A DNA stretch of 64,000 bases from assembly GCF_027923585.1 (NCBI RefSeq), contig NZ_BRPL01000002.1, positions 930,001 to 994,000 of the forward strand, in the 5' to 3' direction. The DNA comes from Philodulcilactobacillus myokonensis (GTDB lineage: Bacteria; Bacillota; Bacilli; Lactobacillales; Lactobacillaceae). Shown piece by piece: positions 1 through 64,000 of the stretch. The notes under the pieces are model-generated. The model ran no database searches. It was given only the letters and a program-made list of their open reading frames with translations, and was not told the origin of the DNA. Numbering within the stretch: position 1 is the first letter of the stretch; the number at the start of each line of letters is the position of its first letter. The position numbers and the translations under genes are program-made.

Positions 1-265
1 TTGAATTAATATTATCATAATGACTGTTGGGATAATGATAATATCCAATTTGATCATCCCAAATGATTCCATTTGTCCTTAACCAATCCTCAGCAATCCC
101 AGCTCTCACTTCAGCAATGGATGCATAATTATCATGAATTAACTTTGATAGTTTATGCCAATCCAATTGCCAATGATGTAATTCTGGGCGTTTTTGATTA
201 GTATGATAAATTTTAGAATCATTGATTAAGCTTAATTTAATTGGTTTCAAATCATTAAAATCCAA
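1..265 (-). CDS. Unknown protein, N-terminal 88 residues (cut by window edge)
   Basis: The reading frame stays open from a TTG at 265 to the left edge of the window. A TGA lies in frame three codons upstream, and GGAG sits 12 bases before the TTG, so this start is the only reasonable one. The visible part is soluble-looking and rich in His, Asn, Asp and Trp (for example LHHWQLDWHKLSKLIHDNY), with no signal peptide or membrane segment. I do not recognise the family. It follows a terminator that closes the upstream small gene, so it is probably its own unit or begins a new one. Confidence 0.6.
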   Translation of the reverse strand, partial: MDFNDLKPIKLSLINDSKIYHTNQKRPELHHWQLDWHKLSKLIHDNYASIAEVRAGIAEDWLRTNGIIWDDQIGYYHYPNSHYDNINS

Positions 266-295
266 TTTAAGTCACTTCTCCAATCAAAATCATAA

Positions 296-326
296 TAAAA
301 AAACGATGCATTTATAATGCGTCGTT
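296..326 (-). terminator. Rho-independent terminator
   Basis: On the minus strand a 10-bp stem (302-311 paired with 317-326, one G-U pair) with a 5-base loop runs into a T-rich tail. It lies just after the stop of the 81-residue gene at 334. Confidence 0.75.
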
Positions 327-333
327 GTTCATT

Positions 334-579
334 TTAATTAATAAAATTAATTTTATATTTAGTAACACCGCTAAATGATTCGATTACTTGTCCCTCTTTA
401 AAGAAACCAGCATAAGCAAATCCCTCGTGATCATGATCAGCGGGAACAAATGTCCATTGGACAACACGGCTGCCAACTGAAAGGCTCGGGATTCTAACCC
501 CAGTTAATTGTCCAGTACTCGAATCAGAAAGCATCACCTCTTGGTTACCCAATCGGCGATCTAAGTTTAATGTTAGCAT
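334..579 (-). CDS. Small unknown protein (81 aa)
   Basis: I do not recognise this protein. It is 81 residues, soluble, with no membrane segment, and looks like a compact beta-rich domain (alternating hydrophobics, for example GSRVVQWTFVPADHDHEGFA). It sits about 70 bases downstream of the GH20-type gene on the same strand and ends at a good terminator, so the two may share a transcript. The ribosome binding site is weak. Its length, position and terminator support a real gene; function is unknown. Confidence 0.6.
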   Translation of the reverse strand: MLTLNLDRRLGNQEVMLSDSSTGQLTGVRIPSLSVGSRVVQWTFVPADHDHEGFAYAGFFKEGQVIESFSGVTKYKINFIN

Positions 580-647
580 TCAATACCCATTCTTTCATTA
601 GAATATGTTAAACATAATAACATAATTTATTAAAAAATGCATTAAAA

Positions 648-1793
648 TCAGTATGCCTTAAAGCGTTTGAAGAAATATTGAACGTATGGATAACTCTTTT
701 TATAAAATTGACTCCCACTATATGGGTTAGGACTTTCTCCCCAGAATGATAATGATACACCAATGTTATTTTGGTGACCCTTGCCATTATTTAATTGTTT
801 AGTATGGTCTTCATTCCAAATTTTAGAATTCCAATTATGAAGTTCGTGTCGCCAATATCGATATGATTGTGATGTTAAATTTTTAGGGTCAGCAACAATG
901 TATGTAAAATAACTATTACAATTAATTGTCTTAAAACCATCCCGGTTTAATTCGGGCAAAGTTGCACGATTCTTAACGTGATCCTTATAAGCACCTGGAT
1001 CAGTTACATCCCCACTTAAACTCCAGTAATTAATTAAAATATTCTTATGGTAACGATTCAAATCATATTTTCTAAAACTATCATTCCATGCCATCATTTT
1101 TAATCCATGGTGATTAATATAAGTGTCCATGCTATTCAAATAGTGCATAATGGCTTTATCATCATCATGACCATTAATGGCAAGTTCATCAGCGCCAATC
1201 GAAAAATAGTCATTATGCTTCAAATATGACATATATTCACGAATGATCTGTTTAGATAAGGATAATGTTGCCTTCCTTTGATAAAACATCTCTTGGGGGC
1301 TATTTTCTACTTTTTTAACTAATTTAGGATTAACCTTGGAAAGTAATTGGAGCATTGCTTGAGCATGACCAGGTAAATCAATTTCTGGAATTACTTCAAC
1401 ATGTTTCCGTTTTCCATAATTAATAAGATCTTTTAATTGATCTTTGCTTAAAAATGCTAAATGAGTTTTTTGATTATAATAAACATTGCCAACCTTTTTA
1501 GCATTATGGGTAGTCTGATTTAATGTTTTACTTTCAATTCCAAAACGTTCATTATCAGATAAATGCAGCATTATATAGTTTCCGTGGCCCTTATGAATAT
1601 CATTAATGTATTTTTTAATGGTATTCGGTGAATTATACATCCGTGCGCAATCTAGATTAAGGCCAACTGGTCGTTCTTTAGAAAGAACTGGATCATTTTT
1701 ACTATTAAAATATATAAAAAATGAAACAGAAGAAATAACAATCAAGAGCAAGAAAGCTATCAAGATTGAATAAACAGATTTCTTTTTACCCAT
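648..1793 (-). CDS. Membrane-anchored GH20 family beta-N-acetylhexosaminidase-like protein
   Basis: Residues 8-29 form one hydrophobic segment after MGKKK, so the protein is probably anchored with its body outside the cell. The rest is a lone GH20-type barrel: GLNLDCARMY (44-53), LHLSDNERFG (76-85), PEIDLPGHA (136-144) and the Asp-Glu pair at 202-203 in SIGADELAI. In GH20 enzymes this pair orients the substrate N-acetyl group and donates the proton. At 381 aa it lacks the extra N-terminal domain and the wall-anchoring modules of larger GH20 proteins. Natural substrates may be N-acetylglucosamine-containing glycans or cell wall fragments; that is inference. It stands alone, with a tRNA gene upstream and an unknown small gene downstream. 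Confidence 0.8.
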   Translation of the reverse strand: MGKKKSVYSILIAFLLLIVISSVSFFIYFNSKNDPVLSKERPVGLNLDCARMYNSPNTIKKYINDIHKGHGNYIMLHLSDNERFGIESKTLNQTTHNAKKVGNVYYNQKTHLAFLSKDQLKDLINYGKRKHVEVIPEIDLPGHAQAMLQLLSKVNPKLVKKVENSPQEMFYQRKATLSLSKQIIREYMSYLKHNDYFSIGADELAINGHDDDKAIMHYLNSMDTYINHHGLKMMAWNDSFRKYDLNRYHKNILINYWSLSGDVTDPGAYKDHVKNRATLPELNRDGFKTINCNSYFTYIVADPKNLTSQSYRYWRHELHNWNSKIWNEDHTKQLNNGKGHQNNIGVSLSFWGESPNPYSGSQFYKKSYPYVQYFFKRFKAY

Positions 1794-1849
1794 CGTTTCT
1801 CATCTCGCTTTAATAAATTAAATTCATCATACACCATTAGTTATAAAAT

Positions 1850-1896
1850 TCAAAAGAAACCCTCAAAGGATAATTTAGCTCTATCCCTTGGGGGTT
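1850..1896 (-). terminator. Long-stem terminator after the tRNA-Ser gene
   Basis: On the minus strand the arms 1882-1896 and 1858-1872 form a 15-bp stem with one mismatch and one G-U pair around a 9-base loop, followed by a short T-rich tail (TTTCTTTT). It begins 7 bases after the tRNA 3' end, so it closes the tRNA transcript. Confidence 0.75.
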
Positions 1897-1903
1897 AAAA
1901 TAA

Positions 1904-1990
1904 GGAGAGTACAGGAGTCGAACCTGCCCGCCGGTATTAACCGGTTCGTCGGATTTCGGGTCCGATGCATTACCGCTGTGCCAACTCTCC
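1904..1990 (-). tRNA. tRNA-Ser(CGA), unusual: C33 and U73
   Basis: The 87-base minus-strand sequence folds as a class II tRNA. It has a 7-bp acceptor (GGAGAGT with ACTCTCC), a D-arm with A14 and GG, an anticodon stem TCGGA/TCCGA, a long variable arm with a CCGG/CCGG stem, and a T-arm with loop TTCGACT. The anticodon loop reads CCCGAAA, giving anticodon CGA (Ser, codon UCG). Two positions are abnormal for a serine tRNA: position 33 is C instead of the near-universal U, and the base after the acceptor is T, where bacterial Ser tRNAs normally carry G73. CCA is not encoded. It lies 85 bases downstream of apt and may be processed from that transcript or have a weak promoter of its own. Confidence 0.8.
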
Positions 1991-2074
1991 AAAATAAGAC
2001 GCATATTCACAATAACAAATTTAAGCATAAAATTAAAGTGAATCATGGTCTTTAAAATATTTACATGTTATATA

Positions 2075-2593
2075 TTAATATTTAACTAAACTTAAAACAT
2101 CACAATCATTCATTTTGTTTCTGCCATTTAATTCGGATAATTCAATAATAAATGCAGCACCAACAACTTTGCCACCTAATTCTTTAACCATTTTAATGGT
2201 AGCTCCAATCGTTCCACCAGTTGCAAGCAAATCGTCAATTACAACAACCTTTTGGCCTGGCTTCACAGCTGATTGATTCATATAAAGAGTTGATTTACCA
2301 TATTCTAAACCATATGAAGCACTTACCTTTTTACCAGGTAATTTGCCTTCTTTTCTTGCCGGTGAAAAACCAATTCCTAATTTATAGGCAACTGGACACC
2401 CAATAATAAAACCACGGGCTTCTGGTGCTACTACTAAATCAGCATTCTTTGATTTAACAAAGTCAGCAATTTTATTAACGGTTTGTCTAAAGGCATTCCC
2501 ATTTTCAGTCAAAGGGGTAATATCTCTAAATAAAATTCCTTTTTTAGGAAAATCTGGATAGGTCGCAATGTATTTATCAAAATTAAAAGCCAT
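2075..2593 (-). CDS. apt: Adenine phosphoribosyltransferase
   Basis: Apt makes AMP from adenine and PRPP in purine salvage. The 172-aa length is normal. The PRPP-binding motif VVVIDDLLATGGT lies near residues 115-128, and the family segments PEARGFI and SPARKEGKLPG are present. Its ATG overlaps the recJ stop codon as TAATG, which suggests translation coupled to recJ. The recJ-apt pair is common in low-GC Gram-positives. Confidence 0.95.
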   Translation of the reverse strand: MAFNFDKYIATYPDFPKKGILFRDITPLTENGNAFRQTVNKIADFVKSKNADLVVAPEARGFIIGCPVAYKLGIGFSPARKEGKLPGKKVSASYGLEYGKSTLYMNQSAVKPGQKVVVIDDLLATGGTIGATIKMVKELGGKVVGAAFIIELSELNGRNKMNDCDVLSLVKY

Positions 2594-4917
2594 TAATCCA
2601 AAACTTCTTTCTTTTTATTTAACAATCTGCTAATAAGTGAAATTAAGTTGCTAGTAGGTTGTAATAATAATTGTTGTTCAGTTTTTATTTGCTGCTCTCT
2701 TAAATGATATCGGCTTGCATCTTGAATCGATTGTTTTTTAGGATGGTGATTAAAAATCATCATTTCATCTTGAACCGAAACAAAACCCAATTCAATAAAT
2801 AATTGAATCATAAAAATAACGGTTGATTTTGACAACTTAGTCTGTTCAACCACCAAATCAAAATCCTTTGTTAAATCAATTTTACCCTTCGTCTGAATCA
2901 AGCGAAAAAATTTAATAAATTGATTTCGGCTTGGAATGCCATCTAAAGTAGCGCGCTGCTTCTTATAAAAGTAAACAAATAGTTGAGTCGGGTTGATTCG
3001 TTCAAAAACACCATATAAATCAGAGAGTCGATCTGGACAATCAACAAATATTATATTATCAAAACGTTTGTCATCTGGCAAATGATTAAACATAACAAAA
3101 GTGGATTGCTCATTACAAAAATCTTTCAGATGATGCATCAAACTAGAATGAAAAAAGATATAGAGACCATGGGTATTAAAAATTGACTTGGTTAGGAAAC
3201 GGGTCCTTCGATCAATAATTGCCGTTCCAATCCCCTTGATATCCTTCATCATAATTTGAATGCTATCCCGACCGCGCCAATGATTAAGACTGATGGACCC
3301 AATCATTGCAATTTGACTTGGCATGCTAGCAATGGATTTAGCTAAGTACCCTTTTTTGAACGCAATTACTTTCAAAAATTTATGCTTGCCATTAATTTTA
3401 AAACTTAAATGGGTATTATCCTTCCCCATGGTTTTAATATCAGTAATGAAACTAGGCTTAATTTCAAAAATCGGTCGTTCATTATCAGTTCCGAAGGGAG
3501 CTAATTGAAGTAAATCTTTATAAAATGACAAAGAAATATCATCAATTGATATTTTTTCTGCAACCTTAATATTTTTTCGATGATTTAATTTTAAATGCTG
3601 ATCTTCTCCAGCACTTTCTAAATCATTAACCAAAGCGTCTAGTTTATTAGAATTAATGGTCAAGCCAACTGCCATCGGGTGACCACCAAAACTAATCATA
3701 TCATCGCGATGATGGTCTAATGCTTTAAATAAATTAAAGCCATCAATACTTCTGCCTGAACCCTTGGCGGTATGATTTTTTGGATTGATATTCAAGATTA
3801 AAGTTGGTTTATTAAAAGTCTCAACAATTCGACTCGCAACAATTCCAACAACCCCTTCATGCCAGTTCTTGCCAGCAATAACTAAAGTTTTCCGATCCTT
3901 GTTTTTTCCTGTTTGAGCTTTTTCTACTGCGGATTTAGTAATATTTGTAACCAACTGTTTCCGCTTATTATTTTGAGCTTCAATAAAATCAGCCAATTGT
4001 TTAGCTAATTCATCATCGAAAGTTGTTAATAGGCGGACCCCAATATTAGCATCCCCCATTCTGCCGAGTGCATTTAAACGGGGAGCAATTCCAAAACTAA
4101 TGCTTTCTTCATTTAAATAATCAACGTTCAGATCTGCGTTTTGCATTAATGATTGGAGCCCAAGACGCTGGGTATCCGCCATTATCTTTAGACCATTTTT
4201 AACAATGATCCGATTTTCATCAGTTAATGATACCAAATCAGCAACGGTTCCAATACTGGCTAAATCAAGCAATTCTTCTGGAATTTCATTTAATAGTGCA
4301 CAGGCAATTTTAAAAGCAATTCCTGCACCTGAGAAATCACCAAATGGATACTCATGACCTGGATACCGTGCATGGATAATGGCATAAGCATGCGGAATTT
4401 TCTTTGGAAAATCATGATGATCACTAATAATAACATCACAATTCATTTGATTAGCAACTTCAATTTGATCATAACCACTAATTCCATTATCAACCGTGAT
4501 AATTAAAGAAGTTCCATCATTGATAATTTTTTTAAAGGCTTTGGTATTAGGGCCATACCCATCAGTAAATCGATTGGGAATGTAATAGTCTACATTGGCA
4601 CCAATATCATTTAAAACTTCATACATAATCGATGTACTAGTTAATCCATCGGCGTCATAATCACCATAGACTGTTATTTTTTCATTATCAGCAATTGCCT
4701 TTTTAATCCGCTGAATTCCCTTTTTCATATCATGAATTAAAAATGGAGAGCGCATTTGATCTAATGTTGGTTTTAGAAAATGTTCGATTTCTTCTTCATT
4801 TTGATAACCACGTTGTTTTAAAATCGATAAAATAAGTGGATTCAAATTCAGCTGCTTTGCTAAATTTTTTTCTGGTTTTAAATCTTGCAAATTCCATTTA
4901 TATTTTGATGCCAGCAT
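2593..4917 (-). CDS. recJ: Single-stranded-DNA-specific exonuclease RecJ
   Basis: RecJ degrades single-stranded DNA 5' to 3' in recombination and mismatch repair. The protein is 774 aa, typical for the extended Firmicutes form. Metal-binding motifs of the DHH phosphoesterase family are visible: YGDYDADG (84-91) and SDHHDFP with DHH at 166-168. The DHHA1 part contains SGRSIDGFNLF and SFGGHPMAVG. The C-terminal third is the poorly conserved Gram-positive extension. SD AAGGAAG precedes the ATG. The stop codon overlaps the apt start. Confidence 0.95.
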   Translation of the reverse strand: MLASKYKWNLQDLKPEKNLAKQLNLNPLILSILKQRGYQNEEEIEHFLKPTLDQMRSPFLIHDMKKGIQRIKKAIADNEKITVYGDYDADGLTSTSIMYEVLNDIGANVDYYIPNRFTDGYGPNTKAFKKIINDGTSLIITVDNGISGYDQIEVANQMNCDVIISDHHDFPKKIPHAYAIIHARYPGHEYPFGDFSGAGIAFKIACALLNEIPEELLDLASIGTVADLVSLTDENRIIVKNGLKIMADTQRLGLQSLMQNADLNVDYLNEESISFGIAPRLNALGRMGDANIGVRLLTTFDDELAKQLADFIEAQNNKRKQLVTNITKSAVEKAQTGKNKDRKTLVIAGKNWHEGVVGIVASRIVETFNKPTLILNINPKNHTAKGSGRSIDGFNLFKALDHHRDDMISFGGHPMAVGLTINSNKLDALVNDLESAGEDQHLKLNHRKNIKVAEKISIDDISLSFYKDLLQLAPFGTDNERPIFEIKPSFITDIKTMGKDNTHLSFKINGKHKFLKVIAFKKGYLAKSIASMPSQIAMIGSISLNHWRGRDSIQIMMKDIKGIGTAIIDRRTRFLTKSIFNTHGLYIFFHSSLMHHLKDFCNEQSTFVMFNHLPDDKRFDNIIFVDCPDRLSDLYGVFERINPTQLFVYFYKKQRATLDGIPSRNQFIKFFRLIQTKGKIDLTKDFDLVVEQTKLSKSTVIFMIQLFIELGFVSVQDEMMIFNHHPKKQSIQDASRYHLREQQIKTEQQLLLQPTSNLISLISRLLNKKKEVLD

Positions 4918-4938
4918 CGTGTTCTTCCTTTTCTAAAA

Positions 4939-5256
4939 TTATTTTCGAATTTGTTTACCTTTATTTACCAATTGATTATTTAAATGTTCTATTTTTTGGT
5001 TTAAATCCTTAACTTCTTGATTCTTTTTTCTTTTCAACTGATTATACTTGCTATTTTGTTTGAATGTATTAATCGTCGATAATAAGAAATTAATAATCAT
5101 TCCCAAAAGAATGGAGATAAACAGTAATAAAACAAGTGGGATGTTAACAACTGAAAATCCAAAATGAATTGAGACGGTACCCATATTTAAAAGTGCAAAT
5201 ATAGCAATTAAAATCAATAAAATAATCAAAGTAATCATTTGAATTTGTCGTTTCAT
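4939..5256 (-). CDS. LapA family (DUF1049) small membrane protein
   Basis: This 105-aa protein has two hydrophobic helices (about 7-27 and 38-62) and a lysine- and asparagine-rich cytoplasmic tail with coiled-coil character. The spacing and the segment VSIHFGFSVVNIPLVLLL match the LapA/DUF1049 family, named after an E. coli lipopolysaccharide assembly factor; the role in Gram-positives is not established. A good SD (GGAGGAA) precedes the ATG. It lies 3 bases after rnz and about 20 bases before recJ, so it is part of a rnz-lapA-recJ-apt run. Confidence 0.75.
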   Translation of the reverse strand: MKRQIQMITLIILLILIAIFALLNMGTVSIHFGFSVVNIPLVLLLFISILLGMIINFLLSTINTFKQNSKYNQLKRKKNQEVKDLNQKIEHLNNQLVNKGKQIRK

Positions 5257-5259
5257 TGT

Positions 5260-6207
5260 TTATTCCTCCGATCTTTTATTTTTATCAAACGGAATTTCAT
5301 AGATATCAAAATCATTAACAACTTTCGTATTTGGGAAGATTTTCTTGGCTTGATTTTGTAATAAATAAGATTGTTTTCCAGTATACCTCGATGAAATGTG
5401 GGTTAAAAATAATTGCTTTACATCAGCATTCTTAGCTAATTGAGCTGCCTGAACATTAGTAGAATGGTAATAATTATGCGCCAAATTAGCCTCATTTTTA
5501 CCAAACGTACTTTCATGAACAAGTACATCTGCATCTTTAGCCAATTTATATGAATGTGGTGATTTCCGGGTATCCCCTAAAATAGCAATAATTCGTCCCT
5601 TTTGAGCATGACCAACATAATTCTTACCATCAATCATTCTGCCATCATCCAATTTAATAGTTTTGCCAGCTTTAATTTTGCCATAAGCAGGTCCTGATGG
5701 AATATTATCCTGACGTAATTTATCTACCAATAGTTCCCCCGGATGATCACGTTCGATAATTCGATACCCAAAACATTTAATATTATGGCTTAAAGTATCC
5801 GCATATACGATAAATTTATCGTTATCGACAATTTTACCTGGATTAGTAAGTTCAACGTAGTTAATATGATAGGCTAATCTCGTTTGAGAAACTCTTAAAC
5901 TAACCTTAACAAAATCCTTGATTCCTTTAGGACCATAAATTGTTAAAGGTGTATTACCACCTTGAAAAGAACGGCTGCTTAATAAACCTGGTAATCCAAA
6001 AATATGATCGCCATGAAGATGAGTAATGAAAATCTTATTAATTTTCCTAGGTTTTAAGCTTGAATTAAGGATTTGCTGTTGAGTTCCTTCACCAACATCA
6101 AACAACCAAACGGAATTACACTCATCTAATAAACGCAATGCAGTACAAGCTACATTACGAAACTTACCAGGAACACCGGAGCCAGTCCCTAAAAATTCTA
6201 ATTTCAT
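5260..6207 (-). CDS. rnz: Ribonuclease Z (tRNA 3' processing endonuclease)
   Basis: RNase Z cuts tRNA precursors after the discriminator base, which matters for tRNA genes without an encoded CCA such as the one at 1904. It is a metallo-beta-lactamase fold protein with the motif HLHGDH (63-68 from this start), a GDTRKSP segment and LTHISSRY near the C terminus. I start at the ATG at 6207 ([14 protein letters not shown]), which has AAAGGAAAG upstream; the frame extends 11 codons further, but these codons do not belong to the conserved N terminus. The length of 315 aa is normal. Confidence 0.93.
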
Positions 6208-6244
6208 ATTTAAAATCTTTCCTTTACCATATAATCTCAAAAAA

Positions 6245-6273
6245 TTGTAACTGAATTAATTTTACCATATAGT
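6245..6273 (+). promoter_or_regulatory. Sigma-A-type promoter for the lipoprotein gene
   Basis: TTGTAA at 6245-6250 and TATAGT at 6268-6273 are separated by 17 bases. The gene starts 32 bases further on with a strong SD. Confidence 0.6.
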
Positions 6274-6304
6274 AGAATTAAGTTCAGACGTAGGAGGAAG
6301 CATT

Positions 6305-7063
6305 TTGAAAAAGACGATATTTACAATTTTATTAATCGGTATCCTTTTAACCGGTTGTGGCCAAGAAAAACAATCATCAACCACCATAAATAATAATTCA
6401 TCAAATTCAAATCATCAGCATTCAAGTTGGAATCATTCAAATATTAAAACTAATGAATCAGATCAAAGTAAACAAAAGCAAAGTAATTTCGATCATTATC
6501 ACTATCAAGTCCCAAAATCATACCGTTCTAATCATGAATACATTAAAAATGGTAATTTGAAGCATGTTGGTGAATTTAGTTTTGATCAATTTGGTACGAA
6601 AGAAAAACTCGATCGCATTAGTAATATTAACCAATCAATTAATAGTGGCAAAATAAAGTACACAATTAAATCGATTCATTTGTTTAAAAATAAAGCCCAC
6701 AACAAAGAAGCATTAGATGCTGTTAAACAAGTTTTTAATCTGAATCAAATTTCATCAACGTATGATACAATCCAATTGAAATTTAATGTTACTAATCGTT
6801 CAGATCAAACCGTTAATTTAAATGGGATTAAATTAATTCAAATTAATCATGACCAAACGCTGTCTTCAAATCAACAGTTAAATGATGAAAGTGCTGGACA
6901 AACATTACAGCCACATCAATCTAAATCCATGTTTGCAATGGGGCTGATTAATAATTATAATTTTAAGCATTTGAAATTACTCCAAATTCAATTTAACGGA
7001 GTCTATAACCAACATGGCAAGTTGATTGATCCACCTTCTAGAACAATTAATATCAACTATTAA
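6305..7063 (+). CDS. Secreted lipoprotein with C-terminal Ig-like domain
   Basis: The start is a TTG behind an excellent SD (TAGGAGGAA). The N terminus is a lipoprotein signal with lipobox LTGC and Cys at residue 18, so the mature protein should be lipid-anchored on the outer face of the membrane. Residues 20-65 are a low-complexity Ser/Asn/His/Gln linker. Residues about 90-252 resemble the beta-sandwich of DUF4352/DUF5067-type extracellular proteins: TYDTIQLKFNVTNRSDQTVN is typical, with a conserved-looking C terminus. Function is unknown for such proteins. It is transcribed divergently from rnz under its own promoter and ends at a shared terminator. Confidence 0.8.
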   Translation: MKKTIFTILLIGILLTGCGQEKQSSTTINNNSSNSNHQHSSWNHSNIKTNESDQSKQKQSNFDHYHYQVPKSYRSNHEYIKNGNLKHVGEFSFDQFGTKEKLDRISNINQSINSGKIKYTIKSIHLFKNKAHNKEALDAVKQVFNLNQISSTYDTIQLKFNVTNRSDQTVNLNGIKLIQINHDQTLSSNQQLNDESAGQTLQPHQSKSMFAMGLINNYNFKHLKLLQIQFNGVYNQHGKLIDPPSRTININY

Positions 7064-7066
7064 ATT

Positions 7067-7100
7067 AAAAAATAGCCTATCAAAAGATAGGTTATTTTTT
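7067..7100. terminator. Bidirectional terminator
   Basis: A stem AAAAAATAGCCTATC/GATAGGTTATTTTTT with a 4-base loop has A and T runs on both sides. It can serve the lipoprotein gene on the plus strand and the acyltransferase on the minus strand. Confidence 0.85.
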
Positions 7101-9000
7101 AATCTTTAAATATATTTTTAGCAATTAGTGAAGTAAATTTTCGATTTCCTAAGGGATTAGGATGAACATGGTCATCCCAGAAATACTCAGGATGATTATA
7201 ACTATATTGATACCAATTAATGACATGAACATTCGGATGCGTTTTAGCAGCGTGGTTAATCGTCTCATTAACTTGTTGCTCCCAATTTCTAGTTGGAACG
7301 TGGCAATTGATCCAATAAACATTCCGCTTTGATCCAATTACACTCAATGTTTGATTAATTTGAGCAGACGTCATTGGACTATTGGTTCCCAAATTAATTA
7401 TGATATTTTTAGACAATTCATTTCGCTGTTTTAGTTGATTTAAAACGCCCGATGCTTGCCAAATTTGTCTTCCAACAGCTGCTGAAATATAAGCATTTGG
7501 AAAAACATTATGAAGATCATCAGAACTATCAGCTAAAATTGAATCCCCAATTGCAGTTACTTGATAATTATGAGCAAGCAAAATTTGTTTTTTTGTTAAC
7601 TGATAATACTTTTTTGTTTGTTGTTGTTTATTAGTCAGCGGCTGATCTAAATTAATTGATGGGGAAACAGAATGCTGCTTTTTCAATACCCTTTGATTAT
7701 TAGCCTTCATTGCTAATTGATTACTATGAATATTACGCTGTAATCTTTGCGAACTATTAATTTGATGATCTGGTGAAGTAGCAGCACCAAACATGGAAAT
7801 TAAAACAATTAAAAGAATTGGAATTAGCCATAATCGTTTTAACCCATAAATAGAATGTTGATTAAATAAATTTTTAAAGAATTGACCGATATTTCGATAA
7901 TCATAATGACGAAGCGGCTGTTCAATGTAACGATATGATAATTCACTAATAACCATAATTAAAATAGCCTCTACAGCTGCGTTTATAATTGGATGTTCAC
8001 CAATATTAACAATTTTGGATTCATAAAAAATCATGACAGGAAATTGGTATAAATAAATGCCATAACTTCTAGTTCCCATCCAATGAAATAATGGATTGGT
8101 TAACAATCGATTAATATCAGCACCGGGATGCGCACAAGTTGCAACTAAAATAGTAGCAAAAAATGAAACAATAAACATTCCGCCATAATAAGTAAAATCA
8201 CTCTGCCCGGATAAAAAGAAGCACATAATTATTAGGACGATAATTGAAAGAATCCCCGCGCCATCTAACAAATAACGTTGGGATTTGCTAATAATCCGTG
8301 GTAATTTTGTAATCGGCCAAATCATTGCTAGTGCAACACCAAAAACAATGGAATACAATCTTGTATCCGTCCCATAATAAACACGATCAACATTATGAGT
8401 GAAGAAGTATATCCCTGCCATTAAAAGTCCAGAAGCACAAATAATTGATATCAAAACGTAAAAAATTCGACGTCGATTTCTTAAAAGCATGATCATAACA
8501 AATAATACAACTGGCCAAATTAAATAGTACTGCCCTTCAATTGATAATGACCAAAGATGGACAAATGGTGATTCACCTTGAAAACGATCAAAATAATTTT
8601 GGCCATGTAGAATTTCCCACCAATTATAAACATACGTTAAATTGGTAAGAATAATTGATCTTAAATACCCCATCATTGAACGTTCGAAAATTGTAATATA
8701 TGCAGCAGTAGTTAATACCATTGTAACTAACGCCGGATACAGACGCCGCATTCTTCTAAAATAAAAACTTAAAATATTAATACTACCATTTTGTTGCCAT
8801 TCTTGAAGTAGCAAATCAGTAATTAAATAACCAGAAACGGTGAAAAAAATAGGAACCCCTAGATATCCACCCTGCAGTTTATATGGTAAAAGATGATAAA
8901 TAATAACGGCTAATACACCTAATGCCCTAATACCATCAAATCCAGTAATATAACGACTGTGTTTTAAACGCTTATGTTGTTTTAATTCCATTTGAAACAT
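7099..9000 (-). CDS. OatA-type acyltransferase (peptidoglycan O-acetyltransferase-like)
   Basis: The N-terminal 400 residues are an acyltransferase-3 membrane domain with about ten helices, opening with GFDGIRALGVLAVIIYHLLP and GYLGVPIFFTVSGYL. The C-terminal part is an extracytoplasmic SGNH esterase domain: IGDSILAD near residue 487 and the Asp-His motif DDHVHP near 611. This layout is that of OatA, which O-acetylates peptidoglycan and gives lysozyme resistance; other glycan acceptors are possible. The start is uncertain: TTG 9009, ATG 9000 and ATG 8991 are all in frame and a GGGGA lies between them. It follows obgE after 12 bases. Confidence 0.85.
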   Translation of the reverse strand: MFQMELKQHKRLKHSRYITGFDGIRALGVLAVIIYHLLPYKLQGGYLGVPIFFTVSGYLITDLLLQEWQQNGSINILSFYFRRMRRLYPALVTMVLTTAAYITIFERSMMGYLRSIILTNLTYVYNWWEILHGQNYFDRFQGESPFVHLWSLSIEGQYYLIWPVVLFVMIMLLRNRRRIFYVLISIICASGLLMAGIYFFTHNVDRVYYGTDTRLYSIVFGVALAMIWPITKLPRIISKSQRYLLDGAGILSIIVLIIMCFFLSGQSDFTYYGGMFIVSFFATILVATCAHPGADINRLLTNPLFHWMGTRSYGIYLYQFPVMIFYESKIVNIGEHPIINAAVEAILIMVISELSYRYIEQPLRHYDYRNIGQFFKNLFNQHSIYGLKRLWLIPILLIVLISMFGAATSPDHQINSSQRLQRNIHSNQLAMKANNQRVLKKQHSVSPSINLDQPLTNKQQQTKKYYQLTKKQILLAHNYQVTAIGDSILADSSDDLHNVFPNAYISAAVGRQIWQASGVLNQLKQRNELSKNIIINLGTNSPMTSAQINQTLSVIGSKRNVYWINCHVPTRNWEQQVNETINHAAKTHPNVHVINWYQYSYNHPEYFWDDHVHPNPLGNRKFTSLIAKNIFKD

Positions 9001-9012
9001 ATTCCCCAATCA

Positions 9013-10293
9013 CTAGTCAACGTAAGTAAAAGTAAAATCTAAAATTGAAACATTATCCCCATCTTTAGCACCAGCATCTCTTAAGGCTTTATCAACACCC
9101 ATCCCATGCAATTGTCTTGCAAAACGGAGCATACTTTGATGGTGGGCCGTGTCTGTCATTTGGAATAATTTTTCAATTTTATGACCGGACAAAATCCAAT
9201 TACCATTTTCATCACGATTAATTTGAAATGGTTTTTCTTCTTTAAATGTGTATTTAACATTCTTTTGATTGGATTGTTTTTCTTGATGGGCAGGAAATTT
9301 TGGAGTTTGATCTAATAATTTAACCGTCTGGTGAATTAAATCCAATAATCCATCGTGAGTAATAGAAGAAATCGGAATTATCTTTCGATCAGATACTTTA
9401 GATTTGAATTTAGCTAAATTATCATTTGAATTTGGCATATCCATTTTAGTTGCAACGATAATTTGAGGACGTTTCATTAAATCTGGATCATAATCTTTGA
9501 GTTCCTTATTAATTGTCAAATAATCATGGTATGGATCACGACCTTCGACTCCACTCATATCAATCAAATGAAGTAATACCCTGGTTCTTTCAATGTGCCT
9601 AAGGAATTGAAAACCAAGTCCAATCCCTTGTGATGCACCCTTAATTAATCCAGGCATGTCGGCAATCACAAAATCACTGCCATCCCTTAATCTAACCATT
9701 CCTAGGTTAGGGATTAAAGTTGTAAAATGATATCCAGCAATTTTAGGCTTAGCAGTTGTGATTGTGGATAGCAAAGTTGATTTTCCAACTGATGGAAAGC
9801 CAACGAGGCCAACGTCTGCTAATAATTTTAATTCAAGACGAACATTCTTTTCTTCACCAGGTTCACCATTTTCAGCAATTTCAGGTGCCGTGTTCTTAGC
9901 ACTCGCAAAATGAACATTACCACGGCCACCACGGCCACCCTTAGCGGCAGTATATGAATCACCAGGATGAGTCAAATCACATAGAATTTGATTGTTAGAT
10001 TCGCCGTAAATCGTTGTCCCTTCAGGAACATCAATAATGGTATCCTCTGCACTTCTACCTGTCATTTTTTTATTACCGCCATTACCGCCGCTAGCAGCTT
10101 TAATTTTACGACGATATCTTAAATCCATTAATGTACTAAGGCCAGAATTAACTTTAAAAATAACGTTACCGCCACGGCCACCGTCACCACCGGCTGGTCC
10201 TCCGTTGGGAACGAATTTTTCGCGACGGAATGCGACGGCACCATTACCGCCTTTTCCAGCCTTAATTGAAATTTTAACTTGATCTACAAACAT
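9013..10293 (-). CDS. obgE: GTPase Obg (ribosome assembly)
   Basis: Obg binds the large ribosomal subunit during assembly and senses guanine nucleotides. The three domains are clear. There is a glycine-rich Obg fold at the N terminus, a G domain with GFPSVGKST near 163-171 and [10 protein letters not shown] after it, and a C-terminal OCT domain from about 350. I start at MFVDQVKI (10293), which has GAGG six bases upstream; the longer GTG at 10305 overlaps that SD. The length of 426 aa is typical. Confidence 0.96.
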
Positions 10294-10327
10294 TTTATTC
10301 CTCACTTATTTTTTAATTTACTTATTA

Positions 10328-12127
10328 TTAATTTTTTGAACCTACTTTTGGATGGTCCAATGTAAACTTAATTGTTTGAGCAGTCGTCTTAGATATTCCA
10401 AGATTTCTTAAATCATCAATTTGGGCATTTGCAATATGTTTAATTGAACCAAACTTTCTAAGAAGTTTATTCCGGGTCTTGGGTCCAACCCCATGAATAT
10501 TATCTAATCGAGAGTTAATCGAACTTTTGGTGTGAACATGATGATGATAATTAATAACAAATCGATGGACCTCATCTTGAACCCTTTGAACAAGATAAAA
10601 TGCTTGGCTCTTAGGATTCAGATTTACATGATGATCATATGCACCATAAAGTAAATCAGCAGTTTTATGCTTATCATTCTTTACCATTCCAGCAACTGGA
10701 ATGTGTAAGTCTAATTCATTAATCAAAACATCTTTAACTGCATTCATTTGAATGACGCCACCATCCATCAAAATTAAATCTGGCATTGATTTATGTTCTT
10801 TTAGCAATCTTGAATATCTTCTTCTAATAACTTCCCTTGTACTTGCTGCTTCATCAGCATGATGAACAGTTCTTAATTTATACTTTCGATACAATTTATG
10901 ATTAGGTTTTCCGTCAACGAAAACCACCATTGCTGAAACTAAATCGGCACCTTGAATATCAGAATGATCAAACGCTTCGATTCGATGACCAGGCTTAATG
11001 TTCAATTTATCCGTCAATTCTTTCATAGCACCCTTAGTTTTTCTATTATCCAATTCAATTAACCTAAATTTTTCCTTTAAAGTCAATTCAGCGTTTTTGG
11101 CAGCCATTTGAATCAATGCATGTTTTTGCCCTCTTTGCGGCGTTCTAACTGGAACATGCAACAACTTACTAATGACATCACATGGCAGTTGTTTTGGTAC
11201 CAAAATTTCCTTAGGAAGTGGTTGATTCCTTTTCTGATAAAATTGGACAATAAAGTTAACCATTTCTTCTTCTGGTGAATTAAGAATGGGAAATAACTTC
11301 TTAACCCGTTTCATTAAACGAGCTTGCCTTAGATAAAAGATTTGAATTGAAAGCCATCCTTTATCCATATAATAATTAAAAATATCTCTTGGAACATAAT
11401 CTTTAGAAATAATTTTCTGCTTTTCAACGGTTGCTTCAATATAATGTAATTGGTCACGGACTTCAGCCGCCCTTTCAAATTCAAGCTTGTCAGCAGCTTT
11501 TTCCATTCTTTTCGATAACATTCTTTTAGCAATTGAAACATCACCATTTAAGAATGACTTAATTTTTTTAATTTGCTTATCGTATTCAGATCTAGGAACC
11601 GTTTTGAAACATGCTCCTAAACATTGACCCATATGATAATATAGGCACGGTCTCCCTTGATAACCATGGCAACGTCTTAGTGGATATACTTTTTGTAAAA
11701 AATTAACCGTTTCATCGGCAGCATAGACATTTGGATATGGGCCAAAATAGTAGCCGCCATCTTTTTTATAGCTATTAACAATCATAATTCTTGGATCACG
11801 TTCATTCGTAATTTTAATATATGGATAACCGTTATGGCCCTGCTTTAATTGAATATTAAAATATGGACGGTACTTTTGAATCAACGTAATTTCTAATAAA
11901 AATGATTCTTTATCAGTTGATGTAAAAATAGTTTCAAAATCAGCAACTTCTGATACCATTTTAGCCGTTTTACCAGTATGACTACTTTTAAAATAAGAAC
12001 GAACACGGTGTTTTAAATTTTTAGATTTACCAACATAAATAATTTTTCCGTTAATATTTTTCATTTCATAACATCCTGGCAAATCGGGCAATAATTTTAA
12101 TTTATGTTCAATATGTGATGAGGCCAT
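10328..12127 (-). CDS. uvrC: Excinuclease ABC subunit C
   Basis: UvrC makes both incisions in nucleotide excision repair. The N terminus is a GIY-YIG nuclease (LPDLPGCYEMKN, IIYVGKSKNLKHR). A UVR motif that binds UvrB lies at about 200-235 (MEKAADKLEFERAAEVRDQL). The RNase H-like second nuclease has FDHSDIQGADLVSAMVVF. Tandem helix-hairpin-helix elements end the protein (LDNIHGVGPKTRNKLL). The SD AGGAGGTGA precedes ATG at good spacing. The length of 599 aa is normal. Confidence 0.96.
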   Translation of the reverse strand: MASSHIEHKLKLLPDLPGCYEMKNINGKIIYVGKSKNLKHRVRSYFKSSHTGKTAKMVSEVADFETIFTSTDKESFLLEITLIQKYRPYFNIQLKQGHNGYPYIKITNERDPRIMIVNSYKKDGGYYFGPYPNVYAADETVNFLQKVYPLRRCHGYQGRPCLYYHMGQCLGACFKTVPRSEYDKQIKKIKSFLNGDVSIAKRMLSKRMEKAADKLEFERAAEVRDQLHYIEATVEKQKIISKDYVPRDIFNYYMDKGWLSIQIFYLRQARLMKRVKKLFPILNSPEEEMVNFIVQFYQKRNQPLPKEILVPKQLPCDVISKLLHVPVRTPQRGQKHALIQMAAKNAELTLKEKFRLIELDNRKTKGAMKELTDKLNIKPGHRIEAFDHSDIQGADLVSAMVVFVDGKPNHKLYRKYKLRTVHHADEAASTREVIRRRYSRLLKEHKSMPDLILMDGGVIQMNAVKDVLINELDLHIPVAGMVKNDKHKTADLLYGAYDHHVNLNPKSQAFYLVQRVQDEVHRFVINYHHHVHTKSSINSRLDNIHGVGPKTRNKLLRKFGSIKHIANAQIDDLRNLGISKTTAQTIKFTLDHPKVGSKN

Positions 12128-12173
12128 GCATTCACCTCCTAAAATAATATCATCTATTTATTAATATAACTAT

Positions 12174-12200
12174 ATTATAACGCATTCTGAAATAGAACAA
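12174..12200 (-). promoter_or_regulatory. Probable uvrC promoter
   Basis: A consensus -10 (TATAAT, plus-strand ATTATA at 12174-12179) lies 50 bases upstream of uvrC. The best -35 (TTGTTC, 12195-12200) is at a short 15-base spacing, so the -35 call is weak. Confidence 0.4.
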
Positions 12201-12217
12201 CTTTGTTTTTAAATATT

Positions 12218-12246
12218 ATGACAAACGAATGTATATTTGGTATCAT
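12218..12246 (+). promoter_or_regulatory. Promoter for the 43-aa gene
   Basis: ATGACA at 12218-12223 and TATCAT at 12241-12246 are spaced by 17 bases, 27 bases before the start codon and back to back with the uvrC promoter. Confidence 0.5.
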
Positions 12247-12272
12247 GATTGTTGATTAAGGAGATGATTTTA

Positions 12273-12404
12273 ATGGGATTAATCGTTAATAATCAAAATA
12301 ATCTAGATAAAATGCTTAACAATTTAGCCAAATTTAAACCGGATGATGGTAAAAAGAAAAATAATGGCAAGCAGAAGAAAGATAACAAGAAAGCAAAAAA
12401 ATAA
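12273..12404 (+). CDS. Lysine-rich small protein (43 aa)
   Basis: ATG at 12273 follows AAGGAG by 9 bases. The protein has a short amphipathic N-terminal part (NNLDKMLNNLAKFKPDD) and a tail made almost only of Lys, Asn, Gln and Asp. Similar micro-proteins, annotated as the SPJ_0845 family, occur in streptococci and lactobacilli; I propose that match from memory of the pattern and hold it loosely. It has its own promoter-like elements and a terminator and lies divergent from uvrC. The basic tail could bind RNA or the ribosome (inference). Confidence 0.65.
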   Translation: MGLIVNNQNNLDKMLNNLAKFKPDDGKKKNNGKQKKDNKKAKK

Positions 12405-12417
12405 AGGATAATAAATT

Positions 12418-12450
12418 AGTCATATAACAAAATCGTTATATGACTTTTTT
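12418..12450 (+). terminator. Rho-independent terminator
   Basis: Stem GTCATATAAC/GTTATATGAC with a 6-base loop followed by TTTTTT, 14 bases after the 43-aa gene. Confidence 0.85.
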
Positions 12451-12475
12451 ATTTATTAACTATCATTAATTATTT

Positions 12476-12757
12476 TTAATGATGATATTTATGACTTAAA
12501 CGGTTAATATTGTTTTCACCAACATCTTCGAACGGAATGTTTTCCCATTGTGCAATCTGGGATAGGTACCATAAAACGTCTCCCATTTTACGGATTAATT
12601 CTGCTCGATCAAGATTTTGACCATCAAAAGTATATTGTTTAATTAAATTTGCAACTTGTCCACTTTTGCTAGATAATCCTAAAGCGCAATTGGTTAATAT
12701 TTGCTCCTGACCTTTTAAAGTGCTGTTAGCTTTTTTTTGATATTCATTTAAATTCAT
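12476..12757 (-). CDS. MazG-like nucleotide pyrophosphohydrolase family protein, degenerate active site
   Basis: This 93-aa protein matches the all-alpha MazG/NTP-PPase fold: N-terminal NEYQKKAN, then GLSSKSGQVANLIKQ (27-41), then AELIRKMGDVLWYLSQIA (52-69). In active members the first motif reads like GExGEV and the second like EELGD, and these acids hold the magnesium. Here the expected acids are Lys31, Gln34 and Lys57, and only Asp60 remains. It may be a non-catalytic binding protein. The start is the ATG at 12757, which overlaps the engB stop as TAATG; a frame extension upstream lies inside engB and is not used. Confidence 0.75.
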   Translation of the reverse strand: MNLNEYQKKANSTLKGQEQILTNCALGLSSKSGQVANLIKQYTFDGQNLDRAELIRKMGDVLWYLSQIAQWENIPFEDVGENNINRLSHKYHH

Positions 12758-13356
12758 TAATCCATCACGACCCCACTTTGTTGTTGAATCCAATTCCAAA
12801 TTTGATCCTTTCCAGAACGAGTTTTGGCAGAAAATAAAACTAACTGATCATCATTTAAACCCATCGTTTTTTTAATCAAACTTTTGCTTTTATTCCAATG
12901 ACTTTTTTTAATTTTATCCATTTTAGTAGCAACAATCAATGTTGGAATTTGATAGTATTCTAAAAATGCTTTCATTTGAATGTCAGTCTGGGTTGGTTTA
13001 TGACGACCATCAATTAAATTAATTGCTCCATCTAACTGGTTTCTTTGAGTCAAATAGGTTTCAATCATTGTTGCCCATTTTTCACGTTCCATTTTGGACA
13101 CCCGTGCAAAGCCATATCCAGGAATATCAACAAAATAAATTTTATTTTCAACGTTATAAAAATTCAAAGTTTGGGTTTTACCAGGTTGGTTAGAAGTATG
13201 CGCATAATTTTTACGATTGACTAATACATTTGTGAGTGAGGATTTTCCAACATTAGAACGTCCAACCAATGCAATTTCAGGATGGTTAGAACGCGGATAT
13301 TGTTTTGGTTCTACCGCACTAATTTCTAGATTAACATTATTAATATTAACTGCCAA
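12757..13356 (-). CDS. engB: Ribosome biogenesis GTPase EngB (YsxC)
   Basis: EngB/YsxC is an essential GTPase in 50S subunit assembly. The 199-aa length is typical. G1 is GRSNVGKSS (32-40), G3 is DIPGYGFA, and G4 is TKMD. The start codon appears to be TTG at 13356 (MAVNINNV). It follows clpX in the same direction, a conserved arrangement in Firmicutes, but a terminator hairpin lies between them, so engB may be partly uncoupled from clpX. Confidence 0.94.
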   Translation of the reverse strand: MAVNINNVNLEISAVEPKQYPRSNHPEIALVGRSNVGKSSLTNVLVNRKNYAHTSNQPGKTQTLNFYNVENKIYFVDIPGYGFARVSKMEREKWATMIETYLTQRNQLDGAINLIDGRHKPTQTDIQMKAFLEYYQIPTLIVATKMDKIKKSHWNKSKSLIKKTMGLNDDQLVLFSAKTRSGKDQIWNWIQQQSGVVMD

Positions 13357-13396
13357 ATCATTTCATCTACCTTTTAGAATTTTATTCTAACACAAA

Positions 13397-13426
13397 ATAA
13401 AAGGAGCAAATTCAAAAAAATGCTCC
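13397..13426 (-). terminator. Rho-independent terminator after clpX
   Basis: On the minus strand GGAGCA/TGCTCC with a T-rich 12-base loop is followed by TTTTATTTT. The short 6-bp stem may allow read-through into engB. Confidence 0.6.
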
Positions 13427-13436
13427 CTCGTACAAT

Positions 13437-14684
13437 CTATTTCAAAATTAATTTTGGTTCTTGATGTTTAGTAATCGTTTCGGGTTCAATTACAACTTCT
13501 GAAACGTCATCACGGTTTGGCAAATTAAACATAACATCACGCATTGAGTCTTCCATAATTGATCGAAGCCCCCTTGCACCTGTTTTTCGCTTAATTGCTA
13601 ATTTGGCAATTTCTTTTAATGCTTCTGGTTCAAATTTTAATTCAGCACCATCAAGTTCAATTAATTTTTCGTACTGTTTAACCAAAGCGTTCTTAGGTTC
13701 AGTTAGAACACGAACCAGATCATGTGCATCTAACTTATTCAAAGCAGTCAAAATTGGTAATCTTCCAATAAATTCAGGAATCAATCCAAATTCTTTTAAA
13801 TCAGAAGGGATTACATATTGCATTATATCCTTATCATTTAATTTGGTGATTTCTGATGAATCAGTTCCAAATCCAATGGTCTTATTTCCCATTCGATTTT
13901 TAACAATATCTTGGATTCCATCAAATGCACCACCAACAATGAATAAAATGTTAGAGGTATCAATTTGAATGAACTTTTGCCTAGGGTTCTTTCGCCCACC
14001 CTGTGGCGGAACATTTGCAATCGTTCCTTCTAAAATTTTAAGTAGTGATTGTTGAACACCTTCGCCTGAAACGTCACGGGTGATTGATACATTATCTGAT
14101 TTTTTGGCAATCTTATCAATTTCATCAATGTAGATAATGCCTTTTTCAGCACGTTTAACATCATAATCAGCGTTTTGAATTAATTTTAGCAAGATATTTT
14201 CAACATCTTCACCAACATATCCAGCCTGGGTTAACGAAGTAGCATCAGCAATTGCAAACGGTACATTTAACAATTTAGCTAATGTTTGAGCAATATAAGT
14301 TTTTCCTGAACCAGTTGGTCCAATCATAGCAATATTACTCTTCTGTAATTCAACGTCTCCCGGTTTTTTATTAAGCATTTGGTGAACACGCATATAATGA
14401 TTATAAACAGCAACAGCTAGCGTTTTTTTGGCTTCATCTTGTCCGATTACGTATTGATTCAATTTACTAACAATTTGAGATGGGGTTAAAACATTGACGC
14501 CCTTTTCAGACTGTTCTTCTGCCAATTCTTCATCAACAATTCTTTTACATAAATCAATACATTCATTACAAATATAAACTCCTGGTCCAGCTACAATTTT
14601 TTTAACTTGATCCTGAGTTTTCCCGCAAAATGAACAAGTAATGGGGCCGTTACCATTTACATTGCCACTATTGTTTTGAAACAT
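13437..14684 (-). CDS. clpX: ATP-dependent Clp protease ATP-binding subunit ClpX
   Basis: ClpX unfolds proteins and feeds them to the ClpP peptidase. The N-terminal zinc-binding domain has Cys17, Cys20, Cys39 and Cys42. The AAA+ core shows Walker A GPTGSGKT near 120-127, Walker [12 protein letters not shown], and the pore loop GYVGED. An IGF-type loop for ClpP docking is present as NKTIGFGTD. The sensor-2 arginine lies in TGARGLRS. The SD AGGGGTGT precedes the ATG. The length of 415 aa is normal. Confidence 0.97.
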
Positions 14685-14775
14685 ATTTAATTACACCCCT
14701 TATTATTTAACCGAATTAACTAGTCAAATGAAATATATCACATTTTATAATAATCATAAAATACTTTGTTTTAAA

Positions 14776-14813
14776 CCAAAAATAAAAGCCTAATTAAAAT
14801 TAATTAGGCTTTT
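14776..14813 (-). terminator. Rho-independent terminator after tig
   Basis: Minus-strand stem AAAAGCCTAATTAA/TTAATTAGGCTTTT with a T-rich tail, 33 bases after the tig stop codon. Confidence 0.85.
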
Positions 14814-14845
14814 AAATAAAAACAAAATAGTAATTTTATCTTAGA

Positions 14846-16186
14846 TTACTTACTGCTTTTACTAGTTTTAGAAGTTGACTTAGAGCTCTTTAATTGGCTC
14901 TTAGGAACTTGTTTTGCGTTATCAGTAACTAACTTAACGGCCTTTTGAATTGAAATATCATGTTTCAACATATCATCAGTTAAAGCACCCTTAACAGCAC
15001 TTTCTTTCATGCCATATTGTTTAGCAAGGTTTTTAACTTCATCATTCATTTCTTTGTCAGTTGGTTTGATATTTGCATCTTTAACAATTGCTTCTAAAAC
15101 AAGGTTGGTCTTAACACGACGACTTGCCCCGTCTTGGAATTGTTTCTTTAAGTCAGCTTGAGTAGTTCCAGTTAACTTAAAGTAAGTACTAGCATTAATC
15201 CCTTGTTGTTGCATATTTGCTAAATACTGATCCATTTGACGTTGAACGTCTTGATCAACCATTGGTTTAGGAATTTCTTTAACCTCGGCATTGTCAACAG
15301 CTGCATTAATCGCTTCATCCTCAACAGTATTCTTAGCCTTAGTTTCTTTTTGTTCCTTTAATTGTTTCTTGGTTTTATCTTTCAATTCATCTAAGCTATC
15401 AACGTCTTCGTCGACATCCTTAGCAAATTCATCATCTAATTTAGGTAATTGTTTTTCTTTAATTTCATGAACAGTTACTTTAAAAGTTGCTTCCTTATTT
15501 TGTAACTTCTTAGCTTGATAATTCTTAGGGAAAGTAACTTTGACATCAACATGATCCCCAGCTTTATGACCAATTAATTGATCTTCAAAACCTGGAATAA
15601 ATGAATTAGAACCTAATTCAAGTGAGTAGTTATTGGCTTTACCGCCCTCAAAAGGTTTGCCGTCAACGTAACCATCAAAATCAATGACAACTGTATCACC
15701 CTTAGCAGCAGGCTTATCCTTTTTCAAAACTAATTCAGCTTGTGACTTACGTTTACGATCGATTGATTCGTCAACATCTTTCTTGTAAACGCGAGTATTT
15801 TGTTTCAATACCTTCAAGCCTTTGTAAGCGCCTAATTTAACATCAGGCTTAACAGTTACATTAGCTTCTAATACCCATGGCTTACCCTTATCTAATGATT
15901 TAACATTAACTGAAGGTTGAGCGACTGGTTCGATTTTAGTTTCTTTTAATGCATCACTATATACTTGTGGAAGCATAATATTTAAAGCATCTTGGTATAA
16001 TGCTTCTTCACCGTACATTTCATCAAAAATATGACGAGAAACCTTACCTTTTCTAAAACCAGGTAGGCTAATATTTTTTTTATTTTTATTGAAGGCTCTA
16101 TCTAGTCCTTCTTTAACTTGATCTGTGCTTAATTCAAAGGTTAATGTACCTTGAGTAGCACCTTTCTTTTCCCATTTTGCAGACAT
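14846..16186 (-). CDS. tig: Trigger factor (ribosome-associated chaperone, prolyl isomerase)
   Basis: Trigger factor docks at the ribosomal exit tunnel and shields nascent chains. The ribosome-binding signature is GFRKGKVSRHIF near residues 44-55. The FKBP-type isomerase domain spans about 160-245 (VVIDFDGYVDGKPFEGG). A helical chaperone domain follows, and the protein ends in a low-complexity Ser/Lys/Thr tail. The length of 446 aa is normal. Its own promoter and terminator make it a single-gene unit next to clpX, as is usual. Confidence 0.96.
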   Translation of the reverse strand: MSAKWEKKGATQGTLTFELSTDQVKEGLDRAFNKNKKNISLPGFRKGKVSRHIFDEMYGEEALYQDALNIMLPQVYSDALKETKIEPVAQPSVNVKSLDKGKPWVLEANVTVKPDVKLGAYKGLKVLKQNTRVYKKDVDESIDRKRKSQAELVLKKDKPAAKGDTVVIDFDGYVDGKPFEGGKANNYSLELGSNSFIPGFEDQLIGHKAGDHVDVKVTFPKNYQAKKLQNKEATFKVTVHEIKEKQLPKLDDEFAKDVDEDVDSLDELKDKTKKQLKEQKETKAKNTVEDEAINAAVDNAEVKEIPKPMVDQDVQRQMDQYLANMQQQGINASTYFKLTGTTQADLKKQFQDGASRRVKTNLVLEAIVKDANIKPTDKEMNDEVKNLAKQYGMKESAVKGALTDDMLKHDISIQKAVKLVTDNAKQVPKSQLKSSKSTSKTSKSSK

Positions 16187-16252
16187 TATATTCCCTCCGA
16201 GATGAAAATATATTTTTTATTTACAATTTATCTACCAATTGCACATAAAACT

Positions 16253-16281
16253 ATTTTAACGTATGGTATTTAAAAAGTAAA
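16253..16281 (-). promoter_or_regulatory. Probable tig promoter
   Basis: On the minus strand TTTACT (16276-16281), a 17-base spacer and TAAAAT (16253-16258) lie about 70 bases before the tig ATG. The -35 lies in the second copy of an imperfect direct repeat (GATTTACTTT) about 21 bases apart. Confidence 0.5.
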
Positions 16282-16324
16282 TCTTTTTAATAAGAAAGTA
16301 AATCCCTCTTAATTAATATGTATA

Positions 16325-16356
16325 AAAAGGATTCGGAAAAATTCCGAATCCCTTTT
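16325..16356 (-). terminator. Rho-independent terminator after tuf
   Basis: Stem GGATTCGGAA/TTCCGAATCC extended by A/T pairs, with a T-run on the minus strand, 22 bases after the tuf stop. Confidence 0.9.
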
Positions 16357-16377
16357 AAATTTGTATTATGACAAAGA

Positions 16378-17565
16378 TTATTTAACAATCTTAGTAATAA
16401 CACCGGCACCAACGGTATGACCACCTTCACGGATGGTAAATCTAGTACCTTCTTCAATGGCAACTGGCTTAGTTAATTCAACATTGAATTTAGCGTTATC
16501 ACCAGGCATTACCATTTCAGTTCCCTTTTCTAATTCAACAACACCGGTAACATCAGTGGTATGGAAGTAGAATTGAGGACGGTAATTTGAGAAGAATGGA
16601 GTATGACGTCCACCTTCTTCTTTCTTTAATGCATAAACTTGACCTTCAAACTTAGTATGGGTCTTAATTGAACCTGGGGCAGCAAGAACTTGACCACGTA
16701 CAACTTGGTCACGGTTAATACCACGAAGTAAAATACCAACGTTATCTCCAGCTTCACCAAGATCTAAGGTCTTATGGAACATTTCTAAACCAGTAACAGT
16801 TGATTTAAGAATATCAGGAACTAAACCAACAATTTCAACTGGATCACCAATCTTAACTGTACCACGATCAATACGACCAGAAGCAACAGTTCCACGACCA
16901 GTAATTGAGAATACATCTTCAACTGGCATTAAGAATGGTTTCTTATCATCACGAACTGGAGTTGGAATGTATTCATCAACAATGTCCATTAACTTTAAGA
17001 TAACCTTTTGTTGTTCTTTATCGCCTTGTAATGCTTTAAGAGCAGAACCACGAACGACTGGAACATCATCACCAGGGTAATCGTATTCTGAAAGTAATTC
17101 ACGTACTTCCATTTCAACTAAGTCAACTAATTCTGGATCATCAACTTGATCAGTCTTATTAATAAATACAACGATGTATTTAACACCAACCTGGCGAGCA
17201 AGTAAAATATGTTCACGGGTTTGTGGCATAGGACCATCGGTTGCTGCTACAACTAAAATTGCACCATCCATTTGAGCAGCACCAGTAATCATGTTCTTAA
17301 CGTAATCCGCATGACCTGGGGCATCAATATGTGCATAGTGACGACGTTTAGTTTCGTATTCAACATGGGCAGTATTAATAGTAATACCACGTTCACGTTC
17401 TTCTGGAGCAGCATCAATATCAGCATAACTTTCAGAATCAGCTAAGCCTTCTTCAGATAATACTTTTGTAATAGCTGCAGTTAAAGTAGTCTTACCATGA
17501 TCAATATGGCCAATAGTACCAATATTTACATGGGGCTTTGTTCTTTCATAATGTTCTTTTGCCAT
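16378..17565 (-). CDS. tuf: Elongation factor Tu
   Basis: EF-Tu carries aminoacyl-tRNA to the ribosome as a GTP complex. At 395 aa from [10 protein letters not shown] it has standard length. G1 is GHIDHGKT (19-26), G3 is DAPGHADY and G4 is NKTD. The ATG at 17565 has AGGAGG upstream; the frame extends 19 codons further but that part includes the SD and is leader. Its codon use is noticeably more restricted than its neighbours', as expected for a highly expressed gene. It stands alone here, not with fus. Confidence 0.98.
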
Positions 17566-17637
17566 TAATGAAAACCTCCTGTTAAAATTCATAAAAATAG
17601 CACCAGAAGTATTTCTTCTCAATGCATCTTTACAATT

Positions 17638-17665
17638 ATTATACTACATCTCTTTGAAAATACAA
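17638..17665 (-). promoter_or_regulatory. tuf promoter
   Basis: On the minus strand TTGTAT (17660-17665), a 16-base spacer and a consensus TATAAT (17638-17643) lie about 70 bases before the ATG. Confidence 0.65.
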
Positions 17666-17726
17666 AATGATATTCCAAAGGACAATTCCTATATCATTAT
17701 ATATACTGTAATTTTATTTGTAAATA

Positions 17727-18668
17727 CTAACGAGTTAATTTATTAATGATTTGGTCTAATTTTTTCTGCTGACGCCAAATTTCAACTTCCAATTTGGTTT
17801 TAAAATTAAATTGTTGATCATTAAACAAAGAATCAGTTATTTTAAACCACAATTTAGCACTGTTAATTTTCCTATCATTATATGGATAAAGAATCAGTAA
17901 TTGCATGTTAAAAAGATTATTCAATCTAAATGTCATCATTGGATCATCATGACCATAATGACTATCAACAATTTTTGACAACTGCAAATATGATTTAGTT
18001 TCAAAAAGTGGTTTTAAATTAGACGGGTTAATTAAATGCCGTTGATGATCAATCCATAAAAATTCAATCTGCTCATTTAAATCAATCTTTCTTAAAATAT
18101 CAAAAATACTGATTCTCATGATGGGATTTAAAAATGGATTAGTTAATAGGTACTTACAAGCAAAAACAAATTGATGTAATGGCAGTTTAAGTGCTTTTTC
18201 TAATTCATTTTTCTGAAAAGGTAATTTTTGATTCACAATTGAGCAAAAAGATTTAACCAATTCATTAATTGTTGATGAATGTTTTTTACTATAATTATTT
18301 TCATAATCAACAATTTGTTTTAAATTATCTCGTTTTAAAGTTTCAATATTTACAGAAACTGTGATTTCACGTGCTTTAATAAAAGAAGCATTTTTCAATA
18401 AAACTAAAATCATAAAGTTGAAATCATCAACTGAATTAGTATAACTATCAGGCATTTCCAACAAATTTTTTTCAGCTTGTCGGTATTTTTTCAGATGAAA
18501 CAAGGATTTAACAATTAAATGATTGATTTTTAAATTTGAATGATCTAAATCAATTGTTTTTAACTTATCAATTGCACTTTGATATTTATGATATTGGTAA
18601 TCATCATAAGCTGAAATATAAATTCGTTTATTTTCAGTAATGTTATTATCACCCAATGATAAAATCAT
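17727..18668 (-). CDS. TPR-like helical repeat protein, function unknown
   Basis: The 313-aa protein is almost entirely helical. Its N-terminal 130 residues have the spacing of tetratricopeptide repeats (YQYHKYQSAIDKLKTID, then LFHLKKYRQAEKNLLEMP). The C-terminal half is a diverged helical domain with no motif I recognise. It starts 6 bases after rnjB on the same strand, so it is probably co-transcribed with RNase J2 and could be a protein partner in RNA decay; this is inference from position only. It has no signal peptide. Confidence 0.75.
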   Translation of the reverse strand: MILSLGDNNITENKRIYISAYDDYQYHKYQSAIDKLKTIDLDHSNLKINHLIVKSLFHLKKYRQAEKNLLEMPDSYTNSVDDFNFMILVLLKNASFIKAREITVSVNIETLKRDNLKQIVDYENNYSKKHSSTINELVKSFCSIVNQKLPFQKNELEKALKLPLHQFVFACKYLLTNPFLNPIMRISIFDILRKIDLNEQIEFLWIDHQRHLINPSNLKPLFETKSYLQLSKIVDSHYGHDDPMMTFRLNNLFNMQLLILYPYNDRKINSAKLWFKITDSLFNDQQFNFKTKLEVEIWRQQKKLDQIINKLTR

Positions 18669-18674
18669 TCCCTA

Positions 18675-20399
18675 TTATTTATTATGGATAAATTTTTTCT
18701 TCTTCATATTTTTACGATGATGTTGATTAATTTCCATGATAACCGGCAAAATAACCGGATGTGATTGGGTTTTCTTAAATAAATAAGAATTTAATTTTTC
18801 TCGAACTGATTGTTTCAGATGACCCCAATCAAATTCCTCATTATCAAGATTTTTTTGAACCGTATTATAAACCAATTTGGAACATTCATTCATTAAATTT
18901 TTATGTGTTTTAACATAAATATAACCACGTGATGTCAGCTTAGGTTTAGCAACAACTTGACGTTTTTTACGGTCAATTGTTATAACAGCAATAAAAATTC
19001 CGTCTTCAGAAAGGACTTTACGATCCCTTAACACAATATTACCAATGTCACCAACGCCAATTCCATCAATCATAACACTTCCAGCTTTAACAGCCGTACC
19101 ACGATACATTTTATGATTTTCAGAATTATATTCAATCACATCGCCTTTATTGGGAATAAAAATATGATTTTTTGGAATACCAACACTTTCAGCTAATTTA
19201 GCATGTGCATTTAACATCCTATATTCCCCTTGAACCGGAATAAAGAATTTTGGTTTCATTAAATTAAGCATTAACTGTAAATCATTTTGACTCGCATTTT
19301 CAGAAGAATTTAAATCATCAGATATCATTTTTACATGGGCGTTAGCACGATAAATCATATCCTTAGTCTTAGCAACATTGGTTTCCATTGCATGTGATGG
19401 AGTTGTTGCAATTAAGACTAAATCATTTTCTCGAATGTTAATATGGCGATTTTGTTGGTTAGCCATTCGTTGAATTGCATTAATAGGTTCACCCATTTTA
19501 CCAGTTTGTAAAATAACAATTTGTGAAGGTTTTAATTTATTCATTGAACGAATTGAATGTAAAATGATGTTTTCATCTGGCAAATGCAATTGATGCAGAT
19601 CCGTTGCAATTTTAACGATTTTATTTAAATCATGGCCAGCTAAATAAACTTTTCTATGCGATTGATATGCCGCATTAAATATTTGTTGAATTCTTAAAAT
19701 ATTATAAGCGACACTGGCAACTATAATTCGATCATCGGTATATTGAAAAGTATCAGTAATATATGAACTAATTTTATTCTCACTAACACTTTCATAGGGA
19801 TTTTCAGCATTGCTTGAATCACTTAGTAATGCTAAAACACCCTTTCTTCCAATATCACTTAATGATGAAAAATCCGTTCGATAACCCTTTTGGGCAGTCT
19901 GATCAAATTTAAAATCGCCAGTATAGACAATTTGACCTTCCTTAGTTGATAAAACAATTCCCATTGATTCAGGGATAGAGTGGGTTGTTTTAAAGAAGCT
20001 GACTGTAACATCATTATTGAATATAATTTCGCTATTTTCATTAATAACGTTAAATTTATCAAACGATTTAGTTTCTTTATGCTGATTAATTTCCATTTTG
20101 GCTAACTCAATTGTTAATTTAGATCCAAAAACGGGAACATCAAAATCACGCAAGAAATATGGAAGTGCACCAATTGCTTCAGAATGACCATGTGACAAAA
20201 ATACCCCCACAATTTTATCTTTCTTGCTCTCCAAATAAGTAAAATCTGGAATTACTAAGTCAATTCCTAACATTTCATTATCTGGATATCTAAGTCCGCA
20301 ATCTAAAATATAAATATATCCACTAACTTCAACGGCATACATATTCTCGCCATTTTCTCGAACACCGCCAAGTGGAATGATTTTAATATTACTTTTCAT
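18675..20399 (-). CDS. rnjB: Ribonuclease J2
   Basis: RNase J2 partners RNase J1 in mRNA decay and rRNA processing. The 574-aa protein has the metallo-beta-lactamase/beta-CASP layout. The metal motif is HGHSEA (70-75) where active RNase J1 has HGHxDH, so Asp and His are replaced; loss of part of this motif is typical of J2, whose own activity is weak. The paralogue at 33517 keeps the full motif. The SD is GAGGTGG. It lies between rpsO and a TPR-like gene. Confidence 0.93.
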   Translation of the reverse strand: MKSNIKIIPLGGVRENGENMYAVEVSGYIYILDCGLRYPDNEMLGIDLVIPDFTYLESKKDKIVGVFLSHGHSEAIGALPYFLRDFDVPVFGSKLTIELAKMEINQHKETKSFDKFNVINENSEIIFNNDVTVSFFKTTHSIPESMGIVLSTKEGQIVYTGDFKFDQTAQKGYRTDFSSLSDIGRKGVLALLSDSSNAENPYESVSENKISSYITDTFQYTDDRIIVASVAYNILRIQQIFNAAYQSHRKVYLAGHDLNKIVKIATDLHQLHLPDENIILHSIRSMNKLKPSQIVILQTGKMGEPINAIQRMANQQNRHINIRENDLVLIATTPSHAMETNVAKTKDMIYRANAHVKMISDDLNSSENASQNDLQLMLNLMKPKFFIPVQGEYRMLNAHAKLAESVGIPKNHIFIPNKGDVIEYNSENHKMYRGTAVKAGSVMIDGIGVGDIGNIVLRDRKVLSEDGIFIAVITIDRKKRQVVAKPKLTSRGYIYVKTHKNLMNECSKLVYNTVQKNLDNEEFDWGHLKQSVREKLNSYLFKKTQSHPVILPVIMEINQHHRKNMKKKKFIHNK

Positions 20400-20561
20400 T
20401 ACTCCACCTCAAATTTATAATTAATTTTTTCTTTTCATTACGTCCAATCAAAGTTAATTATAGTGTACCATATTTTATTAAGATAACGAACAGTCAATAT
20501 AAAACAAAGGGATAATTTCCTATCAATAAATTTACGGGTATCTTCTCTTATTTTAAGCAAA

Positions 20562-20596
20562 ACAAAAAACGAGATTACCAAAATAGTAATCCCGTT
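20562..20596 (-). terminator. Rho-independent terminator after rpsO
   Basis: Minus-strand stem AACGGGATTACTA with the complementary GGTAATCTCGTT and a T-run (TTTTTTG), 24 bases after the rpsO stop. The rest of the 220-base gap up to rnjB contains a TATAAT on the minus strand near 20460, possibly the rnjB promoter, without a clear -35. Confidence 0.85.
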
Positions 20597-20619
20597 AATA
20601 ATCATGTCAGAATAAAGAA

Positions 20620-20889
20620 TTAACGACGTAATCCTAAACTCTTGATTAATTTTCTGTATTGAACAACATCCTTATTTCTTAAATAAGCTAATAAGTTACG
20701 ACGATGACCAATTTTCTTCATTAAGCCACGTTGTGAATGATGATCCTTCTTATGGGTCTTCATATGTTGGTTAATTTCATTAATGTCAGCAGTTAATACG
20801 GCAACTTGAACTTCAGTAGAGCCAGTGTCGCCTTCGTGTTGAGCATACTTTTTAATAATTGAATCTTTATTTGCTTGTGTTAAAGCCAT
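20620..20889 (-). CDS. rpsO: 30S ribosomal protein S15
   Basis: S15 binds 16S rRNA early in 30S assembly. The 89-aa length and sequence are standard ([16 protein letters not shown], then [17 protein letters not shown] and YLRNKD). A good SD (AGGTGGGA) precedes the ATG. It has its own promoter, a structured leader and a terminator, so it forms a single-gene unit. Confidence 0.98.
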
Positions 20890-20975
20890 TTAAATTCCCA
20901 CCTTTCTAAATAAAAATCGCCATGAACTGAGATTCCGCCAGTGAGATAGCGATAAAACTAAGTTCAGGTTTCAAT
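20890..20975 (-). promoter_or_regulatory. Probable S15 autoregulatory leader
   Basis: The roughly 85-base untranslated leader of rpsO carries nested inverted repeats. ATCGC pairs with GCGAT around an inner part with CACTGGCGG, and CTGAACTTAG can instead pair with CTCAGTTCAT, so two mutually exclusive folds exist. S15 represses its own translation through leader RNA in many bacteria. I infer the same here from structure and position; I have not matched it to a named class. Confidence 0.5.
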
Positions 20976-20980
20976 ATTTA

Positions 20981-21009
20981 ATAATACTATTCTATTTTAC
21001 TAAAATCAA
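20981..21009 (-). promoter_or_regulatory. rpsO promoter
   Basis: On the minus strand TTGATT (21004-21009), a 17-base spacer and TATTAT (20981-20986). It leaves a leader of about 85 bases. Confidence 0.6.
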
Positions 21010-21048
21010 GGTCAATCTAATCTAAAGTCAAATATAATTTAGTATCTA

Positions 21049-21077
21049 TTGAAATTGCAATTAGTGTTTTGTATAAT
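21049..21077 (+). promoter_or_regulatory. rpsT promoter
   Basis: TTGAAA (21049-21054), a 17-base spacer and a perfect TATAAT (21072-21077), 40 bases before the rpsT ATG. Confidence 0.75.
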
Positions 21078-21117
21078 GGTATTTGTTTAATTATAGACGA
21101 TTGTTGGAGGTGAAAAT

Positions 21118-21360
21118 ATGCCAGTTATTAAATCTGCTATTAAACGTGCTAAAACAAATGTTAAAGCTAATAAACGTAATACCGCACAAGTAAGTAAAAT
21201 GAGAGATGCCATAAAGAAATTTATGAAATCATCTAAAAACGATGAAAACGTGTATCGTGATGCTATTAGCGCAGTTGACCATGCTAAGAGCAAGGGCTTA
21301 ATCAAAGCTAATAAAGCTGATCGTGAAAAATCACACATGTCAGCTAAATTTAATAAATAA
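21118..21360 (+). CDS. rpsT: 30S ribosomal protein S20
   Basis: S20 is an 80-aa helical, lysine-rich primary 16S rRNA binder (MPVIKSAIKRAKTNVKANKR, later VYRDAISAVDHAKSKGLIK). SD TGGAGGTGA gives good spacing to the ATG. It is divergent from rpsO and convergent with holA, the usual neighbour in Firmicutes. The long antisense frame on the other strand is only a shadow of it. Confidence 0.97.
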   Translation: MPVIKSAIKRAKTNVKANKRNTAQVSKMRDAIKKFMKSSKNDENVYRDAISAVDHAKSKGLIKANKADREKSHMSAKFNK

Positions 21361-21375
21361 TTATTATTTATTATA

Positions 21376-21427
21376 AAAAGATACCCTAAAATTTTCAATT
21401 TATTTTGAAAATTTAGGGTATTTTTTA
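21376..21427. terminator. Bidirectional terminator between rpsT and holA
   Basis: A long stem TACCCTAAAATTTTCAA/TTGAAAATTTAGGGTA (one bulged base) has A- and T-runs on both flanks. It serves rpsT on the plus strand and overlaps the holA stop on the minus strand. Confidence 0.9.
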
Positions 21428-22441
21428 TTTAGAAATAAAACTCAACATAAACATTTCAAAAAGCAATTCCGGAGAAGCTTGAGATGATTTTAATTTAATT
21501 TCATTGTCAATTAATCCTAAGTACGCTTGTTTTAATTCTTTAAATTGATATGTTTGAATTGTTCTTAATGCAAGTTTGATTCTAAATGGATGAACTTTTA
21601 AGATACTAGCTAAACTACCCTGACTGTGACCATGGGAAGCTAAAATCATAACTTGAAGTAAAAGTCTAAATTGACTAACAAGAATTGCATTAATTTGAAG
21701 AGGTTCTTTTTGCTCTAAAATTAAATTATGGTATAAATCGACGGCTAATTTAACCCGTTTTTTTAAAACATAGTTAACTAGATCAAAAATATTTTGATCC
21801 AGTGATTTAGTTACCAGATTATTTATAGCATTGCTAGTAATAACTTTATCACGGCAATAAACAAATAATTTTGGCAGTTCATTCATTATCATTGATAATT
21901 TACCGCCAGTTCTTTGAATCAGCAAATTTAGTGAATTTGCATCACATTTATAATTGTGCTGGTTAATGTAACTTTTGACGTAATTTTTGACTTGGCTTTC
22001 AGAAAATTTGTTTATATCAACCATTTCTGCGACATTTTTTAGCCTTTTAGTAACTTTTTTTCTGCCATCCAATTTAGGATATGGAGCCATGAAAACAACC
22101 ACTGACGATGGTTCTGGATGTTTTAGATATTGAATTAGTCCATCAATATCATGGTCAATATTATTTGATACCCGTTTGTTCGTTAAAAAATACGGTTGGT
22201 TAATTAGAACAACCCGTCGTTTACCAAAAAAAGGTGCTGACATTGCATCGTTCAAAGCAGCAGATAAAGGAGTGTCTTCCATATCATAGGATGCGTAATT
22301 CATGGTCCGTTCTTCCTTTGGAACAAGTTTAATAAACGCATTTTTAATTTGATCACTTAAATATTCCTGCCTTCCAAGAATCAAATAAACCGGCTTAACA
22401 TCGTTCTTAGGTAATGATCTTAATAGTTGATTCACATTCAT
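21425..22441 (-). CDS. holA: DNA polymerase III delta subunit
   Basis: The delta subunit opens the sliding clamp during loading. The length (338 aa) and segments VYLILGRQEYLSDQIKNAF, FFGKRRVVLINQPYF and the C-terminal ELLFEMFML fit HolA; it lacks a Walker A motif, as this subunit does. Two in-frame ATGs exist (22453 and 22441). GGGAGG directly abuts the first, so I prefer the second. It follows comEC after 11 to 23 bases, and this comEC-holA order is conserved. Confidence 0.9.
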   Translation of the reverse strand: MNVNQLLRSLPKNDVKPVYLILGRQEYLSDQIKNAFIKLVPKEERTMNYASYDMEDTPLSAALNDAMSAPFFGKRRVVLINQPYFLTNKRVSNNIDHDIDGLIQYLKHPEPSSVVVFMAPYPKLDGRKKVTKRLKNVAEMVDINKFSESQVKNYVKSYINQHNYKCDANSLNLLIQRTGGKLSMIMNELPKLFVYCRDKVITSNAINNLVTKSLDQNIFDLVNYVLKKRVKLAVDLYHNLILEQKEPLQINAILVSQFRLLLQVMILASHGHSQGSLASILKVHPFRIKLALRTIQTYQFKELKQAYLGLIDNEIKLKSSQASPELLFEMFMLSFISK

Positions 22442-22464
22442 ATTGAAATTCATCCTCCCTTCAT

Positions 22465-24624
22465 TTAATTAGAATTTTTAATAAATGGATGCCAGGATCC
22501 ATAATGATTAAAATAACGATAAGTAATCATCCCATTTGTCTGGGTATTGTATTCAATCATATGACGTTGCTTAATTTTAACAATTGTCTCTGGATTGGGA
22601 TGATGATAACGATTATTTCTGCCAGCTGAAATAATTGCTATTTTGGGTTGAACTGCATTTAAAAATTCATTGGACGAGGAGGTATTGCTACCATGATGTC
22701 CAACTTTCAATACATCAGTCCTTAAATTGGGCATTTTTTGAATAATATCATTTTCACCGGCTTGATCTAAATCACCCATAAAAAGCCATTTTAATCCACC
22801 AAAATAACCATTCAGAACCATTGAATCATGATTATTACCAAGTCCCTGAACAAATGGATGGACAATATCAAATGGCAATCCATTAATATGATCATTTGCC
22901 TTTACTTGAATAATTTTAGTTTTATTAATATAGGGATCAATTCTATTCATAAAATGTTGATTATTAACCATTCCTAATGGAATAAATAACCGCTTAACTT
23001 TCATTTCAGAAAGAAAAGCTGGTAAATCACCACAATGATCAGCATCTTGATGACTGATGCATAAATTATCGATCCAATCGATGCCAATGCTATGAAGATA
23101 ATTAATTGAAATTCCATCAGCCTGATAATGATTGGTTTGGGGTTGATTTCCAAAAGTTATTTTACCACCTGTATCAATCAAAGTAATCGTTTTATTAAAC
23201 GGTTCACGAACTAAAAAGCTATCACCCTGTCCAACGTCAAAATAACTTACTTCCCCATTAAAGGGAAAGTGAATGCTCAAAAATGAAACCGCGTACAGCA
23301 TTATTAAAAATAATATTTTAAATTTTCTTTGAACAGCAATGATACTAAATGTAATCAAAAACAATATCAATGTAATATAGATATTCAATTTACCAAACAT
23401 AATATTACCAGGTAAATTGCCAATTAGATTAACGAATGCATCGAAAAATTGCAATATTTGTGCAATAATTTGACCAACAATGGGAATAAATAATCCTACT
23501 GAGCATCCGATTATTACCATCGGAAAAATAAGGATTGAAAATAATGGTAATATTAATAAATTAGCAAACATCGTTAATAAATGCCATTGATAAATATGAT
23601 AAATAATAATTGGTAAACCAATTAGGTTCATTAATGCGGTCTGTTTCAAGAATGAAAAATGATTTGTGAATATTAATCCAAATGACAGAGCATAACTTAA
23701 TTGACATCCAAATTGAATTAACATTTGCGGATATAGAAACAGATTGATTAATAAAGTAATTGACCACACATCTAATGGATTTAAATTGATTTTTAAAAAT
23801 TTAGTGGTCAAAATGGTTTCAACCATTAAAATTGATCTTAATAACCCGATTGAAGAACCTGCAATAACAAAATATACTGGCAACAATGCCATGATTAATA
23901 AACGATAGTCTTCTCGTTTCATTCGTAAATATATGAAGAATAATTCCAGCATGTTAACAATATAATAAACATGCAAACCGGAAATACTAAATAAGTGAAT
24001 TAACCCTAATTGTTTAATACCAGTTAATTCACTATTAAAATCATTATTCATGCTGCCAAGAATTAAACTTAAGCCATATAAATTTAAAGGATGCGGCAGT
24101 TGATCCATTGATTGCATCATTTTAAATCTTAAGTTATGAATCATAGCAATCAATGAATGGTCCGGTTTAAATTGAATCATTTGATTAATTTTAACTTGAT
24201 TAGATATGTTTTGACTTTGGTAAAAGCGACTAGCATTAAATTGATTAACATTGGTCGGTGATTTAATTGGGCTAACATCAGCATTAACTAGCCACGTTCC
24301 ACTCACATGATTGGTTTGCTTAATTTGATTTAAATCATCATCATTTTTAGCGTAACCACTTATAATTAAATGCTGATTTAACCCATCTGACCATCCCCTT
24401 CCATGATAATAATCACCATCATATTGAATATCATCAGGATAAATTTGAACCTGCATTTGTTTGTGATTAATCACCACGGATTGGTGTTCAAGACGGTTAA
24501 AATTAAAAAGACATAAGCATAAAAAAGCAGCTGCAATTAAAACGTTTTGAACGAAAAAATGGGGCTGTTTTAATAAATAAATTCTGATTAGCCAGAAAAT
24601 AAGTAATAAGCAACTAAGAATCAT
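22465..24624 (-). CDS. comEC: ComEC/Rec2 DNA uptake channel; true start probably a non-standard codon at 24696
   Basis: ComEC forms the membrane channel for single-stranded DNA in competence. Visible parts are N-terminal helices and an OB-like segment, a competence domain of several helices (LFSISGLHVYYIVNML), and a C-terminal metallo-beta-lactamase domain with SHQDADHCGD and VGHHGSNTSSS. The first ATG is at 24624, with no SD. The frame stays open 25 codons further up to comEB, encoding YIFPAVLCAIVSCFFIGP, which looks like the normal ComEC N terminus. No ATG, GTG or TTG occurs there. At the comEB stop the sequence is TAATC, where similar gene junctions here read TAATG. Confidence 0.88.
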   Translation of the reverse strand: MILSCLLLIFWLIRIYLLKQPHFFVQNVLIAAAFLCLCLFNFNRLEHQSVVINHKQMQVQIYPDDIQYDGDYYHGRGWSDGLNQHLIISGYAKNDDDLNQIKQTNHVSGTWLVNADVSPIKSPTNVNQFNASRFYQSQNISNQVKINQMIQFKPDHSLIAMIHNLRFKMMQSMDQLPHPLNLYGLSLILGSMNNDFNSELTGIKQLGLIHLFSISGLHVYYIVNMLELFFIYLRMKREDYRLLIMALLPVYFVIAGSSIGLLRSILMVETILTTKFLKINLNPLDVWSITLLINLFLYPQMLIQFGCQLSYALSFGLIFTNHFSFLKQTALMNLIGLPIIIYHIYQWHLLTMFANLLILPLFSILIFPMVIIGCSVGLFIPIVGQIIAQILQFFDAFVNLIGNLPGNIMFGKLNIYITLILFLITFSIIAVQRKFKILFLIMLYAVSFLSIHFPFNGEVSYFDVGQGDSFLVREPFNKTITLIDTGGKITFGNQPQTNHYQADGISINYLHSIGIDWIDNLCISHQDADHCGDLPAFLSEMKVKRLFIPLGMVNNQHFMNRIDPYINKTKIIQVKANDHINGLPFDIVHPFVQGLGNNHDSMVLNGYFGGLKWLFMGDLDQAGENDIIQKMPNLRTDVLKVGHHGSNTSSSNEFLNAVQPKIAIISAGRNNRYHHPNPETIVKIKQRHMIEYNTQTNGMITYRYFNHYGSWHPFIKNSN

Positions 24625-24695
24625 TGGACCAATAAAAAAGCAGCTTACAATTGCACAAAGAACTGCTGGAAAAATATATAAATTAGTTTTTATGA

Positions 24696-25172
24696 TTAAT
24701 TAGATAAATAGGATGAAAACGGTAATTGTTTCATGATTTTAGGATTTAATTTAATCTTTTTTAAAGTAACATGTTTTAATTTGATAAGCGATTTAGCATA
24801 TGCACTATCATGATAATCCCTTAAATAATTGATTTGTTTAATTCCGGATTGTAATAACACCTTAGTACATTGTAAACATGGGAAGTCAGTTACATACAAT
24901 TCAGAATTATACGTTGCCTCGCCAAATTTAGCACACTGGGCAATTGCATTCATTTCAGCATGAATAGTTCTCAAGCAATGACCATCAACCATGTAGCATC
25001 CCTTATCTGTACAATGAACATCACCAGATACAGAACCATTATAGCCACTAGCAATAATACGGCGATCTCGCACAATTGTAGCTCCCACTGACAAGCGATT
25101 ACAAGTACTTCTAGATGAAATTAATACTGCTTGAAGCATGAAGTATTGATCCCAAGGAATTCTTTGATCCAT
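24696..25172 (-). CDS. comEB: ComEB, dCMP deaminase family protein
   Basis: The 158-aa protein has the zinc cytidine/deoxycytidylate deaminase signature: HAEMNAIAQC near 93-102 and PCLQC near 118-122. It is encoded between comEA and comEC as in B. subtilis, where its role in DNA uptake is marginal; dCMP deamination supplying dUMP is the likely activity. The stop codon touches the upstream end of the comEC frame. Confidence 0.9.
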   Translation of the reverse strand: MDQRIPWDQYFMLQAVLISSRSTCNRLSVGATIVRDRRIIASGYNGSVSGDVHCTDKGCYMVDGHCLRTIHAEMNAIAQCAKFGEATYNSELYVTDFPCLQCTKVLLQSGIKQINYLRDYHDSAYAKSLIKLKHVTLKKIKLNPKIMKQLPFSSYLSN

Positions 25173-25219
25173 TTTATTTACTCCTTTAATTCAATATAAA
25201 CATAATTATAGTATATCAA

Positions 25220-25918
25220 TTATTGAACACAAATAAAATTTTTAATGTTATCAAAACTACGATCGCCAAATCCTGGGATATTTTTAATATCTTCAATTTT
25301 ATTAAAATCACCATGTTCTTTTCTGTAATCAAGGATTTTTTGTGCTTTCTTTTCTCCAACACCATTTATTTTTTGCAGTTCATTTTCATCTGCCGTGTTC
25401 AAATTAATTTTATTTGATGTCGAATCACTTGATGATCCACTAATATCACTTGTCTGAGAACTAGATGTATTATTTACGTTAGTTACAATTTTACCTTTGA
25501 TTTCACCACGAAACGGAACGTAAATCACCTGTTGGTCATTTAATTTTTGCGCTAAATTTACGTGATTTCCATCAGCTGATTTAGTTAAACCACCCGCTGC
25601 CTCGACAGCATCATCAATCCTTAAGCTTGACGGTAATCGATAAACACCCGGTTGTTTAACGGCACCCTTCACGTCAACCACGACGAGATTATTATGGGAC
25701 GTTTGGCTAAAAGAATTAGATGTTTGATGTAAATTCTTAATTTTAGAACTTGAATTAGTATTCATACTACTAGCTTGGCTCATATTATTTGAAAAATTGG
25801 TTTGTGAATCACCTTGATGATTAGAAAATAAAATTATTAGGATCAAAACAACAATCACCACCGATCCAATCATTAAATAACGACGATATTCATTTATGAA
25901 TTCCTTAATCCTATCCAT
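25220..25918 (-). CDS. comEA: ComEA, competence DNA receptor
   Basis: ComEA binds incoming double-stranded DNA at the outer membrane face. From MDRIKEFINEYRRYL it has one transmembrane helix (about 14-35), a low-complexity Ser/Asn linker, an SLBB-type domain (VVDVKGAVKQPGVYRLP) and a C-terminal helix-hairpin-helix DNA-binding module (INLNTADENELQKINGVGEK). The ATG at 25918 has GGGAG 8 bases upstream; a TTG six codons earlier overlaps this SD. It opens the comEA-EB-EC run. No ComK-type box or SigX-type promoter was evident to me. Confidence 0.93.
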   Translation of the reverse strand: MDRIKEFINEYRRYLMIGSVVIVVLILIILFSNHQGDSQTNFSNNMSQASSMNTNSSSKIKNLHQTSNSFSQTSHNNLVVVDVKGAVKQPGVYRLPSSLRIDDAVEAAGGLTKSADGNHVNLAQKLNDQQVIYVPFRGEIKGKIVTNVNNTSSSQTSDISGSSSDSTSNKINLNTADENELQKINGVGEKKAQKILDYRKEHGDFNKIEDIKNIPGFGDRSFDNIKNFICVQ

Positions 25919-25947
25919 CCATTTCACTCCCTTCAAATATAAATTCG

Positions 25948-25982
25948 AAAAAAGACATCTATATTTTTATAGATGTCTTTTA
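25948..25982 (-). terminator. Rho-independent terminator
   Basis: Stem AAAGACATCTAT/ATAGATGTCTTT with a 6-base loop and a T-run on the minus strand. It closes the ftsW-ylbG-rsmD-coaD-protease run just before comEA. Confidence 0.88.
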
Positions 25983-25987
25983 ATTCA

Positions 25988-27025
25988 TTAATATTTTTTA
26001 ATTGCAGAGAGTGCCTCTTGAAATGTTTGAACGGGAATTACTTTCATTTTTGGAGCATACTTTTTTGCAGTCTTAACTGCCAATTGATAATTAGTAATAT
26101 GCCCAGGTTCTTCACTTAAATCAGATCTAGTCGGTTTAATATAGGGAGATAAAAAGATCTTAGCATTTTTCCGTTTAGCAGCAATAATTTTTTTATCAAT
26201 CCCACCAATTTCGCCTACTTGACCATCAGCATTAATTGTTCCAGTTCCTGCAATATTTTGATTACGTCTAATATTCTTACCAGTTAATTGACCATAAATT
26301 TGTAGTGAAAACATCAGTCCGCCGGATGGGCCACCAATTTGTCCAGGATCCACTTTAATTGGAATTTTAGTATGGGTATCAACATCATCAGTTAATTCAA
26401 TCCCGATTCCAGCCTTTTTTCCATAAAGTTTGGTCAAAGGCTCAGAAACAGTTTGAACTCGACCATGATGTAAATAAGTAATTGCAATCTTGGTACCAAT
26501 TTGGTGTCTTTCAATATAGTTTTGATAACCGAGAGCGCTGCTGAAATGATGACCATTTACCTTTAAAATAGTGTCTCCAATGTTTAAATGATGTTTAAAC
26601 TTTGAATTATTTAACACATTAATAACATAAATTCCACGATAATAATTTGTAACCTGTTGATGGGCGTTTTTATAACCAGTATAAATAGCCTCGTTAATTG
26701 CACTTTTCATATAAAAAGATTGAACACGATTGAAGTCATTATTATTTGTTCCGCCAGTAACATCATTAGGGCTTTCAATTGAATAGTACGGAAGCATCTT
26801 TGCATATAGATATCTGAATGGCGTTGCCCTTGAGATGTTTACAGACATTAACATAAATTTGCCTGAATAACGATCCGGATGTCCTTTAATATTAACAATC
26901 GGTTTTAAATTAGTTGCATCCCCTGGACCTTCAATATAAGCAGATAACGGAAAATCAAATCCAATTAAAATACATAAAGCAACAATGGCAAAAACGACAT
27001 ACTTGCGATATTTTTTTAATTTCAT
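25988..27025 (-). CDS. SepM-type PDZ/Lon-like membrane protease (YlbL family)
   Basis: One N-terminal transmembrane helix (about 9-27) places the body outside. A PDZ domain (YVINVLNNSKFKHHLNIGD) is followed by a Lon-type S16 serine protease domain. The Ser is in GGPSGGLMFSL near residue 232 and the Lys in GGIDKKIIAAKR near 276. Relatives include B. subtilis YlbL and streptococcal SepM, which trims a competence peptide. Here it lies beside comEA, but the rsmD-coaD-protease order is conserved without any competence link. Its ATG overlaps the coaD stop as ATGA. Confidence 0.9.
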   Translation of the reverse strand: MKLKKYRKYVVFAIVALCILIGFDFPLSAYIEGPGDATNLKPIVNIKGHPDRYSGKFMLMSVNISRATPFRYLYAKMLPYYSIESPNDVTGGTNNNDFNRVQSFYMKSAINEAIYTGYKNAHQQVTNYYRGIYVINVLNNSKFKHHLNIGDTILKVNGHHFSSALGYQNYIERHQIGTKIAITYLHHGRVQTVSEPLTKLYGKKAGIGIELTDDVDTHTKIPIKVDPGQIGGPSGGLMFSLQIYGQLTGKNIRRNQNIAGTGTINADGQVGEIGGIDKKIIAAKRKNAKIFLSPYIKPTRSDLSEEPGHITNYQLAVKTAKKYAPKMKVIPVQTFQEALSAIKKY

Positions 27026-27510
27026 TCATTTGACCTCTTATACTTTTGTTTCATTTTAGAAATGACATTTTGAGGCAAATACTTATGAACGTCACCATTG
27101 AAAAATACAATTTCTTTTAACAAGCTCGATGAAATAAATTCAAACTGCGGCCTAGCAAGCATAAAAATAGTTTCAATTTTATGATCCAAAGCAGAATTCA
27201 TCTGAGCAATATCTTTTTCATATTGAAAGTCATTATTATTCCTCAATCCACGAACAATAATATTTGCATGGATCCGGTGCAGAAAATCAACCGTTAATTC
27301 ATTTTCAACAGTAACCTTAACGTTTGATAAATTTTTAATATTATCTTGAATTAATTGTTTCCTTTCGTTAGCAGTGAACATCCCACTTTTATGGGTGTTT
27401 TCCCCAACCACTACAATTAACTGATCAAATATTTTGCTGGCGCGTTTAATCAAATCCAAATGTCCATTTGTAATTGGATCAAAACTTCCCGGAAAAATAG
27501 CAGTTTTCAT
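27022..27510 (-). CDS. coaD: Phosphopantetheine adenylyltransferase
   Basis: CoaD makes dephospho-CoA from 4'-phosphopantetheine and ATP. The 162-aa protein opens with the nucleotidyltransferase signature FPGSFDPITNGH and contains RGLRNNNDFQYE and FISSSLLKE. It overlaps rsmD by TAATG at its start and the protease gene by ATGA at its end, so the three are translationally coupled. Confidence 0.96.
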   Translation of the reverse strand: MKTAIFPGSFDPITNGHLDLIKRASKIFDQLIVVVGENTHKSGMFTANERKQLIQDNIKNLSNVKVTVENELTVDFLHRIHANIIVRGLRNNNDFQYEKDIAQMNSALDHKIETIFMLARPQFEFISSSLLKEIVFFNGDVHKYLPQNVISKMKQKYKRSNE

Positions 27511-28070
27511 TATTTGTCACCTACGTATTTATAAATTGAAATTACCGTTAATCCATAGTTTTTTTGCTGAATCAATTGATAACTATCAATATTATCAGAC
27601 AATTCAACATGATTATCCGTTTCACATATGACTAACGCATTAGACAATAACAATTTTTTATTATTTAATTTATTTAATTGCTGGACCATTTTCTGTTTTT
27701 TATATGGCGGATCAAGATAAACAAAATTAAATTTTATTTTTTCATTTTCAAATTCATCAAGTGCTTGATTAGCATCCATTTTTAAAATTTTAAATTGTTC
27801 TGGGTGTTTGGTCATTTGAACATTAGCTCTGATGGTCCTTATAGCAGCCATTTGTTTATCCACCAAAAATGCTTTTGACATTCCTCTTGATATAGCTTCT
27901 ATTCCAACACCACCTGAGCCAGCATATAAATCTAAAAATTGGCCATTTTGAAAATATGGACCAATCATATTGAATAGTGCTTCCTTTACTTTATCAGTTG
28001 TTGGCCTCGTTTTATTAGTCGGGACTGGTGTTAATCGACGACTACCAAATTGACCTGAAATAACTCTCAT
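27510..28070 (-). CDS. rsmD: 16S rRNA (guanine(966)-N2)-methyltransferase RsmD
   Basis: RsmD methylates G966 of 16S rRNA using S-adenosylmethionine. The 186-aa protein has the SAM-binding motif LDLYAGSGGVGIEAISRG and the catalytic DPPY (120-123). The N terminus MRVISGQFGSRRLTPVP is characteristic. The ATG overlaps the ylbG stop as TAATG. Confidence 0.95.
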   Translation of the reverse strand: MRVISGQFGSRRLTPVPTNKTRPTTDKVKEALFNMIGPYFQNGQFLDLYAGSGGVGIEAISRGMSKAFLVDKQMAAIRTIRANVQMTKHPEQFKILKMDANQALDEFENEKIKFNFVYLDPPYKKQKMVQQLNKLNNKKLLLSNALVICETDNHVELSDNIDSYQLIQQKNYGLTVISIYKYVGDK

Positions 28071-28333
28071 TAATCATCATCCTCCGTTTTAGGTTCTTTA
28101 TAAAAACTGTTAAATAAATCTTTATATGGAGAAATCAAAACCCGTCTTACAAATTTTAAACGTTTAATTTTGTTTTTAGTTTCATCAAAATGATTTTCGT
28201 TTAAATACATAATTACATAGTGCATCCGATGGGAAATATAAGTAATGTTCCCATAACGATTTAAATATCGTGCCTGTTTCAGAGAATGGACATAAACAAT
28301 TAAGCTCTGTCGACTTTGAATTTTAAAATTCAT
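28070..28333 (-). CDS. YlbG family protein (DUF2129)
   Basis: This 87-aa protein matches the YlbG/DUF2129 family in length, in the segment LIVYVHSLKQARYLNRYGNI and in position just ahead of rsmD, as in B. subtilis. Function is unknown; the fold may bind nucleic acid (inference). It has an acidic tail (EDDD). Confidence 0.88.
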   Translation of the reverse strand: MNFKIQSRQSLIVYVHSLKQARYLNRYGNITYISHRMHYVIMYLNENHFDETKNKIKRLKFVRRVLISPYKDLFNSFYKEPKTEDDD

Positions 28334-28334
28334 T

Positions 28335-29516
28335 TTATAATCCTTCTTTATTTATTAATCTGTTTCTAAGTAATTTCTGATGATAACTAATTCTCAGTAC
28401 TAATCCTAAACAACATGACAGAGTAACCATACTCGAACCGCCATAACTAATGAATGGAAAAGTAACCCCCGTAATTGGTAATAATCCTGTGACTCCACCA
28501 ACATTAAATAGCATTTGAATAGTTAAATAGGTTGCTGTTCCATAGCACACTAAAGCTGAATAAGCATCATCACTTCTAATTCCAATAACTATAATTCTGC
28601 AAACCATGAACGTAAGCAGAATCATAACAATCGCAATAGCAAAGAAACCCAATTCTTCAGCAATAATTGACATTATAAAATCGGTGTTAGGTTCAGGTAA
28701 ATACCCATTTTTTTGGATACTGTTTCCTAACCCCACACCAAAGAATCCACCGTTACTTAATGCATAATATGAATTAACTAACTGTTGTCCGATTCCATGC
28801 GAATAAGCGAACGGGTCGGTAAAAGCTACAATCCTTTGCAGAGCATAAATACTTGAATGCTTAGAAACTGGTACTAAAATGCAAAAGAATACTAAAAATA
28901 AAATGGTTATAATACTAGCTGCAAATCCAACTGCGCGTTGCCATCTAATGCCACTTGCAAGCAGCATTACAAATATAATTCCAGCATTAATTGCCGTTCC
29001 ACCAATGTCTGGTTGAATTAAAATTAAAATCAAGACAAGTGCTGAATACACATAAATATTCATCATTCCACGCATCCAATGATGGACAATTGCCCCTTGA
29101 TGATGATCAACGTGATTAGCGATAAAAATAATAAAATAAAATTTTGTAATTTCAGATGGTTGAATATTAAACAAACCTAAAACGGAAATCCACCCAGCAG
29201 CGCCATTTACACTTTTACCAAAGAAGAAAAGATAGACAAGCATAATAATAATTAACATTCCAAAGGTTGCAATAACTTTTGTACTGCGTAAGAAATTAGC
29301 ATGAAAAATAAACATAATTGTGATTAAACTTAAGATAAAGAAAAATGTCTGTTTCACTAGATACCCCATTGGACTTCCTCCATTTTGAATGGCAATATCA
29401 GAACTAGCTGAATAAACCATCACAATTCCAAAAATAGACAGAATAAAAAACGGGATAAAAACAAAAAGATCTAATTTTTTAAAAGTATCATAAAGTAATT
29501 TAATAATCGTTCTCAA
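28335..29516 (-). CDS. ftsW: FtsW/RodA/SpoVE family peptidoglycan glycosyltransferase
   Basis: This SEDS protein polymerises lipid II glycan with a partner penicillin-binding protein. About ten transmembrane helices are visible, with the family signatures PFAYSHGIGQQLVNSYYALS, GNSIQKNGYLPEPNTDFI and TGVTFPFISYGGSS. Position next to typA and the absence of a second SEDS gene in the dcw cluster suggest FtsW, but RodA cannot be excluded. TTG at 29516 has GGAG 9 bases upstream; a TTG five codons earlier overlaps that SD. Confidence 0.87.
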   Translation of the reverse strand: MRTIIKLLYDTFKKLDLFVFIPFFILSIFGIVMVYSASSDIAIQNGGSPMGYLVKQTFFFILSLITIMFIFHANFLRSTKVIATFGMLIIIMLVYLFFFGKSVNGAAGWISVLGLFNIQPSEITKFYFIIFIANHVDHHQGAIVHHWMRGMMNIYVYSALVLILILIQPDIGGTAINAGIIFVMLLASGIRWQRAVGFAASIITILFLVFFCILVPVSKHSSIYALQRIVAFTDPFAYSHGIGQQLVNSYYALSNGGFFGVGLGNSIQKNGYLPEPNTDFIMSIIAEELGFFAIAIVMILLTFMVCRIIVIGIRSDDAYSALVCYGTATYLTIQMLFNVGGVTGLLPITGVTFPFISYGGSSMVTLSCCLGLVLRISYHQKLLRNRLINKEGL

Positions 29517-29598
29517 TTGATCGATCTCCAAATGAATAATATAGATAGTAATATTATATCATACGTCTACCAAAGCCAATAATCCTTTCGTGAAAATA

Positions 29599-29634
29599 AT
29601 AAAAAAAAGATGGGGAATAAATATTCCCCATCTT
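29599..29634 (-). terminator. Terminator after typA
   Basis: A 13-bp stem AAGATGGGGAATA/TATTCCCCATCTT, followed on the minus strand by eight Ts, 23 bases after the typA stop. Confidence 0.9.
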
Positions 29635-29656
29635 ATTATTTATTATCAATTAATGA

Positions 29657-31495
29657 TTATTTACCATGACGTGAGCGCTTAGCAGCTTTTTCACGTTCAT
29701 TAGTATTTAAAATCTTCTTTCTTAAACGAACATTCTTTGGAGTAATTTCACAAAGTTCATCTTCATTTAAGAATTCTAATGATTCTTCAAGTGTGAAGTG
29801 TTCAGGTTCTTTAATCTTAGCAGTTTCATCACTTCCAGCGGCACGAACATTGGTTAATTGTTTACCACGGGTAATGTTAACAGAAATGTCGTTTTCACGA
29901 CTATTTTCACCAACAATCATTCCTTCGTAAACTTCGGTAGCTGGATCAACTAAAATGGTTCCACGGTGTTCAATTCCCATAATAGCATAAGTAGTTGCTT
30001 TACCACGGTTGATTGAAACTAATGCACCATTACGTCTACCAGGGTTCCAGTTCTTAACGAATGGCAGGTATTTAGCAAAACTATGGTTCATAATTCCATA
30101 ACCACGGGTGATTGACATAAATTGAGTTGAATATCCAATTAATCCACGTGATGGAACTAAGAATGTTAAACGACTTTGACCATTACCAGTACTTTCCATG
30201 TTCTTCATTTGACCTTTACGTTGGGATAAAGTATCAATAATTGAACCGGCATATTCTTCTGGAGTATCAATTTGAACGTTTTCAAATGGTTCACATTTTT
30301 TGTCATTAATGGTCTTCAAAATAACCTTAGGACGTGAAACTTCTAATTCATAGCCTTCACGACGCAATGTTTCAGCTAAGATTGAAAGATGTAATTCACC
30401 ACGTCCAGAAACTAACCATGCACCTGGATTATCCGTTTCATCAACTCTTAATGAAACATCAGTATGCAACTCACGCTTCAATCTGTCACCTAATTGTCTA
30501 GCAGTAACAAATTTACCATCCTGTCCAACAAATGGTGAAGTATTAGTTCCAAAAGTCATTTGTAAAGTTGGTTCATCAATTCTTAATTTTGGAAGAGGTT
30601 CTTTCTTATCTGGATTAACGATGGTTTCACCAACATTAATATCTTCCATTCCAGAAATAGCGATTAAATCTCCAGCTCTAGCTTCTTTAATATCAACTTT
30701 TTTAAGTCCAATGAAGCCCATTAAACGGCTAACTCTAAAGTTTTGGGTTGAACCATCTAATTTCATAACAGTAACACTGTCGCCGACTTTAATTTTACCT
30801 CTAAAAATACGGCCAATTCCAATTCGACCAACGAAATCATCGTAATCTAGCATTGCAACTTGAAATTGTAGTGGCATATCTTCATTATCAATTGGAGATG
30901 GAATATCCTTTAGGATCGTATCAAACAAAGGCTTCATAGTATGTTTCTGAGTTGAAATATCATCACTATAACTTGAAGTACCGTTCATAGCAGATGTGTA
31001 AACAACGGGGAATTCTAATTGATCTTCATCAGCACCAAGTTCAATGAATAGATCTAGAACTTCATCAACAACTTCTTTTGGACGTGCACCTTTACGATCA
31101 ACTTTATTAATAACAACAATTGGTGTTAAATGTTGATCTAAAGCTTTCTTCAATACGAAACGGGTTTGTGGCATTGGTCCTTCAAAAGCATCAACAACCA
31201 ATAGAACACCATCAACCATTCGCATAACACGTTCAACTTCACCACCAAAATCAGCATGTCCTGGTGTATCTAAGATATTAATTTGCTTACCATTATATTT
31301 AACGGCAGTATTCTTAGATAAAATAGTAATTCCACGTTCACGTTCAATGGCATTAGTATCCATCGCACGATCTTGGATTTCGGTATGACCATTTAGTGTA
31401 TCAGATTGCTTTAACATTTCATTAACTAAAGTGGTCTTACCATGATCGACATGGGCAATAATCGCAATATTTTTAATATCGTCTCTTAGTTTCAA
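29657..31495 (-). CDS. typA: GTP-binding protein TypA/BipA
   Basis: TypA is a ribosome-binding translational GTPase linked to 50S assembly and stress. From (M)[20 protein letters not shown] it is 612 aa, standard length. G1 is AHVDHGKT, the switch region is [12 protein letters not shown] and G4 is NKVD. EF-G-like domains III and V and the TypA-specific C-terminal domain (GSDETAKI) follow. I choose the TTG at 31495 with SD GGAAGG; an ATG six codons upstream precedes that SD and does not fit the family N terminus. Confidence 0.96.
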
Positions 31496-31551
31496 TTTAT
31501 TCCTTCCCTTCATACATACAGTTATGATGATTCAGTATGGTTTAATTCACA

Positions 31552-31581
31552 ATTATAAATCATGCCTTTTTCCTATGTTAA
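31552..31581 (-). promoter_or_regulatory. Probable typA promoter
   Basis: On the minus strand TTAACA (31576-31581), an 18-base spacer and TATAAT (31552-31557). The -35 overlaps the T-run of the preceding terminator. Confidence 0.55.
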
Positions 31582-31605
31582 AAAAACTGTGACAACAAGT
31601 CACAG
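31579..31605 (-). terminator. Rho-independent terminator
   Basis: Minus-strand stem CTGTGAC/GTCACAG with a 5-base loop and seven Ts. It lies about 100 bases downstream of the UPF0223 gene. Confidence 0.88.
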
Positions 31606-31653
31606 CCAAAACTTAATAACTGTTTATATAGATCATCAATATGTTCAATAACA
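31579..31653 (-). ncRNA. Candidate small RNA (unproven)
   Basis: Between the UPF0223 stop and the terminator, the minus strand has a promoter-like TTGACG (31683-31688), an 18-base spacer and TAACAT (31659-31664). A transcript from about 31653 to the terminator at 31579 would be near 75 bases and contains no ORF. The same stretch has further inverted repeats (TAACTGT with ACAGTTA, ATAACA with TGTTAT). It could equally be the 3' untranslated end of the UPF0223 mRNA. Confidence 0.25.
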
Positions 31654-31701
31654 CTCTAATGTTATCACAGTTAACTAAAGAACGTCAATGGTATATTACA
31701 A

Positions 31702-31983
31702 TCACATTTTAATCATCTCTTGATTACTTTTTCTCGCTTTTTGCCAAGTTTTAAAAATATTATATCCTGAAGCTAAATAAAATTTATGCTCTAATTGCTT
31801 CTGTTCCATTTTTGATGGATTAATTTTAGTAAAGATCTGATAATTCTTCAAAATTAAATCGCGACGGCTTCCCTGGTTAATTTCATAAGCATCCTCTACA
31901 CTTCGATAAAGTTTGACAACTTTAATCAATTCATCCTTAGACCAATCGGAAAAGATTGGATAACTATAATTATTTCTAATCAT
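31702..31983 (-). CDS. UPF0223 family protein (YktA-like)
   Basis: The 93-aa protein (MIRNNYSYPIFSDWSKDELI) matches the UPF0223/YktA family: YPI-DWS near the start, EDAYE in the middle and a basic helical end. Function is unknown. The ATG at 31983 has GGGG 6 bases upstream; the frame continues ten codons further without an SD. It is divergent from def across a 90-base region that is AT-rich and carries TATAAT-like elements on both strands. Confidence 0.85.
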   Translation of the reverse strand: MIRNNYSYPIFSDWSKDELIKVVKLYRSVEDAYEINQGSRRDLILKNYQIFTKINPSKMEQKQLEHKFYLASGYNIFKTWQKARKSNQEMIKM

Positions 31984-32073
31984 TTTCATCCCCAAATTAA
32001 CTATTTTTACCATATTATATAATAAATCATTTAATATGATAAAATATAATTAAACGTAAATGGAGGTAGTATT

Positions 32074-32643
32074 TTGATATTAATGAAAAATATCGTCAGA
32101 GACGGGAATCCTGTATTAAGAAAGCAAGCAAAAAAAGTAGAATTCCCATTAAATGAAAAAGATAAAAAATTAGCTAAAGATTTAATGCAGTATTTAGTTG
32201 TCAGTCAAGATCCTAAATTATGTAAGAAATATCATTTAAGGGCCGGAGTTGGATTAGCTGCTCCTCAAGTTGGGGCTTCAGAAATGATGGCAGCTGTTCT
32301 AGTTCCGGATGATGATAACAAAAATGATGGCAAACCATTATTTAAAGACGTTATCATAAATCCGGTTATTATTTCAAATTCAGTTCAACCAGTAGCCTTA
32401 ACTGAAGGGGAAGGTTGTCTATCAGTTGATAAGGATGTTCCAGGATTTGTTCCAAGATCAGCCCGAATCACCCTTCAATACCAAGATGTAAACGGTAAAC
32501 AGCATGTCGTAAGATTAAAAAATTACGCTGCAATTGTTCCGCAACATGAAATTGATCATTTACATGGAATGTTATTCTACGATCACATTAACAAACAAAA
32601 GCCATTTTCACGCAAATCAAGTGACGAAATTTTTATTAGCTAA
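32074..32643 (+). CDS. def: Peptide deformylase
   Basis: Def removes the formyl group from nascent proteins. All three metal-site motifs are present: [10 protein letters not shown] (58-67), EGCLS (113-117) and HEIDH (158-162). The length of 189 aa is typical of the Gram-positive type 2 enzyme, which carries insertions in the N-terminal half. The start is TTG at 32074, seven bases after GGAGG; an ATG three codons later is too far from that SD. Confidence 0.95.
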
Positions 32644-32665
32644 TTGATTAATTTTAAAAATAATT

Positions 32666-32703
32666 AAAATAGGGGGAGCTATCATTAGTTCCCCCTATTT
32701 TAA
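32666..32703. terminator. Bidirectional terminator between def and the 146-aa gene
   Basis: A strong stem AAAATAGGGGGA/TTCCCCCTATTTT with an 11-base loop. The TAG stop codon of the minus-strand gene lies inside the stem, so the terminator and the end of that gene overlap. Confidence 0.88.
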
Positions 32704-33135
32704 TTTATTAATATCCTTAACATAATCTAAAGTTGACTGGTTAACTAAATATGCAATATCAATATGAACATAATTATTATATTTAAATGCATCTGTAATT
32801 ATAAATTGTTTAGGATACTTGTAACCAGTTCCAAATTGTTTCAATTCATTTGATAACGAAGTCCGAATTTTTTTGATATTATCATTTTCTTTAAAGTCAA
32901 TTACATATTCAAAAACTAAAATTCCACGTCCCCATACATCAGATAATTCATTTGATTTAATAATATGATATTGCCAATTTAAATGTTGAATTGAAATTTT
33001 TAATGACGAATCAACATTTTGCTTCATTTTTAAAAGTCTTTTTCGACTTGGAACTACAACAAAAAAATGATGAACTAAATTATAAATAAAAAGTGCAATC
33101 AATAACCCTAGTGCAACTTCAAGCGCTAAAAACAT
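32695..33135 (-). CDS. Membrane-anchored protein of unknown function (146 aa)
   Basis: I do not recognise this protein. It has one N-terminal transmembrane helix (about 3-26), then a basic stretch (PSRKRLLKMKQ) and a soluble domain of about 110 residues with alternating beta-like segments (GILVFEYVIDFKENDN). A strong SD (GGAGG) precedes the ATG. It is a single-gene unit convergent with def and divergent from rpoY. Confidence 0.7.
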   Translation of the reverse strand: MFLALEVALGLLIALFIYNLVHHFFVVVPSRKRLLKMKQNVDSSLKISIQHLNWQYHIIKSNELSDVWGRGILVFEYVIDFKENDNIKKIRTSLSNELKQFGTGYKYPKQFIITDAFKYNNYVHIDIAYLVNQSTLDYVKDINKLK

Positions 33136-33222
33136 ACTGATCCTCCGTTCACAATACTAGTTGCATTTTACCATAATCCAACTATACTTATTTAATATTA
33201 TATGATAAAATTATCTTAAATA

Positions 33223-33238
33223 GTTGCCATATTGCAAC
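33223..33238. repeat. Inverted repeat upstream of rpoY-rnjA
   Basis: GTTGC at 33223-33227 and GCAAC at 33234-33238 form a perfect 5-bp inverted repeat with a 6-base centre, 44 bases before the rpoY start. It could be an operator or an mRNA 5' hairpin; nothing in the sequence decides. Confidence 0.35.
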
Positions 33239-33281
33239 CCTGTTCGGTTAAATAATTCAAAATATAAAGGAAGTTTTTTTA

Positions 33282-33497
33282 ATGATTTTTAAAGTTCTTT
33301 ATCAAGATACTTTAACACAACAAGCCAAGAGAGAAACAACTAAGGTAATATATGTAAAGGCTAATAACGAATCAGATGCAAGAAGATTAGTCGAAAAAAA
33401 TACTAAATATAATATCGAATTTGTTGAAGAAATATCTGGTAATCATCTTAAATACGAAGAAAACGAACCAGGATTTAAAATCACAAAATTTAATTAA
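33282..33497 (+). CDS. rpoY: RNA polymerase epsilon subunit
   Basis: RpoY (formerly YkzG) is the small epsilon subunit of Firmicutes RNA polymerase. The 71-aa protein has the family N terminus MIFKVLYQDT and the segment ETTKVIYVKANNESDARRLV. It lies 19 bases upstream of rnjA, the arrangement known from B. subtilis, so transcription and mRNA decay components share an operon. Confidence 0.93.
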   Translation: MIFKVLYQDTLTQQAKRETTKVIYVKANNESDARRLVEKNTKYNIEFVEEISGNHLKYEENEPGFKITKFN

Positions 33498-33516
33498 CAA
33501 TGGAGTCTAACCAATT

Positions 33517-35199
33517 ATGAATAAATTAAACGTCAAAAACAACGAAGTTGCTATCTATGGCGTTGGTGGACTAGGCGAAATTGGAAAAAATACCTATGGA
33601 GTTCAATTTCAGGATGAAATTATTTTAATTGATGCTGGAATTAAATTCCCAGAAGATGAGTTATTAGGTGTTGATTATGTTATTCCAGATTATCAATACC
33701 TAGTTGCTAATAAAGATAAAATCAAAGCACTTGTCATCACCCACGGTCATGAAGATCATATCGGTGGTGTCCCATATCTTTTACAGGATTTAAACGTTCC
33801 AATTTATGCTGGACCACTAGCACTTGCACTAATTAAAAGTAAATTAGAAGAACGTGATTTACTCAAAACAGCTAAATTACATGAAATTACGCCTAAATCA
33901 GTTCTAAAATTTAACAAATTAAGTGTCTCATTCTTTAGAACTACCCACTCAATTCCAGATACAATTGGAATTGCCGTTCACACGCCATTTGGTGTGATTG
34001 TCCAAACTGGTGATTACAAGTTTGACCTTACACCAGTTACCCACCAACCACCAGATCTACAAACAATGGCTGAATTAGGTAAGGAAGGCGTTCTTTGTTT
34101 AATGTCTGATAGTACAAACGCTGAAAAACCAGTTTGGACCAAGTCAGAAAGTTGGGTTGGTAAATCAATCCGCCACATTTTTGATAAGGTAAAGGGACGA
34201 ATTATTTTTGCAACGTTTGCATCTAATATTTCAAGAATTGAAACGGCTTGTAAAACCGCCCTATCGCACCACCGAAAAATTGCGGTTTTTGGTCGAAGTA
34301 TGGAAGCAGCATTAGTTAATGGTGAAAAATTGGGATATTTAGATATCCCACAAGATGCATTTGTAGATGCTTCAGAATTACACAATCTTCCTGCCAATAA
34401 AACGTTAATATTATGTACTGGGTCACAGGGTGAACCAATGGCCGCCCTATCAAGAATTGCTAACGGTACTCACCGTCAGATATCAATTCAACCCCATGAT
34501 ACAATCGTATTTTCAAGTAATCCGATTCCAGGTAATACAATTAGCGTTAACCACGTTATTAATGAGCTAGAAGAAGCAGGAGCAAATGTCATTCATGGTA
34601 AAATTAATAACATTCATACATCAGGTCATGGTGGTCAAGAAGAACAAAAGCTCATGCTTCGTTTAATGAAGCCAAAGTACTTTATGCCAATTCATGGTGA
34701 ATATAGAATGCTTAAAATTCATACTAAACTGGCCGAAGAATGTGGAGTCCCAAAAGAAAATACATTTATTATGCAAAACGGTGATGTATTAGCTTTAAGC
34801 AAGGATAGTGCTAGAATTGCTGGTCACTTTATTGCCGGTGATGTATATATTGATGGAAATGGTATTGGAAACATTAGTGATGTCGTTCTACATGATCGTC
34901 AATTATTATCTCAAGAAGGATTAGTTGTCGTTGTTGCAACAATTAATTTAAATGATCACGATATTCAAGCTGGACCTGATTTATTATCAAGAGGTTTTGT
35001 CTATATGCGCGAATCTGGCAAACTTCTTGATGAAGGCCGTAAATTAGTCTTTAGAACCATCGTTAAAACAATGAAAAATAAAAACGTTAATGAATCAATG
35101 ATTAGAGATGCCGTCATTGACAGTCTTCAGGAATTTTTGTTCAAAAAGACTGAAAGGCATCCAATGATTCTACCAATGCTAATTATGAATAATCATTAA
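33517..35199 (+). CDS. rnjA: Ribonuclease J1
   Basis: RNase J1 combines 5'-3' exonuclease and endonuclease activity and is central to mRNA turnover. The 560-aa protein has an intact metal motif HGHEDH (76-81), then [10 protein letters not shown], the beta-CASP domain with CTGSQGEP, and [10 protein letters not shown]. It differs from the J2 paralogue at 18675, whose motif is HGHSEA. An SD GGAG lies 12 bases before the ATG. A terminator ends the rpoY-rnjA operon. Confidence 0.96.
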
Positions 35200-35207
35200 T
35201 TACTACT

Positions 35208-35236
35208 AGCGAATTCAAAGTGAATTCGCTTTTTTA
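35208..35236 (+). terminator. Terminator after rnjA
   Basis: Stem AGCGAATTC/GAATTCGCT with a 5-base loop and a T-run, 9 bases after the rnjA stop. Confidence 0.88.
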
Positions 35237-35263
35237 ATTAGCAGATTAGGGAGTGAATTCCAA

Positions 35264-36226
35264 TTGCAATTAAAATATTTTATTATTCTAAATAAAACTG
35301 CTAATGGTCATAAGGTAGCTAAACAATGGCCACAAATTAAACAAATTCTAAATCATTACAAAATTAACTATCAAGTAACCGAAACTAAATACTCGCACCA
35401 TGCCAAACTAATTACAAATTTGTACTTAAAAAAGATTGTTTTCGATCAATCTAAAAATGTTAAAAATATTTTGTTTGCAATTGGTGGAGATGGGACTATC
35501 AACGATGTTTTAAGTACGGCTAGTAATTGGCAAAATAACCACCCTAATTACAATAAAGCACCAATTGCTTTTCTTCCATTGGGAGCTGATAATAATTTTG
35601 CTAAAGCTAATCATTTGCCATTAAATTGGAAAAATGCATTAAATCAAATTTTAAAGTGCCAAAAATCAAAATTAATTAATATTGGTGTTTACAATGAAGA
35701 AATTAAAAGGGAAAATGGTTGTTTTACAAATAATTTAGGGATTGGTTTTGATGCGGAAATTGTAAATCAAGAAAATCAATTCAATAAAAAGCATCACCAT
35801 AAATGGCAATTTAAAAAAATTAACTTACTACTTTCATTAATAGTAATTCTCTATAATTCACAAACATTTCCTGTTGATATTATTGAAGATGGCAAAGAAT
35901 ATCATTATCAAAAAGCTTTAATGCTTAATATTGCTAATAGTCCATATTTCAATGGATTTAATTTAATTAAACACGCAAATATTAAAGATTCAAAATTAAG
36001 TTTAATCGTTGTCGAACGGAAAAATATTTTTAGTTTTATTTTTAATTTAATGATGATTGCAATTGGTCATTATCTTAAACGCTCCAAGACAATTCATCAT
36101 TTCAAAAGCAATCATATGCATATTACCGTTCCATCATTAGAATATGGTCAAACTGATGGCGAAGAAATTGGCAGTCGCTTCTTTGATCTTAATTTTAAAG
36201 TGACTCAGTGGCCATTTTGGTTATAA
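35264..36226 (+). CDS. Diacylglycerol/lipid kinase family protein (DagK/YegS/BmrU type)
   Basis: The 320-aa protein has the nucleotide-binding signature IGGDGTIND (near 73-81) and the GADNNFAKA segment typical of the diacylglycerol kinase catalytic domain. Members phosphorylate diacylglycerol or related lipids; in Gram-positives DgkB recycles diacylglycerol from lipoteichoic acid synthesis. Which lipid is used here is not visible. The start is TTG at 35264 with GGGAG about 10 bases upstream. It lies 64 bases after rnjA beyond a terminator. Confidence 0.85.
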   Translation: MQLKYFIILNKTANGHKVAKQWPQIKQILNHYKINYQVTETKYSHHAKLITNLYLKKIVFDQSKNVKNILFAIGGDGTINDVLSTASNWQNNHPNYNKAPIAFLPLGADNNFAKANHLPLNWKNALNQILKCQKSKLINIGVYNEEIKRENGCFTNNLGIGFDAEIVNQENQFNKKHHHKWQFKKINLLLSLIVILYNSQTFPVDIIEDGKEYHYQKALMLNIANSPYFNGFNLIKHANIKDSKLSLIVVERKNIFSFIFNLMMIAIGHYLKRSKTIHHFKSNHMHITVPSLEYGQTDGEEIGSRFFDLNFKVTQWPFWL

Positions 36227-36242
36227 AATAAAAATTGTAAAT

Positions 36243-36276
36243 AAAAAACTTTCAGATTAATTCTGAAAGTTTTTTA
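36243..36276. terminator. Bidirectional terminator
   Basis: Stem AAAAAACTTTCAGA/TCTGAAAGTTTTTT between convergent genes (lipid kinase and aldo-keto reductase). Confidence 0.9.
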
Positions 36277-36295
36277 TTTATAATTATTAATGATT

Positions 36296-37276
36296 TTATT
36301 TCTTTAAAATTTTATTAATTTGATCTAATTCATCAGTACTAAATTTAGTATTATCAAGTGCCTTTAAATTATCATTTAGATGTTTTACCTTAGAAGCACC
36401 TGTAACAACACTAGCAACCGTTGGATTATTCAATAACCAAGCAATACTCATTTGTGCTAATGTTTGATGACGGTTCTTAGCAAGATCATTTAATTGATTT
36501 AATTTATTAGTTAAGCCATGTTTTAAAACATCGTTATTACTACGGTGTAATTTAACATCATCAGGAACACCATTTAAATATTTATCAGTTAATAACCCTT
36601 CAGCTAGTGGTCCATAGACTACTAACCCATCATGGTCATCCCTTAATGCTTGAATCGTACCATCATTTTCGATTTTCCGATTTAACATGTTATATGACAT
36701 TTGATTAACAACAAACGGTGTATGAAATTCATTAAAGTATTTAATAATTTCCTTTGTTTGTTTGCCATAATAATTAGAAATCCCAATATATAAAGCTTTT
36801 CCTGATTTAACAATGTCATCCAATGCCTTCGCTGTTTCTTCTAAATTAGTATTAGGATCAAATCGATGACTATAATAAATATCAACATAGTCTAATCCCA
36901 TCCGCTTTAAACTACGATCTAAAGCAGCAATCAATGTTTTTCTAGAAGAAAATTGTCCATAGGGACCCGGCCACATATGATAGCCAGCTTTTGTTGTGAT
37001 GACTAATTCATCACGATAAGGCTTTAAATCCTTTCGATAAACTTGACCAAACATTCTTTCAGCAGCGCCTGATCCCGGTCCATAATTATTAGCTAAATCA
37101 AAACTAAAAATACCCTTATCAAAAGCATCTAACATTACTTTTTCACTATTTTGAAAGTTAGCATCATCACCAAAACTGTGCCACATTCCAAATGAAATTG
37201 CGGGTAATTGCAATCCTGAATCTCCAGCTCTTCTTATCTTAATATTATCATAACGATGATCATTAGCTTTATACAT
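36296..37276 (-). CDS. Aldo/keto reductase (YghZ-like)
   Basis: A 326-aa NADPH-dependent aldo-keto reductase. The catalytic tetrad is visible as Asp60 and Tyr65 in FDLANNYG, Lys96 in TTKAGY and His137 in YYSHRFD. The GPGSGAAERMFG and WPGPYG segments match the YghZ (L-glyceraldehyde 3-phosphate reductase) branch. The physiological substrate, perhaps a toxic aldehyde, cannot be read from the sequence. SD GGAAGGTGA is strong. Confidence 0.9.
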   Translation of the reverse strand: MYKANDHRYDNIKIRRAGDSGLQLPAISFGMWHSFGDDANFQNSEKVMLDAFDKGIFSFDLANNYGPGSGAAERMFGQVYRKDLKPYRDELVITTKAGYHMWPGPYGQFSSRKTLIAALDRSLKRMGLDYVDIYYSHRFDPNTNLEETAKALDDIVKSGKALYIGISNYYGKQTKEIIKYFNEFHTPFVVNQMSYNMLNRKIENDGTIQALRDDHDGLVVYGPLAEGLLTDKYLNGVPDDVKLHRSNNDVLKHGLTNKLNQLNDLAKNRHQTLAQMSIAWLLNNPTVASVVTGASKVKHLNDNLKALDNTKFSTDELDQINKILKK

Positions 37277-37350
37277 TTAGAAATCACCTTCCATTATTAT
37301 TCTTAACAATTGTAAAATATTTTATTAATCCAAGTCAAAGAAAAGATATT

Positions 37351-39798
37351 TTATGACATGAATTGTTGTGGAGTAACACCATGCATCCCAATCATCGGAT
37401 CAATTTGATTTGATTGAATTAATTCATTAGTTAATTGGTGTTTCTTAGGTTTCTTCAGTTTAAGATCCAATTTTTTTGATGAATCTGAATCATGATCTTT
37501 CTGACCACCCATAATATCAATAATTCGTTTTTTAAGCGTTGTTTTTCTATTAACAGAAGCATTTTCAACACACTGTTCAAATGATTGGTAATCGCCTAGC
37601 ATAATAAGCATTTTAGAAGCTCTTGTAATCGCTGTATATAACAAATTACGTTTTAGCATAATATGGTACTGGGGAAGCATTGGCAAAATCACCATATCAA
37701 ATTCACTCCCCTGTGCCTTATGAATTGACGTACAATATGCTAATGTTAATTGATCCCAATTCTTACGATCATATTCAACTTCCTTATCACCAAAACTTAC
37801 CGTTAATTTGTCCTTCATTTTTTGGCGGTCATCATTAATTTGCATTCCGATGATTTTACCAATATCACCATTAAAAATATCATTTTCAGCATCGTTCACT
37901 AATTGTAATACCTTGTCATGCATTCTAAATTTAATCCCACGGAATGGGATTTCTTCTTGTTCATGTCGATCCTTAGGGTTCATAATGTTTTGAACAATTG
38001 AATTTAAACGGTTAATTCCACTAATACCACGGTAAATGGGTGCTAAAACTTGAATATCAGATGCACTAAATCCTTTTTTCTTTGCTTTAACCACAATTTG
38101 ATTAATAACTGAACCAACTTGATAAGCATTACAAGGAATAAAACTACGGTCACTTTTATTGGTTGTAAAATCAGATGGTAATTGACCATTTTTAATGGCA
38201 TGTGCTAAAGGAATAATTGTTGAATGATCATTCTGCCTATAAATCGTATTCAGTTCAATTTTGGGAATCATTTTAGAAGACAAAAGATCACTAAAAATTT
38301 GGCCAGGACCAACGGAAGGTAATTGGTCTTTATCACCAACTAAAATAACTTTCATATCATTAGGAACAGCTTGAATTAATATTTTAAAAAGAGAAGTATC
38401 AACCATCGACATTTCATCAATAATTAATAATCCACCCTCAAGATCATTGATTGAATCGTCATTATTATCATCATAACTGTTTAATCCTAGTAATCGATGA
38501 ATGGTACTAGCAGGGATATTAGTACTCTCACTCATTTTTTTAGCGGCCCGTCCAGTGGGTGCAGCAAGCAAAATTGGATACGGATGGTCAGCATCATACG
38601 TCTTAATATCTAATGAATAGCCATTTAAGTTAGCAAATAAATGAACCAATCCATTAATAATGGTTGTTTTACCAGTTCCTGGACCACCGGTTAAAATAAA
38701 AATTTTGGACTGAACAGCTTTAGTTAAAGCATCAACTTGTGATTGATCATAATTAATTTGTAAATCCCTTTCAATTTGTTTAATTTCACGCTTAATATTC
38801 TTTGGGGCAAATTTTTGATGCTTTGAATGATCCATAATTCTTTTAATATTTTCAGCAATTTGCCATTCTGAATAATACAATTGTTTTAAATAAATCCGAT
38901 TTTCATCACAAATCACTTTCCGTTCGCGTGCCAATTGAATCAATGCCTTTGCTAATCCATCTGGATCAACAGATGTTTCAATTCCGTCATTCAATAATGA
39001 TAATGATTTATCCAAAAGTGATCGAGTAGTCGTATAAGTATCACCATTTTGCACTGATAATTGCTTTAATGCTGCTAATAATCCGGCTTTAAGACGTCCT
39101 GTAGAATTAACACGAAGTCCCATCTCCCTTGCCATTCGATCGGCACGTTTAAAGCTAATCCCGTTGATATCTTCAACCAATTTGTATGGATTTTCTTGGA
39201 TAATTTTTAAAGTATCATTTCCATATTTTTTAAAAATAGCAGCTGAGAGACTACTACCGAATCCATAACTATTTAGTCCAATGATTGTTTGCGCAGTCCC
39301 ATTGTTTTTTTTAATTCCATTAACAAGGGTTTTCTGTTGTTTATCGGTTAATCCAATTTCCTTTTCCTTTAGTGAATCTGGTTGGTTTAAAATTACTTCA
39401 ACTAAATTATTACCTAGATTATCAACGACCCTTTGGGCAATTTTTTTACCAATTCCCGGGAAATTACTTCCTGATAAATAATTAACTAATCCTTTTTTAG
39501 AATGATTAATTTCATTTCGATAATTTGATGCTTTAAATTGACGTCCATATTTAGGGTGATCAATTAATTTTCCATTAAAACGATAGGTTGAATCCGGATT
39601 AAGTTCACCAAAGTTACCAGTTACAACAATGGTATCTTCTGACCAATCAAAATTTTGGTCATCAACTTGAACCAAAAGAACCTTATAAAAACTGTCATTT
39701 GCTTGGAAAAAGGTCGTTGTTGGTTTCCCAACGACATATTTTTGTTCATTTTGATCATTATTTTGAGGTTCGGAAAATAAATTCATTGATTGTGCCAC
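37351..39798 (-). CDS. recD2: RecD2-type ATP-dependent DNA helicase
   Basis: RecD2 is a 5'-3' helicase found in bacteria without RecBC partnership, active in replication fork and mismatch repair. The 815-aa protein has an N-terminal OB/HhH part (FPGIGKKIAQRVVDNLG), Walker A GGPGTGKTT near 367-375, Walker B LLIIDEMSMVD and the motif VI-like TSIHKAQGSEFD. The start is GTG at 39798 with GGAG upstream. It follows a TPR gene after 15 bases. Confidence 0.93.
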   Translation of the reverse strand: MAQSMNLFSEPQNNDQNEQKYVVGKPTTTFFQANDSFYKVLLVQVDDQNFDWSEDTIVVTGNFGELNPDSTYRFNGKLIDHPKYGRQFKASNYRNEINHSKKGLVNYLSGSNFPGIGKKIAQRVVDNLGNNLVEVILNQPDSLKEKEIGLTDKQQKTLVNGIKKNNGTAQTIIGLNSYGFGSSLSAAIFKKYGNDTLKIIQENPYKLVEDINGISFKRADRMAREMGLRVNSTGRLKAGLLAALKQLSVQNGDTYTTTRSLLDKSLSLLNDGIETSVDPDGLAKALIQLARERKVICDENRIYLKQLYYSEWQIAENIKRIMDHSKHQKFAPKNIKREIKQIERDLQINYDQSQVDALTKAVQSKIFILTGGPGTGKTTIINGLVHLFANLNGYSLDIKTYDADHPYPILLAAPTGRAAKKMSESTNIPASTIHRLLGLNSYDDNNDDSINDLEGGLLIIDEMSMVDTSLFKILIQAVPNDMKVILVGDKDQLPSVGPGQIFSDLLSSKMIPKIELNTIYRQNDHSTIIPLAHAIKNGQLPSDFTTNKSDRSFIPCNAYQVGSVINQIVVKAKKKGFSASDIQVLAPIYRGISGINRLNSIVQNIMNPKDRHEQEEIPFRGIKFRMHDKVLQLVNDAENDIFNGDIGKIIGMQINDDRQKMKDKLTVSFGDKEVEYDRKNWDQLTLAYCTSIHKAQGSEFDMVILPMLPQYHIMLKRNLLYTAITRASKMLIMLGDYQSFEQCVENASVNRKTTLKKRIIDIMGGQKDHDSDSSKKLDLKLKKPKKHQLTNELIQSNQIDPMIGMHGVTPQQFMS

Positions 39799-39813
39799 GG
39801 TAACTGCTCCTTG

Positions 39814-40563
39814 TTATTTCTTTGTCTGGTTATTTTTATTTTTACGTTGAACTTGAATAAATCGTTCGATATCTGCTAATTTCTTCTGACCTTTTTTAAA
39901 GTATTTTTCATCATACTTTTGAGCACGAGCAAAATATTCATGGAAATCTTCACCAAGAACCATTGCAACAATTCCACGATCAAAATTAGCACGCCCATCA
40001 TTAGGAAGTGCATTTAAAACATGATCATAAAATTGAGCCGATTCTTTAAAATTACCTAATGCTAAAAGACTTTCACCCAATAAACGATTGACATCAGGAT
40101 CTTGTCTACGATGTCCTTGAGCCGTTAATGCAAAAACGATTGCTCGTTTATAATCTTTTTTTGACATATAACTTTGAGCCAGCATAATATATGCATCAAC
40201 TTTTAAATGTTCATCATCAACCTGTTGAAATTGTTTAATTGCCTTATCAAAATCACCAGCGGAATAATAAACATTTCCTAATCCATAAAGCAAAGCATTC
40301 TTAGCCCTTTTACTTTTATCTGCAAATAATCCCAATGCTTTCATTAGTAATTCTTCGGCCTGGGTATAACTCTTTAATTCAACTAAAAATGTCCCCAAAT
40401 CATAATATGTTCGATAATTATGAGGATGATTATCAATATCGGATACTAGTTTATGAAGGGTTTTGTCTGCTTTTTTTTGAGCAGCTTCCCTTACTTTACT
40501 TACGTGTTTTTGATGCTTTCGATTTTCAATTTGCTTTTTTTTAATATTTTCGTTTGGTTTCAT
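39814..40563 (-). CDS. Tetratricopeptide repeat protein
   Basis: A 249-aa soluble protein with a charged N-terminal coiled-coil stretch (residues 1-40, rich in Lys and Gln) and five or so TPR units, such as YYDLGTFLVELKSYTQAEELL and ALLYGLGNVYYSAGDFDKAI. TPR proteins are binding scaffolds. The gene lies between a histidine phosphatase and recD2 in a neighbourhood common in lactobacilli, but its partner is not known. Confidence 0.88.
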   Translation of the reverse strand: MKPNENIKKKQIENRKHQKHVSKVREAAQKKADKTLHKLVSDIDNHPHNYRTYYDLGTFLVELKSYTQAEELLMKALGLFADKSKRAKNALLYGLGNVYYSAGDFDKAIKQFQQVDDEHLKVDAYIMLAQSYMSKKDYKRAIVFALTAQGHRRQDPDVNRLLGESLLALGNFKESAQFYDHVLNALPNDGRANFDRGIVAMVLGEDFHEYFARAQKYDEKYFKKGQKKLADIERFIQVQRKNKNNQTKK

Positions 40564-40584
40564 TTTATCAACCGTCCTTATCGA

Positions 40585-41241
40585 TTAAATTACGTCAGTC
40601 GCACTGGGTTTCTTTGATAAATAACTAGTATCATTCCATTTAACTAATTGAAAGTGTTTCCCAAAATCATCAGTTGAAAGAATCGTTGTACTAGTGTTAG
40701 CCAATCCACCGCGTTTTCTTAATTGTGCTAGGGGTACATTCAACAATGAATTAATTTCAGCATTCAAAGCGGCCCCATGACTGACAATCATTACATTATC
40801 GTCTTTTTGATAAATTGATGCAATTTTTTTAATTGCGGGAGTCATTCGATTAATAACATCGGAGAAATTTTCGCCACCAATGGATCTTCCATCGTATAAA
40901 TCAGGATGTGAACGAAAATTTTTAAAGATATTTGGAAATTTAGATTCAACTTCTGAAAATTTCATTCCTTCCATTTGACCTAAATTAAATTCCTTTAAAC
41001 GACTTAATAATGTTAGTGGCGGACGATGATTTAAACGGGTTCTAATTCTAGATGCAGTAATTCGTGCTCTTTTAATGGGGCTTGCATAAATGTGTGCAAA
41101 ATGAACATTATAAAAATATTGAGCTAATTCATTCATTTCAATGTAACTTTCGTTAAGTAGTGGTGAATCACCACTTGCCCCTTGGTATTTACTTTCTAAA
41201 TTCCATTTAGTTTTACCATGACGAACAAAATATATTTTCAA
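40585..41241 (-). CDS. Histidine phosphatase family protein
   Basis: The 218-aa protein has the phosphoglycerate mutase-type signature FVRHGKTKWN with catalytic His8, the Arg in SPIKRARITA, and a second His in MIVSHGAAL near 150. The family includes phosphatases of small metabolites; the substrate cannot be assigned. The start is TTG at 41241 behind GGGGGT. Confidence 0.9.
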   Translation of the reverse strand: MKIYFVRHGKTKWNLESKYQGASGDSPLLNESYIEMNELAQYFYNVHFAHIYASPIKRARITASRIRTRLNHRPPLTLLSRLKEFNLGQMEGMKFSEVESKFPNIFKNFRSHPDLYDGRSIGGENFSDVINRMTPAIKKIASIYQKDDNVMIVSHGAALNAEINSLLNVPLAQLRKRGGLANTSTTILSTDDFGKHFQLVKWNDTSYLSKKPSATDVI

Positions 41242-41302
41242 AATAAGACCCCCGTTAAAATTTATTAGCTAATTATATTATAACAAATTAATTACCCAAA
41301 AA

Positions 41303-41334
41303 TAAAAAAGCTCCCTTAAAGAATAAGGAGCTTT
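41303..41334 (-). terminator. Terminator after mnmA
   Basis: Minus-strand stem AAAGCTCCTTA/TAAGGGAGCTTT (one bulged G) followed by a T-run, 24 bases after mnmA. Confidence 0.85.
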
Positions 41335-41357
41335 CAATTAAAAAATTAACCGTTTAA

Positions 41358-42563
<1,206 letters not shown>

Positions 42564-42596
42564 TTATCATACATTATTTATATTCATAATTAAAGA

Positions 42597-42929
42597 TTAC
42601 TTACTTTTAATTACCTTTTTAATTGATAGCTCGTTCATAAAATATCTAAATTGTTCAACTTCTTTTTGATGATCATGGTTAAATAAATTAACATCCCTAA
42701 AACCAGTTGAATCTAAAATTCTCATTTTAAATTGTTTTAAATCTCTTTTAATTGTAATTTTTAACTGATAACTAGTTGGAAGATCTAAATTTAAAGAACG
42801 AACCAATCTATAATTACCAGCATTTGTTTTTTGAAATCCCATATCTGACAAAGTATATGATTTAATATCTGGGTTCAAAATATAAACCGTATTACTACCG
42901 TTTAATTTTACCTGGTTTGAAAAAAGCAT
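42597..42929 (-). CDS. DUF1831 domain-containing protein
   Basis: The 110-aa protein lies between the cysteine desulfurase and mnmA, the position where lactobacilli carry DUF1831. The sequence (YTLSDMGFQKTNAGNYRLVR) fits that family in length and pattern. It has no cysteine, so it is unlikely to carry persulfide itself; it might assist sulfur transfer (inference from position). The ATG overlaps the desulfurase stop as TAATG. Confidence 0.8.
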   Translation of the reverse strand: MLFSNQVKLNGSNTVYILNPDIKSYTLSDMGFQKTNAGNYRLVRSLNLDLPTSYQLKITIKRDLKQFKMRILDSTGFRDVNLFNHDHQKEVEQFRYFMNELSIKKVIKSK

Positions 42930-44098
42930 TAAACCTCTTCCTGCTTTCTCTTTTTAATTTGTTTAACAATTTTAGCAATGTTCTTTATTAAAAATTGAAT
43001 ATCACTTTCAGTTGTATATCTTCCAAAACTAATTCTAATTGATTGTGATATTCTTGGACTTTTAGTACCATACATTGCAGTTAAAACATGTGAAGGAGCA
43101 ATACTCCCAGCAGTACAAGCCGAACCACCAGAAACAGCAATTCCAGCTAAATCTAAATTAGCTTGCATGACATAGGTTGAAATTCCTTTAATCCAAATAT
43201 TAAAAACATGTTGTAAATTATGACGATTTAATTCACCATTAATTTCAAAATCAATCTGATTCTTTTTTAAACCGTCAATAATTTCTTTTTTATATTGATA
43301 ATAAACATCCTGTCGATGCTTTTTTTCAGTTGATGGCAAATTCTTAACAGCGGTTGCAAATCCAGAAATGCCTGGAACATTTTCAGTTCCAGCACGACGT
43401 TTAGATTCCTGATCTCCACCTTTAATGAAACTGGGATAATTAATTCCATTTCTACGGTATAGAAAACCAACCATTTTTGGTCCATTTAATTTATGGGCAG
43501 AAGTTGAAAGCATATCAATATGGTCCTTTTTAACATCAATATCTAATAATCCATATGCTTGAACGGCATCCGTATGAAACCATGCTTGATGATTTTTTAA
43601 TATTTCGCCAATTTCATGGATTGGCATTCGGCTACCAACTTCGTTATTCCCGGTCATAATTGTAACTAAAATGGTATCATCATCTAAAGCTTTTTTAAAA
43701 TCAGATAATGAAATATTTCCTTTACTATCAACAGGCAAGTAAGTAACTCTAAAGCCATGATTTTCTAAATATTTTAATGGTTTTAAAACTGCTTCATGTT
43801 CAATTGAAGTTGTAATAATATGATTACCTAATTTTTTCCTAGCCAAAGCAGTCTGCATAATTGCAGTATTATCACTTTCGGTTCCACCACTTGTGAAAAC
43901 AATTTCATTATCGTCAGCATTGATACTTTGAGCAATAATATGTCTGCTACGATCTAAAATTCGTTTTGAATTACGTCCCAATTGGTATAGAGTCGAAGCA
44001 TTGCCATAAACGTTCTTTAGCTTATCATTCATATCTGCAAGAACTTCCTTAGAAATTGGTGTCGTTGCAGCATTATCTAAATAAATTTCTTTCACCAT
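42929..44098 (-). CDS. Cysteine desulfurase (NifS/IscS family), probably for tRNA thiolation
   Basis: A 389-aa PLP enzyme that takes sulfur from cysteine. It begins IYLDNAATTPI, has the HTDAVQAYG segment, the PLP lysine in STSAHKLNG near 203 and the active cysteine in GGSACTAGS near 327. Genome position with DUF1831 and mnmA, as for B. subtilis yrvO-mnmA, argues for a role in 2-thiouridine formation and not in a SUF system. Confidence 0.92.
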   Translation of the reverse strand: MVKEIYLDNAATTPISKEVLADMNDKLKNVYGNASTLYQLGRNSKRILDRSRHIIAQSINADDNEIVFTSGGTESDNTAIMQTALARKKLGNHIITTSIEHEAVLKPLKYLENHGFRVTYLPVDSKGNISLSDFKKALDDDTILVTIMTGNNEVGSRMPIHEIGEILKNHQAWFHTDAVQAYGLLDIDVKKDHIDMLSTSAHKLNGPKMVGFLYRRNGINYPSFIKGGDQESKRRAGTENVPGISGFATAVKNLPSTEKKHRQDVYYQYKKEIIDGLKKNQIDFEINGELNRHNLQHVFNIWIKGISTYVMQANLDLAGIAVSGGSACTAGSIAPSHVLTAMYGTKSPRISQSIRISFGRYTTESDIQFLIKNIAKIVKQIKKRKQEEV

Positions 44099-44114
44099 TG
44101 ATCACTTTCCTTAA

Positions 44115-44807
44115 TTAGTTCTGATACTCAAACAGATGAATTAACATTTCAGCAGATCTTTTCCCTGCTTTAATAATAAATTGATCAAAACTTGTATTGG
44201 CATTTTCATCACCAACATCAGACATAGCACGGACAACAACGTATGGAACATTAAATTGATGAGCAACCTGTCCAACAGCTGCACCTTCCATTTCACAAGA
44301 TAAAGCATCCGGAAAATGTTTTAAAATATTATCAATTGTTTTTTGGCTCGCAATAAATTGATCACCAGATACAATTAATCCTAATTTAGCATTTAGACCA
44401 ACTTGTTTAGAAGCATTAACAATAGCCTCTCCCCATTTTTTAGAAGCTTTAAAGCGAGCAGGCTGTTGTGGCAATTGACCATATTGATATCCTGCCGGAA
44501 TAGCATTGACATCATGATAAGCAGTTTCGGTTGAAACAACTAAATCGCCAACAGAAAGGCCTTTACCAATTCCACCAGCGGAACCCGAATTAATAACAAC
44601 ATCCACGTTAAATTCATTAATTAAGAGCGCCGTTGTTAACCCAGCTTCAACTTTACCAATCCCAGAACGAACTAAAACAACGGATTGATGATTAATTTGT
44701 CCAGAATAAAATTCAATTCCTTTTAAATCCTTCGTTCTTTTTTGGTCCAATGCATCATCAAGCTTCTTAATTTCTTCTTCCATTGCACAAACAATTCCAA
44801 AAGTCAT
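44115..44807 (-). CDS. mtnN: 5'-methylthioadenosine/S-adenosylhomocysteine nucleosidase
   Basis: MtnN (Pfs) cleaves S-adenosylhomocysteine and methylthioadenosine, feeding methionine recycling and AI-2 precursor formation. The 230-aa protein has MEEEIKKL, SGSAGGIG and the substrate loop CEMEGAAVGQVAHQF with RAMSDVGDE at the end, all family features. It is 16 bases upstream of the cysteine desulfurase in the same run. Confidence 0.95.
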   Translation of the reverse strand: MTFGIVCAMEEEIKKLDDALDQKRTKDLKGIEFYSGQINHQSVVLVRSGIGKVEAGLTTALLINEFNVDVVINSGSAGGIGKGLSVGDLVVSTETAYHDVNAIPAGYQYGQLPQQPARFKASKKWGEAIVNASKQVGLNAKLGLIVSGDQFIASQKTIDNILKHFPDALSCEMEGAAVGQVAHQFNVPYVVVRAMSDVGDENANTSFDQFIIKAGKRSAEMLIHLFEYQN

Positions 44808-44826
44808 TTAAATAACTCCTCAATAA

Positions 44827-45030
44827 TTAAAAATTAACAAAAAATAAAATCAAAAAGACCAAAGTAATTAAAACAATCAAAACAATAATTACTTTATCCC
44901 AAAATTTAGCCAACCGCTGGCTTTTTTCAGCTGCAATTTGTTTCTTTTGATCAATTGCTTGCTGATCAACATTATTTTGATATTCTTCTCTGGTTAGCCG
45001 CGTTTTACGGTCAAAATCATTATTATCCAT
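44827..45030 (-). CDS. Small single-pass membrane protein (67 aa), unknown
   Basis: I do not recognise a named family. The first 43 residues are charged and helical (DQQAIDQKKQIAAEKSQRL), and residues 45-65 are a C-terminal transmembrane helix, so it is a tail-anchored protein with a cytoplasmic coil. It lies between the Nudix gene and mtnN with short gaps and is surely co-transcribed. Confidence 0.7.
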   Translation of the reverse strand: MDNNDFDRKTRLTREEYQNNVDQQAIDQKKQIAAEKSQRLAKFWDKVIIVLIVLITLVFLILFFVNF

Positions 45031-45038
45031 TGAACTAA

Positions 45039-45599
45039 TTACCCCTTATTTTGCATTAATTGCCAATACAAAATAGCCATGATGGTTTTACCATCAACAA
45101 TTTTTCCAGAATGTAATAATGATAGGGCTTCATCTAATGAATATTCTTTAATTTCTAAATATTCACCCTTATCACGGGGTAATTCATTAGACACAGGCTC
45201 TAAACCCGTTACTAAATATAAATCCATATATTCATTAGAAAAACCAACTGTCGAATAAAAACCAGTTAAATGTTCTATCTTTTTAGCCTTGTAACGTGTT
45301 TCTTCGTTCAATTCTCGAATCATAGCATGTTTTGATGGATCAGATGAATCACTATCCCTAGGATCAACTTTTCCAGCTGGGATTTCTAGTGTCGTTGAAG
45401 CAATTGGTGCCCGCCATTGAGTTTCCATAATCATTTTATGATTACTCGTTAATGCCAAAGCACCAACCGCTTTAGCATGTTTCACAATATCTCTAGTAGC
45501 TGTTTGTCCATTAGGCAATTCAACCGTTTGTTTTTCAACGTTAATAATCGATCCATTATAAATATGATCAGTTTTCATTACTTTTTCTTTAAAATTCAA
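45039..45599 (-). CDS. nudF: ADP-ribose pyrophosphatase (Nudix hydrolase)
   Basis: The 186-aa protein has a Nudix box that starts GKVDPRDSDSSDPSKHA and ends with the key residues RELNEETRY; the spacing contains a few extra residues compared with the classical box. The N-terminal part (YNGSIINVEKQTVELPNG) matches the ADP-ribose pyrophosphatase branch. The start is TTG at 45599 with AGGTGA five bases upstream; an ATG at 45578 has a poorer site. Confidence 0.88.
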   Translation of the reverse strand: MNFKEKVMKTDHIYNGSIINVEKQTVELPNGQTATRDIVKHAKAVGALALTSNHKMIMETQWRAPIASTTLEIPAGKVDPRDSDSSDPSKHAMIRELNEETRYKAKKIEHLTGFYSTVGFSNEYMDLYLVTGLEPVSNELPRDKGEYLEIKEYSLDEALSLLHSGKIVDGKTIMAILYWQLMQNKG

Positions 45600-45655
45600 T
45601 TAAATCACCTATCCCTATTCTTTTTAATTTTAATAATAATTTAAAACAATTTCAA

Positions 45656-45868
45656 TTAAAGTGAGTTGTGATTATTCAAAGTTATTTTAGCAGCTTGTGG
45701 TCCCCTCGCACCATAAGCAACTACAAAATTAACCATTTTACCGACTTTTGGGACATCATTATGGTTTAATAAGCCAGAAACATGGAAGAATAATTTTTCA
45801 CCATTATCACCTTTAATATAACCAAAACCATGGTATTGATCGTATGAATCAATTTTTCCACTTAACAT
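45656..45868 (-). CDS. Divergent cold-shock domain protein
   Basis: The 70-aa protein is a cold-shock domain: RNP1-like GFGYIKG (14-20), RNP2-like LFFHVSG and the C-terminal GARGPQAAKI. It differs from main CspA proteins at the RNA-stacking face: where CspA has VKWFN it has IDSYD, so the tryptophan is lost. The ATG at 45868 has AAAGGAG upstream. The longer frame to 45916 runs into the ileS terminator and is not used. Confidence 0.85.
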   Translation of the reverse strand: MLSGKIDSYDQYHGFGYIKGDNGEKLFFHVSGLLNHNDVPKVGKMVNFVVAYGARGPQAAKITLNNHNSL

Positions 45869-45892
45869 TTTTATTTCTCCTTTATGATTACA

Positions 45893-45919
45893 ACAAAAAA
45901 GGTTGGGAAATCCCAACCT
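45893..45919 (-). terminator. Terminator after ileS
   Basis: Minus-strand stem AGGTTGGGA/TCCCAACCT followed by TTTTTTG, about 24 bases after the ileS stop. Confidence 0.9.
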
Positions 45920-45942
45920 GTAATTGATTTAATTAATAGTTA

Positions 45943-48750
45943 TTAGTCGTCGAACCCATCTTTAACGGTTGATGGAAAATCTTTTCGAACTAACTTAGCA
46001 CAACGAGCACAGAAGTTAGGATAATCAGAATCACTACCAACATCTGTCTTAAACATTCTGCAACGACGGCATGGTTTACCATCAGCATGTTGAGCTAAAA
46101 CATAAAAATCATCTGAATATTTGTCAGCATGATCATCAGCTTTAGATGCATCAGCAGTATTTAATTGTGAAACCATGAGAACCTTTCTAATTTCATCATT
46201 ACCACCTAATGAATTAAATAAATTCTTCACATCATCATTTAGATATAAAGTTAATTTAGCTTCAGACGGCTTCCCAATGACCTTTGCATCACGGGCTTCT
46301 TCTAATGATTTTAGAACATCTTTTCTAAGTTCCATAAATTGATTCCATTCTTTATAGACTTGATCTTCATTATCATAATGCTTTACTGATGGCATTTCAG
46401 ATAATTGAGCAAATTGTTCAGGTTCATCTAAGAAGTGCCAAATTTCTTCAGCAGTATGTGGTAATACAGGTGTCATTAACTTAACTAGACCAACTAAAAT
46501 GGTGTAGATAACAGTCTGCATTGAACGTCTTGAAACGCTATCCTTTGAATCAATGTAAACAACATCTTTAGCAAAATCCAGATAAAATGCAGATAGGTCT
46601 GAATTAACAAACTTCAAAAATTCTTTGTACATGTCTAAGAAATCATAATTATCAAAATAATTTTTAATATCACTAACAAAATGATTAAATTTAACTAGCA
46701 TGTATTGGTCAACTGAACTCAAATCATTGAATTTAACAGCATTCTTCTTTGGATCAAAATCACTAGTATTAGATAACATGTATCTAAGGGTATTTCTAAT
46801 CTTCTTATAATTACCAGCAATTTTAGCAAAACTTGCCATTGAGCAACGGACATCGGCTGAAGTGTCAACGGATGCTACCCATAAACGAACAATTTCAGCA
46901 CCCATCTTTTTAATAACTTCACTAGGTGCAATTGTATTACCCAATGATTTACTCATTTTATGACCAGTGCCATCTAAAGTGAACCCTTGCGATACTACTT
47001 GCTTATATGGAGCTTTACCGCTAAATGCAACGCTAGTGATAATACTTGAATTAAACCAGCCACGATATTGGTCAGAACCTTCTAAGTATAAATCAGCTGG
47101 ATATTTCAAATCCGGTCGTTCTGCTAATACACCTTGGTGAGATGAGCCGGAATCAAACCAAACATCCATAATATCAGTTTCTTTAGTAAACTTACCATGA
47201 GGTGAATGGCTATTTGTATACCCCTTTGGTAATAAATCTTTGGCATCACGTTCAAACCAAACATTAGAACCATACTTGTAGAATAAGTCCGCAACATGAT
47301 TCACTGTCTCTGGCTCAATAATTGCAGTTCCATCTTCAGCATAGAAAATTGGTAATGGAACACCCCAAACACGTTGTCTAGAAATGACCCAGTCGCCACG
47401 ATTAGCAAGCATATTGTGAAGACGCTTGTTACCCCAGCTTGGGTGAAATTTAACCGTGTCTACAGCTTTCAATAATGGTTTTTTAATCTTATCCACGGAT
47501 GCAAACCATTGAGGAGTTGCTCGATAAATAACGGGTTTCTTAGTTCGCCAATCAAATGGATAACTATGTTTATATGGAACATACTTAAGTGTTAATTTCT
47601 TTTGCTTTAATTTATCTAATGAAATTTTGTTAGCATCATCGTAAAAGATGCCTTCAAAATCTTTTCCTGCTTCCTTAGTTAAATATCCCTTATTATCAAC
47701 GTCAACAAAAATATCTAATCCATATTTTTTACCAACATTATAATCATCTTCACCAAAACCAGGAGCAGTATGAACTAATCCAGTACCTGAATCAGCAGTA
47801 ACAAAATCACCAAGCATTACCAGTAATTTTCGATCAGAATTAAATGGATGCTGTGCGGTCATTTTTTCTAATTGACTACCTTTAAGGGTTTTAACAACAT
47901 TGTATTTCTTCCAACCGAATAATTCTGCATCGTGCTTTAATAAAGCATCGGCAATAACATAATTACGGTCACTACCATCAGGATTAACAACATCATAATC
48001 AAAATTAGCATCGACTGTAATTCCTTCAGAAGCTGGAATGGTCCAAGGAGTGGTAGTCCAAACGGCAAAGTATGTATTCTTAGGATCTAATAGACCTTTA
48101 CCATCAACAACCTTTTCACCATAAAATACTGATGGTGATGTTACATCATGATATTCGACTTCTGCTTCAGCCATTGCTGATTCAGATGACCAAGACCAAA
48201 TAACTGGTTTTTTACCACGATAAATTAATCCTTTTTCGGCCATCTTACCAAAAACTCTAATTTCAGCAGCTTCAAATTCTGGTTTTAAAGTTAAATATGG
48301 ATGATTCCAGTCACCGGTGACTCCTAAACGTTTAAATTCATCACGTTGGCGATTAACTTGTTTCAATGCATAATCATGACATAACTTTCGAAATGCATTA
48401 GTCGACATCTTTTTTCTATCATAACCAGCTTGTGTTAATTTTTGCTCAATTGGTAAGCCATGAGTATCCCAACCAGGTACATAAGGTGCACGATATCCAT
48501 TCATAGATTTAAAACGAACAATAAAATCCTTAGAAATTTTATTCATTGCATGACCCATATGAATATCACCATTAGCATATGGTGGTCCATCATGTAAAAT
48601 AAATGTTGGCTTACCTTGATTTAATTTTTGTCTTTGTTCATAAACATGATTATCTTCCCAAACTTTTTCACGTTGAGCTTCTTTAACAGGAAGATTCCCA
48701 CGCATCTTAAACTTAGTCTTACCCAAATTCAATGTATCTTTAACACGCAT
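45943..48750 (-). CDS. ileS: Isoleucyl-tRNA synthetase
   Basis: IleS charges tRNA-Ile and edits valine. The 935-aa protein has the class I HIGH-type motif [14 protein letters not shown] near 55-68, KMSKS in [10 protein letters not shown] near 597, and a C-terminal zinc site with two Cys pairs (CRRC, CARC). I use ATG 48750 ([10 protein letters not shown]) with GAGGGTGA upstream; an ATG three codons earlier overlaps this SD. It is controlled by the T-box ahead of it and follows divIVA, the usual end of the dcw cluster. Confidence 0.97.
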
Positions 48751-48791
48751 TTGATTCACCCTCTAATATAAATATGTAAACACTAATTAAT

Positions 48792-48989
48792 AAAAAACGG
48801 AAAAGGCTTCATCACAAGGGACGAAGTCTTTTCCGTGGTACCACCCAAATTCAGAATTTAAAAATTCTCTTCATTGATTTTATTTAATTAAAAAATTAAA
48901 GCTGATCTGTAAAATCAAGAGTGACTATTGGACTTCTCATCAATACCAACTCGCTTGAAGTATCTTGATTAAACTTTCTAATCTTTAAT
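48792..48989 (-). promoter_or_regulatory. T-box riboswitch (Ile) upstream of ileS
   Basis: The leader reads the charging state of tRNA-Ile. Stem I closes with ATTAAAG (48983-48989) and CTTTAAT (48895-48901). The specifier codon AUC, followed by A, lies on its 3' side at 48904-48906. The conserved T-box TGGGTGGTACCACGG is at 48833-48847. The terminator stem is CGGAAAAGACTTCG and its complement (48798-48835) with a T-run at 48792-48797. The antiterminator shares the T-box bases with this stem, so uncharged tRNA should promote read-through. Confidence 0.93.
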
Positions 48990-48998
48990 GAAATGAAA

Positions 48999-49655
48999 CT
49001 ATCTAATTGTTTTATAAGAATCATCAGGATAAAAAACTAAAGTTTGAAGATCTTCATTAATTTTATTTCCCAACTTACTTTTAGATTTTACACTGTAAGG
49101 ATTGGATTTGTCAAGTTTTTTAATACTATCATGAATTCCTTTATAATCAATAATGTCATTAGAATTCAATAAATGATTCCACTCATCATTCTTAACGAAA
49201 TCTAATTGAGCCTTTAAAATTGTCTGAAATTTATTTCTAAATAATAATGCATCTTTTTGCAAATCTTCAATTACTGTTGCTAATGATTTAGCACGGTTAC
49301 TAGCATCCTTAATTTTATCATTAGCCTGTTGATTAGCATTTTTAACGATTGTTTTAGATTTTTTATTGGCATTATTAATAATATCACGTGATTTAATTTC
49401 TGATTGTTTCTGAACATTATTAGCAGCTTCTTGAGCCACTAAAATTGATTGGTTCAATGATTTTTCCATGCTATTATAATTTGCCAATTTCTTTTCAGCA
49501 TTCTTTAGAGACGCATTCAACTTGTGATTTTGATCAATTGTAATTTGATAATCCTTTAAAACTTGATCTAAAAAATCATTAACTTCATCAATACTATATC
49601 CTCGCATTTTTACAGAGAATTCTTTATTATGAATATCTTGTGGGCTTAATACCAT
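48999..49655 (-). CDS. divIVA: Cell division protein DivIVA
   Basis: DivIVA binds curved membrane at poles and septa. From MVLSPQDIHNKEFSVKMRGY the N-terminal membrane-binding domain is typical (SIDEVNDFLDQVLKDYQ), followed by a long coiled coil (about 50-150) and a less conserved C-terminal tail. The ATG at 49655 has GGAGG 8 bases upstream; an ATG five codons earlier does not. It is the last dcw gene before the ileS T-box. Confidence 0.93.
   Translation of the reverse strand: MVLSPQDIHNKEFSVKMRGYSIDEVNDFLDQVLKDYQITIDQNHKLNASLKNAEKKLANYNSMEKSLNQSILVAQEAANNVQKQSEIKSRDIINNANKKSKTIVKNANQQANDKIKDASNRAKSLATVIEDLQKDALLFRNKFQTILKAQLDFVKNDEWNHLLNSNDIIDYKGIHDSIKKLDKSNPYSVKSKSKLGNKINEDLQTLVFYPDDSYKTIR
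49085..49114 (-). promoter_or_regulatory. Probable promoter of the ileS T-box, inside divIVA
   Basis: On the minus strand a perfect TTGACA (49109-49114), an 18-base spacer and TAAAAT (49085-49090) lie within the last 120 bases of divIVA. A transcript would start near 49078 and enter the T-box about 90 bases later. Confidence 0.55.
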
Positions 49656-49671
49656 GAAAATTTCCTCCAAA

Positions 49672-50454
49672 TTATTTTTTTAGTTTTGCAATAACAATCC
49701 TTATTTTATTTTTTTTAGTGATTCCAGAAACATCATCAATTCTTAATCTGCCAAATCCCCTTACAGATATTAAATCATGAATCTGGAGCTCATAATCAGA
49801 ATGCATGCAAATCATCCAGTTAACATGTATTTTACCATTTTTTACAAGGATTTTGGAATTTTTTCTTGATAAATGAAAGCCGGTGGAAACAATATTGTCG
49901 ATTCTTAACGAAGAAACAGTTCCATTGCTCTGATGCCATTCATCGATTGGTTGAACGAGCTTAGATAAATTTTCAGATTCTAGCCCGACTTTCACTCTAC
50001 CAACTCGATCAATTTGACTTCTAAAATAGGGTTCCATTTCTTTCTCAGTCAAAAATTGCCAAATTTTCCCATCAGTATAGATATCGCCAATTACATTTCT
50101 TTTAATACCAGTTCCCATTAATGTACCTAGGATTTGGCTATGGTTAATTTGATTAAATTTAACTGGATAATCAATATTAAACAAAGTTAATTTAAAGTCC
50201 TGTTTTTGGGGTTGAAAATAATCTGGATGGATGATGGCCCTTTGCATCTCAGCGTTATCACTACCGCCAAAATAGCTTAATTTAACATCATTATAATGAT
50301 TAACAATCGTCTTCAATAAATATAATTGTCTCGGATTAATAAAATTTGTTAAGATTGGCCGATATTGCGACAAAACTTCATTGACTAAATCATCACTATA
50401 TTCTAAAAACGGTGCTTCATTTTTTCTAAAATGCTGTTTAATATTATTATTCAT
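49672..50454 (-). CDS. YlmH family RNA-binding protein (S4 domain)
   Basis: A 260-aa protein with a C-terminal S4 RNA-binding domain (VSSLRIDNIVSTGFHLSRKN, then GKIHVNWM). It is the usual gene between yggT and divIVA (ylmH in B. subtilis). YlmH-type proteins have been implicated in ribosome-associated quality control, and in cell division in some species; either role is known from relatives, not shown here. Confidence 0.9.
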   Translation of the reverse strand: MNNNIKQHFRKNEAPFLEYSDDLVNEVLSQYRPILTNFINPRQLYLLKTIVNHYNDVKLSYFGGSDNAEMQRAIIHPDYFQPQKQDFKLTLFNIDYPVKFNQINHSQILGTLMGTGIKRNVIGDIYTDGKIWQFLTEKEMEPYFRSQIDRVGRVKVGLESENLSKLVQPIDEWHQSNGTVSSLRIDNIVSTGFHLSRKNSKILVKNGKIHVNWMICMHSDYELQIHDLISVRGFGRLRIDDVSGITKKNKIRIVIAKLKK

Positions 50455-50459
50455 TTAAA

Positions 50460-50726
50460 TCAAAATCTCCATAATAAACTATCAATGACAATTTTTAAAG
50501 CTTGCATTATTATAAGAGCAAACACAGGTGAGAAATCAACTCCGCCAATTGTAAAGAAACGTAATTTTTCTTCAAATGGTTCAATAATTTTAGAAAGAAA
50601 TACCCCTAATTTAGATTCATAACCACCTGGTAGCCAACTTAATAATGCATGAACAAAGATAGCTAAAATATAAAGATTGATCAACCAATCAATACACGTT
50701 CTGGCAAACTCAATTATTGTTAACAT
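50460..50726 (-). CDS. YggT family membrane protein (YlmG)
   Basis: An 88-aa protein with two transmembrane helices (about 10-30 and 65-85) and the family segment LLSWLPGGYESKLGVFL. YggT/YlmG proteins sit in the dcw cluster next to sepF; their role is linked to division or membrane organisation but is not well defined. Confidence 0.9.
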   Translation of the reverse strand: MLTIIEFARTCIDWLINLYILAIFVHALLSWLPGGYESKLGVFLSKIIEPFEEKLRFFTIGGVDFSPVFALIIMQALKIVIDSLLWRF

Positions 50727-50735
50727 TATTTCTCC

Positions 50736-51116
50736 TTATTTAAAACGATCTTTAATTGAATTACTAATTTCATAATTATGTGGAGTAAATAGAAAAACTT
50801 TTGAGCTGATTCTTTCAATATGACCGTCAATCGTAAAAATAGAACCATTCAAGAAATCAATGATTCGACGAATAGAATTATTATCAGCTTTATTAAAGTT
50901 AACAATGACAGCATTATTATTAACTAATTTAGAAGCAATTCCCTTAGAATCAGAATAAATTCTTGGTTCAAAAATGGCAATGTGGTTTTTAACAATCCGA
51001 TTGCCATTTTTCATTGGAACCACTTTGCTGGAATTATTAATTGCAGCATTTTCTTTATCACTATCTTCAGGTTCATTAATTCCAAAGAAATTACTCAAAT
51101 TAAATCGATCTGACAT
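50736..51116 (-). CDS. sepF: Cell division protein SepF
   Basis: SepF anchors and bundles FtsZ filaments. The 126-aa protein has a charged amphipathic N terminus (MSDRFNLSNFFG), a short linker and the conserved beta-rich domain with NNAVIVNFNKADNNSIRRII and FLNGSIFTIDGHIERI. The position after ftsZ is standard. Confidence 0.94.
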   Translation of the reverse strand: MSDRFNLSNFFGINEPEDSDKENAAINNSSKVVPMKNGNRIVKNHIAIFEPRIYSDSKGIASKLVNNNAVIVNFNKADNNSIRRIIDFLNGSIFTIDGHIERISSKVFLFTPHNYEISNSIKDRFK

Positions 51117-51158
51117 TAAGATTTACTCCCTTTCAAGATTGTAGTTCTCATTAAAAAT

Positions 51159-52484
51159 CTATTTGTTCTTGTTATTACGACGATACTTAAAGAATGGAGG
51201 CAAATCATCATCAGAATCATTTTGACTTGTATGATCATGCTTTACATTATCAGGATCAAATGGATTAAATTCACTCTTCTTGGCATGATGATCACTACTA
51301 GTTGTATGGTGACTTGGTGCTTTTCTAATATCCCAGTCATTAAGCGGATCAGAATCGGTATGATTTAATTTACGATCATCAGAATTATGATTATGACTGG
51401 ATGTTGCTTCATTTTGATCATCATGATGATGAAAACTGCCTAAATGATGTTTAGGGGTAACAACATGGTGTTGAGTATCACGTTCATGAAGCGACTGACC
51501 ATTTTTAATCTTATTTTGACGCTCTTTTTTATTTGCAATTCCGGTAGCAATAACGGTTACCCTGACTTCATCACCTAAATCCTTTTCAATCGATGTTCCA
51601 AAAATAATATTAACATCATTGTCAGTTGCTTGGGCAACAATGTTAGAAGCATCTTGTGCTTCAAATAATGATAAGTTAGGACCACCAGTAATATTTAATA
51701 GAACCTGTTCTGCACCATCAATTGAAACCTCAAGTAATGGTGAAGATATTGCTTTTTTAGTTGCTTCTGCCGTGCGGTTTTCACCGGTTGCCGAACCAAT
51801 TCCCATTAGTGCTGATCCTTTATTTTGCATCACTGTTTTAACATCAGCAAAATCTAAATTAACGTATCCAGGACTAGTAATTAATTCAGATATTCCTTGA
51901 ACACCTTGTCTTAAAACATTATCAGCTGCTTTGAAAGCTTCCATCATTGGTGTCTTTTTATCTACCATTTCTAATAAACGATTATTAGCAATTACAATTA
52001 AAGTGTCAACATTTTCTTTTAAAGCTGCGACGCCTTCTGCAGCATATTTAGAACGCTTAGGTCCTTCAAAAGAAAATGGTCTAGTAACGACACCGACTGT
52101 TAAAGCGCCTTGATCCTTAGCAATTTTAGCAATGATTGAGGCCGCTCCATTACCAGTTCCACCGCCCATTCCAGCGGTAACAAAAACCATGTCGGCACCT
52201 TCTAATGCTTCACCAATTGCTTCTTCACTTTCTTCAGCGGCTTTCGTTCCAATTTCAGGATTAGAACCTGCTCCCAATCCTCTCGTTAATTTAGGTCCTA
52301 ATTGAATTTTAGTTTCTGCTTTAGAAGCATTCAAGGCTTGAACATCAGTATTAGCAACGATGAACTGAACACCAGTGACTTTTTCATCAATCATTCGATT
52401 AACGGCGTTTCCACCACCGCCACCAATTCCGATAACTTTGATTTTGGCACCCTGATTTTCAGTTGAATCTAATGAAAATTCCAT
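51159..52484 (-). CDS. ftsZ: Cell division protein FtsZ, histidine-rich linker
   Basis: FtsZ is the tubulin-like GTPase of the Z ring. The 441-aa protein has the GTP loop GGGTGNG (107-113), the T3 region and the catalytic loop [11 protein letters not shown]. After the globular core (to about 320) comes a linker of about 95 residues with around 17 histidines plus many Asp, Ser and Asn. The C-terminal SepF/FtsA-binding peptide follows ([12 protein letters not shown]). An SD GGAGG precedes the ATG. The histidine load in the linker is unusual. Confidence 0.97.
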
Positions 52485-52502
52485 TTTTATTCCTCCGTAA
52501 CA

Positions 52503-53840
52503 TTAATCAAAAAAGTGTGTAAAGAAATGTTTAATTGAATTTCCACGCTTTTTGATTGGCTTAGTGTTTGTATTATTTTTTGATGTATTATTCTTAGGCT
52601 TTACGTTAGAATCATCATTATCTTGATGATCATCAATATGATTAAAGTTACTATTAATCAACTTATCATCTTTAGTTGGATTAAACAAAGATGATCTAAC
52701 TAGTGATTCAATTTCACTCATATTAGCACGATATGAAACTAAAGCTAATGGAAGCGAAAATGACGGATGTCTCAATCCCATTTGATTAGGAATATATACT
52801 CTAACATTTGTTCCAAATTGATCGGCAGCTAATTCAGAAACGCCAGGAAGTGCAGCTACACCACCGGTCAGTACAATACCACCAGGTAAGTCTAAAGCAG
52901 AAACATCATCAAGTTTCTTACCGAGCCTCTCAAAAATTTGTTCAAGCCGGGCTTGAATGATTTCCGATAAATATTTTTCAGAGATTTTAACCGGTTTACT
53001 TTGACCAACAACATCAATTGGAAATTCATCATTATTTGACGCATCAATCGAATATGCATATCCATAATCACGTTTAATTTTTTCTGCACTTTCAATTGAT
53101 GTATTTAAAACGACAGAGATATCTTTTGTAATATATTCTCCGCCTTCATTATCAACTGAAGTAAATTTTAATTGATGATCATGAATAATAGAAGCAGTCG
53201 ATTGTCCACCACCAAGATCTAATAAAATAGTTCCAAAATCTTGTTCGCCATCATCCAACAATTCTTTTCCTTGAGCGAGTGAATTTACAACAATTGAACT
53301 CGGTCTTAACCCAGCATGTTCAACTGCTTTTCTTGTATTATGAATGATTGTTTTAGGACCAGTTATCAATCGGCCATGAATTTCCAATCTTACGCCGACC
53401 ATTCCCCTTGGGTCTTTAATTCCATTAAATCCATCGACCACGAATTCATCTGGTAAGATATCGATGATTTCCCTTTCAGGGGGTAAATTTTTAGTAAGGG
53501 CTGAATTAGTCACCCTTCTAACATCATCATCATCAATTTCCTTGGATTCATCTGCAACAGCAATCATTCCACTACATTTTTCAATTTTTAGAGAATTAGA
53601 AGGAATACCAACAATTACATCATTTATTTGAACACTTGATTTATCCTCAGCCTGTGCTGCAGCTCGTTTAATTGACTGAGCGGCCTTATCTATGTCAACG
53701 ATAATTCCACGACTTACGCCTTCAGAATGTTCGTTTCCAATGCCCAAAACGTTTATTTGTCCTTGAACTTTTTCGGCAACGATAACTTTGATTGAGGTGG
53801 TACCAATATCAAGTCCAACATACATTCCTGATTTGTCCAT
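52503..53840 (-). CDS. ftsA: Cell division protein FtsA
   Basis: FtsA is an actin-like ATPase that tethers FtsZ to the membrane. The 445-aa protein opens with VGLDIGTTSIKVIVAE, has phosphate 2 motif LLDLGGGQST and adenosine motif PGGIVLTGGVAALPG. A polar Asn/Lys/Asp linker leads to a C-terminal amphipathic membrane helix (SIKHFFTHFFD). It precedes ftsZ by 18 bases. Confidence 0.96.
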   Translation of the reverse strand: MDKSGMYVGLDIGTTSIKVIVAEKVQGQINVLGIGNEHSEGVSRGIIVDIDKAAQSIKRAAAQAEDKSSVQINDVIVGIPSNSLKIEKCSGMIAVADESKEIDDDDVRRVTNSALTKNLPPEREIIDILPDEFVVDGFNGIKDPRGMVGVRLEIHGRLITGPKTIIHNTRKAVEHAGLRPSSIVVNSLAQGKELLDDGEQDFGTILLDLGGGQSTASIIHDHQLKFTSVDNEGGEYITKDISVVLNTSIESAEKIKRDYGYAYSIDASNNDEFPIDVVGQSKPVKISEKYLSEIIQARLEQIFERLGKKLDDVSALDLPGGIVLTGGVAALPGVSELAADQFGTNVRVYIPNQMGLRHPSFSLPLALVSYRANMSEIESLVRSSLFNPTKDDKLINSNFNHIDDHQDNDDSNVKPKNNTSKNNTNTKPIKKRGNSIKHFFTHFFD

Positions 53841-53974
53841 ATTAAAATGGGACCTCCATCTTTTTTATGATTAATATAACCTTAATTAAATTGATAAGTA
53901 TATCATTTTTTATTGTAAACTAAAGATAATTTTAACACAGTTATATTTTATTAAAAATTAAAAATCATTTCAAA

Positions 53975-54781
53975 TCACTTTTGTGGGTAAGAATAAGCTC
54001 CTACTTCAAAATTAATAATACTTGTTTTTTTCAATGACTTAGCTATTGAAAAATAGTATGACATTTTATATGCTAACGTGTCAATCTTAGCATAAATTTG
54101 ATTGCCATCACGCATTATTAAATGAATTCTCATGTCATCAACATTACTTGGAGCATATTCAATTTTAACAATATTTTTTTTGATTGAATTCGGTAATTTT
54201 TGATATTGATTAATTAATTTATGTAAAGCGTTCGAAGAATGAAAATTAACTAAGACCGGTAATTTATTATCATGATTAGCAATTGGTTGATAATCAATCC
54301 TCCCATTGTTCATAATCGGATAATAATTATGATTAGCAAAAAGATAGCCGGTTAAATAGTATTCATCACTTTGAACGTCAATATGATTGAAACTTCTAAT
54401 TTTTAAATGAAGTTTTTTAACATATGGATCAAAACTATATATATTTCTTTCAATTTTATTACGATGAGTAATAAATTTAAAAATAGAATCACCCTTTGAT
54501 ATTTCAAGATGATTTAGAATAATTTTCTTAGAAACTTGATTTTGATTTCTTATTTTTATAGAAGCAATCTTGCTTAATGGTGAAATGAAATAAAACATTA
54601 TTAAAATGATAATAATAAAAATCGATAAATTTATAACTATTTTTTTAATTAATCGATTATGACGTTCCGACTGAAATCCAGGCAAATTCTGACTAATTTT
54701 GTTTTCATATCCATGGTTACTTAACTGTTTAGACAAAGACGGAATTGGGTTAGTGTTATTTTTCTGATTTTGCCATTTCAA
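53975..54781 (-). CDS. divIB: Cell division protein DivIB/FtsQ
   Basis: A 268-aa bitopic protein: cytoplasmic N terminus rich in Asn and Lys, one transmembrane helix (about 48-68), a POTRA domain (SKIASIKIRNQNQVSKK onwards) and a beta domain. DivIB joins FtsL and DivIC at the septum. It is less conserved than its neighbours; the dcw position between murG and ftsA secures the call. Confidence 0.9.
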   Translation of the reverse strand: MKWQNQKNNTNPIPSLSKQLSNHGYENKISQNLPGFQSERHNRLIKKIVINLSIFIIIILIMFYFISPLSKIASIKIRNQNQVSKKIILNHLEISKGDSIFKFITHRNKIERNIYSFDPYVKKLHLKIRSFNHIDVQSDEYYLTGYLFANHNYYPIMNNGRIDYQPIANHDNKLPVLVNFHSSNALHKLINQYQKLPNSIKKNIVKIEYAPSNVDDMRIHLIMRDGNQIYAKIDTLAYKMSYYFSIAKSLKKTSIINFEVGAYSYPQK

Positions 54782-54808
54782 GTCGGATCATCTCACTTTA
54801 AGTTAAAA

Positions 54809-55903
54809 TTATTTTCCAGTTAATTGCTTCATAACATGATATAAACGGGTTGCCGCATCTTGGACACCCATTTTTCTAGAATTAGTTGCCATTTGATGAC
54901 GTTCATTGGAATTAGCCATTAATTCATCAATCGGTTTAATTAAACTATCGGCATTTAAATCTGATTCTTTAACAATTATTGCCGCATTATTTTTAACTAA
55001 ACTCATTGCATTTTTAGTTTGATGATCGGCAGTAACGTAAGGACTTGGAATTAAAATTGACGGAATTCCAATTGCCGTAATTTCCGCTAAACTAGTAGCT
55101 CCAGCTCTTCCAATAATGACATCAGTTTTAGGTAGAATCAATGGCATATTAGAAATATATGGCTTAATGACAACATTAGAATTAATATCAATTCCAGATA
55201 ATTTTCTTTTAACATCATCATAACGTTTAGGACCTGTAACAAATACCAGTTGATATTTTCGCTGGTTAAATTTTTTGATTGCTTCAACCGTTGATTGATT
55301 TAATTTTAATGCTCCCTGACTTCCACCGACAATCAATGCTGTTGGAACATCATCTTTTAAATCATATTGGCTCCATTTAAAGTTACTTTTTAAATTAGCA
55401 ACTTGTTGGGCCCTTGGATTACCTGTAAAAACAACTTTTCCAGATGGAAATTGATCAGCAGCCATGTGAAAAGCAATTGCAATTTTATTAACATAATGAC
55501 TTAAAAAGCGATTAGTTAATCCAACAACACTATTCTGTTCATGGATCAAAGTTGGAATATGTAAACGAGATGCAGCATAAACAACCGCTCCTGAAACATA
55601 TCCACCGGTTCCAATTACTATATCAGGATGAAATTGTTTAATAATTTTTTTAGATTCATGAACGCTTTTTAGAAATAAATAAACCGTTTTAAAATTATCC
55701 AATGACAAGGAACGCTTAAATCCTTGAATTCTAAGTTCCTTAAATTTAATACCTAGCTTTGGAACAATATTTTTTTCAATTCCACGTGTTGAACCAACAT
55801 ATAATACTTCTGAATCTGGTTCTTGTTTCTTTAATTCTTTAATTAAAGCAAGTGCTGGATAAATATGGCCACCAGTACCGCCACCAGAAATAATTAATCT
55901 CAC
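54809..55903 (-). CDS. murG: MurG, lipid II-forming N-acetylglucosaminyltransferase
   Basis: MurG adds GlcNAc to lipid I at the inner membrane face. The 364-aa protein opens with [20 protein letters not shown] and contains GTGGYVSG, the UDP-site residues in [12 protein letters not shown], and [11 protein letters not shown]. The start codon is GTG at 55903. It follows murD by one base. Confidence 0.96.
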
Positions 55904-55904
55904 T

Positions 55905-57284
55905 TTAATCTTCCTCCTGCTTTCCAGTTAATTTTTCAACATTGCTAATGAAACGATCCCCTCGGACTTCGAATGTTGGGAATTGGTCCCAACTAGCATT
56001 AGCAGGAGATAGTAAAATCACATCACCTGAATCGCTATATTTATAAGCTACTGGAACAGCCTGGTCAATATTATCAACTAATTTAATATTAGAAATTCCG
56101 GCTTTTTTAGCAGCATCTTCCAATAGATGGGCCGTTTCACCAAATAATACGATTGCCTTAACATGTTTCTTTAAATCTGGAACTAGTTTATCAAATTTGT
56201 ATCCACGATCCAAACCACCAGCAAGAAGAACAATAGGTTGGTGAAAACCACGTAATGCCATCTGAGTAGCTTCAATATCAGTTGCTTTTGAATCATTATA
56301 AAATTCCCGACCATCAGAAGTTAAAACGTATTGGCAACGATGCCTAACTCCACCAAAAGTTGTTAAAACATGCACAATTGCTTGATTTGATTTTCCTTCA
56401 ATTTTAGCAACAGCAATTGCTGCCAAAGCATTTTCTATATTTTGATCACCAGGAACCCTGATGTCCTTCGCGTCCATAATATATTCATCTTTAAAGTAAA
56501 GTTTGCCATTACGTTCATATGCACCATTCTCATTAACGTCTTTTCTAGAGAATGGAATCACCTTAGCTTTAGATTGCTTGCTAAGATCACGCCATTCTTT
56601 AGAATCAAAATTAATCACAAAATAATCATTAGCATTTTGGTTTTTTGTAATTTGCATTTTAGCATGAACATAGTTAGCACGCGTCTTATGATAATCCAAA
56701 TGATTAGAATAAATGTTTGTAATAACTGAAATATGTGGATGAAGAGAAGTGATTCCCAATAACATAAAACTAGATATTTCCATTACAATTGTATCTTTAG
56801 GGGTTGATTTTTCTGCTACTTTAGAAGCATCAATTCCAATATTACCAGCAGCGTATGCCTTTCCAGATTGTCTTTCTTGATTCATCATTTTGGTAATCAT
56901 TGTTACAGTTGTGGTCTTCCCATTGCTTCCAGTAACACCAATTAATTCAGAATTAGTAATTTCACTTGCAATTTCAATTTCAACAATAATGGGCATCTTC
57001 ATATTTACAGCACGTTTTACGACTGGATTATCATATGTGATACCAGGATTCTTAACCATTAAATCATAATGATGATTTAACAATTCAGGAGATTGTTTAC
57101 CACTAATAACCTTGATGTTATTAGCTAATAACTTATCAATTCCAGCCATTTTATCGGCTGGTTTTGAATCACTTACAACTACATGTGCACCTAATTTTTT
57201 CAAAAGAAGAGCTGCATTGGTACCACTTTTTCCAGCTCCTAAAATTAAAATATCTTTATTTTGATATGTTGTAATATGCTCCAT
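55905..57284 (-). CDS. murD: UDP-N-acetylmuramoylalanine-D-glutamate ligase
   Basis: MurD adds D-glutamate to UDP-MurNAc-Ala in the cytoplasm. The 459-aa ligase has the ATP loop [24 protein letters not shown], and the C-terminal [15 protein letters not shown] with the catalytic lysine region and [11 protein letters not shown]. Order mraY-murD-murG is standard for the dcw cluster. Confidence 0.96.
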
Positions 57285-57317
57285 TTTAAATTACCTCTTC
57301 AAAATTAATTTTTAGAT

Positions 57318-58271
57318 TTAAAGAATTACCATTAATGCTGTAATTGACGTAAAGAGAGCGACACACCAGAAAACAATATCAATTTTCCATTCGCTCCATC
57401 CCATCAGTTCAAAGTGATGATGAATTGGTGTCATTTTAAATACCCGTTTTCCAGTTAGCTTAAATGATGTAACTTGAATAATGACACTTAACGTTTCAAT
57501 TACAAAGACTAATCCAATCCAAAGCAACGATAATTCATGATGCAATAAAATCGAAACAGCAGCTAATGAACCACCAAGTGCAAGTGATCCCATGTCACCC
57601 ATAAAAATTTGAGCTGGTTTATGATTATAAATAAAGAATGCAAGCATCCCACCAACAACTGCGGCACAAAAAATCAAAACATCCGTTTGATGTTGATACA
57701 TTGCTATAATGCCATAAGTTAAAAATGAAATAAATGCTAATCCACTAACTAATCCATCTAAACCATCGGCTAAATTAACGGCATTTGAAAAACCAGTAAT
57801 CCAAAAAATCATAAACAAAATATAAAAGAATCCTAATGATACATCACCATATCCTGGGATTCTTAAAGCAAGTGGAAAGTAATGGGTGTAGACAATTGAA
57901 AAAATAATTCCACCAACGATTTGACCCAACAATTTCTGCCAGGCCCTTAGACCAAGGTTACGGCTTTCAAAAATTTTAATGCTGTCATCCCACATTCCTA
58001 ATAACCCATAAAGGATTAAAACAAATAATAGAATCATTAACATTGCATTCAATTTATGAACCATCAGTCCATATAAAACACATGAAATTACAATCGCAAC
58101 AATAAATAAAAACCCACCCATTGTTGGGGTACCATTCTTTTTTTTATGCCATTTAGGACCCTCTGCTCTAATTGTTTGACCTTCATGTTTTGATCTAAAA
58201 TAACGAATTAAAAAGGGCATGAAAATTACCGTGATTAAAAAAGTGCAAATTAAAGGAAATAACCAATTCAT
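57318..58271 (-). CDS. mraY: Phospho-N-acetylmuramoyl-pentapeptide transferase
   Basis: MraY makes lipid I on undecaprenyl phosphate. The 317-aa protein has about ten transmembrane helices, the [11 protein letters not shown] loop, the catalytic NLADGLDGL segment and the HHH motif in [13 protein letters not shown]. It directly follows the division penicillin-binding protein. Confidence 0.97.
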
Positions 58272-58292
58272 CTTTTACCATCCTTACTTAAT

Positions 58293-60398
58293 TTATGATT
58301 TTAATTTTATAACAATTTGTTGATTATCTAAAATTGATTTATTTGGTTCGACACTCTGTTGATAAGCAGAACCGTGACCAATAACCTTGATGTTAGTATT
58401 ACTTATTTTTTGATACGATTTTATACTTTGTTCATTCCAACCATTAAAATTAGGAACGGTTGAAACCCCATTTGTCATTAAAATAATTCGACTGCCATTT
58501 TTTACTTTAGACTTAGCATTAATCGATTGTTTAGTTATAATCTGTCCCTTTCCAATTACAATCGATTTGAATCCTAAGTGATTCAGTTGATTAACTGCTT
58601 TGTTTTTTTGATCAGAAATAACATTAGGAGTATTTAATTCATAATTACTAATATAATTACTGTTTTCTTGTAATGCTCTTCTCATCACTGGTTTAAATAT
58701 TTCAGCCATTAATTGGGTAGCCGTTTTATTACCAGGTAAAACTGGTTTTTTCATTGTAATATACATAACATACTTCGGATTATTAGCTGGAACCATTCCT
58801 GCAACGGAATAAAGATAACTATCATTTCCCGATTCATACCCAGCGCTACCGCTCGTTTGAGCTGTTCCAGTTTTAGCGGCAACTTTGTATCCAGTCATTT
58901 TATAATCAGAACCAATTCCATAGGGTTTATAAACCACATCTTCCATGTGTTTTCTAACCTCAGAAGCAGTATTGGCGCTGATTGGGGTTCCAACAACTTC
59001 TTTTGGATAGTTTTTAATCACCTGATGGGTATTCGAATTCACAATTTTAGATACAAAACGTGGTTTAAGCATTTTACCATTATTAGCAACCGCACTAAGT
59101 GCCCTCATCATTTGCATAACGGTAACTTGAATTCCCTGTCCAAAAGCAGTATTAGCTTGCTCAATTGGATATGTGAATTGAACGTTACCTAAGGGTTCAT
59201 TATCAATTCCTGAATTAGTACTTTGCAGGAATTGAAATTTTTTAATATAACTCATCCAAGTACTTGCAGACATCTGTTGCTCTAAATGAGCCATTGCAAC
59301 ATTACTAGATAACGCAAAACCCTTATTATAAGTGATTTTACCCCAACCATTGGGATCCCAATCAGGAATAATCTTACCATCAACAGAATAACGACCAGAT
59401 TGATAAATATCATTTCCATTATAGTGACCACTATTAATGGAAGCAGCCATCGTAAAAATCTTCATGGTCGAACCAGGTTCATATAGATCCTGTACAATCG
59501 TATTTCGCCAAATACTACCAATTCCCTTACCAGTCATCGCATTAAATGTAGGACGCTGTGATGCTGCTAGAATTTTGCCAGTTTTAGCATTCATTAAAAC
59601 GGCATTCATATTAGATGGATGTGCCTCATTATTAACAGTTGCCATTTGATTTTCTAATAGTGTTTGTAACCTATAATCTAAAGTTGTATAAACATTATCA
59701 CCATTCTTAGCAGGCGTTGTTTTATCAAGAGCTGAATTATTTTTATCAGTTTGATGAAAACCATTTTTACCAGATAATTCCTGATTAAATTCACGTTCAA
59801 GGCCCATTTCGCCAACTAAATTAGTCAACCCATTCTTTCCAGTTTCAGGTGTTACTAATCCAATTAGATTGGAAGCAAAAACGCCATTAGGATATAAACG
59901 GGCATCTTGTTTTGTAAAATGGACACCGTTTAAGTGATACGATTCAATTTTTTGCTTAGTGGTTAAAGATAAATTCTTACCAGCATTTCCAAATTCAACT
60001 TGAAAGGTATCTTTATTCTGGGGTGATAAAATATGTAAGGCATTTCGATATGAAATCGAGATGTTATTAGATAAAACATGAGCAATTTTATTTTTATTAG
60101 TCATATACAAGGGCTGCCCATCAAGGCCATGTTGTTGTTTGTTTAGGACAACATAAATTGAATAGTTACTAGTATTTTCAGCTAATGGCTGTCCACTAGC
60201 ATCATAAATATTACCCCGTTGAGCTTTAATAACATTCGTTTGCGTATATAATGACCTTGTCATCTTAGTTAAGCTGACGCCTTTTACGGTTTTAAACGTT
60301 GAAATATAGAAAAAACGCCCAATCATAACTATAAAAATAATAGCAAAAATAAAAAATAAACCTTCGCCGACAATTTTACGATTTACTTTTGGACCCAT
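58293..60398 (-). CDS. Septal penicillin-binding protein (PBP2B/PBP2X class) with PASTA domains
   Basis: A class B transpeptidase that crosslinks septal peptidoglycan. The 701-aa protein has an N-terminal membrane anchor (about 12-33), a dimerisation domain and a transpeptidase domain with SxxK in EPGSTMKIFT near 308, SSN in LSSNVAMAHL, and KTG in AAKTGTAQT near 506. Two PASTA-type repeats end the protein (from about 590), as in PBP2X relatives. The start overlaps the ftsL end by 16 bases. Confidence 0.95.
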   Translation of the reverse strand: MGPKVNRKIVGEGLFFIFAIIFIVMIGRFFYISTFKTVKGVSLTKMTRSLYTQTNVIKAQRGNIYDASGQPLAENTSNYSIYVVLNKQQHGLDGQPLYMTNKNKIAHVLSNNISISYRNALHILSPQNKDTFQVEFGNAGKNLSLTTKQKIESYHLNGVHFTKQDARLYPNGVFASNLIGLVTPETGKNGLTNLVGEMGLEREFNQELSGKNGFHQTDKNNSALDKTTPAKNGDNVYTTLDYRLQTLLENQMATVNNEAHPSNMNAVLMNAKTGKILAASQRPTFNAMTGKGIGSIWRNTIVQDLYEPGSTMKIFTMAASINSGHYNGNDIYQSGRYSVDGKIIPDWDPNGWGKITYNKGFALSSNVAMAHLEQQMSASTWMSYIKKFQFLQSTNSGIDNEPLGNVQFTYPIEQANTAFGQGIQVTVMQMMRALSAVANNGKMLKPRFVSKIVNSNTHQVIKNYPKEVVGTPISANTASEVRKHMEDVVYKPYGIGSDYKMTGYKVAAKTGTAQTSGSAGYESGNDSYLYSVAGMVPANNPKYVMYITMKKPVLPGNKTATQLMAEIFKPVMRRALQENSNYISNYELNTPNVISDQKNKAVNQLNHLGFKSIVIGKGQIITKQSINAKSKVKNGSRIILMTNGVSTVPNFNGWNEQSIKSYQKISNTNIKVIGHGSAYQQSVEPNKSILDNQQIVIKLKS

Positions 60399-60793
60399 TT
60401 ATTAACATTCCTAACGTTATTATTTCTTAAAGACAAACCAGCCTTATGTGCAATTTTGTTTAACCTGCCACTATTTTGTAATTCACTTATTTCTTGTTGT
60501 AAATTACTGTTAGAGTTTTTTAAATTAGCAACGCGGTTAGTAAATGACTGCAAATGTTGTTGTTCACCATTAATACTATTTTTAACCCCTAATTGTGCAA
60601 TTACTAATCCTAGAATAATAACTACAGAAACAGCAACGACTGTTTTTTCAAAATTAGAGAATTTCATCGTCCATAAACTTACATCTGATTTATTTTTATT
60701 AGCATGCTGATCAAATGTATTTTCATGCTTTTCACGATTTAATTTATGATTTGTCGATATTTCATTTTGACGAACCAAATTATTTTGTGACAT
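60383..60793 (-). CDS. ftsL: Cell division protein FtsL
   Basis: A 136-aa bitopic protein: polar N terminus, one transmembrane helix (about 50-70: VVAVSVVIILGLVIAQLG) and an extracellular coiled coil with a NLQQEISELQNSGRL stretch. It lies between rsmH and the penicillin-binding protein gene, the canonical place for ftsL. Sequence is weakly conserved, so position and layout carry the call. Confidence 0.9.
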   Translation of the reverse strand: MSQNNLVRQNEISTNHKLNREKHENTFDQHANKNKSDVSLWTMKFSNFEKTVVAVSVVIILGLVIAQLGVKNSINGEQQHLQSFTNRVANLKNSNSNLQQEISELQNSGRLNKIAHKAGLSLRNNNVRNVNKWVQK

Positions 60794-60814
60794 ACAACAA
60801 ACTTCTTCCTACAA

Positions 60815-61759
60815 TCATTTTATTTTTTGAATGATTCTCAACTTAGCACTATGAGAACGGTGGTTACCAGCCATTTCCTTTTGATTAGGTACAATCGGCT
60901 TTTTATTAACCATTTTAAAACTAGGCTTCATGCTATCGGGAATCACGGGTAATCCATGTGGAACATCCTTAATTGTACTTACTTCTTTAAACATTGTTTT
61001 AATTAAACGGTCTTCTAATGATTGAAATGTAATTACACTAATCCGACCGCCAGGTTTTAGCATTGATAATGATTGTTCAATTGATTCTTCTAGTGAACCT
61101 AATTCATCATTAACTGCAATCCTAATTGCTTGAAAAACTTTTTTAGCCGGGTGTCCCCCATGACGACGTGCCGCAGCCGGAATACTTTCTTTAATTATTT
61201 TAACCAAATCACCAGTGGTATCAATTGAGTTGTTTTTACGATCACGTTCAATTCTTCTAGCAATTGGTTTAGAAAAGCGTTCCTGCCCATACCTGAAGAA
61301 AATTTTAATTAACTGTTGATAACTCCAAGTATTAACGATTATCCATGCATCAAGTTTTTGTTCCTGATTCATGCGCATATCTAACCGGGCATTTAATTGA
61401 TAACTAAATCCCCTGCTACCATCATCAAATTGTGGTGAAGAAACTCCTAAATCATAGATAATTCCATCAACATGATCAATTTGAGCTTGATTTAAATCCT
61501 GTTTAATATTTCTAAAATTATCATGAATAAAACTTAATTTAGATGATTTCAAATACTGTTTTAAATGATCACGGTTATAATCAATTGCTAACTCATCTTG
61601 ATCGAAAGCAAATAAATGACCATGATCAAGTCGTTTCAAGATATTAGCACTATGACCGCCTCCGCCCAATGTACAATCTACATAAATGCCATTAGGTTTG
61701 ACGTTTAAACCATCAACAGCCTCATTTAATAAAACCGTTTGATGATGATAATTAATCAA
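60815..61759 (-). CDS. rsmH: 16S rRNA (cytosine(1402)-N4)-methyltransferase
   Basis: RsmH (MraW) methylates C1402 of 16S rRNA. The 314-aa protein has [33 protein letters not shown] and [16 protein letters not shown]. The start is TTG at 61759 with GAGGAG 8 bases upstream. In relatives mraZ stands directly upstream; here only about 130 non-coding bases separate rsmH from the DUF3397 gene. Confidence 0.95.
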
Positions 61760-61820
61760 TATTAAAGCTCCTCAATTAACAATTTTATAGTTATAATTCA
61801 ATATATTATAATTATCTTCA

Positions 61821-61829
61821 ATTTTACCA
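61821..61829 (-). promoter_or_regulatory. Possible dcw promoter (extended -10)
   Basis: On the minus strand TGG-TAAAAT (plus 61821-61829) forms an extended -10 about 60 bases before rsmH. The -35 position (TGGCTT) is weak. No repeated TGGG-type MraZ boxes are visible. Confidence 0.4.
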
Positions 61830-61890
61830 CGAACATTGGTTTCAAGCCACACCGTTAATAATTTTATAAGCAAAAATTTAATATTTATTT

Positions 61891-62268
61891 TTAAATTTTA
61901 GTAACCATTGCCCAAATGATACTAAAAAGCCATGAAACCGATAATAAAATATCCCCAATTCGCCAAAATATTTTATAAAACAATTTTAAATTAATGTCTT
62001 TTTGGAAATAACCCTCATAAATGGTTAAACCAATCCCAATCAGCATCCAAACTATAACAATGTATGGCATAATTGAATAACCATGGACATTCAATGTTAA
62101 TCTATAAATAAAATATAATAAAAATGGTGGAAGAAGATCCATTAAACGAATTGAATAAATAAATTTTGACTTTTTAGAAATTATTTTTTTTAGAATTGAT
62201 AATATAATAATTATTATAATTTGAATACAGACTGCTAATAATAAGTTAAAGAAATGAAACAATTTCAT
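61891..62268 (-). CDS. DUF3397 family membrane protein
   Basis: A 125-aa protein with four predicted helices (about 5-25, 42-60, 65-85, 100-122). Length, topology and place just upstream of the dcw cluster match the DUF3397 family of lactobacilli and enterococci. Function is unknown. The intergenic 62269-62350 to the divergent DUF4044 gene is AT-rich and carries TATAAT-like elements for both directions. Confidence 0.8.
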   Translation of the reverse strand: MKLFHFFNLLLAVCIQIIIIIILSILKKIISKKSKFIYSIRLMDLLPPFLLYFIYRLTLNVHGYSIMPYIVIVWMLIGIGLTIYEGYFQKDINLKLFYKIFWRIGDILLSVSWLFSIIWAMVTKI

Positions 62269-62350
62269 GACCTACTTTCTTTTAAAAATTTACTATGTAA
62301 TAATATAATAGTTGTTAAATACATATAATTAAGTTTAAGGTGGTGATACT

Positions 62351-62461
62351 TTGAAAAAGAAAAAGAGCACCTTTCAAAAAATAACGTACTTTTTCATTTG
62401 GATGATGGTTATTTTAAGTATTTTATCAGTTGTCTTAGGGGCTGCTGCAGCATTCCAATAA
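62351..62461 (+). CDS. DUF4044 micro-protein (36 aa, one membrane helix)
   Basis: TTG at 62351 lies five bases after AGGTGGTGA. The protein MKKKKSTFQKITYFFIWMMV and on has a basic start and one transmembrane helix, which matches the DUF4044 family of Lactobacillales micro-proteins, often found next to the dcw cluster. Function is unknown. A bidirectional terminator follows. Confidence 0.82.
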   Translation: MKKKKSTFQKITYFFIWMMVILSILSVVLGAAAAFQ

Positions 62462-62485
62462 AACAAAATCAGTTCATCTTTAAAT

Positions 62486-62523
62486 AAAAAATCCTATTAT
62501 CATTATGATAATAGGATTTTTTA
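62486..62523. terminator. Bidirectional terminator
   Basis: Stem AAAAAATCCTATTATCA/TGATAATAGGATTTTTT between the convergent DUF4044 and trmL genes. Confidence 0.9.
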
Positions 62524-62524
62524 T

Positions 62525-63049
62525 TTAAAATTTATCCTTTAATTTATCATGAGGATAACGATGAACACGCTCCAAATCATTAAAATTTTGCTGACGCAAG
62601 ACTTCAAAAATAACGATTGCACACGAATTAGATAGGTTCAGAGCTCTAATATGTGTATCATCTTGTGGAATTCGAATTGCCTTTTCTTGATTCTTTCTCA
62701 TAAATGGTTCTGGCAATCCAGTTGTTTCCTTTCCAAACATGAAGTAATAGTCGCCATCGATATGATTACTATAATTATTTTCAGTGTAATCTTTTTCAGC
62801 AAATTTAGATACTAAAAATAGTTTAGATTTTGGCTTCATCGATTTCATAAAAGCAGGTAAATTATCATGATAGTGAATATTAACTTTATTCCAATAATCT
62901 AATCCGGCTCTTTTTAAATGCTTATCATCGACTGAAAAACCAAGTGGTTTAATTAAATCTAAAACAGTATCCGTTCCAGCACATGTTCTTGCTATGTTAC
63001 CAGTGTTTGATGGCATTAATGGTTCAAATAATACAATGTGATTGGTCAA
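62525..63049 (-). CDS. trmL: tRNA (cytidine(34)-2'-O)-methyltransferase (TrmL/CspR, SPOUT family)
   Basis: TrmL 2'-O-methylates the wobble base of certain Leu tRNAs. The 174-aa protein begins HIVLFEPLMPSNTGNIARTC and ends with the knot region FGKETTGLPEPF and IRIPQDDTHIRALNLSNSCA, all typical. The start codon is TTG at 63049 with AGAGGAA about 9 bases upstream. Confidence 0.93.
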   Translation of the reverse strand: MTNHIVLFEPLMPSNTGNIARTCAGTDTVLDLIKPLGFSVDDKHLKRAGLDYWNKVNIHYHDNLPAFMKSMKPKSKLFLVSKFAEKDYTENNYSNHIDGDYYFMFGKETTGLPEPFMRKNQEKAIRIPQDDTHIRALNLSNSCAIVIFEVLRQQNFNDLERVHRYPHDKLKDKF

Positions 63050-63072
63050 CTAAAAAATTCCTCTCTTAAATA

Positions 63073-63957
63073 TTAAATTTTATTAATTAAGCATTGAATA
63101 TCAAATGGTAAATTAGAATGACATTGAATAAATTGATTTGTAAGCGGATCATTAAATTTAACTTCAAAACAATGTAGTCCCTGACGTCTTAAATGTTTAT
63201 CACTAGGATTATACAACCAATCACCAACTAATGGATGACCAATTGCGCTTAGGTGCACTCTAATTTGATGAGTTCTACCCGTGTGTAAACAAACTTTAAT
63301 GACTGCCATTGATAAATTTTGTCTTAGTACCCAAAATTCAGTTTTTGAAAATTTTCCGTTTGAATCAATTTTCCGCTTAATATATGAATTTTGATCCCTT
63401 TCAATGGGTAAATCAATTTCATAATGATTGCTACTAAAATGACCACATACGACCGCAATATAATATTTCTTTAATTGGTGATGTTTTAATTCATAATCTA
63501 AAATTGAATGAGCATAGTGATGTTTAGCAAATATTACAATTCCACTTGTATCACCATCTAGTCTGGTCACAATATGGGTTTTACAACTTAAATGATGATC
63601 AATTAAGTACCCCTTAACCCGATTAATCAACGAATCATTATCATCCTGAGCAGATGGCATTGAATGCAAATAAGGTGGCTTATTGACAACTAAAAAATTA
63701 TTATTTTCAAAAATAACGTTAATTGATTGATGTGAAGCAATTAAATTACGATTAGGATTTTCTTTTGGTAAATAAACACTAATCAAATCATTATGATGAA
63801 TAAAATATGAGGGAAACTGTGGTTCACGATTTACCATTAGCCTACCTCCATGAAATTTAATTTGTTTCAATAGTGATTTGCTTATTAATTTTGAAAACAA
63901 AAAATTCCTTAGTCGCTTTTGATCGTATCCTTTGTATCTAAAAGAAAATTTGATCAT
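63073..63957 (-). CDS. RluA family pseudouridine synthase
   Basis: A 294-aa pseudouridine synthase. Catalytic Asp134 lies in TRLDGDTSGIVIFAKH; ALGHPLVGDWLY-type segments (SAIGHPLVGDWLYNP) follow. The N-terminal 60 residues look like the partial S4-type domain of the RluD/YlyB branch. Which rRNA or tRNA uridines are modified cannot be told from sequence. It lies 23 bases upstream of trmL and is probably co-transcribed. The remaining 43 bases to the window edge hold nothing I can call. Confidence 0.9.
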   Translation of the reverse strand: MIKFSFRYKGYDQKRLRNFLFSKLISKSLLKQIKFHGGRLMVNREPQFPSYFIHHNDLISVYLPKENPNRNLIASHQSINVIFENNNFLVVNKPPYLHSMPSAQDDNDSLINRVKGYLIDHHLSCKTHIVTRLDGDTSGIVIFAKHHYAHSILDYELKHHQLKKYYIAVVCGHFSSNHYEIDLPIERDQNSYIKRKIDSNGKFSKTEFWVLRQNLSMAVIKVCLHTGRTHQIRVHLSAIGHPLVGDWLYNPSDKHLRRQGLHCFEVKFNDPLTNQFIQCHSNLPFDIQCLINKI

Positions 63958-64000
63958 TTTTTATTCACACCAATGAATGAATTACTGACCCGATTCCAAA

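Follow-up and report, generated by a model that had tools for sequence, protein, structure and literature searches.

A conserved AUU, AUC or AUA codon at the comEB stop is the probable start of comEC in Philodulcilactobacillus myokonensis and related lactobacilli

Results

The comEB-comEC junction of P. myokonensis

The window, by which we mean the whole stretch of 64,000 nucleotides analysed here (P. myokonensis, contig NZ_BRPL01000002.1, positions 930,001 to 994,000), carries comEB and comEC on its minus strand, with a comEA-like ORF upstream and, downstream of comEC, an ORF (21425..22453, minus strand) that we take to be holA-like and that served as a control gene (Table 1). The comEC product scores over the TIGR00361 cut-off (254.4 bits against 190.05; NCBIfam profile match), contains PF03772 (Competence) and PF00753 (metallo-beta-lactamase) domains over cut-off and matches the ComEC of PDB 9vc6 (E 1.7e-68); by profile and by domains it is thus a member of the ComEC/Rec2 family. 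A fold search of the PDB listed the ComEC beta-lactamase-like domain 9ic4 and other metallo-beta-lactamase folds, with no match to helix 1 among the matches listed. Signs of decay are absent from this gene: its frame is open over 742 codons, and dprA and coiA (both over cut-off) are found in the genome together with the comEA-comEB-comEC cluster, in which comEA is labelled from its position.

Table 1. Coordinates of the features at the comEB-comEC junction (positions in the window)
Feature	Position	Strand	Basis or remark
comEA-like ORF, upstream of comEB	25220..25936	-	ORF list; label from position and look of C terminus
comEB (ComE operon protein 2, dCMP-deaminase-like), directly preceding comEC	24696..25172	-	TIGR02571, 257.5 bits (cut-off 219.45)
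comEB stop codon TAA	24696..24698	-	sequence
comEC start, alternative candidate, ATC, 1-base overlap with comEB stop	24694..24696	-	position as in the TAATT starts of L037, L053, L066 and L095
comEC start, best-supported candidate, ATA, 2 nt past comEB stop	24691..24693	-	aligned with the conserved ATT of relatives
comEC	22465..24693	-	742 codons from ATA; 743 from ATC; 719 from internal ATG
Codons of first predicted helix (residues 7-21, with ATA as residue 1)	24631..24675	-	AlphaFold model
Internal ATG, first canonical in-frame start, without SD	24622..24624	-	SD energy -2.4

The comEC frame, preceded by a TAA at 24702-24700 and open from 24699, begins TTA ATC ATA AAA ACT AAT TTA TAT ATT TTT CCA (translation LIIKTNLYIFPAVLCAIVSCFFIGP), so that two candidate codons, ATC and ATA, follow each other directly at the comEB stop. 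As the initial annotation had it, no ATG, GTG or TTG occurs past the comEB stop until the internal ATG at 24624 is reached. A Shine-Dalgarno (SD) sequence is missing both at the junction and at this ATG, with anti-SD pairing energies upstream of -0.6 (ATC), -0.6 (ATA) and -2.4 kcal/mol (ATG 24624); those of neighbouring starts are -8.6 (comEB) and -13.4 kcal/mol (second holA ATG). When the 31 neighbouring gene pairs of the window are compared (all minus-strand ORFs of at least 80 aa), comEC stands out, with no ATG, GTG or TTG before codon 25; next comes a doubtful 107-aa TTG ORF with its first canonical start at codon 16, and in the rest it falls at codon 10 or earlier. TAATG is found at four other junctions of the window (ORFs of at least 80 aa), one fewer than first counted.

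The stretch upstream of the internal ATG evolves as coding sequence

In ten disjoint pairs of close relatives (three of them Secundilactobacillus), differences within codons 2-24 of comEC fall at codon positions 1/2/3 in the proportion 12/4/22, 22 being synonymous and 12 not. For the same pairs, that frame, read inside comEB 5 to 20 codons further upstream, gives 6/11/7, with 7 synonymous differences and 17 that are not. By this pattern of substitution, codons 2-24 evolve as coding sequence. An AlphaFold model built with 26 aligned sequences (mean pLDDT 89.1; block means of 80, 94 and 91 for residues 1-10, 11-20 and 21-30) places a helix at residues 7-21, and the internal ATG is residue 24 counted from the ATA; in this model, a start at 24624 would delete the first predicted helix of ComEC. 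Together with the aligned starts of relatives (below), these results bear out the earlier view that the upstream stretch is a genuine ComEC N terminus.

An AUH codon is conserved at the start of comEC in related genera

Relatives were drawn from a scan of named species genomes (80 loci, the best 80 of 291), a family search (396 genomes, 337 with a comEB match), an order search (matches in 128 of 148 genomes) and 30 chosen handles. A subset of the matching genomes was fetched and the final set held 228 loci with 193 distinct junctions, 171 of them with a recognised ComEC frame beside comEB. The remaining 22 junctions (L193, L196-L209 and seven others, from lactobacillus genera and order relatives) have no recognised comEC frame after comEB. 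When the 171 comEC genes were aligned at their N termini, the start columns held AUU, AUC or AUA (hereafter AUH) and no canonical codon in 85, ATG, GTG or TTG in 78 and neither in 8, the AUH count being looser beyond close relatives, since isoleucine is common and the column window wide; genera g6, g22 and g5 are mixed.

We therefore rely on a strict set of 48 genes (Apilactobacillus 16, Fructilactobacillus 10, Lentilactobacillus 14, the Sy-1 genus 2, g34 1, g3 4, and the window), chosen from genera whose sampled members all lack a canonical codon there, Secundilactobacillus apart. Within this set the aligned comEC start is AUH in 48 of 48 genes (ATT 42, ATC 3, ATA 3) and ATG, GTG or TTG in none of the 48; the next-highest alignment column reaches 23/48. 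These counts carry a bias from choosing the ATH nearest the start column, isoleucine being common near membrane helices, and an ATH also occupies the codon directly before the start in 17/48. The start codon lies -1 to +2 nt from the comEB stop in 45 of the 48 (the exceptions being -5, +4 and +9), that is, close to the stop and with no SD of its own, as in a coupled gene pair. The same columns hold a canonical ATG, GTG or TTG in Levilactobacillus (31/31), Lactiplantibacillus (12/12) and family f2 (14/14), which identifies the column as the start. In Lentilactobacillus L058, L132 and L135, a canonical codon occurs at most 8 codons downstream of the AUH.

The 13 Secundilactobacillus genes all have AUH (13/13), and they were kept out of the strict set because in 7 of the 13 a canonical codon also lies in frame within comEB, 6-7 codons ahead of the AUH; further upstream codons, in L013 and L017, lie past an in-frame stop. 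The start region of L013, L017 and L213 reads CTG ACC followed by ATT or ATC, where a CTG start is possible. In L156, L168 and L173 (family f2, genus g47), the comEB match has an in-frame TAA, and the comEC ATG lies 45-55 nt past the first stop.

A ComEC tree of 125 rows, made quickly with the first 30 codons omitted and with 36 of 122 inner branches open, gave as the largest all-AUH group containing the window a clade of 45 rows (9 Secundilactobacillus; support 85; midpoint root), spanning 32.5 substitutions per site and six changes among ATT, ATC and ATA. This clade was picked as all-AUH, so its absence of canonical starts is partly by construction, and with only six such changes inferred the absence of ATG at the third base is not proof by itself. 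The whole tree requires 13 changes between AUH and canonical, where none of 200 shuffles needs fewer than 32. The genes themselves are largely intact: of the 51 fully covered comEC genes of AUH genera, Secundilactobacillus included, 47 are intact at no fewer than 690 codons. Four AUH-start frames (L066, L096, L123 and L137) end early, at 196-565 codons, possibly through local decay.

Neighbouring genes as controls

Over the 61 loci of the strict set and Secundilactobacillus, the aligned comEB start is canonical in 61/61, with group medians of SD energy from -6.6 to -11.4. The holA-like gene was found in 49 of these loci, with a canonical start in 49/49; its median SD energy is -9.3 (best candidate codon, 49 loci) versus -1.6 for comEC (fixed codon, 61 loci). 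The middle half of the 61 comEC values lies between -2.5 and -0.6, and the Lentilactobacillus median is -2.9. A strong or extended SD accompanying the weak codon was thus not found at comEC, either over the 61 loci (median -1.6) or in the window (-0.6). The gene infC was found in 20/20 genomes fetched. Of the nine loci read, start codons were compared in seven, and these seven, this genome included, show ATA followed by GCA and preceded by GGAGGTGA; in L233 and L235, both among the seven, an ATG stands two codons ahead of the ATA.

Which codon is used in the window

The Lentilactobacillus locus L092 reads TTA ATC ATT AAA, closely resembling the TTA ATC ATA AAA of the window, and the window's ATA aligns with the conserved ATT of L092, of L102 (CTA AGG ATT AGA) and of L119 (GTA ACG ATT AGA). 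At the position of the window's ATC there is AGG or AGA in L102, L132 and L133 and ACG in Fructilactobacillus L119-L121, so that in those loci only the later codon can serve. In L037, L053, L066 and L095, an ATT overlaps the comEB stop instead, and in the ComEC profile NF008580 residue 10 (counted from ATA) matches position 11, which mildly favours ATC. On alignment, ATA is most likely the start, with ATC as the next candidate.

AUH starts with an SD-like context in a second family

AUH starts of comEC also occur with another, SD-like context in a second family, f8. Of 15 f8 loci read by eye (L211, L219, L221 and L250-L261), 13 have AUC, AUA or AUU followed by GAA or GAG and preceded by a sequence resembling an SD, which is GGAGGG in seven of them; the exceptions are L253, which has ATG, and L211, an ambiguous case. 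L221, L250 and L257 have a GTG three codons upstream as well, for which L221 was counted as canonical in the column tally. Further downstream, a varying codon is ATG in L219 and L254, ATT in L255 and L256 and ATC in L261. A class-wide sample (121 genomes, 113 matched; 30 loci taken, 25 outside the order) was mixed and partly ambiguous; several of its loci have an ATG that overlaps the stop, and L299 has no ComEC. We restrict the claim of a conserved AUH start to Lactobacillales; the class-wide picture is mixed.

Discussion

The comEC gene of the window probably starts at a conserved AUU, AUC or AUA codon set at the comEB stop, which would be reached by SD-less re-initiation after comEB and would keep ComEC low. 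That the codon is used is suggested by its conservation; coupling and control by IF3 are suggested by the anatomy of the junction and by the literature. Ribosomes finishing comEB would re-initiate within about 0-2 nt, at AUA 24693-24691 or otherwise at AUC 24696-24694, where initiator tRNA would read the AUH codon and make formyl-Met the first residue of ComEC. The poor codon and the missing SD would together hold ComEC well below ComEB. More loosely, ComEC output may depend on IF3 and the state of the ribosomes, since IF3 discriminates against codons of this type and, when raised, also lowers re-initiation. The M13 geneV-geneVII pair offers a precedent, its downstream start lying at the upstream stop and being helped by an SD that it does not require (PMC2268962), as we propose for comEB-comEC; however, the M13 reporter uses AUG, whereas at comEC the codon itself is also weak. 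In E. coli, re-initiation falls when IF3 is overexpressed, and SD sequences are not required for it, although it is inefficient without one (PMC2268962).

The initial annotation had read the TAATC junction as an ATG start recently mutated to ATC in this strain, weakening comEC and marking early loss of competence. The junction is indeed of the TAATN form, with TAATG at four other places in the window, but the AUH codon in all 48 strict-set genes, the 47 of 51 intact comEC genes in AUH genera and the presence of dprA and coiA over cut-off with the com cluster contradict this account, which we regard as highly improbable. The other suggestion made at the time, that AUC initiates after re-initiation, came close: a non-standard start of the AUC/AUA type stands and re-initiation is the most plausible route, with the best candidate moving from ATC to ATA. 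The observation itself is real, and wider than first thought. It is also very doubtful that translation of comEC begins at the internal ATG 24624 or at the nearest canonical codon downstream, leaving the upstream stretch untranslated. This ATG is the first in-frame canonical codon, but it lacks an SD (-2.4) and its use would cost the first predicted helix, codons 2-24 of relatives show coding-type substitution, and genera with canonical starts align them with the AUH codon rather than with 24624. A conserved start at the equivalent of 24624 was looked for by aligning the junctions, in which relatives have their first canonical codon in many different columns.

Least probable of all would be a ComEB-ComEC fusion made by stop readthrough or ribosomal frameshifting. 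The two genes do adjoin or overlap, and comEC lies in the comEB frame directly past the stop in 15 of the 16 Apilactobacillus loci; yet all three frame relations are found (29, 19 and 13 of the 61 loci; 27, 19 and 2 of the strict 48), so that no single recoding event would serve, and related genera start comEC at ATG, GTG or TTG. A less remote alternative, still unlikely in our view, is that the AUH codon is used through fresh 30S binding instead of re-initiation after comEB. The SD-like sequence upstream of the f8 AUH starts (by eye) makes fresh initiation at such codons likely in f8, and the Lentilactobacillus median of -2.9 is not zero. Against it, SD energy is -0.6 in the window and from -2.5 to -0.6 in the middle half of the 61 loci, and in 45/48 the distance from the comEB stop to the codon stays between -1 and +2 nt.

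Low ComEC would then be a design feature that has been kept and not a symptom of decay, as we infer from the conservation of the codon. A switch from AUG to AUU was found once in 61,358 starts over 36 genome triplets surveyed (PMC5622118), and such switches being so rare, the retention of such a codon in many species suggests that weak initiation has been selected for. Going further, we offer as a tentative idea, more doubtful than the start itself, that in a large clade of lactobacilli and in a second, SD-bearing family of Lactobacillales ComEC stands under a conserved, IF3-gated AUH start, in the lactobacilli one that also lacks an SD and relies on re-initiation, and that this would place a translation-factor checkpoint on DNA uptake. 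In L. sakei, comEC is induced with sigma-H (PMC3364868).

Conserved AUU, AUC or AUA starts are known for few genes, and comEC would add a core DNA-uptake gene in which stop-start coupling replaces the SD. The AUU and AUA starts of cvfC1, ccpN and citZ in S. aureus give about 10% of the output of AUG in poor medium, and the AUH start of ccpN up to 30% in rich medium (PMC13009471). As at comEC, the non-canonical starts of ccpN (AUA in S. aureus and B. subtilis) and cvfC1 (AUU in staphylococci) are conserved between species and keep synthesis low; in contrast, both have extended SD motifs (PMC13009471), in place of which comEC, another gene in another lineage, has the juxtaposition of stop and start. 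The pcnB protein of E. coli, from another gene again, is likewise limited by AUU initiation (via PMC13009471). ATT starts in ribE are among E. coli N termini (PMC13245402). Searches of open-licence PMC papers turned up none that describes comEC as starting at AUH. A start-codon survey in L. monocytogenes confirmed the ATT of infC and the ATC of rnhC and listed comEC among 39 conserved genes with a flexible start codon (PMC13068326); the portion of the survey considered here neither gives the codons used by comEC nor describes a conserved AUH start for it. If f8 were the Listeriaceae, one could speculate that this flexible start is the varying downstream codon as annotated. In practice, automatic annotation may truncate ComEC in these genera, dropping its first helix, and a 'missing start' of comEC should not be taken as lost competence.

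A further parallel is infC, the gene for IF3 itself, which has AUU or AUA and is autoregulated in E. coli (PMC13009471). It shares with comEC a conserved AUH start but keeps a strong SD, whereas comEC lacks one and sits on the comEB stop. In P. myokonensis, too, infC (L247, G000:C2:714132-714632) has an apparent ATA start together with a strong SD, which agrees with the published AUA start in S. aureus.
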